From positions 1-32,333 of IMG/VR virus record IMGVR_UViG_3300036719_001945: a DNA stretch of 32,333 bases. One strand, given 5' to 3'. Each line of letters begins with the position of its first letter. The first letter of the stretch is position 1. Source of the stretch: a virus. Under the pieces are notes generated by a model, which was given only the letters and a program-made list of their open reading frames with translations, was not told where the DNA came from and searched no databases. Positions 1 through 32,333 of the stretch are shown here, one piece after another. A program made the translations under genes and the position numbers.

Positions 1-717
1 AACTTTGTGTGCGCTGACTTCGGGCAAATGGAGCTGCGTTTGGCCGCGGCCGTTGCCGAGGACGAAACGATGATTGCAGCGTTCCAGGCAGATAAGGACT
101 TGCACACCATTACCGCTGAGGCGATTTATGGCGAGCCGGTTGAGGACGCTAAGGAGATGAAACAGCGCAGGCAGGTGGCTAAGTCTGCAAATTTCGGTTT
201 GCTGTATGGCGCGGGCGCTAGTGGCCTTAGGGATTACGCCGGTGCTATGGGTATTACGATGACGCTTGAGGAGGCGCAGCAGATTAGGGATACGTTCCAC
301 AGCACTTACGTGGGTGTTAACGAGTGGCAAAAACGAAATGCGCAGATTAGCTACGAGTCGAGCGGGAACAAGTGGGCTGAGACTCGCATTCCGCTTAGTG
401 GGATGCGGCGTTATTTGCCTGGGGATATGAATAGGGTTACTGTCAGGTGTAATACGCCGGTGCAGGGGAGTGGTGCGGCGATTTTGAAGTGTGCGTTGGG
501 CAAGCTGTGGCCCGCACTAAGCCATGCTGGCGAAGAGCAGGCCCGCCTGGCTGCTGTTATTCACGACGAAATTCTGCTGCTCGTCAAGGAAGGGGAGGAA
601 ACCAAGTGGATGGGGATATTGCAGGAGTGCATGGAGAGCGCAGAGAGCTTATGGCTGGGCGGAATCCCGGCGCTGGCCGAGGCCAATTATGGCAAAACTT
701 GGGCCGACGCTAAGTAG
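1..717 (+). CDS. polA: DNA polymerase I (family A), C-terminal polymerase domain, 5' end missing
   Basis: Template-directed DNA synthesis for phage genome replication. The window opens inside the gene: the reading frame is open from base 1 and only the last 238 residues are visible. Polymerase motif A is seen as DFGQMELR at bases 16-39. Motif B (O-helix) is RRQVAKSANFGLLYG at 166-210, and motif C is VIHDE at 556-570. The residue equivalent to E. coli Phe762 (bases 193-195) is Phe, the ancestral state, neither the Tyr nor the Leu seen in many phage enzymes. No 3'-5' exonuclease can be judged because that part lies outside. The gene ends TAG just before a strong hairpin at 731-762. The family assignment is very secure. 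Confidence 0.97.
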   Translation, partial: NFVCADFGQMELRLAAAVAEDETMIAAFQADKDLHTITAEAIYGEPVEDAKEMKQRRQVAKSANFGLLYGAGASGLRDYAGAMGITMTLEEAQQIRDTFHSTYVGVNEWQKRNAQISYESSGNKWAETRIPLSGMRRYLPGDMNRVTVRCNTPVQGSGAAILKCALGKLWPALSHAGEEQARLAAVIHDEILLLVKEGEETKWMGILQECMESAESLWLGGIPALAEANYGKTWADAK

Positions 718-730
718 GGGTGGGGCGGCG

Positions 731-762
731 GGCTAAGCGGCGGCGTACAGCGCTGCTTAGCC
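731..762 (+). terminator. Hairpin terminator after the DNA polymerase gene
   Basis: Twelve-base arms (731-742 and 751-762) pair completely with one G-U wobble around an 8-base loop, and three T residues follow. It lies 14 bases past the polymerase stop. The T tract is short, so the efficiency of a factor-independent terminator is uncertain. Both arms contain the GCTAAGC/GCTTAGC word that is common in this genome. Confidence 0.65.
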
Positions 763-771
763 TTTAGCGCG

Positions 772-987
772 ATGCGGCGCAGCTTAGTGCGGACGGGACG
801 CGAAATTATGGTTGCGTGGCTGCAGGCTGAGATGCGGCAGGCGAGTGTCGCGGATTTGCAGCGGGCTGCGGAGTTCCTGGAGTTTGCCAGGTTGGTAAGG
901 AAGGGGTGCGCTAAGCAGCGTGGTTCGGCGCGAAGGCAGCAGAGCAATGCGTGGCGGAAGCATGTCGATCCCGCCGCGCGGTGGTAG
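772..987 (+). CDS. Possible small basic protein of unknown function
   Basis: An open frame of 71 codons fills the space between the polymerase terminator and the next gene. A second in-frame ATG at 808 would give 59 residues. The middle (ADLQRAAEFLEFARLVRKG) could form an amphipathic helix, and the C-terminus is rich in Arg and Gln. No Shine-Dalgarno sequence precedes either start and I recognise no family. The frame carries the genome's typical CTTA/TAAG words, which does not prove coding. It is listed because otherwise about 250 bases would be empty; it may be spurious. Confidence 0.35.
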   Translation: MRRSLVRTGREIMVAWLQAEMRQASVADLQRAAEFLEFARLVRKGCAKQRGSARRQQSNAWRKHVDPAARW

Positions 988-1012
988 GCTTAGTACATTG
1001 TCACACCCACTT

Positions 1013-1255
1013 ATGGCGAGGTTGCACGGCAGCAAGCGGTATTACCAGCTCCTGCTGGATCCGCACAGGGCGGAACTACTGGAGCAGCTGGCGCACGATG
1101 CCGGGATGCGTACCACGGCTTATGCGCGGGAGCTGCTGTACTCGGCCATCAAGCGTTCGACCGAGGCCGCGGCCTACAACCTGGCCGAGGCACAAGACCA
1201 GGCGCTTAGACGCAAGAGCATTCAGAATCAGGTGCAGGGAAGACTCCAGGCTTGA
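1013..1255 (+). CDS. Ribbon-helix-helix-like small protein
   Basis: Eighty residues. The N-terminal half has the layout of a CopG/Arc-type DNA-binding fold: a short strand (YYQLLLDP, residues 10-17), a helix (about 18-32), and a second helix (about 34-48) after a Gly-Met turn. A helical, Gln-rich tail follows. If the fold is right it would dimerise and bind DNA as a regulator. The frame is open upstream to 920, but I choose the ATG at 1013 because the domain starts directly after it and because it sits in CTTATG, the start context shared by many genes here. There is no Shine-Dalgarno sequence. The fold assignment is by pattern only. Confidence 0.7.
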   Translation: MARLHGSKRYYQLLLDPHRAELLEQLAHDAGMRTTAYARELLYSAIKRSTEAAAYNLAEAQDQALRRKSIQNQVQGRLQA

Positions 1256-1310
1256 CATCGAGCTGTGCCATGCTTAAGCTGCTGCTTTCCATGCGTCTTA
1301 CGCACCACTT

Positions 1311-1658
1311 ATGACGTTCTCTGTTCTGTCGGCTGCGGATTTGCCGGGCCGTGCCACGCGCACATCGAAAACGACCCCTTTGCGGAATGCGCTTGCCGCT
1401 CTGCAGGTCGGTGAGGCCATCGAGGTCGCCTATGACACGCACGACGCCGAGGCCGGCTACCGCGCCACCACCATCAGCCAGGTGGCTGGCACCATGACCG
1501 CCAACTCGACCACGGTGAAATTCTCCGTGCGCAAGAAGGCGGATGGCACCGGCTGCTACCTGATCGCTGGTCCGAAGCCCCTCGAGACCGACGCCAAGCG
1601 CGGCCGTAAGCCCAAGGTCAAGGCTGAGGCTAAGGCTGAGGCGGCCTGCCCCGTCTGA
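1311..1658 (+). CDS. Small protein with basic, AT-hook-like C-terminal tail, unknown function
   Basis: 115 residues with no family I recognise. The first 95 residues look like a small globular domain. The C-terminal part (KRGRKPKVKAEAKAEAA) is strongly basic and contains a GRKP element resembling an AT-hook, so nucleic acid binding is a reasonable guess. The start ATG lies in CTTATG without a Shine-Dalgarno sequence. It stands alone between two gaps of about 50-80 bases and is followed by a perfect 9-bp hairpin. Codon use fits the neighbouring genes. Confidence 0.7.
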   Translation: MTFSVLSAADLPGRATRTSKTTPLRNALAALQVGEAIEVAYDTHDAEAGYRATTISQVAGTMTANSTTVKFSVRKKADGTGCYLIAGPKPLETDAKRGRKPKVKAEAKAEAACPV

Positions 1659-1682
1659 GCTGCGCTGCTTAGCTGCACCACC

Positions 1683-1710
1683 GGCCGCACACCACTTACG
1701 ATGTGCGGCC
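1683..1710 (+). terminator. Perfect 9-bp hairpin, possible terminator
   Basis: Arms GGCCGCACA (1683-1691) and TGTGCGGCC (1702-1710) pair perfectly around a 10-base loop, 25 bases after the stop of the preceding gene. Only a mixed C/T run follows, so factor-independent termination is unproven. The hairpin covers a possible GTG start at 1703, which argues for the ATG at 1739 as the start of the next gene. Confidence 0.5.
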
Positions 1711-1738
1711 TCCCCTTACCCACACCCCCTTACTGTTG

Positions 1739-2182
1739 ATGCTTACGTTTTTTAGTAACGCTTTGTCCACCGAAGTTGAGTTCGACAAGTTGCGCGAGTT
1801 GAGCGACTTGGAACTTACGGAGTTTCATAAGGAGCTGAGTGACGTTGTTGCGGCGCTCAGTGATGCTGTGACCGAGGCCAAGGCCAAGGAGCGTTCCAGC
1901 GGCATTCCTCTGGATCAGAACTGGCTGCACAAGATCGGCACCAAGAAGCGGATCGCGCTCAAGTTCGCCACCGAGGCGCACAGCCTTCGGCAAGGCGGTA
2001 CGACGGTGCTGCAGCGGTCGGAATACGACCGTATTTACAGGGCACAATTTCGTGCTATGCTCGTTGAGGAGTTCGGCGAAGCCGAGCTTCGGGAGATCGA
2101 ACAGGAAGTGCTTGACAAAGCACGCGCTACGTACCAAGCTTGGATCGAGTCCACAGGCCAACGCAAGTGGTTTGTTCCCTAA
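1739..2182 (+). CDS. Helical protein of unknown function
   Basis: 147 residues, predicted mostly alpha-helical, with charged heptad-like stretches (about residues 14-45 and 100-135) that could form coiled coils. No catalytic motif and no recognisable family. The frame is open from a GTG at 1703, but that codon lies inside a hairpin and would add a Pro/Thr/Leu-rich leader, so I prefer the ATG at 1739. The region upstream is pyrimidine-rich with no Shine-Dalgarno sequence. The gene ends TAAG, as do many genes in this window. Confidence 0.65.
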   Translation: MLTFFSNALSTEVEFDKLRELSDLELTEFHKELSDVVAALSDAVTEAKAKERSSGIPLDQNWLHKIGTKKRIALKFATEAHSLRQGGTTVLQRSEYDRIYRAQFRAMLVEEFGEAELREIEQEVLDKARATYQAWIESTGQRKWFVP

Positions 2183-2233
2183 GCCGCGACGCTTCCCTAC
2201 TTCACGACTCCCTACACCCGCTTACTAAGCCTT

Positions 2234-2434
2234 ATGTCATCACCCCTTACTGCTGAGCAACAGATCCACACCCTGCTTACAGCGCAGAGGTTTGGAGGCA
2301 ACTTTATGCGCAAGCTTGCTGACGCAGGCTTGGCTGCAGATCCGTCCAACAGGCTTACGTTGTTCGCAGCTTTCCCTGATCTGCAGCATTTCTACGGACC
2401 CCTTAGCGCGTTCTACAGCGAGGAGCCGGGCTGA
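2234..2434 (+). CDS. Small protein of unknown function
   Basis: 66 residues, helical N-terminus (AEQQIHTLLTAQRF) and a Phe/Tyr-rich C-terminus. No family recognised. The ATG lies in CTTATG after a C/T-rich leader with no Shine-Dalgarno sequence. It is the first of a run of tightly packed genes reaching 4685: its TGA overlaps the ATG of the next gene by one base, so translation is probably coupled. Confidence 0.7.
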   Translation: MSSPLTAEQQIHTLLTAQRFGGNFMRKLADAGLAADPSNRLTLFAAFPDLQHFYGPLSAFYSEEPG

Positions 2435-2700
2435 TGGATCGCATTGCAGTTGAACAAGCCTTTCGCAGGTGGTGGCAGGAGTCCTACGGTCTGCCGCCTG
2501 GACCGCACGCAGTAATGACCCACGTCGCGTGGGTTGAGCATGTGCTTAGCGGTTCCGCTCCTGAGCTGCCGAGTGGCTTGGTTGAGGAATGGTCGAGCTT
2601 GGGCGGTGAGGCCACGCTGGCCGAATCGGACCAGCACATCGCTAAGCAGGCCGTGGCCTGGACATGGGAGCGCCGCGCACTGGAGGCGCTGCCTAAGTGA
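2434..2700 (+). CDS. Small Trp-rich protein of unknown function
   Basis: 88 residues, with a conserved-looking core FRRWWQESYGLPPGPHAVMTHVAW near the N-terminus. From memory, similar short proteins occur in cyanophage small-gene clusters, but I know of no function. It starts one base inside the TGA of the preceding gene and its own TGA overlaps the ATG of the next by one base, so it is embedded in a translationally coupled chain. No membrane segment is visible. Confidence 0.75.
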   Translation: MDRIAVEQAFRRWWQESYGLPPGPHAVMTHVAWVEHVLSGSAPELPSGLVEEWSSLGGEATLAESDQHIAKQAVAWTWERRALEALPK

Positions 2701-2822
2701 TGGCGTATCTCATCTGGCTGCTAATGATGGCGACTGCCTTTCTGGCGATTGGCAATCATCCCTGGCTGGCGCTGATGACTCTGACGCTTTGTTTCACGCT
2801 GAGGTGCTGTTGCAATGACTGA
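2700..2822 (+). CDS. 40-residue hydrophobic small membrane protein
   Basis: A very short frame locked between two genes: its ATG shares one base with the TGA at 2698-2700 and its TGA (2820-2822) lies inside the next gene, which starts at 2815. The product is almost entirely hydrophobic: a first segment of about 16 residues, a turn at GNHP (18-21), and a second segment of about 14 residues, ending in a Cys-rich CCCND tail. This fits one or two short membrane passes. Without it the gap between the neighbours would be 114 bases in an otherwise gapless array. Function unknown; a role in membrane or host-enzyme modulation is only a guess. Confidence 0.6.
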   Translation: MAYLIWLLMMATAFLAIGNHPWLALMTLTLCFTLRCCCND

Positions 2823-3162
2823 TTCGATCACCCCACCGCCGAAGCTGGTGCAGCAGTGGCTGCTTGAAGCGCACCACAAAGAGGCGCCTCCAGGCACGTG
2901 CCCAGACACACGCATTCTTATTGCCCGCGCCGCCCAATGGGGCGCCGACCAGGAGCTGGAGGCGTGCTGTGAGTGGACCCAGGGGTATGCGGAATGCGGT
3001 GACTCACTCCGCGCCGCCCGCCGCCCCAAGCCGCCGACTCTGAAGGAGCAGGCGCTGAAAACGTTGCAAAGGCTGTCCAAAGATGGATTCCCCTGCAACT
3101 ATCAAGAAGACTCTGATTGGGACACCATCCGCCGCGCCCTTGAAAAACTTCCTGACAACTAA
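2815..3162 (+). CDS. Cyanophage-type small protein of unknown function
   Basis: 115 residues. The opening MTDSITPPPKLVQQWLLEA resembles the start of many short hypothetical proteins that I associate with picocyanobacterial phages (TPPPELVQQW type). An Ala- and Cys-containing helical middle (IARAAQWGADQELEACCEW) follows, then a Pro/Arg-rich linker and a C-terminal helix (DTIRRALEKLP). It overlaps the small membrane protein gene by 8 bases. The family is recognised by its pattern; the function is unknown. Confidence 0.75.
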   Translation: MTDSITPPPKLVQQWLLEAHHKEAPPGTCPDTRILIARAAQWGADQELEACCEWTQGYAECGDSLRAARRPKPPTLKEQALKTLQRLSKDGFPCNYQEDSDWDTIRRALEKLPDN

Positions 3163-3168
3163 GCAATC

Positions 3169-3639
3169 GTGGAACTAACTCCATCAGAAGCCCATCGTTT
3201 TTGGTCTAAGGTTGATGTAACGACTACTGATACATGCTGGCAGTGGACTGGATACTGCCTTCCGTTCGGTCATGGGCAAGCCTGGCTACAAGGAAAAACA
3301 GTTCTATCCCACCGAGTTGCCTACTCTTTTGCGCAAGGGGAAGTGCCTCCAAAGCTCCATGTTCGCCATCTTTGCGACAACCCCTGCTGCTGCAACCCCG
3401 CTCATCTCGCACTTGGGTCAGATCAAGATAATTCAGACGATAAATGCCGGCAGGGGAGGCAGGCCCGTGGCTCCGGCAATGGACGGTCAAAGCTTTCCGA
3501 GCAAGAGGTGCTGCGTATCTACAAATCCAGCAAGACGCAAGAGGAGATTGCATCGGAATTTGGCATACGCCAATCAATGGTGAGTCGCATTAAGAACGGC
3601 GTTTACTGGAATTGGCTAACTGGAGGCTTTGCCCAATGA
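3169..3639 (+). CDS. HNH homing-type endonuclease with C-terminal helix-turn-helix
   Basis: 156 residues from a GTG start at 3169. Residues about 10-95 match the HNH_3 pattern: SHRVAYSFAQG, then VRHLCDNPCCCNPAHL, then DNSDDKCRQGRQARG. These hold the His/Asn and Cys residues expected for a beta-beta-alpha-metal nuclease. Residues about 105-150 (SEQEVLRIYKSSKTQEEIAS followed by FGIRQSMVSRIKNG) form a helix-turn-helix that probably reads the target. The coding region looks more AT-rich than its neighbours and interrupts a chain of coupled small genes, as expected for a free-standing homing endonuclease. Its end overlaps the next gene by 4 bases. Cleavage activity is inferred from the family. Confidence 0.88.
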   Translation: MELTPSEAHRFWSKVDVTTTDTCWQWTGYCLPFGHGQAWLQGKTVLSHRVAYSFAQGEVPPKLHVRHLCDNPCCCNPAHLALGSDQDNSDDKCRQGRQARGSGNGRSKLSEQEVLRIYKSSKTQEEIASEFGIRQSMVSRIKNGVYWNWLTGGFAQ

Positions 3640-3887
3640 CTGAACTATCGCCACAAGCGCAAGCGGTGCTGGATGCTGCAGACGCCGTACTGGAAGAAGC
3701 AAACGCCCCAACATGGCTAGTTGCACGGGGTATTGCCGCCGCCCTTCGCGCTGCTGCGATTCAGGTGGTGCCGGAGCCAGACGACATCGACAAGGGATCG
3801 CTATCACTTGCCGCCATTCGTAATCGTTGCAAAGTGCGCGACGAAATCCTCACCATCGCCGCCGAGCTGGAGGGTGGCAATGGCTGA
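3636..3887 (+). CDS. Small Ala-rich helical protein of unknown function
   Basis: 83 residues. The start is the ATG at 3636, which overlaps the TGA of the HNH gene (ATGA). The reading frame is open from 3612, but the earlier ATG lies deep in the HNH gene. The pattern AQAVLDAADAVLEEANAP, then IAAALRAAAIQVVP, then RDEILTIAAELEG resembles short cyanobacterial and cyanophage hypothetical proteins known to me only by sight. All-helical; function unknown. Its end overlaps the next gene by 8 bases. Confidence 0.7.
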   Translation: MTELSPQAQAVLDAADAVLEEANAPTWLVARGIAAALRAAAIQVVPEPDDIDKGSLSLAAIRNRCKVRDEILTIAAELEGGNG

Positions 3888-4359
3888 CACTTTTCGTGCG
3901 CTGTGCGCTGAGCTGGTGGAAGCACTGCACGCTCACACCTCGCTGTACGAAGGGCATGAGTGCGATCTTGTTACCCGCGCCCGCGCCGCCCTGGCCCAGC
4001 CCGAGCCGCAGGGGCCGAGTGATCAAGAGCTGCTCCGCTGCATGATTAAGGCCACCGAGTCCGTACAGGGTGGGCAGTCAACCGGGATCATCGACTGGGA
4101 GGCCGAGGCCCTGGCCGCTGCCCGCGCCGCCATCGCCCACTTTGGCCGCCCCGCCATCGAGCCGGTGCCGGTGAGTGAGCGCTTGCCGGGACCGGAGGAT
4201 TGCGATGCGGAGGGTAGGTGTTGGTGGTTTTCACCTCCAGCCTGTGGGCCTCACACGATCCGTCCGTGCTGGACTTTTGACTCGGAAACCCTGGAAGGGG
4301 ACACCCACTGGCTCCCCCACTGGGCGCTGCCGGTGCCTAAGCGGGAGGCTGAGCAGTGA
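3880..4359 (+). CDS. DUF551-like C-terminal domain protein
   Basis: 159 residues starting at the ATG at 3880, which overlaps the previous gene by 8 bases; the frame is open further upstream, but that part lies in the previous gene. Residues 1-90 are Ala-rich helices (AARAAIAHFGRP), followed by VPVSERLPGPEDCDAEGRCW and, near the end, THWLPHWALPVP. The VSERLP...HWLP pair is the signature of DUF551, a small domain of unknown function common in phage accessory proteins. It belongs to the coupled small-gene chain and its last bases overlap the next start. Confidence 0.75.
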   Translation: MADTFRALCAELVEALHAHTSLYEGHECDLVTRARAALAQPEPQGPSDQELLRCMIKATESVQGGQSTGIIDWEAEALAAARAAIAHFGRPAIEPVPVSERLPGPEDCDAEGRCWWFSPPACGPHTIRPCWTFDSETLEGDTHWLPHWALPVPKREAEQ

Positions 4360-4685
4360 AGCGCGATAAGCTGCGACTCTCCCAGCACCAGTTCATCGAG
4401 ACCTATAGGGACCACAACGGCAGAGCCTACGTGGCCTATTCTAGCGGCGCTTCGGTGTTTGTGCGCGACGTAAAGGAGCTGCGCCGCTTCCTAAGCATCG
4501 CAAAAGGGCTGCCTATGCGCGAATCGCTGGACTCATGGCTTAGCAGCTTAGCGGACATGGATGCTAAGAGGAAGGGGGACATTCCAGCGCCTGTTGGGGA
4601 TGCTAATGTCGAAGGCTCGTTCGACCCGCTGGCCCATGGTCTGGACGAATCGGACCCCCAATTCAACACTAAGACGGTAATTTAA
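4356..4685 (+). CDS. Hypothetical protein
   Basis: 109 residues from a GTG at 4356 that overlaps the TGA of the preceding gene (GTGA). The N-terminal half mixes strands and a helix (YVAYSSGASVFVRDVKELRRF, split by a turn). The C-terminus is acidic and probably disordered (EGSFDPLAHGLDESDPQF). No family recognised. It ends TAA and is separated by only five bases from the zinc ribbon gene, so it closes the small-gene cluster and may be co-transcribed with the regulatory genes that follow. Confidence 0.7.
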   Translation: MKRDKLRLSQHQFIETYRDHNGRAYVAYSSGASVFVRDVKELRRFLSIAKGLPMRESLDSWLSSLADMDAKRKGDIPAPVGDANVEGSFDPLAHGLDESDPQFNTKTVI

Positions 4686-4690
4686 CGCTT

Positions 4691-4909
4691 ATGCGATGCC
4701 CAGGATGTGCGTGCCAGCGCAATAGCGTTGTCATGACGGCTTACGCCGATGGTGATCAAATCGTGCGGAGGAGACACTGCCAGGGGTGTGAGCACCGCTG
4801 GTACACGCTCCAGGCGCCCGAGCTGCTTCTGCCAAGCGATGCTTTCCGGTGGATCGAAAAGGCTGGAAGGCGACGAACTGTAAAGCTGCTTGAACCAGGC
4901 CAAGAGTAA
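4691..4909 (+). CDS. NrdR-like zinc ribbon protein
   Basis: 72 residues. Two Cys pairs, C3-x2-C6 and C30-x2-C33, with RRRHCQGCEHRWYTLQ around the second pair. This matches the zinc ribbon of NrdR, which has RRREC..C..RFTTYE. NrdR represses ribonucleotide reductase genes, but its ATP-cone domain is absent here, so this is a stand-alone ribbon that may bind DNA or contact RNA polymerase. It starts in CTTATG without a Shine-Dalgarno sequence and lies directly upstream of the phage sigma factor, which fits a transcriptional role. The ribbon is clear; the role is inferred. Confidence 0.75.
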   Translation: MRCPGCACQRNSVVMTAYADGDQIVRRRHCQGCEHRWYTLQAPELLLPSDAFRWIEKAGRRRTVKLLEPGQE

Positions 4910-4963
4910 GCTGCAGCGCTTAACCGCGTTGCTTGGTAACCTACGCAAATCCCCATCAAGCTT

Positions 4964-5845
4964 ATGACCGACTCTGTTAAGGATTACTTAAACGAAATCG
5001 CTAGGTATCCGCTGCTTACCGCGGAGCAGGAAATTCAACTAGCGCGTCAAATCGAATGCGGCACTGCCCTAGCCGATAAGCAAGAGCTTAGTGCTCAGGA
5101 AAAGCGCACACTTAAGGTTGCTGAACGGGCTAAGCGCAAGCTGATTAACTGCAATCTTAGGTTGGTTGTCAGTGTTGCTAAGCAATACACGCGGCGCCTG
5201 AATGGTAGCGGCATGGAACTTATGGACTTAGTACAGGAAGGTGCATTCGGACTTACACGCGCCGTCGAACTGTTCGACAGCAGTAAGGGCTATAAGTTCT
5301 CCACTTACGCTTACTGGTGGGTAAGGCAGGCAATTACGCGGGGAATTGACGCTAAGGAGCGGCTTATCCGTGTGCCGCAACATGGGCTCGACAAGGTGTA
5401 TAAGGTGGTGCGCTTCCAGAAAGCGCATCTGCAGGAGCACGGCAAGATGCCGTCTGTTGCGCAGATGGCGGCAGAGGCAGACATTGAGGTTGCACACATG
5501 CAGACGCTGCTGGCCCGGAACGCCTGGCATCGCAGCCTCGATGCCCTGGTAAGTGAGACGGGTAGTCCGATCCTGGAGCTTATCCCTGACACCGATTCGC
5601 TGGATAGGCAGAAGGATTGCATGGAGAAGGATGAAAAACAGGCGATGTTCCAGATCGCCCTCGCCTGCCTAACTGAAGGCGAACTGCTTACAATCCAGCG
5701 CAGATACGGGCTCAATGGCGGCGAACCGATGTCACTGTCGAGCATCGCAGCTGAGGACAATGTTTCAAGAGAACGCATTAGGCAGCGCATCGAAGCGGCA
5801 CACCTTAAAATGCGTCTGCGTTTGAAATCAGTGAGGCTTGTATGA
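4964..5845 (+). CDS. Sigma-70 family RNA polymerase sigma factor
   Basis: 293 residues, about the length of cyanobacterial group 2/3 sigma factors. Region 1.2 (DYLNEIARYPLLTAEQEIQL, residues 7-26) comes first. Region 2 follows: INCNLRLVVSVAKQY, then MDLVQEGAFGLTRAVELF, then FSTYAYWWVRQAITRGI, which includes the -10 recognition and melting helix. Region 3 starts at RLIRVPQHG. Region 4 ends with the helix-turn-helix LSSIAAEDNVSRERIRQRIE. All core-binding and DNA-binding parts look intact, so it should redirect host RNA polymerase to phage promoters. It begins in CTTATG with no Shine-Dalgarno sequence, and its TGA overlaps the next ATG. The word CTTA/TAAG occurs about 25 times in this 882-bp gene. 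Confidence 0.95.
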   Translation: MTDSVKDYLNEIARYPLLTAEQEIQLARQIECGTALADKQELSAQEKRTLKVAERAKRKLINCNLRLVVSVAKQYTRRLNGSGMELMDLVQEGAFGLTRAVELFDSSKGYKFSTYAYWWVRQAITRGIDAKERLIRVPQHGLDKVYKVVRFQKAHLQEHGKMPSVAQMAAEADIEVAHMQTLLARNAWHRSLDALVSETGSPILELIPDTDSLDRQKDCMEKDEKQAMFQIALACLTEGELLTIQRRYGLNGGEPMSLSSIAAEDNVSRERIRQRIEAAHLKMRLRLKSVRLV

Positions 5846-6405
5846 CTAAGCTTATTGGCCTTTATTCTCCTGCGCCTCGTAGCGGTAAGACGGTGGTTAG
5901 TCATGTGCTGGAGCGCAGCGTGTTTGTACGGGTGCCCTTCGCAGAACCGTTAAAGGAAATGGTGTTTCCGTTGCTTGTAAGTATCGGCTATACGCCGGAA
6001 CAAGCTACGCAGCGGCTTTACGTCGATAAGGAGATTGTGCTCGCCGACTTAGGTGTTAGTACGCGCCACCTGCTGCAGACCTTGGGTACGGAGTGGGGAA
6101 GAACTTGCGTTGCGCCTGATATGTGGTTGCGTGTATGGCAAGCGCGTATTAAGCGGCACGAGTACGTTGTTGTGGACGACGTAAGGTTTGAAAACGAAGC
6201 AGAGCTAATCCGCAGCTTAGGTGGTGAGATGTGGAAGATTACTCGTAAAGGGATGGTTAATACGCACACGCACGCCTCGGAGGGAAGCCTAGATGATTGG
6301 CCCCATTTTGCGCGTTATATTGTGAACGATGGAACATTAGAGCAGCTGCTTCATGCCGTCTCTCAGATACCACTCGGGCAGGATGGTGCTGATCCCCCAG
6401 GCTGA
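5842..6405 (+). CDS. Deoxynucleoside monophosphate kinase (P-loop)
   Basis: 187 residues. It phosphorylates dNMPs to dNDPs for phage DNA synthesis. The P-loop is SPAPRSGKT (residues 9-17). FAEPLKEMVFPLL (33-45), LLQTLGTEWGR (about 78-88) and VVVDDVRFENEAELIR (about 113-128) correspond to the substrate-binding and Walker B-like parts of phage dNMP kinases of the T4 gene 1 type. The start overlaps the sigma factor TGA by four bases, so the two are translationally coupled. The protein matches the family in length. The exact nucleotide specificity cannot be read from sequence. Confidence 0.85.
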   Translation: MTKLIGLYSPAPRSGKTVVSHVLERSVFVRVPFAEPLKEMVFPLLVSIGYTPEQATQRLYVDKEIVLADLGVSTRHLLQTLGTEWGRTCVAPDMWLRVWQARIKRHEYVVVDDVRFENEAELIRSLGGEMWKITRKGMVNTHTHASEGSLDDWPHFARYIVNDGTLEQLLHAVSQIPLGQDGADPPG

Positions 6406-6661
6406 GGGGTGGATGCTGCGGCTTAAGACAAAGCAGGGCGTGCTGGAACTGCCTTTGCGTGGTACGGAACTGGAGACGGCACTTATGGAGGCCGAGCAGC
6501 TCTACGCCGATGCCCTGGTGGCGACGAATGGAAAAACGCGCTGCCAGCAGTGCATCCACTGGCAGTTCATCGAGGGGTCGTGCGGCCTGGGATTCCCCGA
6601 GGGCAAGCGCAGCGGCGGTAAGCACGCTAAGGATTGTGTGGCGTTTTGGCTCGATAAGTAG
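6383..6661 (+). CDS. Small four-Cys protein, probable zinc-binding, unknown function
   Basis: 92 residues from the ATG at 6383. Other in-frame starts are 6353, which overlaps the kinase gene by 53 bases, and 6413, just after the kinase stop. The N-terminal half is a small alpha/beta segment (GVLELPLRGTELETALMEAE). The C-terminal half holds CQQCIHW, a third Cys in SCGLGFPEG and a fourth in KDCVAFW, a probable zinc site. I recognise the layout from cyanophage hypothetical proteins but no function. It is the last gene of the + strand block. Confidence 0.7.
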   Translation: MVLIPQAEGWMLRLKTKQGVLELPLRGTELETALMEAEQLYADALVATNGKTRCQQCIHWQFIEGSCGLGFPEGKRSGGKHAKDCVAFWLDK

Positions 6662-6680
6662 CGTGGCGGACACCGTGCGA

Positions 6681-6705
6681 CTTAGCGCTGAGCTGCGTCG
6701 CTAAG
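6681..6705. terminator. Stem-loop between convergent genes
   Basis: CTTAGCG (6681-6687) and CGCTAAG (6699-6705) form a 7-bp stem with an 11-base loop in the 53-bp space between the ends of two convergent genes. The position suits a bidirectional terminator, but there is no T tract on either strand, so this is tentative. Confidence 0.35.
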
Positions 6706-6714
6706 CTGCGCCGC

Positions 6715-7023
6715 CTAGTGGCCTAGGTCGCGTAAGAGGTCGGCGGCCCACTCGTAGTGTTCTTCGGTTGGGGCAGCAGGGCCGGGTTCTGCCATTAGCA
6801 GGGCCATTTCGACCTCCATGCTGCGTATGCGCCCTAGGAGGTTGTCAATAAGCGCACTGCGGTGATACCAGTCAACAACTAGCTTGTCTACTAGGACTGA
6901 GAGTTCGTCGCGGCTTAGCTTGGCGGCGGTGCGGCGGTCCAGCTCCAAGCGCAGTTGTGTTTGCAGATCGAGCTGTGGTACAAGCCAGTGCATTGAAGGC
7001 ACGGCAGCGTCTTCACTGGCCAT
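6715..7023 (-). CDS. Helical protein with NblA-like region
   Basis: 102 residues, last gene of the - strand block. Residues about 18-66 can be laid without gaps on NblA, the small helical adaptor that triggers phycobilisome degradation. Shared positions are LxLxxQ at the start, a central L/M-S-R-D/E, then LxxxL and a final LL about 45 residues from the start. NblA is typically about 60 residues, so this protein has an extra N-terminus and an acidic C-terminal tail (PTEEHYEWAADLLRDLGH). The similarity is low and helical proteins align easily, so NblA function is a hypothesis. It could equally be an unrelated two-helix protein. Confidence 0.6.
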   Translation of the reverse strand: MASEDAAVPSMHWLVPQLDLQTQLRLELDRRTAAKLSRDELSVLVDKLVVDWYHRSALIDNLLGRIRSMEVEMALLMAEPGPAAPTEEHYEWAADLLRDLGH

Positions 7024-7107
7024 AGCAACACTGTGAACACGAAGGCTTAGCTCTTATGCTAAGGCAATAAGTTTGTCTCGTCTACATCGCGGCTTAGCGG
7101 CGCCCGC

Positions 7108-7407
7108 TTAATCGTCCAGCCAATCCTGAATCCTTGCTGCGCGTGCTGCGGTCCAGGTCGATTGAGCGGTAAACCAGTCGTGCCAGTTCTCGCTGCCCTT
7201 GCTGCGGTTACAGGCACGACAGGCTGGCACTAGGTTGCTTACAACGGTGTTGCCACCTTTATGACGGGGTTTGACGTGATCTAAGGTATCGGCGGCGGCG
7301 TCACAGTAGGCGCAACAGTGTTGCCACGCTTCAAAAATCTGCTGTCTGAATCGCTGCTTAGCGGAGCGCTTGGGGACGAGAGATGTGCCATCAATCTGAT
7401 GATCCAC
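7108..7407 (-). CDS. HNH endonuclease
   Basis: 99 residues from a GTG at 7407. The classical HNH layout is complete: CAYC (residues 32-35), LDHVKPRHKGG with the catalytic DH, NLVPACRACNRSKG with the second Cys pair, and an adjacent C-terminal helix. Such small phage HNH proteins serve either in DNA packaging with terminase or as homing nucleases. Here the gene lies at the far end of the late block, next to the lysis and phosphoesterase genes and far from the expected terminase position. It overlaps the preceding gene by 17 bases. The gap of 84 bases after it, up to the next gene, holds only short repeats of the CTTAG word. Confidence 0.88.
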   Translation of the reverse strand: MDHQIDGTSLVPKRSAKQRFRQQIFEAWQHCCAYCDAAADTLDHVKPRHKGGNTVVSNLVPACRACNRSKGSENWHDWFTAQSTWTAARAARIQDWLDD

Positions 7408-7573
7408 GCAACTCCGGGATTGGTAGGACGTTGACCGAAAGACCTAAGATATGGTCGTTCGATGGAGCTAACTCTGTGAGACGGGAGGCGAAGTCGTCAC
7501 TTACGGTTTCGGGGTCGTCGTCTTCGCTTTCGACGACGATTGTGTACTCGATCTCTAGGACGTACTGCCTCAT
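7391..7573 (-). CDS. Small acidic protein of unknown function
   Basis: 60 residues. A strand-rich start (QYVLEIEYTIVVESEDD) is followed by an acidic turn and a helix (VSDDFASRLTELAP), then a second strand region (ILGLSVNVLPIP). This beta-alpha-beta order could be a small ferredoxin-like or HicB-like fold, but I see no identifying motif. It starts four bases inside the end of the phosphoesterase gene (ATGA) and its end overlaps the HNH gene, so the three are probably translated together. Confidence 0.65.
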   Translation of the reverse strand: MRQYVLEIEYTIVVESEDDDPETVSDDFASRLTELAPSNDHILGLSVNVLPIPELRGSSD

Positions 7574-8436
7574 ACGGTGGGGGTGCAGGTAATTTCAACG
7601 CCCCCGCGATGGCGTGGACGCAGTGTAAGCCAGATTCCGCCGAGTGACTTCGGCATGACGATGCGTTCCACCGCCCAGCCGCCTGTGCCTCCGAACTCCT
7701 GCTTGTACGTGCCGCACTGGACGTGCCAGCGCTGCTCCACCCAGGCGCGGCCGTTCTGATCGACGCGGTAGCAGGAATGTGCGACGACACTGCGCTCATG
7801 GTTGTGGCCGTTTACGAGGATGTCGGCGTCTGGAGCGATCGAGGCATAGCGTCCACCGCCCATCGTGCCTTTGGTGATGATTCCGCCCCAGGCGCCGTGG
7901 TGGAAGAACAACATGCACCGCCTTGTCCTGTTGCCGTCCTGCGTAAAGCTGAACCTGAGCCAACCTTGATAACCCATGTGTTCGATGTTGCTGCCGTTGT
8001 TGCGCATCAGCCGCACGACATTCTCTAAGGGGTCGATCTCTTGATTACTGCTTACGGCGGTTTCATGATTGCCGTCGCCCGCCATAAGGATGATGTCTTG
8101 CCACGGCTTGAAGAATTCCGCCGCCTCACTGAATACGAGGTCAAAGTAATTACCGCCTAGGTGTTCTGGGCGAATGTCACCTTTGCTGGCTCTGCGGTCC
8201 TTTTTGCCCTGCATGAGGCACAGCACATCTCCGAACATAAGGACGTGGCCGTGCTGGGCGCGGCATTCATCGAGGTGCTTGCTCAGCAGCTTACGGTCAC
8301 ACTTAGGATTGTCTAAGTGGATGTCACTTAGCAGCAGGAATGTTGCTGTTTCGGTACAGGTTGTGTAGGGGATGCGCAGCTCTAGAAGCTCTGGCGTCTT
8401 GCGAATAGAGGTGATGTTCACAAGACTGGGTTCCAT
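7570..8436 (-). CDS. Calcineurin-like metallophosphoesterase
   Basis: 288 residues with the full metal-site series of the family: SDIH (D38, H40), FGD (D70), GDGNHE (N123, H124), FFHHG (H179/H180) and NGHNHE (H211, H213). It should hydrolyse phosphomonoesters or diesters using two metal ions; the substrate (nucleotide, cyclic nucleotide or nucleic acid end) cannot be told. The first 30 residues precede the domain and lack a signal peptide, so it is probably cytoplasmic. It lies between the endolysin (11-base gap) and a small coupled protein. Phage members may act in nucleotide turnover or counter-defence signalling; that is inference. Confidence 0.9.
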   Translation of the reverse strand: MEPSLVNITSIRKTPELLELRIPYTTCTETATFLLLSDIHLDNPKCDRKLLSKHLDECRAQHGHVLMFGDVLCLMQGKKDRRASKGDIRPEHLGGNYFDLVFSEAAEFFKPWQDIILMAGDGNHETAVSSNQEIDPLENVVRLMRNNGSNIEHMGYQGWLRFSFTQDGNRTRRCMLFFHHGAWGGIITKGTMGGGRYASIAPDADILVNGHNHERSVVAHSCYRVDQNGRAWVEQRWHVQCGTYKQEFGGTGGWAVERIVMPKSLGGIWLTLRPRHRGGVEITCTPTV

Positions 8437-8447
8437 GTGTACTTAGC

Positions 8448-9626
8448 CTAAGGGGCGTGGCTTACAAGCATTGCCCAGCCGGTGCCGGGGCCATCAACCT
8501 CCCAGCGGCGCAACCAGTTTTTACGGCTGTAGGCGATTCCGGCACCTTTGGTGTGGTTGAGGTAGCCGCCGTTCACCATGTCGGCCTCGCCGTTCGGATC
8601 ATTGTGGATGTAGGCGCCGCTGGTTGCTCCGATGATTACGGACCAGTGGCCACCGCCGGTGGGTGCGCCGACAGGCCCCTTATGCAGCCAGCCCACCATC
8701 ACGGGGCGTCCTGCCTCTAATTCGGTGTCAATTACAGCGGGATTACAGTTCGTGCGCAGCCGCGCGTTAAGTCCTAAGGATTGCAGCGCCTTAATCTGCG
8801 CCTGCGCGTCGGTGGTGTCGCCATACTTAGCGCGAAGCTTATTGTAGGCATCGTCGCCGCTTACTTTGCCGTAGAACCGGCTTACCATGGCAGCGCTACT
8901 GCTGAAGCATTCGCGGTAGCCGGTGCCGCTGGCGTTGTCGTTCTGCGCCTCATAAGGGACGCGCAACAAAATGCCCTGCTGTTGCAGTTGTGGGCTTCCT
9001 TTTTGCCACAGTGCCCCTTCGGCCTTACGGCGGCGCAGTAGGCCGGCTTCGACGTTCGTGCCAGGGTTGCGGTATAGCAGCAGTGCCGCTGGTACGGCGG
9101 CGAAGTCCTTGTCGCGCAGCGCTGCGCTGATGGTGTCGAACCCAGGCTTACCGTAAAAGTCGGCGCCTAAGTTGTAGGCGAAACTTACAAGTGCGCAGCG
9201 TTGCGGATCGTTCAGTGTGCTCCAGGTTGGGATGGTGGAGCGGAGGCGTTCGGCGATGCGGTCCACCTCAAGGCGGAGCAGCATGTCAGCTTCGATTACG
9301 TTGATCTTGTCGCCGCGCTGCACGGCGCTGCCATCCGGGAATCGCGTGGTGCCGTAACCGATCGTCCACGGATCGCCGCCGCTAAGCGGATCGGGATAGG
9401 CGCTGAGGTGGCAGCCTTCAAATTCCTTGATTAGCTGGATCGCATCAGCTAAGTCGGTCTGCTTGCCTGGGACGCTCCAGGTCTTGAACCACGGCTGGTC
9501 GCGGCTTAGGAGTTGGGGAGCGCGTTTGTTTATTGCTGCTTCCAACTCACTTACGGCGGCCATCTGATGCGGAAGGCCCCGATAGAACTTAAACAGATCG
9601 CTTAGGCGCAGTGGGCCGGAAGTCAT
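8448..9626 (-). CDS. Two-domain endolysin: GH24 lysozyme plus C39-like peptidase
   Basis: 392 residues. An N-terminal region of about 60 residues (FKFYRGLPHQMAAVSELEAA) precedes a GH24 muramidase. In it FEGCHLSAYPD carries the catalytic Glu (E70) and Asp (D79), TIGYGT (88-93) supplies the active-site Thr, and GLLRRRKAE is the usual end signature. After a Gln-rich linker, residues about 218-390 resemble peptidase C39-like (C39_2) domains: ECFSSSAAM with Cys240, GGGHWSVIIG with His327, and HNDPNG with Asp343. It probably cuts both glycan and peptide bonds of peptidoglycan. No signal peptide; export would need the holin-like gene upstream, with which it overlaps by four bases. Confidence 0.92.
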   Translation of the reverse strand: MTSGPLRLSDLFKFYRGLPHQMAAVSELEAAINKRAPQLLSRDQPWFKTWSVPGKQTDLADAIQLIKEFEGCHLSAYPDPLSGGDPWTIGYGTTRFPDGSAVQRGDKINVIEADMLLRLEVDRIAERLRSTIPTWSTLNDPQRCALVSFAYNLGADFYGKPGFDTISAALRDKDFAAVPAALLLYRNPGTNVEAGLLRRRKAEGALWQKGSPQLQQQGILLRVPYEAQNDNASGTGYRECFSSSAAMVSRFYGKVSGDDAYNKLRAKYGDTTDAQAQIKALQSLGLNARLRTNCNPAVIDTELEAGRPVMVGWLHKGPVGAPTGGGHWSVIIGATSGAYIHNDPNGEADMVNGGYLNHTKGAGIAYSRKNWLRRWEVDGPGTGWAMLVSHAP

Positions 9627-9883
9627 GGGCGTTGCATGTGTTGTGGCAGTGACTGCCGATAAGCAAAGGCCCCTTTGATCTCAGACCAGATGATGGGGCT
9701 GAGCATTGCAGCAACCACTGCGAGGATGATTACTTGCGCCATGCGCGTTTCAAGGCGGCCAACACGAACGCCCAAGCTGCTGCGTTCCCCTTTGTCACTT
9801 ATGGCAGCATCCAGCAGCTGCTTCAGCTGGCCTTCCAGCACGCCGATGGCGCGGAGGATTTCGCCGTGCGTTGGCTCGCCCAT
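9623..9883 (-). CDS. XhlA-like membrane protein, holin candidate
   Basis: 86 residues. An amphipathic, coiled-coil-like N-terminal half (ILRAIGVLEGQLKQLLDAA, then VRVGRLETRMAQ) is followed by one membrane segment of about 19 residues (VIILAVVAAMLSPIIW and flanks, residues 50-68) and a short polar tail. This is the layout of XhlA/hemolysin-type phage proteins that act with or as holins. The position directly before the endolysin, with an ATGA overlap, supports a lysis role. It could instead be an accessory or antiholin rather than the pore former. Confidence 0.65.
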   Translation of the reverse strand: MGEPTHGEILRAIGVLEGQLKQLLDAAISDKGERSSLGVRVGRLETRMAQVIILAVVAAMLSPIIWSEIKGAFAYRQSLPQHMQRP

Positions 9884-9887
9884 TGGC

Positions 9888-10040
9888 TTAGCGCTTACGG
9901 GATGCGATGCCGCGCAGTGCGGCGAGGATCAGCTGAACCCAGCCGTTGGCCTTGACGCCAGGCAGGAGGCTGAGGATTTCGGAGCCGGCCAGCAAGGAGG
10001 CCACGATGCCGGTTACTTGCTCGGGAGTAGGGGCGGCCAT
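9888..10040 (-). CDS. 50-residue protein upstream of the holin-like gene
   Basis: Starts at the ATG at 10040 (context CTCTTATG) and stops at TAA 9890-9888, four bases before the XhlA-like gene. It has two moderately hydrophobic helices, VTGIVASLLAGSEILSLLPG (residues 9-28) and WVQLILAALRGIA (34-46), and a basic end RKR. I have the impression that very similar short proteins occur near lysis genes of cyanophages. It may insert in membranes and take part in lysis, but this is inferred from position and hydrophobicity only. The leader contains no Shine-Dalgarno sequence. Confidence 0.6.
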   Translation of the reverse strand: MAAPTPEQVTGIVASLLAGSEILSLLPGVKANGWVQLILAALRGIASRKR

Positions 10041-10124
10041 AAGAGGAGGTGTCGCATAGGCAGCCTAGCCCGCAAGGGTTGCATAGGCAGCGGCTCTGCA
10101 CAATGGCGGCGCTGTAGCGCAGCG

Positions 10125-10262
10125 CTACGGCTTACCTTGGCCGCGGCGCAGCTTTCGGCCGTGGCTGGGTTTGCTGTGCTGGCCCTGACCTTGGCGGGTG
10201 AGCTTGGGCTTGCCTGGTACGTGCTCGACGCGGGCTGCGCCGGTTTTGCTTTTAACAGTCAT
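10125..10262 (-). CDS. 45-residue highly basic protein
   Basis: Starts at the ATG at 10262 in the CTTATG context and stops at TAG 10127-10125. Fourteen of 45 residues are Lys, Arg or His. The sequence includes ARVEHVPGKPKLTRQGQGQH and the ending GRKLRRGQGKP, a pattern I associate with short conserved proteins of cyanobacterial phages. It may bind DNA or RNA, or be a minor virion component; nothing in the sequence decides. A 6-bp hairpin (GTAGCG/CGCTAC) overlaps the stop. The remaining spaces on either side (10041-10124 and 10263-10330) hold only a direct repeat GCATAGGCAGC at 10054 and 10081. Confidence 0.65.
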   Translation of the reverse strand: MTVKSKTGAARVEHVPGKPKLTRQGQGQHSKPSHGRKLRRGQGKP

Positions 10263-10330
10263 AAGTTGTTTTGCTTAGCGGATGCGGTGCGGCAGGGGCG
10301 CTGGGGTGGCTTGGCGGTGGGAGTAGAGCA

Positions 10331-11095
10331 TCAGCCGTTCGGGAATGCTGCAGTAGGTGCAGTGAAGTTGGCGGTGTAACGGGCGACGCCTTTAGTTACC
10401 CTGAATTCGTCTAAATTGCCGAGCATGGCATAACTACTGGTGTAAGAGTAACCAATGTTTAGTATGTTATCGACAAGATTTGTCGTCTCGGTTACGGTAG
10501 ATCCAAACTGAACGCCGTCGATAAAGCCACGCAGGGAGCCGCCTGATCTTGTTATGGCGACGTGGTGCCAGGTGTTTAGGCTTAAGGTTCCACCTGAGAT
10601 AGCGCTAGGGTCCCCTCCAAGCAACCCGACACCTAGAGTCGATCCGTCCATTGAAGCGAAAAGTCCAGACTGTGTGGCGCCAAACGTAAAAATACCTTGA
10701 TCGTTATTGTTTGAAGTTCGATAAACAAAAAATTCAACGGTAAAATCGCCAGTCCCCAATGCCAGGGCAGATGATGCTGAAGTTGTAATGTAGTCTCCAG
10801 ATCCATCTAAAAGTAAAGAGCTTCCACCAAATTTGCTTTGTGCGGTACTGATTTGTGCGTCGCCTGATGGTGTGACCGTTAGCGCATTGCTACTGCTATC
10901 GGTGAATGTTGTGCTTCCGTTGCTGCCGTCCATGTGCAGCAGTAGTGAAACATCACTCCAGTATAAATCGCCTGTTGTTGGCCAAATTGCCGCACGCTTC
11001 GCCACGCTCTGCTCATTCTGAAACCACAGTCCCGATGCGGCGCTGCCTGTCGGCGTGCGCCGGACGCCCATCAATCCGCCGTTGAAGCCCAACAT
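10331..11095 (-). CDS. LamG/concanavalin-like domain virion protein
   Basis: 254 residues. The first 45 (GVRRTPTGSAASGLWFQNEQ) are an N-terminal region seen in phage structural proteins. Residues about 50-245 form a laminin-G-like jelly roll: DVSLLLHMDGSNGSTTFTDS, GDFTVEFFVYRT, LNTWHHVAITRSGG, GFIDGVQFG and LDEFRVTKGVARYT. Such domains bind sugars or proteins, and here it probably decorates the tail fibre or acts in host adsorption. It starts one base inside the stop of the preceding gene. The gene is more AT-rich than the capsid genes, as are several other adsorption genes here. Confidence 0.85.
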   Translation of the reverse strand: MLGFNGGLMGVRRTPTGSAASGLWFQNEQSVAKRAAIWPTTGDLYWSDVSLLLHMDGSNGSTTFTDSSSNALTVTPSGDAQISTAQSKFGGSSLLLDGSGDYITTSASSALALGTGDFTVEFFVYRTSNNNDQGIFTFGATQSGLFASMDGSTLGVGLLGGDPSAISGGTLSLNTWHHVAITRSGGSLRGFIDGVQFGSTVTETTNLVDNILNIGYSYTSSYAMLGNLDEFRVTKGVARYTANFTAPTAAFPNG

Positions 11096-11463
11096 CAGCT
11101 GATGTCCTCATAGGAGATGACCAGCTCCAGGTCGCTGGCAGCGCTAGCCTGTGCGCGGAGGCTGTGGCCTTCCTCCAGGTAGATGTAAGCCTCGCGGGTC
11201 ACGAGAACTTGGGTGGCGTCGGCTGGTACGGCGATGGTCTTGCCGATGGCAAACCCCGTCGTGCCGTTGTAATGCTCCAGGCTGATGTCGGCTGCTGCGG
11301 TGCCGTCCACGTTGGCGCAGTACACGCTGTTGACCTTCAAGACCTTGCCGCTGCTGGCGCCATTGCTCAGCGCTGCAGCCATTGAGGTGGTGACGGCATA
11401 GCCCACGGTCTTGCCGTAGATGCCTGTGACGGTCGATGGCGACTTGATGTTGGGAGCAGCCAT
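11095..11463 (-). CDS. Probable virion protein, unknown function
   Basis: 122 residues, beta-rich, without a signal peptide. Motif-like segments VNSVYCANVDGTAAADISLE and VTREAYIYLEEGHSLRAQAS fit a small beta-sandwich, as in head or tail decoration proteins. From memory, similar proteins occur in cyanophage structural regions. It lies between the fibre-associated genes and the LamG protein, and its stop overlaps the start of the latter by one base. Confidence 0.7.
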   Translation of the reverse strand: MAAPNIKSPSTVTGIYGKTVGYAVTTSMAAALSNGASSGKVLKVNSVYCANVDGTAAADISLEHYNGTTGFAIGKTIAVPADATQVLVTREAYIYLEEGHSLRAQASAASDLELVISYEDIS

Positions 11464-11470
11464 GGCGTAC

Positions 11471-11734
11471 TTAGAGGTCCGGCGAGGTCGAGTTGCTCCA
11501 GTCTAGCCCTAAAGCGTTGATGATCTCGTCGGGAGTTGCTGCTGCCTCGATAAGCTCTTGGACTTCGGCGTAATGGGTGCGGATGATCGTGCGGGTCGCC
11601 TCCGCGGTAGCAGCCCCCGAGCCGGGAATCTGCTTAGCAATAAGCTCATCGTAAGGGGCAAATGCAGCTGCACGCTTCGCTCTACGAAGGTTGTGTCCGA
11701 TGAGCTTTGCTTTGGGTAAGTCAATCGTGATCAT
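11471..11734 (-). CDS. Small protein following the tail fibre genes
   Basis: 87 residues, mostly helical, opening ITIDLPKAKLIGHNLRRAKR and continuing with an Ala-rich helix and EVQELIEAAATPDEIINALG. The pairing with the previous gene (14-base overlap) and the position after a tail fibre suggest a fibre assembly helper, but no Pfam-type signature is visible. Function unresolved. Confidence 0.65.
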   Translation of the reverse strand: MITIDLPKAKLIGHNLRRAKRAAAFAPYDELIAKQIPGSGAATAEATRTIIRTHYAEVQELIEAAATPDEIINALGLDWSNSTSPDL

Positions 11735-12101
11735 TGTCGGTCTCTTCCTCTAAGTGGGATTCGGTGAGGGGTTCAGGATCTGTGTCAGGCCACGGGGAGT
11801 CTGCCTCAGGCGATTCCAGTGACTCAGGCGATTCGGGAGGCGTGGGCTGCCTAGCCTGTGCGGCGCGGGCGGCGAACCAGGCATCGGCGCCGATGCCGTA
11901 GCCGTCGGGAGCGCTGAAGTCGGCGGTCCAGGCGGCACGGAAGGTGCGATCGGTGGGCAGGTCACTGGCGTCGATCAGCAGATAGGGCGTACCAGCCGGA
12001 ACGTCCTTGACGGCCACGTCTTCTATGGGAAGTTCGCCCGAGGGAATGACGACTGCGATGCCGTCGTCCAGTGGATAGATGATGCGAGTGGTAAGTTGCA
12101 T
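11721..12101 (-). CDS. Possible tail fibre assembly protein
   Basis: 126 residues. The first 85 contain GIAVVIPSGELPIEDVAVKD and VPAGTPYLLIDASDLPTDRT followed by FRAAWTADFS. This resembles the VPxGxPYxIVDxxDIPxDRTFRxAW pattern of short proteins encoded beside phage tail fibres. The last 40 residues are Pro/Glu/Asp-rich and probably disordered. It lies six bases after the fibre gene stop. The assembly role is inferred from position and pattern. Confidence 0.65.
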   Translation of the reverse strand: MQLTTRIIYPLDDGIAVVIPSGELPIEDVAVKDVPAGTPYLLIDASDLPTDRTFRAAWTADFSAPDGYGIGADAWFAARAAQARQPTPPESPESLESPEADSPWPDTDPEPLTESHLEEETDNDHD

Positions 12102-12107
12102 GGGGGC

Positions 12108-13874
12108 TTAGCGGAAGATGGCCACGTTGAGGTAGTCTGTATCCACGTTTGTGTCCGTATTATTATCGCTTACGCCTACCCTAACTGAACCTGTTGCGTA
12201 GACGGCGGCCCAGCCCACGGCAGCGTTGGCGGAGGCAAGCGTACCTGCTCCGCCGGCCGTTACGACTGCGGCGTAGTTGGCGTCAGGCATAGCCGTAGTA
12301 AATGACACTAAGAAGTCGCCTACTCCTGATCCTGCATCCGTAACACTACTCACGTTTCCCGAAGCTCTGATGCTAGGGGTGGCACCTGCGTTGATGTTGG
12401 CCCAAGCGCGGCAGCCGTACGCGTTGGCGTTGGAGCCGTAACCACTATCGAATTGCAGAATGCCGGCAGTTGTAACGGCTAAGTAATCGACTTCGCTGCC
12501 TGCTATGAGCTTGCTTAGCTTGAAGTCGTGATCTGTGCCTGTTTTTTGGCCGAAGATCCATTCAGCCGTACCGCCAGTATTGTATAAACGATAGCGTGCT
12601 TGACCGGCTGTTGGAGGTACAACATATACGTTGCCGCTTGTGGCGTTGGCGGCAGCTAGTTGAATTTCTAGGCTGGTACTGGGAGAGGTTGTGCCTATGC
12701 CTACGCGGCCGGAGCTGTCGATGCGGAGGCGTTCAGCGGTTAAATCCCCTGCCGGCGACCCAGATCCACCTGACGAGGTGGAAAAAGTGATGAAGCTACT
12801 GTTGTTCGAGCTTAGATCGGTGGTTGATAATGTGATTCGTGCCAGGGCATTAGCTGTCCCAGTGGCAACCTGTAAGACTTGCGATACTGCATTAGCTTGT
12901 CCGCCCGTATAAGGTACGTTGTAAATTGCGCCGTTGGTTACGCCGTTCCCTTTTGCGGCTATGATGAGCTGTCCAGAACTGTCGATGCGGAGGCGTTCGG
13001 TTGTTGCCGTATTGGTGTAGAAAATAATGTTCCCAGCAGCAGAAATGTCCATTGCGGCTTGTGAGCCACCTACATCTCCCAAACGCAACGCAGATGCTGT
13101 TCCGACACTATCTGCTCCTCTGATAAAAGGAGAGTGAGTACCATCGGGCCTGGCAAGACTTAGAACGCCAAACGCACTTGTTGTATCAACTCTAAACTTT
13201 GCACTAACATCAAGGGTTGCTTGAGGATTATTTGTGCCGATGCCGACGGAGCCCGTTGTAGTAACGGTAAGGTAGTCGGATTCGCTGCCGGCAACCGATT
13301 TGCTTAGTTTGAAGTCGTGGTCCGTACTTGTCTTTTGGCCGAAGATCCACTCAGCTGTTGCGCCGCCGTTGAACAGGTGGAAGCGGGCCTGGCCAGCCGT
13401 ACTGGGGGCGATGCGGATGTTGCCAGCTGTCGCAGACCCAGCGGCTGCTGTTACATCTATAGCTGTGCCGGGCGTAGATGTACCTACACCGAAGCGGCCT
13501 GACGCATCAACAAATACTCGTCCAGCGCTGTTTGTCGCTATACCAACAGTATTAGCATTAGGCAGGTAAACACCGTTAGTGGGTGCGGTGTTAGCTGTAG
13601 GAACAAGAGCGGTGCCACTTACCGTGCCACCAATAGCGGCGCTGCCTGTCGTACTGAGGCCGGTAAGGGCGTAGGTAGAAGTCAGCTCGGCCCAGCTGCT
13701 GCCGTTCCACTTCTGCCAGCGGTTTGCTGAACTATTCCAGCGGATTGTGTTGGTGGGGATGTTTGTGCTGGTGGTGCCGTCGAACTGGAGCGCCAGGTCC
13801 GTGTCACGGTCCTTGACCTCCGTGACGAAGTTGGTGTAAGTGCTGGTGAGCAGGGGGTTTGACCAGTTGGCCAT
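12108..13874 (-). CDS. Tail fibre protein with internal repeats
   Basis: 588 residues. The N-terminus (LTSTYTNFVTEVKDRDTDLA, then RWNSSANRWQKWNGSSW) resembles attachment regions of phage fibres. The shaft holds the modules SVGIGTNNP, RLRIDSSGQL, RLRIDSSGRVGIGTTSP typical of trimeric fibres. It also has two copies of an about 80-residue unit built around AEWIFGQKT..DHDFKLSK..AGSE.DYL. A C-terminal beta domain (about 490-588) may bind the receptor. No S74 chaperone motif is visible, so no self-cleaving intramolecular chaperone is expected. It follows the J homologue by 3 bases (TAAGCAATG) and probably attaches to the tail tip. Confidence 0.88.
   Translation of the reverse strand: MANWSNPLLTSTYTNFVTEVKDRDTDLALQFDGTTSTNIPTNTIRWNSSANRWQKWNGSSWAELTSTYALTGLSTTGSAAIGGTVSGTALVPTANTAPTNGVYLPNANTVGIATNSAGRVFVDASGRFGVGTSTPGTAIDVTAAAGSATAGNIRIAPSTAGQARFHLFNGGATAEWIFGQKTSTDHDFKLSKSVAGSESDYLTVTTTGSVGIGTNNPQATLDVSAKFRVDTTSAFGVLSLARPDGTHSPFIRGADSVGTASALRLGDVGGSQAAMDISAAGNIIFYTNTATTERLRIDSSGQLIIAAKGNGVTNGAIYNVPYTGGQANAVSQVLQVATGTANALARITLSTTDLSSNNSSFITFSTSSGGSGSPAGDLTAERLRIDSSGRVGIGTTSPSTSLEIQLAAANATSGNVYVVPPTAGQARYRLYNTGGTAEWIFGQKTGTDHDFKLSKLIAGSEVDYLAVTTAGILQFDSGYGSNANAYGCRAWANINAGATPSIRASGNVSSVTDAGSGVGDFLVSFTTAMPDANYAAVVTAGGAGTLASANAAVGWAAVYATGSVRVGVSDNNTDTNVDTDYLNVAIFR
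12450..12700 (-). repeat. Tail fibre internal repeat, C-proximal copy
   Basis: Codes for one of two about 80-residue units sharing GQARYRLYN, AEWIFGQKT, DHDFKLSK and DYLAVTT. Boundaries are approximate. The partner copy is at about 13230-13460. Confidence 0.75.
13230..13460 (-). repeat. Tail fibre internal repeat, N-proximal copy
   Basis: Partner of the unit at about 12450-12700, with GQARFHLFN, AEWIFGQKT, DHDFKLSK and DYLTVTT. The DNA is diverged at synonymous sites, so the duplication is old or under diversifying selection. Boundaries are approximate. Confidence 0.75.
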
Positions 13875-13877
13875 TGC

Positions 13878-16800
13878 TTAGCTTCCTCGGGCTTGCCAGC
13901 TGAAAGGGCCGGTCACGCGGGTGCCCGCAGTGTCGAACAGCAGTACCTTAAAGCTGGTGGGATTCGGTGCGTCAACAAAATCATAGATCGCAATGCGAGC
14001 GGTCGTTCCGCTGGGTGTGACGGAAATGCCTTCAACGTCTACGAACGCTACGTTAAAATTGACGGTGGTTCCGCCTACGTCGGCTGCATCCGCTGTACCT
14101 GCACCGGCATCACTACGCAACTTAACGTCTAAGCGCACGTTTAATGCACTAATGTTTAGGAGGTCGTCATTGCCGGTACTCGTAAAGGCGTAGGTCACTT
14201 TGACATAGCGGAAATTTGTAGCGTAGATTGAGTCTTGATTGGTGTAGTCTGTGTAGGGGTCGCCACTAGCTGTCTTTACGCTGAGGGTAGGTGCTACGGT
14301 TACCGTGCCATATACGGCTTGGCTGGTGAGCGTGCTTGTGATCTTGGTGCCAGCTAAAATTGCGCCGAAATCAAATTCTTCGACGTAACTTCCTGTAGTT
14401 GTTGAGGGCAGTGCGTAGATAGGGTAACCGGCATCTATCTGGTCCTGTGGGGTTGACCAGCCCCTGGATGAGAAGTGATCCTGCCAAGTTTCGGTGGTGT
14501 TTACGGTCGCTAAGAGGCCAGATGTACCGTTGACTGCAAGGTTTGTTTTTGTGCCGTTTAGCGTGCTATCGACATTAGCCCTTAAGAGGTAGTCGGGAGG
14601 TTGATTTACTTGAGCGGATACGCTTGCAGGTGTGCCTACATTGCCTGCAGAATCCACACCCGCGACCCAGTAGGTGTATAGGCCCGACACTGTTTCAAAT
14701 ACAACAGTGAACAAGCCCTGTTTTGTGCCTATAGGCGTACCAGCGGCCCACGTAGCGCCACGCCGTAATTCGTAGTACACAATAGGCAGTGTGGCTGTGG
14801 AATCTGTCCAGCGCAGTAAGACGTTGTTATCTATAACTTCTTGTCGAATAATAGGCGCAGTTGGAGCAGTTACGGTTACGTCTACAAAACCAGCAGAGCC
14901 CACATCTCCGCTGAGGCTTACGGCAGCGACATAAAAGCGACGCACACCGGACCAGTCGGCACGTACCGCGGCTGTAGTTCCCTTCACCGTACTTATCTCC
15001 TGCGCACTACCGAACGATCCGCCCACACTGCCGTAACGTATGGTGTAATACGCAGTGCTTACTGATCCAGATACAGCGTTCCAGGACAGAATACAGTCGC
15101 CCGCAGCAAAACTACTGCTTACGTTAGGTGCTGTTGCTGCTGTGATCGTTATACTGGCGCTTGTGGCCGCAAGCGAATAGATGCCAGAAGTATCAAGCGC
15201 TTTTATCCACCATTGAGTAGTGCCAGCGGACACGATACCCAGCTTCTTACTTGTGGCTGCAAATAGCCCCAACTTTACGCCTGAGCCCCAAGCAGGCCCT
15301 TGCCATATTTCGTACCCCTGAAGATCGAGATCGGTTACCGGATCCCAGTTGAGGGTTATACCTACGTCGGGATCGGACTGAACAGAGAGTGCTGGTACGT
15401 TAGCAGGAGGTGCTGTTTTGCCTAGGACGTTCTTCGTGCCTGTAAGTGGTGTGGTGGAGTTCTGGCCGCCCGCATTTCTGCTGTAAACTTCGATCTCAAA
15501 ATAGCCTGGAGTGGTGTCCAGTACCTCGTAATCAGGTTGCTGTCGCTGAACTGTAGTCCAGTTAGCAGAATCCTTACGGTATCGGACCTCGTACTGGTTT
15601 ATGCCAGCAACGGGCGCCCAACTAATGATAAGCTTAGAGCTAATTTGGTCTCTATAAGTGTAGAGCGCTTCGACTAAGGTGAGGTTGGTGGGTGGTTCGG
15701 GGATTGCGTTGAGGGTACTGGTGGTGCGTGTTTGCAGTGCCACGCCACGCTCGACATAGGCGTATTTGCTTGCGTTATATGCGAGTGCGGTTATGGCGTA
15801 CTTGCATTGCTCTTGTTCCTCTACTGTGAGTACGCGCCAGGTGGATGTCTGAAGTGTCGATGTCTCAAAGATCCATACGCTGTACGGATTAGGAGCGGTG
15901 GTGTAAGCGCTGCTTACGGTAATTACGTTGCCTACGACCGTGCTTACATTGCGCGTTTCTACTGTGCCTGTTGGCGTAATTACGGATAGCGTAGGGCTTG
16001 ATGTAGCCGAGATGCCTGTGGCATCATCTACTGTAACGGCTGTGGTAGTAGCGCTAATTATGCGTCCGCCTCGGCGTACACCGGCGCGTACAGGATCGCT
16101 GATTTCGATGACCTGTCCTGGACGTACCAGCACACCGGCATCCATGGAAGCCGTGAAGGATACGGTTTCGGTTTCGTGCTTATTGGAGTAGATGAGCCAC
16201 TCGCCTAGGCGCTGGGCCTGACCACGCGATGTACAGGCGAATGCAATAAGTTCTGTCTTTACGACGCCGTACTTCTCTATGCCTTCTGGGTCTTCGACTA
16301 CTTCGTAAGCGGTATCACGAGTAATAGGATCGAGATATTGAACTACGGCTACGTTAGGGCGGGTTTTTAAGCTGGAGCCGCTATAGGTGAAGCCCTCTTC
16401 GCTGACGTTTGCGTACGTGAATAGGTAGCTGCTATCGACGGGCTTGTCTTGTGCAAATGTGAGGGAACCTACATTCCAGTAGGGCATAGCTCGGAATACC
16501 GAGCACATATCATTGATCAGCTTATAGGCGTCTTCGGCAGTTTGGATGTTTACGTTGCAAGAGAAGCGCGGTTCGTAGCCGCCGAAGCCGTCGTAGATAC
16601 CATGTTTGCCTGTTGTGCTGTTGTAGTTGTTAGTTGTACCTGTACGGGGAGGTAGACCGCGTGCTGCGCGTTCCGCAATTTCAGCTGCAGTCGTGTATGT
16701 ATCGAGAGCCGAGCAGTACTGACTAGCCGAGAAAAAGGCCCACTTGTCGAGCTGAGCTGCCACAAGATGATCGCCGAACCCGTAACGAGTATTCGTTAGG

Positions 16801-17726
16801 AGGTCGTAGAGACACCAGGCTGGATCGCTTGTCCATTGCGCTGCCCCGAACGATCCACCCCATACACCGCTGTAAATAAGTGCGCCTGTAGTTTGGTCTA
16901 CAGTTGCTATGTTGGGGATACTTACCTTTACTCCTCGGACAAGGTATGTGCGGGAAGGAATGGACGAGAATTGCTCAGCGTTAATCCTTATAGCTGCAAG
17001 GGCGCTATTGGGATAGGCAAGTTTGCCCCAGGTAATTTCGCTGTAGCTTGTCCAAGCGAAGGCGTTAGTGATCTTGGCGCTGCTGCCGCCTACGTCCTGC
17101 TCGGAGGAGTCGGCGGTGATACGTGTGACCTTTATGTCAATGGGGAACGGGCCTGAGTTAAACCCCTGCAGTAAGTAATTGCGTTGGTATGGACTGGCAG
17201 TACGTCCTCGGATCGTATCGTCTACTACTGTTGTGTAGCCGCCGCCGTTTCGCTGAACAGAAATCTGGAGGCGAAATACGGAACCAACGATGTCGCCTTG
17301 GTCGGTTATGCGCTGTAGCGCAGGCACCGTTATTAGTACCCTAGCACCATCTACGCTAACGTCTGTTATCGTTCTTACAATAGGGGTAGCTTGAACTACA
17401 GTGGTTCCTACATTGAACTCATTAGCGATTTCGTCAAAACCATCTAAGTAGCTTTGACTTTGGGTGCCCGTACGTGTGAGTATAGTTACATCTGAAAAGT
17501 TGTACGAGTTATCGGGGTTCTGAACCGGAGTATTGTTGAAGTAGACGGACTTAAGTCCGTCCTTAAGACCGCTGATTTCTCCTTCGCTGAGTAGATCAAC
17601 GACTTTGGCGTACGAGGCAGAGAATAAGCTGGAGGCTTCCTCGGTGGGAGTGCGCTGCTGACTACCGCCGCCGCCGCCTTTACCGCCACCACCACCACCA
17701 CCGCTGCCAGCAATAAACTCAGTCAT
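13878..17726 (-). CDS. J: Tail tip / host specificity protein, lambda J-like
   Basis: 1282 residues, similar to the 1132 of lambda J. It opens with a Gly-rich linker, then EEASSLFSASYAKVVDLLSE and GEISGLKDGLKSVYFNNTPV, the usual N-terminal J signature. The hub domains follow (WCLYDLLTNTRYGFGD, about residue 310). Fibronectin-type III modules occupy about 690-1090 (PPTNLTLVEALYTYR..., APPANVPALSVQSDPDVG...). A C-terminal beta region ends the protein. In lambda, J forms the central tip that contacts the receptor. The gene start overlaps the I homologue stop by four bases. Adsorption specificity probably lies in the last 250 residues and the fibre encoded next. Confidence 0.93.
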   Translation of the reverse strand: MTEFIAGSGGGGGGGKGGGGGSQQRTPTEEASSLFSASYAKVVDLLSEGEISGLKDGLKSVYFNNTPVQNPDNSYNFSDVTILTRTGTQSQSYLDGFDEIANEFNVGTTVVQATPIVRTITDVSVDGARVLITVPALQRITDQGDIVGSVFRLQISVQRNGGGYTTVVDDTIRGRTASPYQRNYLLQGFNSGPFPIDIKVTRITADSSEQDVGGSSAKITNAFAWTSYSEITWGKLAYPNSALAAIRINAEQFSSIPSRTYLVRGVKVSIPNIATVDQTTGALIYSGVWGGSFGAAQWTSDPAWCLYDLLTNTRYGFGDHLVAAQLDKWAFFSASQYCSALDTYTTAAEIAERAARGLPPRTGTTNNYNSTTGKHGIYDGFGGYEPRFSCNVNIQTAEDAYKLINDMCSVFRAMPYWNVGSLTFAQDKPVDSSYLFTYANVSEEGFTYSGSSLKTRPNVAVVQYLDPITRDTAYEVVEDPEGIEKYGVVKTELIAFACTSRGQAQRLGEWLIYSNKHETETVSFTASMDAGVLVRPGQVIEISDPVRAGVRRGGRIISATTTAVTVDDATGISATSSPTLSVITPTGTVETRNVSTVVGNVITVSSAYTTAPNPYSVWIFETSTLQTSTWRVLTVEEQEQCKYAITALAYNASKYAYVERGVALQTRTTSTLNAIPEPPTNLTLVEALYTYRDQISSKLIISWAPVAGINQYEVRYRKDSANWTTVQRQQPDYEVLDTTPGYFEIEVYSRNAGGQNSTTPLTGTKNVLGKTAPPANVPALSVQSDPDVGITLNWDPVTDLDLQGYEIWQGPAWGSGVKLGLFAATSKKLGIVSAGTTQWWIKALDTSGIYSLAATSASITITAATAPNVSSSFAAGDCILSWNAVSGSVSTAYYTIRYGSVGGSFGSAQEISTVKGTTAAVRADWSGVRRFYVAAVSLSGDVGSAGFVDVTVTAPTAPIIRQEVIDNNVLLRWTDSTATLPIVYYELRRGATWAAGTPIGTKQGLFTVVFETVSGLYTYWVAGVDSAGNVGTPASVSAQVNQPPDYLLRANVDSTLNGTKTNLAVNGTSGLLATVNTTETWQDHFSSRGWSTPQDQIDAGYPIYALPSTTTGSYVEEFDFGAILAGTKITSTLTSQAVYGTVTVAPTLSVKTASGDPYTDYTNQDSIYATNFRYVKVTYAFTSTGNDDLLNISALNVRLDVKLRSDAGAGTADAADVGGTTVNFNVAFVDVEGISVTPSGTTARIAIYDFVDAPNPTSFKVLLFDTAGTRVTGPFSWQARGS

Positions 17727-18304
17727 GCGCTTACCTGATCTACGTCAATGCCGGCACTAATAACGACTGAACCAACAAGCATTTCGCCGTAGACAATCGG
17801 TACGGGTGTACCTTGGCGACTTGTGTTCTGAATGCCGCTGAAGCTGTAGGACTTGCGCGGGTCGTTGGGGGAGTCGGTGCCTAAGGAGAGGGTGGGGGTT
17901 GGGGTAAGGAGTTGTGCGACGCCGCCTAATACGAGGCTGGCGCCAATACCTCCAACCATAGTTGCAATCCCTGCTCCAGCGGCTGCTATACCCAATGGGA
18001 TAATTACAAAGCTCAGCGCAATCAGAGCTGCTCCTGCGATGATTCGACCAACGGCGCCTGCGCCGGTCACGACGGGAACGATTTTGATTGGCTGCTTACC
18101 GGCGGGGTCGTGCAGCTCGTCTTCAACGAGGTCGTAGGCACCGAGACTTACGCGGTAGTGCTGGTCCGCCATGTGACGCTCCAGCTCTGGCCAGTTGGCG
18201 AGTAGGAAGCGCACGGCCTCAGCGGCACTGCTTACGTCGGCCTCAAGCACGCGCTTGCCGATGAACTTCGCCAGGCGTCCGTAGAGTTTGATCTTACGCA
18301 GCAT
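17723..18304 (-). CDS. I: Tail assembly protein, lambda I-like
   Basis: 193 residues. The N-terminal half ([20 protein letters not shown], a ubiquitin-like fold) is followed by a Gly/Ala-rich hydrophobic stretch (about residues 80-140, e.g. [20 protein letters not shown]). The C-terminal motif [21 protein letters not shown] is typical of the lambda I family. It helps assemble the tail tip with K, L and J. The start is preceded by GGAGG at a good distance, one of the few clear Shine-Dalgarno sequences in the window, and overlaps the K homologue by 11 bases. Confidence 0.9.
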
Positions 18305-18995
18305 GGCGAAGCCTCCTTCCCGTGCATTTTAGTAGCCATCCGCCGTAGAGGTCACGGCTGCTAAGGCGGCCTTGGAGGTGGTGGAGCACAAGCTGGTCGC
18401 CGAGGTAGACGCCGACGTGGTTGAGGCCGGTGCTGTTGATCGCCATAAGTAGGGCGTCGTTAGGTTGTAGTTCCTCGTCGTCGTTCAGTTCGCGGAAGCC
18501 TGTGTCGCGCCAGCAGGCATCGAACATCGGGTCTAAGCGGAAAGCTTCTGCGTGCAGGGGTCGCTGCCAGTCGCGTAAGCGGATGCCTTGCTCGGCGTAG
18601 TAATCGCGTACAAGGGTCCAGCAGTCGGTTATGCCCCAGACCCACTGGCGGCCGACGAGTGGGGCGGTGTAGCCCTCGGGGTTACATTCGCCCCATGTCT
18701 CGGTTTTGGGGTTGACGATATACCAGGGGAGGTTCGTTTTTTCGCAGGCTAAGCGATCTGCTTGGGAGGGGAAGGGAGGGGTGGTTGGATGGCTGTGGAC
18801 GATGGCGGTGATTTCGCCTGTGTCCTCAGCAGCGGCATAGTCGGAGGGGTCGAGGGCGAAGAACTCGTCTGGATCTGTTGCCAAGTTCTTGCAAGGCCAG
18901 TAAATTTCACGCCCTTTGATTACGACGAGCAGGCCGCACGCCTCCTTGGGGTCTTGCGCCTTAGCGTGCTGCAGTGCCTCGATTTTCCATTGCAT
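18294..18995 (-). CDS. K: Tail tip peptidase, lambda K-like (JAMM plus NlpC/P60)
   Basis: 233 residues with two enzymatic domains. The JAMM/MPN part has E18 (KEACGLLV), HSHP (67-70), S77 and D80, a complete zinc site. The NlpC/P60 part has the nucleophile C125 in GITDCW and H193 in LNHVGVYLG, and probably cuts peptidoglycan cross-links during DNA entry. The domain order and length match lambda K. It lies between L and I, as in lambda, with an 11-base overlap at its end. Confidence 0.93.
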
Positions 18996-19000
18996 AGGTC

Positions 19001-20080
19001 TTAAGTGAAGAATGTACCGATGCCTGGGTAGGAGCCGAACGGAAGCTGGCCTCGGATACCGAAGCGTAATTTACAGCTGCTCAAGCGCTTACCGCACTCG
19101 TCCAGTGCTTGGGAGTTCACACCTACATCTTTAGCGTTAAAATAGACTAGGCTGTTTAGGTCTGGATAGGTGGCTAGGTAGTATGTGGCGTTGAATTGAC
19201 CGCCGGAATTACCGTTGCGGCCTTCCCATATGCCGTAGTTGCGAAAGTGTTGATTAGCGGTTGCGTTGGTATAAGCGGCAGCGACATCGGGATAGGTGGT
19301 GCGATAATAGGTGGCGTTAAATTGGCCAGTGCTATTTATCGAGCGACCTTCGCTGTAACCGAAGTCGGCATAGTGCTCACGCAATGGCCTAGCTTGAGGG
19401 CCGACTGGGTTGTAGCCGCACTCTGTCGATAGGTACTTCCACTGGCAGATGTTGCTTATACATTGCCTTTTGGGCGCACGTACACCGGCGAGGTCGAAGG
19501 CCGCTACAAGCTCGAACTCAACGAAATCACGAGTTTCTACGGTTTTGCGGTCTATGTAATAGATTTCGCGGGGGAACTCTGCGGTACTGTCTGGTGTTCC
19601 GTAAGGGTTAGTACCGCCTGGAAAGTTTACGGCGTCGATGTAGCGGGCTAGGGTGCGGATGCGCGTCACTTTGGCACCCTCTAAGCCGTCCGGTAGGCTA
19701 AGTAGCAATGCGGATATTGTGCCAAGTATGTTGCTTACGCGCAGCTTAGGGCGCGGTAATTGTCCGTTTCCTGTGTACTCAAACCCCTCAGCTTCTACAG
19801 GGAAGCGAGTGTAGCTATTGCCGGCCCAGACCACATCTTCCCCCCCAGAGCTGGATGCTTCGCTGTAACCCAAGATGTAAAAATCGTTAAAGGGGGAGTC
19901 CTCAAGCAGTAGGGAATCTGTTTCTGCCGAAGCTGCTGCACCAGTGGCGTTGAGGCTTGTGCCGGCGTGGAAGCGGTAAGTGCTAGCTACTCCGTGTTGT
20001 TTGAGGTTTAGTTCTAAGATGAACAGCTCTATTACTGCGCTGGGTGCAGCAGCCTGTAATGCAGCAATAGGTACAGCCAC
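19001..20080 (-). CDS. L: Minor tail protein, lambda L-like, with two insertions
   Basis: 359 residues from a GTG at 20080, against about 230 for lambda L. The core is clear: [52 protein letters not shown], and four C-terminal Cys in ISNICQW, STECGY (C221), LDECG (C329) and LSSCKLRFG. In lambda L such cysteines hold an iron-sulphur cluster. Two parts look inserted. Residues 49-79 come from a 94-nt cassette also present in another virion gene. About 85 extra residues between C221 and C329 carry two repeats of HYxxFGxxEGR / [14 protein letters not shown] type, found in secreted cyanobacterial proteins. The insertions probably project from the tail tip. Confidence 0.9.
19843..19936 (-). repeat. 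94-nt coding cassette, copy in the L homologue
   Basis: Identical to 29293-29386 at 92 of 94 positions and read in the same frame, giving [20 protein letters not shown] and the following [11 protein letters not shown]. Short inverted ends GCTTCG/CGAAGC are visible near both borders; no target duplication is evident. Both differences lie near the C-terminal end of the unit and change the amino acid (G to S, S to G). Confidence 0.9.
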
Positions 20081-20085
20081 AGCGC

Positions 20086-20421
20086 TTACACCTCAAACAC
20101 TTGACGGAATGTAGCCCTAATTTGGTTGTTATTGCAATTACTTAGTGTTACCTGCCACTCCTCACACACATACTTACCGGCAGAGCCTCGCGGTGGGGTC
20201 CAGTCGAAGTTTTCCACGCCGCCGCGTGCGTCTAAGAAGGCGACGATAAGATCGCGCTCTGTGTCAGTGCGGTTGGAGAAAACGAGCTGCCACTCCTTAG
20301 GGTTAGTGTTTAAGCCGAATCTTATCCGCTGCTCGTAACCATCGCCTGCCGCAAACTTACGCGCACGAGGTTTGCTTACCTCGGTGGGCTCGTAAGAGCT
20401 GACGTAGGTGAATGTAGCCAT
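20086..20421 (-). CDS. M: Minor tail protein, lambda M-like
   Basis: 111 residues, matching the lambda M length. Family features are the N-terminal strand followed by KPRARKFAAGDGYEQRIRFG, WQLVFSNRTDTERDLIVAFL, ENFDWTPPRG and the ending WQVTL...IRATFRQVFEV. It belongs to the tail-tip baseplate assembled on the tape measure. It lies ten bases after the tape measure stop. The start is in GCACTTATG without a Shine-Dalgarno sequence, the non-coupled start type of this genome. Confidence 0.9.
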   Translation of the reverse strand: MATFTYVSSYEPTEVSKPRARKFAAGDGYEQRIRFGLNTNPKEWQLVFSNRTDTERDLIVAFLDARGGVENFDWTPPRGSAGKYVCEEWQVTLSNCNNNQIRATFRQVFEV

Positions 20422-20430
20422 AAGTGCAGC

Positions 20431-23400
20431 TTAGCGGCTTAGTAGGCCGCCGGGGCGTTGCTGGCGTACCAGCTCCGCTTGGACGGCTTGGGAAATTACG
20501 CGGCCGAGTTGCTCGCCCTGACCGGCATTGCCCTGGACCGATGTGCCGCTTGCATCGACGCTCACGTTTACGGTAACTGGAGCACCTCCGCCTGCCTGCT
20601 CGACGCCGAGGCGCCCATTGGGGAGGCGGCGGAGCGGCATGATCGCTTCCGGTCCAGCCTCGCCCATAAGCCCGAGGCGGCCGGCGCCGCCATCAGCGAA
20701 TTTGAACATAGTCGGCTGATCGACGACACCGCCCATGGCGTAAGCGGTCACGTCGTGCTGGAACGCGCCACCCATGGCAAACGGGACGATGCCGTTGGCG
20801 GCATAGGCGTTGCCTAGGGCATTCAGCTTGATTCCACTGAACGCCAGTGGATTAAATCCGGCTTGGGTACTGCCAAACACAGAAGCACCAGATACCGGGC
20901 CAGCGCCAGAAAAACTGAATCCGCCGCTGCTGCCGCCGCCTATGGCGCCGATGATCTGCATAACGCTACGCAGAATTAGCTGCTGAATGATCATACGCGA
21001 TGTACTTTCCAGCACACTCTTGGCGAACTCTTGGAAATTCGCCTTACCCGTCGTGGTTAGGCTGAAGATGGCGTCCTCGACGCCCTTGATGCCGGTCTGG
21101 GCGAGCTGGGCCGTGGCCTCGCGCATGGTGCCGATCGACTGGACGTAGGCTTCGGCGCCCTCGCGTAGGCCGAGGCCGATGCGTTCGTCTTGGCGAGTGC
21201 GCATCGCCTTGTCGAAGGTCTCCTTTGCTGCCGCGGCGTCGCGCAATAAACGAGCTTGCTCGGCGTAGAACTCGTTTAGCTGGGCCAGGGAGTTCGTAAG
21301 TTCAGCGCGTGTAGCAGGGTCTTTTTCGTTGGCAATGAGTGTATTGTATTTGGCCTGGGCTTCGTTCTGTTTTTGGCGATTGCCGAGCAAGCGCTCTTCC
21401 AGCTCAATTAGCGCAGGGCTAACACCTTCCAAAGTAAGCCGGTTGCGGAGGGTTTGCAGCGCATTGCTGTCGCTGAGTTCTTTGTTCTGCTGCTTCAGCG
21501 CATCTGTGGCTCTTAGCGTGAATTGCTCAAATAGCGCAGCGCGTTCCTTAGATACGTTGGCTTCGATAAGTTGTTGCTGAGCTTCGGCCTGCGTTACGTC
21601 GAGACCCTCGATGACCGCACCACCGCTGGATTTGATTGCGCGATTCTGCTGGGTTGCGGCGCCTGCAGGCATCCGTGCCGATCCGCGCTGCAGATGCAAA
21701 AGCCGCATCGGGCCATCTTTTGTATTTATCTCTACTGCGTATCCGCCTGCACCTGTAAAACCTAGATCGCGCAGTAACGTGGCGCCATTTTTTAGTGTTA
21801 TGCCACTGCCTGAAGGTGTTCCAAAATCTATACCCGCGTGAAAAGTACGGCCGAATAAGCTCCTGGGACCGTAAGGGCTGGTAACTCCGTAGCTAGAAGG
21901 AGTGCGGCCATTAACACTTAAATAGCGGTCTGCATCTGCAGCTGTAATTCGACGACCATCGGCCCAGCGTGCGTCTAGGTGAGGGCCGGTGCTTTGCCCC
22001 GTGCTACCCGTTCTAGCAATGACACCCGTAGTGCCGCGCAGCATTGCTGCACCTTGGGCGTCAAAGGTGGCACGCACTGCAGCGCTTTGTTGCGTCTGCT
22101 TAGCCAGGCGCACGTCTTGAGCTGCACGGACACGGCGCTCCTCGATCTCGCGCAAGCTGCGCTGCAGATCCTCAAAGTTGCTTACGATGTCGCGTGCTGC
22201 ACCAGTTTCGCGCATGATGCGATTCTGTGCTTGGGCGTCGTCTAGGCGTTTCTGCAGCTCGTAGCGTTGGCGGTCCAGCTCGATTTGGTGCTGGAATACC
22301 CTGTCGGCTGCACGCAGCTGCTGGTCGAGCAGGGTGTTGGCCAGGCGCTGCTGTTCGGCGGCCGCGGCTTGGCGCTCTCTGTCGGCTTTGTCCTTGGCTG
22401 CCTTTTTCTCCTTTTCCTTATCTGCGGCGGGGGAGGGGAATACGGACGGGCTTTCTGCAGTGCTCTGTTGCGCCTGCGGAAGCTTAAATATAGGTGACAT
22501 TGCGGTAGCACCCGCCGCTATACCCTTTGTTACAGCCTTGCCTACATCTGCAATTCCAAACAGTTTGAGGCCCGCCAGCAAAGGATTGCTGTAGTTGATC
22601 ATGTTGCTGACGGTTTCGCGCCAGCGGCCTTTGATGAAGTCAAAAACGCTAGACCAGAACTTACCTACATTAGTGGCCACTATCTGCATGGTATCTCCCA
22701 GCCCTCCCACATCTATACCGATAGCCTTTAACGCTGTAGAGCTTATTGTTTGCAATCCTGTGAAGAAACTGCCAATACGAGTCCAGAACGCAGAGACATC
22801 GTTGGCGATACTATCCCAAAACGCTTTAGCAACCTGTAGGTATGCAGGCATTCCCGTGGCGAAGAAATCCCGTACAGGTGCTGTGAAATCCATGAACGCA
22901 TCACCGGCAGCACCGATTGCCTTAGCCACGCCCACAAACCCTTGTGCAGCAGCGACTACGGCAGGTGTAATGTCGGTTATAAATACGGCAAATGCGTTTT
23001 GCAAATCGGCACCCAGAGGTTGCAGAGCGCGTCCAACCTCTAGTTGCATGTTTTGCATTGCAACTGTCAAACGAGCGCCGGCTTCTTGGCTGGACTTGGC
23101 GATCTTGAGTGCCGTTTGTCCGTACTCAGTGCTGATTAGCTGCAGGAACTTCATTAGGTCGTTCAGACCTACTTGGCCCTCCTGGAGCGCCTTCTGTAGC
23201 TGAGGGCCGGTCATGCCGGCCGCCTTGGCGAAGAGGGTGAAGGTGCCGGGCAGTCGTTCAGCGATCTGGTTGAGTTCTTCGGCGCTGACCTTGCCCTTGG
23301 AGAAGACCTGCGTGAGTGCAAGGAGGGCGCCATCGGCCTGCTCGGCGTTACCGCCGGTGGCTTTCACTGCCTCGCTTACGGCACGGAACGCAAAAGCGGA

Positions 23401-25152
23401 GTCGCTTACGGTGCCACCGGCGCCCTTGACGGCGGCGCTCAAGCGGGTCATGCCTTGGATCGCAACCTCCTGGGGGATGTTGAGGTCGCGGGTTACCGAG
23501 GCGGCTGCGGACAAAGCCTGGCTGTAAGCGTCCTGCGAGCCGACGATTCCCCGCAGAGCGATCTGCAACTTGTCGATGCGGGCCGAGTAGTCGGTCACTG
23601 TGCCGAGCTGCTGGCGGAACATGCCGACCTGCGCACCAGCGGCTGCGCCAGCGAAAGCGCCGCCCACGCCGCCCAGGGCCAAGCCGCCGAGACCGCCGAT
23701 CAGGCCCTCTGGGCCGCCGAAGATACCACCACTAAGCGCTGCACCGACGCCCTGGGCGAGCTGCATCCCGCTTAGGCGGCGGCCTCGGCGCTTATCCGCG
23801 ATGCCCATACGCCTGTCAAAGTCGGCAAGCTGAGTATCAAACTCTTTCTTACGTAGTTGGCCTTCTAACTCAAGCCCTTCAAGAGCCTTGTCAATATAGA
23901 TTTGATTGTATTTAGCTTGTAATTCAGTGCGCTGTATGAATGCCCTCTCATAAATGTCCGTTACAGATCTTTGTGCAGATTCAACGGACTGCAGCGCCTG
24001 CGTAGCTGCTTCCGGGAATGGCTGCGGGCCTATGGGGCGGGCGTACGCGGCTTCGTCTACACGAATTCGCCCCGGTGTGTACGCACCAGCGGCAATCATG
24101 GCTCCTGTGTTGGGATCTCGGTAACCTCCAACGCCAGGTGCTAATGGTCCCTGCGTTGCGTAATAGGATTGGATGTCGGCGAGCTTGCCTGCTCTACGTT
24201 CTGCCCCTGCTTCAGCAATGCTGAGCTGTCTAAATGCTTCGGATGTGCCCATGACATCAGTGCGAAGCTGTCGCTGCACCTCCGCCATACGAATGGCTAC
24301 GTCTGTATATGTAGAGCTGCCTCTTGCTGTATTTAGCAAGCGTTCACTGAGTTCGGCAAGTTCTTGATTAAGCGCTGCGGTTGTATCCGGCATCGCGGAT
24401 AGGCGCGACGGATCCGCAAAACCTCCCATGTACGCAGGAGATTGAAAAGCCTCGTATGCGGCGATGACACCGGAACGTCCTGTCCTGCCTGACTGCGTAA
24501 TTTGAAGTAACTGAATTTGACGCAGTGTGTCTACAAACTTTTCAGCGTCATAGCGGACAGTTTGCAGACCGCGCTGAAGTATCGCAATCTGATTATTTAG
24601 TACGCTAGGAGTCGCACCTGCTTGCTGATTTAGCGCTAAGTTGAATCCTTGAGCCTCACTTTTTAACTTACCTAATTTTACCGTAACGTTATCAATATCC
24701 TTACCAAGCTGAATAAACGCTGACGAACCAGGGCGAGTTTCGCGCTGTAGTTGTTTTAATGCGTCTATCTGCCGTTGTAGCGAGTCAACATTTTGTCTAC
24801 CCGCGTTTGCATTATTGAGCAGTGCCTGACGCTGCCTTTCCAGCGCATCCGTAGACCCCCGCGATACTTCGTTAAGTCGGTTAAGGTCTTTTGTAAGTTG
24901 GGCGTAGGCACGACCACACGTATCTACCTGCGTGCGAAGACCTTGCAGAGCAGACGCAAGACCTTTATTTACAGCCTCAGTATTACCTGCTGCCTTGGCA
25001 AACTCAAATAAGCTGGTACGAGCTGCGTTAATATCGCGCTCGGACAAATTTGTGACTTTGCTTAAGTCACGAAACGAGCTGCGAATCTTATCTAAGCCTT
25101 CAAACTTTTCTAAACCTAGACGTACAACAATATCCTCAATCTGCTTAGCCAT
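20431..25152 (-). CDS. H: Tape measure protein, lambda H-like, with M23-like domain
   Basis: 1573 residues; its length should set the tail length. Residues 1-480 are coiled-coil rich. A Gly/Ala hydrophobic segment lies at about 480-515. The tape-measure N-terminal domain follows (YSARIDKLQIALRGIVGSQD to about 720). Coiled coils surround an M23-type peptidase region at 1045-1165, whose motifs are in permuted order: GSTGQSTGPHLD (H1058), then HAGIDFG (H1105, D1109), then LLHL (H1153). The lambda-type C-terminal signature comes at about 1339-1420 (ANFQEFAKSVLESTSRMIIQ), and GEAGPEAIMPLRRL ends the protein. It begins 8 bases inside the GT frame, after GGATAAGCAGG. Confidence 0.95.
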   Translation of the reverse strand: MAKQIEDIVVRLGLEKFEGLDKIRSSFRDLSKVTNLSERDINAARTSLFEFAKAAGNTEAVNKGLASALQGLRTQVDTCGRAYAQLTKDLNRLNEVSRGSTDALERQRQALLNNANAGRQNVDSLQRQIDALKQLQRETRPGSSAFIQLGKDIDNVTVKLGKLKSEAQGFNLALNQQAGATPSVLNNQIAILQRGLQTVRYDAEKFVDTLRQIQLLQITQSGRTGRSGVIAAYEAFQSPAYMGGFADPSRLSAMPDTTAALNQELAELSERLLNTARGSSTYTDVAIRMAEVQRQLRTDVMGTSEAFRQLSIAEAGAERRAGKLADIQSYYATQGPLAPGVGGYRDPNTGAMIAAGAYTPGRIRVDEAAYARPIGPQPFPEAATQALQSVESAQRSVTDIYERAFIQRTELQAKYNQIYIDKALEGLELEGQLRKKEFDTQLADFDRRMGIADKRRGRRLSGMQLAQGVGAALSGGIFGGPEGLIGGLGGLALGGVGGAFAGAAAGAQVGMFRQQLGTVTDYSARIDKLQIALRGIVGSQDAYSQALSAAASVTRDLNIPQEVAIQGMTRLSAAVKGAGGTVSDSAFAFRAVSEAVKATGGNAEQADGALLALTQVFSKGKVSAEELNQIAERLPGTFTLFAKAAGMTGPQLQKALQEGQVGLNDLMKFLQLISTEYGQTALKIAKSSQEAGARLTVAMQNMQLEVGRALQPLGADLQNAFAVFITDITPAVVAAAQGFVGVAKAIGAAGDAFMDFTAPVRDFFATGMPAYLQVAKAFWDSIANDVSAFWTRIGSFFTGLQTISSTALKAIGIDVGGLGDTMQIVATNVGKFWSSVFDFIKGRWRETVSNMINYSNPLLAGLKLFGIADVGKAVTKGIAAGATAMSPIFKLPQAQQSTAESPSVFPSPAADKEKEKKAAKDKADRERQAAAAEQQRLANTLLDQQLRAADRVFQHQIELDRQRYELQKRLDDAQAQNRIMRETGAARDIVSNFEDLQRSLREIEERRVRAAQDVRLAKQTQQSAAVRATFDAQGAAMLRGTTGVIARTGSTGQSTGPHLDARWADGRRITAADADRYLSVNGRTPSSYGVTSPYGPRSLFGRTFHAGIDFGTPSGSGITLKNGATLLRDLGFTGAGGYAVEINTKDGPMRLLHLQRGSARMPAGAATQQNRAIKSSGGAVIEGLDVTQAEAQQQLIEANVSKERAALFEQFTLRATDALKQQNKELSDSNALQTLRNRLTLEGVSPALIELEERLLGNRQKQNEAQAKYNTLIANEKDPATRAELTNSLAQLNEFYAEQARLLRDAAAAKETFDKAMRTRQDERIGLGLREGAEAYVQSIGTMREATAQLAQTGIKGVEDAIFSLTTTGKANFQEFAKSVLESTSRMIIQQLILRSVMQIIGAIGGGSSGGFSFSGAGPVSGASVFGSTQAGFNPLAFSGIKLNALGNAYAANGIVPFAMGGAFQHDVTAYAMGGVVDQPTMFKFADGGAGRLGLMGEAGPEAIMPLRRLPNGRLGVEQAGGGAPVTVNVSVDASGTSVQGNAGQGEQLGRVISQAVQAELVRQQRPGGLLSR

Positions 25153-25830
25153 CCTGCTTATCCTCCCCCTTAGCCAACGCGCTGAGAGCGGCAGTTTCCA
25201 TGATCTGCAGGCCCTCCAGCATGTCGAGGCGGTCGTCCACGCAGTATAGGTCCATCAGGCCGCCAGGCATCAGCAGCACCTCGTACTTCAAGCCGAGATA
25301 GCCCGCCATGGTGGTGTTCCACTGCGTCTGCATTCTTAGGAACATCATTACGATGTCCCAGTTTTCGTCCCAGACCTCGTAAGGGGCGGCGGGTTCTGGT
25401 TGCGCGTCTACGGGCAAGACTAAGCCGAACACCTTAGCGTCGTCTTCGGTCTTGTCCTCCTCGCGCTTAGTGCTTCCGCCTACCCAGAACTCCGCCGCAC
25501 CCTTCAGTTTCCCGACTTAGCGCCGTCGAAGGTCTCGGTGTAAGCCTTCAGGACACCGCGCACCCAGTAGGGGTCGTCGGCGAAGTCGGTGAGCGCTTCG
25601 ATGGAGAAGGGGAGGTCGGTGCCGTCTTCGTCGCTGATGCCGTTCCAGCCGAGCACTACGGCTTTGAGCAGGGGCAGATCGCCCTTCTCGCTGAGTTTGC
25701 CGAACTCCTTACGGCCCAGGCGCTTGAAAGTGATGTCGAAGGTGCTGGAATCGAACGTGCCGCCGTCAGCGGGTTCTTCGATGGTTACAGGCCACTTGAA
25801 GGTTTTGACCTTCTTGCGAACGAACGCCAT
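25145..25830 (-). CDS. Tail assembly chaperone GT, made by -1 frameshift
   Basis: The G frame (from 25830) reaches the heptamer G GGA AAC at 25513-25507, directly before its TGA. A -1 slip there continues with LKGAAEFWVGGSTKREEDKT and runs without a stop into the T frame, ending at 25145 for a product of 228 residues. T alone is open only from a GTG at 25432 with no obvious initiation signal, which supports synthesis as a fusion. The position between tail tube and tape measure and the slippery heptamer match lambda G/GT, which chaperones the tape measure during tail assembly. The coordinates include the one-base slip. Confidence 0.87.
25504..25830 (-). CDS. G: Tail assembly chaperone G
   Basis: 108 residues. 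The non-shifted product of the G/GT pair. KTFKWPVTIEEPADGGTFDS and FDITFKRLGRKEFGKL resemble the beta-rich N-terminal part of siphophage G-type chaperones, and WVRGVLKAYTETFDG lies near the end. It should be made in excess over GT and bind the tape measure and tube subunits. The ATG is in CAGCTTATG with no Shine-Dalgarno sequence. Confidence 0.88.
   Translation of the reverse strand: MAFVRKKVKTFKWPVTIEEPADGGTFDSSTFDITFKRLGRKEFGKLSEKGDLPLLKAVVLGWNGISDEDGTDLPFSIEALTDFADDPYWVRGVLKAYTETFDGAKSGN
25507..25513 (-). promoter_or_regulatory. -1 ribosomal frameshift site GGGAAAC
   Basis: On the - strand the frame reads TCG GGA AAC TGA. The heptamer G GGA AAC fits X XXY YYZ, and lambda uses GGGAAAG at the same place. 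The stop codon follows directly, which would stall ribosomes on the slip site. Confidence 0.87.
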
Positions 25831-25900
25831 AAGCTGTTCGGATGAGTTACTGGATGTACCGGCTTAGTGTAGATGCTTTTCGCGTAAGCGGCATCGCAGC

Positions 25901-25931
25901 AAAAACCCCCTAAGCGGCGTGGCTTAGGGGG
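25901..25931 (-). terminator. Factor-independent terminator after the tail tube gene
   Basis: On the - strand, CCCCCTAAGC (25931-25922) pairs perfectly with GCTTAGGGGG (25915-25906) across a 6-base loop and is followed by five T (25905-25901). This is the best terminator in the window. It probably trims transcription between the abundant capsid and tube genes and the assembly genes downstream. The rest of the 124-bp gap (25831-25954) shows no promoter I can recognise. Confidence 0.88.
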
Positions 25932-25954
25932 CTGGTGGTACGCGGCGGCGTGGC

Positions 25955-27118
25955 TCAGGCGTAGATAAGGCGGATCTCGTCGTTGCCGGTGGTGGAGGGC
26001 ACAGCGGTGTAGGGCAGGGCGAGCATGTGGATGCCGTCCTGGTCGGAGTAGCTGGGCGCTCCGATGTCCACGCGGTTGGACACCAGCGAGACGATGTTAC
26101 CGGCGGTCGTTCCATGGATGAAGGAGAGGTCACCCAAGGAGGCGTCGGTGAGGGAGGCGGTGAAGTAGTCCTTCTCTGCGATGGTGGGTGCTTCGATCGT
26201 TGCGGTGCCGGACACCGAGCGATCGGTGAGCAGCACTTCCTTGGTGCAGCCGACGAGTTCGCGGTAGATGATGCTGTTGCCGATGTCCATGGCAACCGAC
26301 TGGAGGCAGCCGGAGTAGGCGAGGAGGTTGAAGCCACCACTGTTGCCTGCCTTAAAGACGAGCGGGGTGGCTTGGTCGGCGTAGGTTACGGAAGGCGCGG
26401 CGGTGTCGGTGGGGGCGTTGTAGATGCCCGTCATCGTGAAGTCGAGGGTCGGGATCTGACCGACAGTGGTGTTCAGTGAGAACGTGCCGCGAGCGCCGGT
26501 GAGCTTGTGGAGAACCCCGTCGATGTTGTAGTAGAGGGTTACCGAGCTGAAAGCGCTGCTGACGGGGGTGTAGACGGTCTGGAGACCGATGCTGTAGACG
26601 CTGGTGTTGTCGGGGGTGACGTTGCCGGCGAGGGCGCGGAGGGAGGCGACGCGGGTGGAGCCCACGTAGCCGGTGACGAGCGCGACGGTGCCGCTGCCAG
26701 TGCCGCCGGTGATGCGGATGATCTGGTTCTTGTAGGCGTCGTTGGTGGCGCTGGCGCCGACGGCCAGCGTGATGCTGTTCAGGGCGCCCGCAGTGGCGGT
26801 GCCGGTGACGGCGGGACTGACGGCGGTCTCGGCGAGGCCGCAGGCTTTCAGGATCGAGCCGTAGCGGGGTGCGGTGCCGGCAGTGCCGCTTCCGGCCAGC
26901 TCGACACTGAAGGTGCATTCAACGCGAACGTTGGCGAGCAGCTGCTCGGATGCGCCCAGGTAAGGACGAACCAGGTCACGGTTAACGCTCTCGCTCTGGA
27001 CCGGCGTGATGTTGAGGTCACGGACCAGCACGGCGTCGGTGCCCAAGGGAGAGGGGTCGGAGCCGTAGGTGGCCTCGATCTCCGCCAGGAGGAGGCGCTT
27101 ACGAGTGAGGAGTGCCAT
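25955..27118 (-). CDS. V: Major tail tube protein, lambda V-like
   Basis: 387 residues. The opening (LLLAEIEATYGSDPSPLGTD, then VLVRDLNITPVQSESVNRDL) and a beta-rich body with YNIDGVLHKLTGARGTFSLN and GQIPTLDFTMTGIY are characteristic of siphophage tube subunits. An inserted region (about 105-170) could be an Ig-like or surface domain. It should polymerise into the hexameric tail tube. The position before G/GT and the tape measure supports this, as does the strong terminator downstream. The CTTA/TAAG word is rare here (4 in 1164 bp), unlike in most neighbours, as in the capsid gene. Confidence 0.9.
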   Translation of the reverse strand: MALLTRKRLLLAEIEATYGSDPSPLGTDAVLVRDLNITPVQSESVNRDLVRPYLGASEQLLANVRVECTFSVELAGSGTAGTAPRYGSILKACGLAETAVSPAVTGTATAGALNSITLAVGASATNDAYKNQIIRITGGTGSGTVALVTGYVGSTRVASLRALAGNVTPDNTSVYSIGLQTVYTPVSSAFSSVTLYYNIDGVLHKLTGARGTFSLNTTVGQIPTLDFTMTGIYNAPTDTAAPSVTYADQATPLVFKAGNSGGFNLLAYSGCLQSVAMDIGNSIIYRELVGCTKEVLLTDRSVSGTATIEAPTIAEKDYFTASLTDASLGDLSFIHGTTAGNIVSLVSNRVDIGAPSYSDQDGIHMLALPYTAVPSTTGNDEIRLIYA

Positions 27119-27124
27119 CGTGAA

Positions 27125-27346
27125 TTACCTGGGGGTGTCTGAATGCTGCGTACGCTGCACAAGCGTCCGCTGGCCGGTTGAGGAGTCGAGGGTGTACGAG
27201 CCGCCTTGGCCGCTGTACTCATCAATAAGCATAGGTGCAGCCGCTTCAACAGATTCTGCTGCGGCTTCTTGTTCCAGCTCCTGCAGACTGTCCTCAGCAA
27301 CTTCGCTGCTCAGGACATCCTCGGATGGTGCTGTAGTTCTTGCCAT
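27125..27346 (-). CDS. Small acidic protein, unknown function
   Basis: 73 residues, Glu/Ala/Ser-rich in the first half (SSEVAEDSLQELEQEAAAES) and likely disordered. A tyrosine-containing end (YSGQGGSYTLDSSTGQRTLV) follows. It lies between the tail completion candidate and the tube gene and starts in GCACTTATG. It might be a tail or connector accessory protein, but no motif supports a specific role. Confidence 0.6.
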   Translation of the reverse strand: MARTTAPSEDVLSSEVAEDSLQELEQEAAAESVEAAAPMLIDEYSGQGGSYTLDSSTGQRTLVQRTQHSDTPR

Positions 27347-27401
27347 AAGTGCTTGGGGGCTGCGGCGATTCTACGTGGCGGACATGGCACAGTTTGCGGG
27401 C

Positions 27402-27827
27402 TTAGCTGCTTAGCGTTGCCACTTGCGTGCGATAAAGGATGCGGAAGTTGTTGAAAATTACGCCTACGGGGGTGTCGGCAGCTTCTAAGGTAAATTCGGT
27501 GGGGCCTGGTTGGATGTCTATGCAGAGACCGCCTAAAGTGAGGTCGGCCATTAGTTTGCTGTGCAGCGACTCGATTATGGGATCGGCGGCTTGATCGGGT
27601 ACTGCATCGCGCACGATAATTACCACGCGCATGTTTAGTGTGTGGTCGAGCGTAGGCAGCGATGTGTTTTGCGTCGGCACGTTGCTTACGGGCTCGACGA
27701 TGAGCGCGGCGCTCTCGGCGCGTGCCACCGGCTCGACGCGGCTGCGGTAGATGCGCGTGCCAACGCCAACGGTGCCGACGAGCGTGGTGCGCACCGCGCT
27801 AAGGATTTGCTCGCGCTTGGTTGTCAT
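27402..27827 (-). CDS. Tail completion / minor tail protein candidate
   Basis: 141 residues. The helical start KREQILSAVRTTLVG, then RIYRSRVEPVARAESAALIV, a strand LNMRVVIIVRDAVPDQAADP, a helix SLHSKLMAD and the ending FNNFRILYRTQ follow the alpha/beta order of tail terminator-type proteins (lambda U/Z position). It lies just before the tube gene in the lambda-like order. The ATG of this gene shares its A with the TGA of the preceding one. Assignment by position and fold pattern, not by a diagnostic motif. Confidence 0.65.
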   Translation of the reverse strand: MTTKREQILSAVRTTLVGTVGVGTRIYRSRVEPVARAESAALIVEPVSNVPTQNTSLPTLDHTLNMRVVIIVRDAVPDQAADPIIESLHSKLMADLTLGGLCIDIQPGPTEFTLEAADTPVGVIFNNFRILYRTQVATLSS

Positions 27828-28444
27828 CAGCGCACCTCGGTGGCGACGAGACGGCCGCGACGAAAGCTGAGGTTCTCGGTGCCGCTGTGGTTGGCGATTC
27901 GCAGCGCCACTTCATCGCCGGAAGCCATGCTGATCATCCAGTTGGTGACGAGTTTGGCTTCGTCGCCAGCGGAGCCGGTGAAGGCGCGGCACTCCGTTTG
28001 GTCTATGGCAGTGCCGTTCTTGGCCAGCTTGATGCCTAGGACTTTGTTATTGCCGCTTGCGGTCTTGGCGTCGATACTACCATAAATTTGCATTAGACGA
28101 GTAGCACCGCTTGTGTTCTTTATGGCGAAGGTATCGGTGGTGCCGAGCGTCATGCCGCTTGCGGATGCGGTGTCGAAGATGCCGGTAAGTCCCGTGGTGA
28201 CGTAGACGTCTTGGGTGGTGATCGTGATCGTACCGGCGTCCATCTTGCTGGCCTGGCCGCGTACTAGGTCGGTGTCGGCAAAGCTGTAGTAGGGGAGGGC
28301 GTTCCAGGCGGTGGAGCCGGTGCCGACCTTGATTTTGCGGGTGTCGGACTCGATGCCCATCTCGCCGGAGAGGAGCGTGGGGTTGGCGGCGGTCCAGGCC
28401 GCTGCGGTGTCCGTGCGCAGTTGGATCTGGGCGATGGTGCTCAT
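27827..28444 (-). CDS. Virion protein with phage fibre N-terminal (Mtd-like) motif
   Basis: 205 residues. The first 55 (AQIQLRTDTAAAWTAANPTL, then GEMGIESDTRKIKVGTGSTA, then WNALPYY) form the IQxRxDTAAxWxxxNPxLxxGExG module found at the N-terminus of many tail fibres and tropism proteins. The rest is a beta-rich domain. It could be a decoration or a short fibre. It starts four bases inside the stop of the head-tail joining candidate. Confidence 0.75.
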   Translation of the reverse strand: MSTIAQIQLRTDTAAAWTAANPTLLSGEMGIESDTRKIKVGTGSTAWNALPYYSFADTDLVRGQASKMDAGTITITTQDVYVTTGLTGIFDTASASGMTLGTTDTFAIKNTSGATRLMQIYGSIDAKTASGNNKVLGIKLAKNGTAIDQTECRAFTGSAGDEAKLVTNWMISMASGDEVALRIANHSGTENLSFRRGRLVATEVR

Positions 28445-28875
28445 GCTGTACCCCCACTGATGTCGTTGCCATCAATGTAAGTGGTGGAGGCGGCACCGCC
28501 GTCGATCAGTGGGTTGAGCTGATCTAGGCCGAGGTCGTCGATCGAGACCACAGCGCCGTTAGCGCTAATGGGGGTGGTGGAGGTGGTATGCGTGGTTTCT
28601 AGGTCGCGTTGTAGGGATAGTTGCGTGAACACCCCATCGCTAATTAGGACGTTGGCGCGTACGGTATAGGCGGCACCGTTTACGGTAAGTTTTGAGCCGT
28701 AGAGTAGGTCGCCGAACTTAGCGGATTCGCAAGTAAGTGTGTATTCGGTGCTGATTACTTGACCATCGACGATTAGTTCGCTGGGCATGTCAAGGATGCC
28801 TAGGCCGGATGCGGTGCCTGCCACAACGCTTACGCCGAAGTCGGCTAAGTAGAGGCCGGTGTCTTCGGTGATCAC
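28441..28875 (-). CDS. Head-tail joining protein candidate
   Basis: 144 residues from a GTG at 28875 that overlaps the preceding TGA (GTGA). The frame is open further upstream, but that part lies in the previous gene. FGDLLYGSKLTVNGAAYTVR, then SDGVFTQLSLQRD resembles the small beta-barrel of head-tail attachment proteins (lambda FII type: G-D-x-V-x-I-x-G-x-x-Y-x-V). The C-terminal 45 residues (ISANGAVVSIDDLGLDQLNP and following) look like a flexible extension. Its position between capsid and tail genes is as expected. Confidence 0.55.
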   Translation of the reverse strand: MITEDTGLYLADFGVSVVAGTASGLGILDMPSELIVDGQVISTEYTLTCESAKFGDLLYGSKLTVNGAAYTVRANVLISDGVFTQLSLQRDLETTHTTSTTPISANGAVVSIDDLGLDQLNPLIDGGAASTTYIDGNDISGGTA

Positions 28876-29168
28876 GCGAATACCCTCACCGGATGCCCCG
28901 GCGCAACAACGTACTGATCCCACCCATCAGGCAGCTCACCGATGTAGTTGACGTGCCAGCCGTTCAGCAGCACGGGTGGGGTGATGACTTCACCGGTGTC
29001 GGGGTCAAAGGTGCCGCCTGTGTAGATGGGGCCGATGACATCGAGGGCGTGGGTGTGGCTGGCGGTGAGCACCACGGTGTCGCCGTCTTCATTGGTGGTG
29101 GTAAGGCCAGCAGCATCCAGGGCAGCCATGCCGGTGGATTCGTCGGGGAAGCGGATGTAGTGGGTCAT
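28872..29168 (-). CDS. Conserved phage protein of unknown function
   Basis: 98 residues. YIRFPDESTGMAALDAAGLT at the start, HALDVIGPIYTGGTFDPDTG in the middle and LNGWHVNYIGELPDGWDQYV near the end match a small family I recognise by sight from phage structural regions (RFPDExTG..., GWHVN..G.LP), but its function is unknown to me. It overlaps both neighbours by four bases. Confidence 0.7.
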   Translation of the reverse strand: MTHYIRFPDESTGMAALDAAGLTTTNEDGDTVVLTASHTHALDVIGPIYTGGTFDPDTGEVITPPVLLNGWHVNYIGELPDGWDQYVVAPGHPVRVFA

Positions 29169-30538
29169 TGCGTCAGTGCCACAAGCGTGCTGTTGGGGAG
29201 GCGCTGTGGGAAGAAGGTGAGGCGGCGGATGTGAACGTTGCCTGGAGCGGTACCGCTAACATCTACGCCAATTCCAAGTCGATCAACTCCCACCCCAGAG
29301 CTGGATGCTTCGCCGTAACTCAAGATGTAAAAATCGTTAAAGGGGGAGTCCTCAAGCAGTAGGGAATCTGTTTCTGCCGAAGCTGCGCTCGGCATTGTTC
29401 CAGAAGAATCTGATTGTGGCGCTCCTCCGTTTTCTGCAAATCCAAAATCATTTGCTTTTGTTGCTAAAGCAGCTCTGTACTCAACCCCTGCGGCATAAGC
29501 GCCTTGGTTAAAAGTTGCTTGCGATACGCTGGCATCTGTTACATCGTAAACACGATTAACGCCGCCTTGAGCGCGTAACCATATAATGTTTGTTGCAGCG
29601 GAGTTGATAAATACGAATACTCTGGCGCCGCCTGTATTGGGGCTTTGGGGAAAGCTGTACCTTGCAAACATCGTCCCCTCATCCTGCCGATACCACGAAC
29701 TAAACGCACTGCCCGTGATGCTGGCAACGTCCGCGCTGCGGGTGGCTGCGGCGGTGGTGGTGGGGATATAGCTGGTGGGGAAGGCTCCGGCTTCTAGTTG
29801 GGCGCCCCAGAGGTAAAGGTTTGTGTTGGCTGTGTTGTTGACAGTATCTCTGAGGTAGATGCCAAGACTGCTAGAAGCCGCAAGTGGCGTAAATACCATT
29901 GTGCAGCGATACCAGCCGTTAGGATACGGAGTAATGATGCCTGATCCGCCATTTGCCGAAGATGTAATTGTTCCGGTTGATAAATTGAATATCACAAACG
30001 CTCCACCAAATGCGGCAAAAGCCCTAAGGCCTAGCAATGTTTCGGTTCCGGCTTTGGCAAAAACGCTAAAAGAATACGAAACAGCAGAAAGTGTAACCGC
30101 TTGCGAAGCAAAGTGAGGATTACTGGTTCCATCGGCAGTGATTGTATCCGCCGTTGTTGATCCATCCGGGGCGGCAATGCTGTTTGCCGTAATCGTCCTT
30201 GATCCAGCAGAGCTGTTCCAACTCGCATTATCAAACTCCTCACTCCGCACCAGGAGATTCGTCCTCGCCTCCTCCACCATCAGGCCCAGGCTTTCGCCGG
30301 TTGTGGGGTTGTGGTCGAAGCGGGGTTCGTTAGTCGTCGCCGTCTTGATCAGTCCGTCGCTGCCGACGTAGGTGGCGCTGCTGGCGCGGGTGAAGGTGAC
30401 TAGGGGGCCGAGGTTTTTGGTGGCGGCGAAGTTGAGGTCGAGGGACGCGCCACCGAATAGGCCGCTGCCGATCAGGCCAGAGTTGATGCTCTGCTCCAGG
30501 CCGCCGGATTGGAGCTGGGTGCCAAGGCGTTCAGCCAT
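29165..30538 (-). CDS. Large beta-rich virion protein with TRASSATY module and 94-nt cassette
   Basis: 457 residues. Residues about 45-95 hold the widespread phage module VTFTRASSATYVGSDGLIKT, EPRFDHNPTTGESLGLMVEE, ARTNLL. A carbohydrate-binding-like jelly roll follows (GWYRCTMVFTPLAASSSLGI, LYLWGAQLEAGAFPTSYIPT). A second lectin-like domain starts near residue 280 (FARYSFPQ) and ends HIRRLTFFPQRL. Residues 385-415 are encoded by the cassette repeated in the L homologue and look inserted between SGTMPS and VDRLGIG. It sits among head genes, so it may decorate the capsid or a head fibre and bind surface glycans. Confidence 0.75.
   Translation of the reverse strand: MAERLGTQLQSGGLEQSINSGLIGSGLFGGASLDLNFAATKNLGPLVTFTRASSATYVGSDGLIKTATTNEPRFDHNPTTGESLGLMVEEARTNLLVRSEEFDNASWNSSAGSRTITANSIAAPDGSTTADTITADGTSNPHFASQAVTLSAVSYSFSVFAKAGTETLLGLRAFAAFGGAFVIFNLSTGTITSSANGGSGIITPYPNGWYRCTMVFTPLAASSSLGIYLRDTVNNTANTNLYLWGAQLEAGAFPTSYIPTTTAAATRSADVASITGSAFSSWYRQDEGTMFARYSFPQSPNTGGARVFVFINSAATNIIWLRAQGGVNRVYDVTDASVSQATFNQGAYAAGVEYRAALATKANDFGFAENGGAPQSDSSGTMPSAASAETDSLLLEDSPFNDFYILSYGEASSSGVGVDRLGIGVDVSGTAPGNVHIRRLTFFPQRLPNSTLVALTQ
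29293..29386 (-). repeat. 94-nt coding cassette, copy in the TRASSATY protein
   Basis: Same frame and 92/94 identical to 19843-19936, giving [20 protein letters not shown] and ILSYGEASSSG. Flanking DNA is unrelated on both sides. Confidence 0.9.
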
Positions 30539-30870
30539 CAGCTAACTCCGAGCACCGTTGCGACGCTGGGCGTACCACCCGAAATGCTGACGAGGCGGAG
30601 GCGGGCGAACTGCACCGGGCAGCCGCTCAGGGCGTAGCCGTAGGTGCCGTTGGCTGTAAGGGTTGTATCGACGTTGGCCGAGCTGAGGTTGAAGAAGTTG
30701 GTGCCGTCGAGGCTGCCCTCAAACCGGATCACCACGTTGGTGCCGATGTTGCTGACGGTGACCTGGAAGGTCATGTCGGCGCCGGTCACCGTTTGCGTGG
30801 AGGTAACGCCTGCGCTGGTCAGCGTGCCAAGCGAAACCGTGTCAAAACCACTGTCGTATCCGAATGGCAT
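30538..30870 (-). CDS. Probable capsid decoration or minor head protein
   Basis: 110 residues, all-beta: TFQVTVSNIGTNVVIRFEGS, LDGTNFFNLS and FARLRLVSISGGTPSVATVL. The IRFEGSLDGTNFFNL core is typical of small beta-sandwich phage proteins bound to capsids. It shares its fold pattern with the gene encoded just before it. Its stop overlaps the next ATG. The 82-bp gap upstream (30871-30952) contains a 6-bp hairpin TACGGC/GCCGTA over the upstream stop and nothing else I can name. Confidence 0.6.
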   Translation of the reverse strand: MPFGYDSGFDTVSLGTLTSAGVTSTQTVTGADMTFQVTVSNIGTNVVIRFEGSLDGTNFFNLSSANVDTTLTANGTYGYALSGCPVQFARLRLVSISGGTPSVATVLGVS

Positions 30871-30952
30871 GGGGGCCTCGTCAGGCGATGCGTAAGTGCG
30901 AAGGGATTAGGCCGCGCAGCCCGTAAGCTACGCAGCCTGGGTATACGGCGGC

Positions 30953-31342
30953 TTAGCCGTACTTCTTGACGCCGACGCCGTTCACCGAGAAGGTGAAGGA
31001 GGGGCTGCTGGTGCCACCGATCGTGTAGGTGACGCGAACGAAGCGGGCGGTTTCATCCGAGCTGATCACGAGCTTCTGCTGCGAGGCAGTGCTGGTGACG
31101 CGGGTGAAGGCGGCGCCGGTGACGGCGGCGTAGGTGCCACCGAGGGTGTCGCTGGCCTCGACGGTCACGTCGAGGGTGGGGTTGGTGCCGGCGCTGGCGG
31201 CGGCGGAGTCGAGCACGAGCACGACATCGCCGTCGTATGCCTGCAGGTCGAGGCCGGTGGCGCTGCCGGTCGCGGTGCGAGCGGCGGTGGCGTGGAAGGT
31301 CAGCAGCTCAAGCTTGTCGAGCGCCTGTTGAATGAGGGCCAT
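30953..31342 (-). CDS. Probable capsid decoration protein
   Basis: 129 residues. An N-terminal helix (ALIQQALDKLELLTF) precedes a beta-sandwich (DGDVVLVLDSAAASAGTNPT, VTVEASDTLGGTYAAVTG, ARFVRVTYTIGGTSSPSFTF). The start has a good Shine-Dalgarno sequence (GAGGAGG), and the gene uses GC-rich codons with almost no CTTA words, like the capsid gene, suggesting high expression. A surface decoration role is inferred from fold pattern, position and codon use. Confidence 0.6.
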   Translation of the reverse strand: MALIQQALDKLELLTFHATAARTATGSATGLDLQAYDGDVVLVLDSAAASAGTNPTLDVTVEASDTLGGTYAAVTGAAFTRVTSTASQQKLVISSDETARFVRVTYTIGGTSSPSFTFSVNGVGVKKYG

Positions 31343-31345
31343 GGG

Positions 31346-31570
31346 TCAAGCCTCCTCGGCGGTGGGGGTGGGGGTGGGTTTGCGGGGCCGCTTGGGGGCC
31401 TCACAGATGAGGGCGGGCTCTACGGTAGGTTCGGGAGCGGGCTCGGGGGCGAGCTGCGCCTTGTTCATGCCGATGAGCAGATTGGCGTCAGCGGGGGTGG
31501 CCTCAAGGATGGAGCCGGCGCTTACCGGCTCCCCAGAGACCATCACTGAGCGAAGGATCTCGATCCTCAT
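31346..31570 (-). CDS. Small connector-type protein with Pro/Glu-rich tail
   Basis: 74 residues from the ATG at 31570; the frame is open further upstream, but there it overlaps the capsid gene. VMVSGEPVSAGSILEATPAD followed by ANLLIGMNKAQ is the small strand-turn-helix pattern common in proteins encoded after siphophage capsids. The last 35 residues are low-complexity Pro/Glu/Lys. Function unknown; head completion is a reasonable guess. Confidence 0.6.
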   Translation of the reverse strand: MRIEILRSVMVSGEPVSAGSILEATPADANLLIGMNKAQLAPEPAPEPTVEPALICEAPKRPRKPTPTPTAEEA

Positions 31571-31575
31571 GGCGA

Positions 31576-32333
31576 TCAGGTGCCGAAGCAGAAGGCGCCG
31601 GGCTGCTTGACCGCGAAATCGACGTCCTGGAGGGCGATGACGCGGACCGTGCCAGCGGTGGAGCCGGCGTAGGGATCCACGGTGAGGTCGAGGCCGGACC
31701 ACATGCCCACGACGAACTGGGAGAAGTCGCCGAAGAGGCAGTCGTTGGTGCCGAGCTGGTTGCTCACGATCACGGGGTAGCCGTTGATCTCGTCGTTCTC
31801 GTAGACGAACTGGGCAGTAGAGGTGGCCGACTTCTCGGTGCTCTTGAGGGCACCGCGGGCGGCGGCGTTGATGATGTAGCGCATCGAGCCGGCGTCGGCG
31901 TTGGCGGTGGCCACGTCGGTTTCCATGCCGATGTACTCGGCGAAGGTGCCGAAGGTGCTGATCGTCTGAGCGCCGATGCCGGTGGTGTTGGTCAGGCCGA
32001 GGGGCTGGTTGGTGGAGCCGGTGCCGTAGATGGCAGCACGGTCCAGTTCAAGGGCGATGATCTTGGCCAGGTCGGCGCGGATCATCGACTCCACGTCGAT
32101 CGAAGCCTGGAGCAGCAAACGCCTGCTGTAGTCAACAAAGGCGCCTACCGTTTTTGGCGTCATGTTTACCTGTTCGATCGACTGCTGACTCTCAAGGGGC
32201 GAGGCATTTTCGCCGACCCAGTAAGCGGTCGCGGCGGAAGATTGTTTCGGGATGCTTACGTTGCCTTGGAGGCCGCTCAGCATGGTGACGCCGGCTTGCA
32301 TCATCGCCATGCGGTTACGCAGGAGGTCGATGA
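31576..32333 (-). CDS. Major capsid protein, HK97 fold, N-terminal part outside the window
   Basis: The last 251 residues are visible; the frame is open through base 32333, so the gene continues off the edge. VSIPKQSSAATAYWVGENAS and VDYSRRLLLQASIDVESMIR (with the E-loop and spine helix) are followed by ALELDRAAIYGTGSTNQPLG, INGYPVIVSNQLG and a C-terminal P-domain strand, VRVIALQDVDFAVKQPGAFC. These are the standard parts of the HK97-type capsid. GC-rich codon choice and only two CTTA/TAAG words set it apart from most other genes. Confidence 0.95.
   Translation of the reverse strand, partial: IDLLRNRMAMMQAGVTMLSGLQGNVSIPKQSSAATAYWVGENASPLESQQSIEQVNMTPKTVGAFVDYSRRLLLQASIDVESMIRADLAKIIALELDRAAIYGTGSTNQPLGLTNTTGIGAQTISTFGTFAEYIGMETDVATANADAGSMRYIINAAARGALKSTEKSATSTAQFVYENDEINGYPVIVSNQLGTNDCLFGDFSQFVVGMWSGLDLTVDPYAGSTAGTVRVIALQDVDFAVKQPGAFCFGT

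Follow-up and report, generated by a model that had tools for sequence, protein, structure and literature searches.

The question raised by this locus is how one short coding segment came to stand in frame in two unrelated virion genes of a single phage. The window, i.e. the whole stretch of DNA that was analysed, is a 32,333-base virus record (IMG/VR IMGVR_UViG_3300036719_001945) of a freshwater cyanobacterial virus, the structural genes of which were similar to those of the Synechococcus siphoviruses S-CBS1, S-CBS3 and S-LBS1 (blastn, 64–79% identity, in parts only). The first host gene (ORF 19001..20080, minus strand) encodes a 359-aa homologue of phage minor tail protein L, identified by its match to the profile PF05100 (E-value 1.4e-49) and assigned to phrog_18. 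Besides the segment in question, hereafter the cassette, the L protein contains another insert, a repeat insert. The second host gene (ORF 29165..30538, minus strand) encodes a 457-aa TRASSATY-domain tail protein (phrog_5939, E-value 2.9e-88), and is surrounded in the window by head-completion and connector genes.

As the earlier note on this DNA had claimed, the copies at 19843-19936 (L) and 29293-29386 (TRASSATY) were identical at 92 of 94 positions, both on the minus strand and both in codon phase 0; the chance expectation for such a matching pair in the window is ca. 1e-43. The 94-nt core of the L copy encodes a 31-residue peptide, and the peptide of the TRASSATY copy reads ...FYILSYGEASSSG. 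Both nucleotide differences were non-synonymous and were located near the C-terminal end of the peptide, again in agreement with that note. The peptide is leucine-rich, and its sequence would suit a small beta-hairpin.

For the L and the TRASSATY protein alike, homologues were retrieved at 80 IMG/VR loci, some of which contained only a part of the gene. The cassette was present in three L loci (L009, L011 and L012) and in two TRASSATY loci (L004 and L007), and no copy was found in the remaining 77/80 and 78/80 loci, respectively. The segment is therefore not a native domain of either protein conserved in most homologues, the reading which the earlier note had itself set against its proposal. 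Eight L loci without the segment had 89% protein identity, the difference consisting mostly of the insert itself.

Exact empty sites were identified for both genes. In the empty L allele L029, GGTGCG is directly followed by GTGGTCTGG, and in the filled allele L009 the same two stretches are separated by 102 nt. In the empty TRASSATY allele L188, ATGCCGAGC is directly followed by GTTGATCGACTTGG, and it is there, between two codons, that 99 nt are inserted in the window. Compared with these alleles, the insert in the L gene (19835..19936, minus strand) is net 102 nt, encoding 34 residues (residues 49-82 of the protein), and that in the TRASSATY gene (29288..29386, minus strand) is 99 nt, encoding 33 residues (residues 385-417), both in phase 0. 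The flanks minus the insert were identical to the empty alleles at 143/148 (L) and 142/148 (TRASSATY) positions, i.e. 96-97%. There is more doubt about the exact L junction, as GAG takes the place of GCG in other empty alleles. The proposal of two separate insertions was upheld by empty sites in near-identical relatives and by the differing junctions, from which we infer that the L and TRASSATY insertions were independent events. No target-site duplication was seen at the exact empty sites of the two genes, and no native sequence was visibly lost at the insertion site of the TRASSATY gene. When L was compared by profile to a pyocin protein of solved structure, a 3-residue gap was located close to the L insertion site, indicating natural length variation in its vicinity.

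Ten IMG/VR contigs were recovered with a 20-mer from the cassette, and two further ones with a peptide pattern. In seven contigs outside the L and TRASSATY genes (L005, L006, L008, L010, L013, L015 and L020), the cassette was located close to the C-terminal end of MTP2, a protein of 417 aa. MTP2 is a second tail tube paralogue (PF18906), encoded directly downstream of the tube gene; the third site, which the earlier note does not mention, is accordingly not the main tail tube protein. These seven copies had 95.7-96.8% DNA identity to the L copy of the window, and a diverged MTP2 version (AAPAETESLLLEESMFNDLYILGYGEVASGSG, 78% DNA identity) was found in L112 and L116. The cassette was present in every MTP2 gene whose 3′-end was covered by sequence. 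It was located just before the last strand, a position occupied in sister tube proteins by a short STxGNDE turn. All copies were in virion genes, on the sense strand and in phase 0, and three virion genes were found both with and without the insert.

Between the two diverged MTP2 lineages, the cassette had a dS of 0.62-0.65, compared to 0.71 for the remaining gene, and this closeness implies that the cassette has resided in MTP2 since before the lineages split. On this ground, MTP2 is the oldest home of the cassette that can be traced from the sequences. Between the same lineages dN was ca. 0.15 and dN/dS ca. 0.2, i.e. the peptide is under purifying selection in MTP2, with an excess of synonymous changes both in the MTP2 pair (Fisher p 0.003) and between the L copy of the window and L112 (p 0.0003). 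As regards the skipping in RNA or translation raised in the earlier note, the insertion in codon phase and this selection on the peptide suggest that the cassette is translated. The copies in L and TRASSATY hardly differ from those in MTP2 and are therefore young; the two changes between them, both non-synonymous with no synonymous change, reveal no constraint in these young copies. Past the 94-nt core, the TRASSATY copy is identical to MTP2 for a further 5 nt (TGGGA), which the L copy does not share. An MTP2-type donor, rather than L, was therefore the probable source of the TRASSATY copy, and this makes a gene-conversion patch between L and TRASSATY, as suggested in the earlier note, unlikely.

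The tail tube gene of the window itself (25955..27118, minus strand; PF18906) is cassette-free. According to the gene order in relatives, the MTP2 gene would be located at the junction 25831..25954, where the window has no MTP2; instead, a hairpin resembling an intrinsic terminator (25901-25931, minus strand) follows the tube gene and precedes the next gene. About five genomes, closely related and often fragmentary, carry the L allele of the window (ca. 96% identity outside the insert) and are informative for the state of the L site. In G007 and G011, MTP2 with the cassette was accompanied by an empty L, and L was also empty in G013, the contig of which starts at the MTP2 stop codon. In the window and in G009 there was no MTP2 and L was filled. 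The TRASSATY copy was present in G001 and G004, again in the absence of MTP2. Among the informative genomes, a filled L was not seen in any genome with MTP2. With so few and so closely related genomes, this complementarity, which the earlier note does not mention either, is to be read as a pattern that falls short of proof. Other relatives (G024, G025, G026 and G032 among others) had neither MTP2 nor the cassette, together with other tail-tip alleles, which implies that the peptide is not universally needed.

For these clean in-phase insertions in three host genes, the empty alleles, and the purifying selection on the MTP2-borne peptide, the explanation that we favour, with modest confidence, is that the cassette is a selected virion peptide module of 31-34 residues, which illegitimate recombination moved out of an MTP2-type donor and which was kept for the displayed peptide. 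Its oldest traceable position is in MTP2, in the loop that precedes the final strand. In phages without MTP2, a copy of ca. 100 nt would have moved at least twice, independently, into loops of the L and TRASSATY-domain proteins, by homology-poor recombination with an MTP2-bearing donor. Copies which arrived in phase in a tolerant loop would have been kept because the displayed peptide was useful. The type of the donor and the independence of the events are deduced from the sequence comparisons above. The peptide is probably displayed at the surface, where it may serve as a short element for binding, and might contact the host surface weakly or bind a shared virion partner. The idea of a common docking or decoration site, put forward in the earlier note, is close to this explanation and is possible. 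AlphaFold models of MTP2 and L had mean pLDDT values of 50 and 39, too low to place the cassette; a sequence comparison gave no homologue of solved structure for the tube protein, and no Pfam domain covered the cassette.

Other short segments bring in a different, though doubtful, account, an exchange of antigen or receptor modules. The cassette would then belong, as one allele, to a set of interchangeable modules in loops or at C-termini of adhesion sites (short-gene tails, TRASSATY tails, tube inserts) that are recombined between phages for a change of host range. At the TRASSATY locus of L111, L112 and L283, a short gene joins the N-terminus typical of the locus (ca. 25 residues, MAERLxxQLQxxGLQQSL), elsewhere continued by the TRASSATY domain, to a cassette-like 35-aa tail, ETEEDLLLPASIFADYYILGSLDAGTGAMWVLAA; in L113 and L114 the tail was more diverged. 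The tube paralogues of L129-L131 have a different insert of ca. 30 aa, DALLTEDSFDLLYEDSERIYLDP, in another loop, with no second copy within their own records, and the repeat insert of the L protein would be a further example of such modules. The short-gene tail is probably a relative of the cassette and a possible fourth form of it. For module exchange, however, the similarity is weak (44% over 25 residues, E-value 0.075 in a small database).

The main rival to the selected module is neutral or accidental copying, by which recombination errors copied part of MTP2 into L and TRASSATY, where it is tolerated because it came to lie in frame in exposed loops, with no function there. We consider this unlikely, although the rarity and youth of the L and TRASSATY copies, the lack of synonymous bias in the differences between them, and the many relatives without any cassette are all in its favour. 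It is opposed by the conservation of the peptide in MTP2 under purifying selection, by the restriction of filled L to genomes without MTP2, and by the fact that one genome has caught the same segment twice, with nearly the same ends.

Searches beyond the relatives bear on the reading of the cassette as a selfish miniature mobile element, i.e. one which encodes a peptide in an open frame, like the Rickettsia palindromic elements, and is mobilised by a transposase in trans. The presence of one segment in several unrelated genes, the clean in-frame junctions and the size of ca. 100 nt, near the 105-146 bp of in-frame Rickettsia elements (PMC2229807), would all suit such an element, which the earlier note had proposed as one possibility, with mention of inverted ends GCTTCG/CGAAGC. 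These ends turned out to be neither terminal nor conserved, as L009 and the MTP2 copies of the L005 type have CGAGGC. No RNA hairpin was found, and the folding of the cassette was poorer than that of shuffled sequence (z = +1.8 and +1.6). With a wide degenerate pattern, the short-gene tails were the only further family members in IMG/VR, and in 84,980 bacterial and archaeal GTDB species the degenerate pattern produced only chance matches in unrelated bacteria, which also dismisses a host origin of the cassette. When the genome contigs of IMG/VR and GTDB were scanned, no copy emerged outside virion genes; copies were limited to the L, TRASSATY and MTP2 genes, plus the probable relative in the short gene, with two per genome at most. 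With no terminal inverted repeats, target-site duplication or dispersed intergenic copies, the cassette does not match a Rickettsia-type palindromic element or MITE, and the constraint at the peptide level likewise weighs against the selfish reading, which we hold to be improbable. In cultured phages, the cassette alone had no match at the DNA or protein level in BLAST searches, the low-complexity filter of which may hide a leucine-rich peptide, and alignments with the MTP2 and L proteins ended before the cassette or covered it incompletely; the TRASSATY protein also had matches in cultured phages. A literature search for a wider LLLEDG-type motif class returned no match.

Collapsed or chimeric metagenome contigs could place one sequence in several genes, and the related contigs are mostly metagenome fragments, but such an assembly artefact is refuted for practical purposes, since each junction type occurs in more than one IMG/VR record, under differing sample numbers (L in three, TRASSATY in two and MTP2 in seven) and site-specific substitutions distinguish the copies.

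Among known systems, the Ig-like domains of tailed phages are, in the account given in PMC8718954 (citing Fraser et al. 2006), virion add-ons in structural proteins including the tail tube, missing from close homologues, and weak binding to the cell surface has been proposed for them there. The cassette is similarly a sporadic add-on module in different virion structural proteins. It is, however, only 31-34 residues long, compared to ca. 80-100 residues in Ig-like domains, and has no Pfam match; 33 residues are too short for an Ig fold. Moreover, the cassette is located in internal loops, is found in one phage group only, and occurs twice within one genome. The Rickettsia palindromic elements (reviewed in PMC2229807) are comparable as segments of about 100 nt inserted in frame in unrelated protein genes, where they encode some 30-50 residues; the cassette differs from them in being confined to virion genes, in the purifying selection on its peptide, and in having no palindrome, terminal inverted repeat or target-site duplication. 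PARCELs, which are tandem palindromic arrays of 25 residues with dyad symmetry, spread over many taxa (PMC2996958), share with the cassette a short peptide-coding unit distributed among genes, and the genes containing them encode surface-exposed proteins. Unlike PARCELs, the cassette is single, non-repeated and non-palindromic, and belongs to one phage clade. To our knowledge, the promiscuous display domains of phage virions are large, and proof of their use is still lacking.

As an extension of the selected virion peptide module, we tentatively suggest that this phage group may need one short displayed peptide, a "natural tag", for which any exposed loop would serve: upon the loss of MTP2, the peptide would be re-seated in other virion proteins, and selection would keep the peptide and not the protein. 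The cassette exemplifies coding DNA that has changed place in phase although no transposon is visible, and it would mark three natural loops in phage virion proteins that are tolerant of an added peptide. With exact empty sites, an older home and a complementary distribution, this 33-residue unit would offer a minimal test system for whether the displayed peptide or its carrier protein is under selection.

The gene for a second tail-tube paralogue, MTP2, was present as a whole in some phages and absent from others at the junction corresponding to positions 25831-25954 of the window, and the neighbouring tube protein was 95-99% identical between phages differing in its presence. The allele without MTP2 contained a hairpin resembling an intrinsic terminator (25901-25931). 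In another lineage, the second tube paralogue (4189-5451 in both IMG/VR loci L129 and L131) had an insert of about 30 residues, DALLTEDSFDLLYEDSERIYLDP, which differs from the cassette and is located in another loop.

The TRASSATY locus was modular (30463-30538 in the window; in related phages, L111:1071-1262, L113 and L283), with an N-terminus of ca. 25 residues (MAERLxxQLQxxG) common to alternative downstream parts, i.e. the TRASSATY-domain protein or, in relatives, a short cassette-like tail. Additionally, a single gene of 588 aa, which lies downstream of those for the tail tip, contained a 150-nt direct repeat (12462-12611 and 13251-13400, 71% identical).

Besides the cassette, the window's minor tail protein L had a second in-frame insert at residues 227-310 (19151-19402, minus strand), comprising two repeats of the type HYxxxGxxEGR..., with no Pfam match. 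The insert was missing from L homologues of 226 residues. This second insert suggests that L serves as a general carrier of add-on modules.
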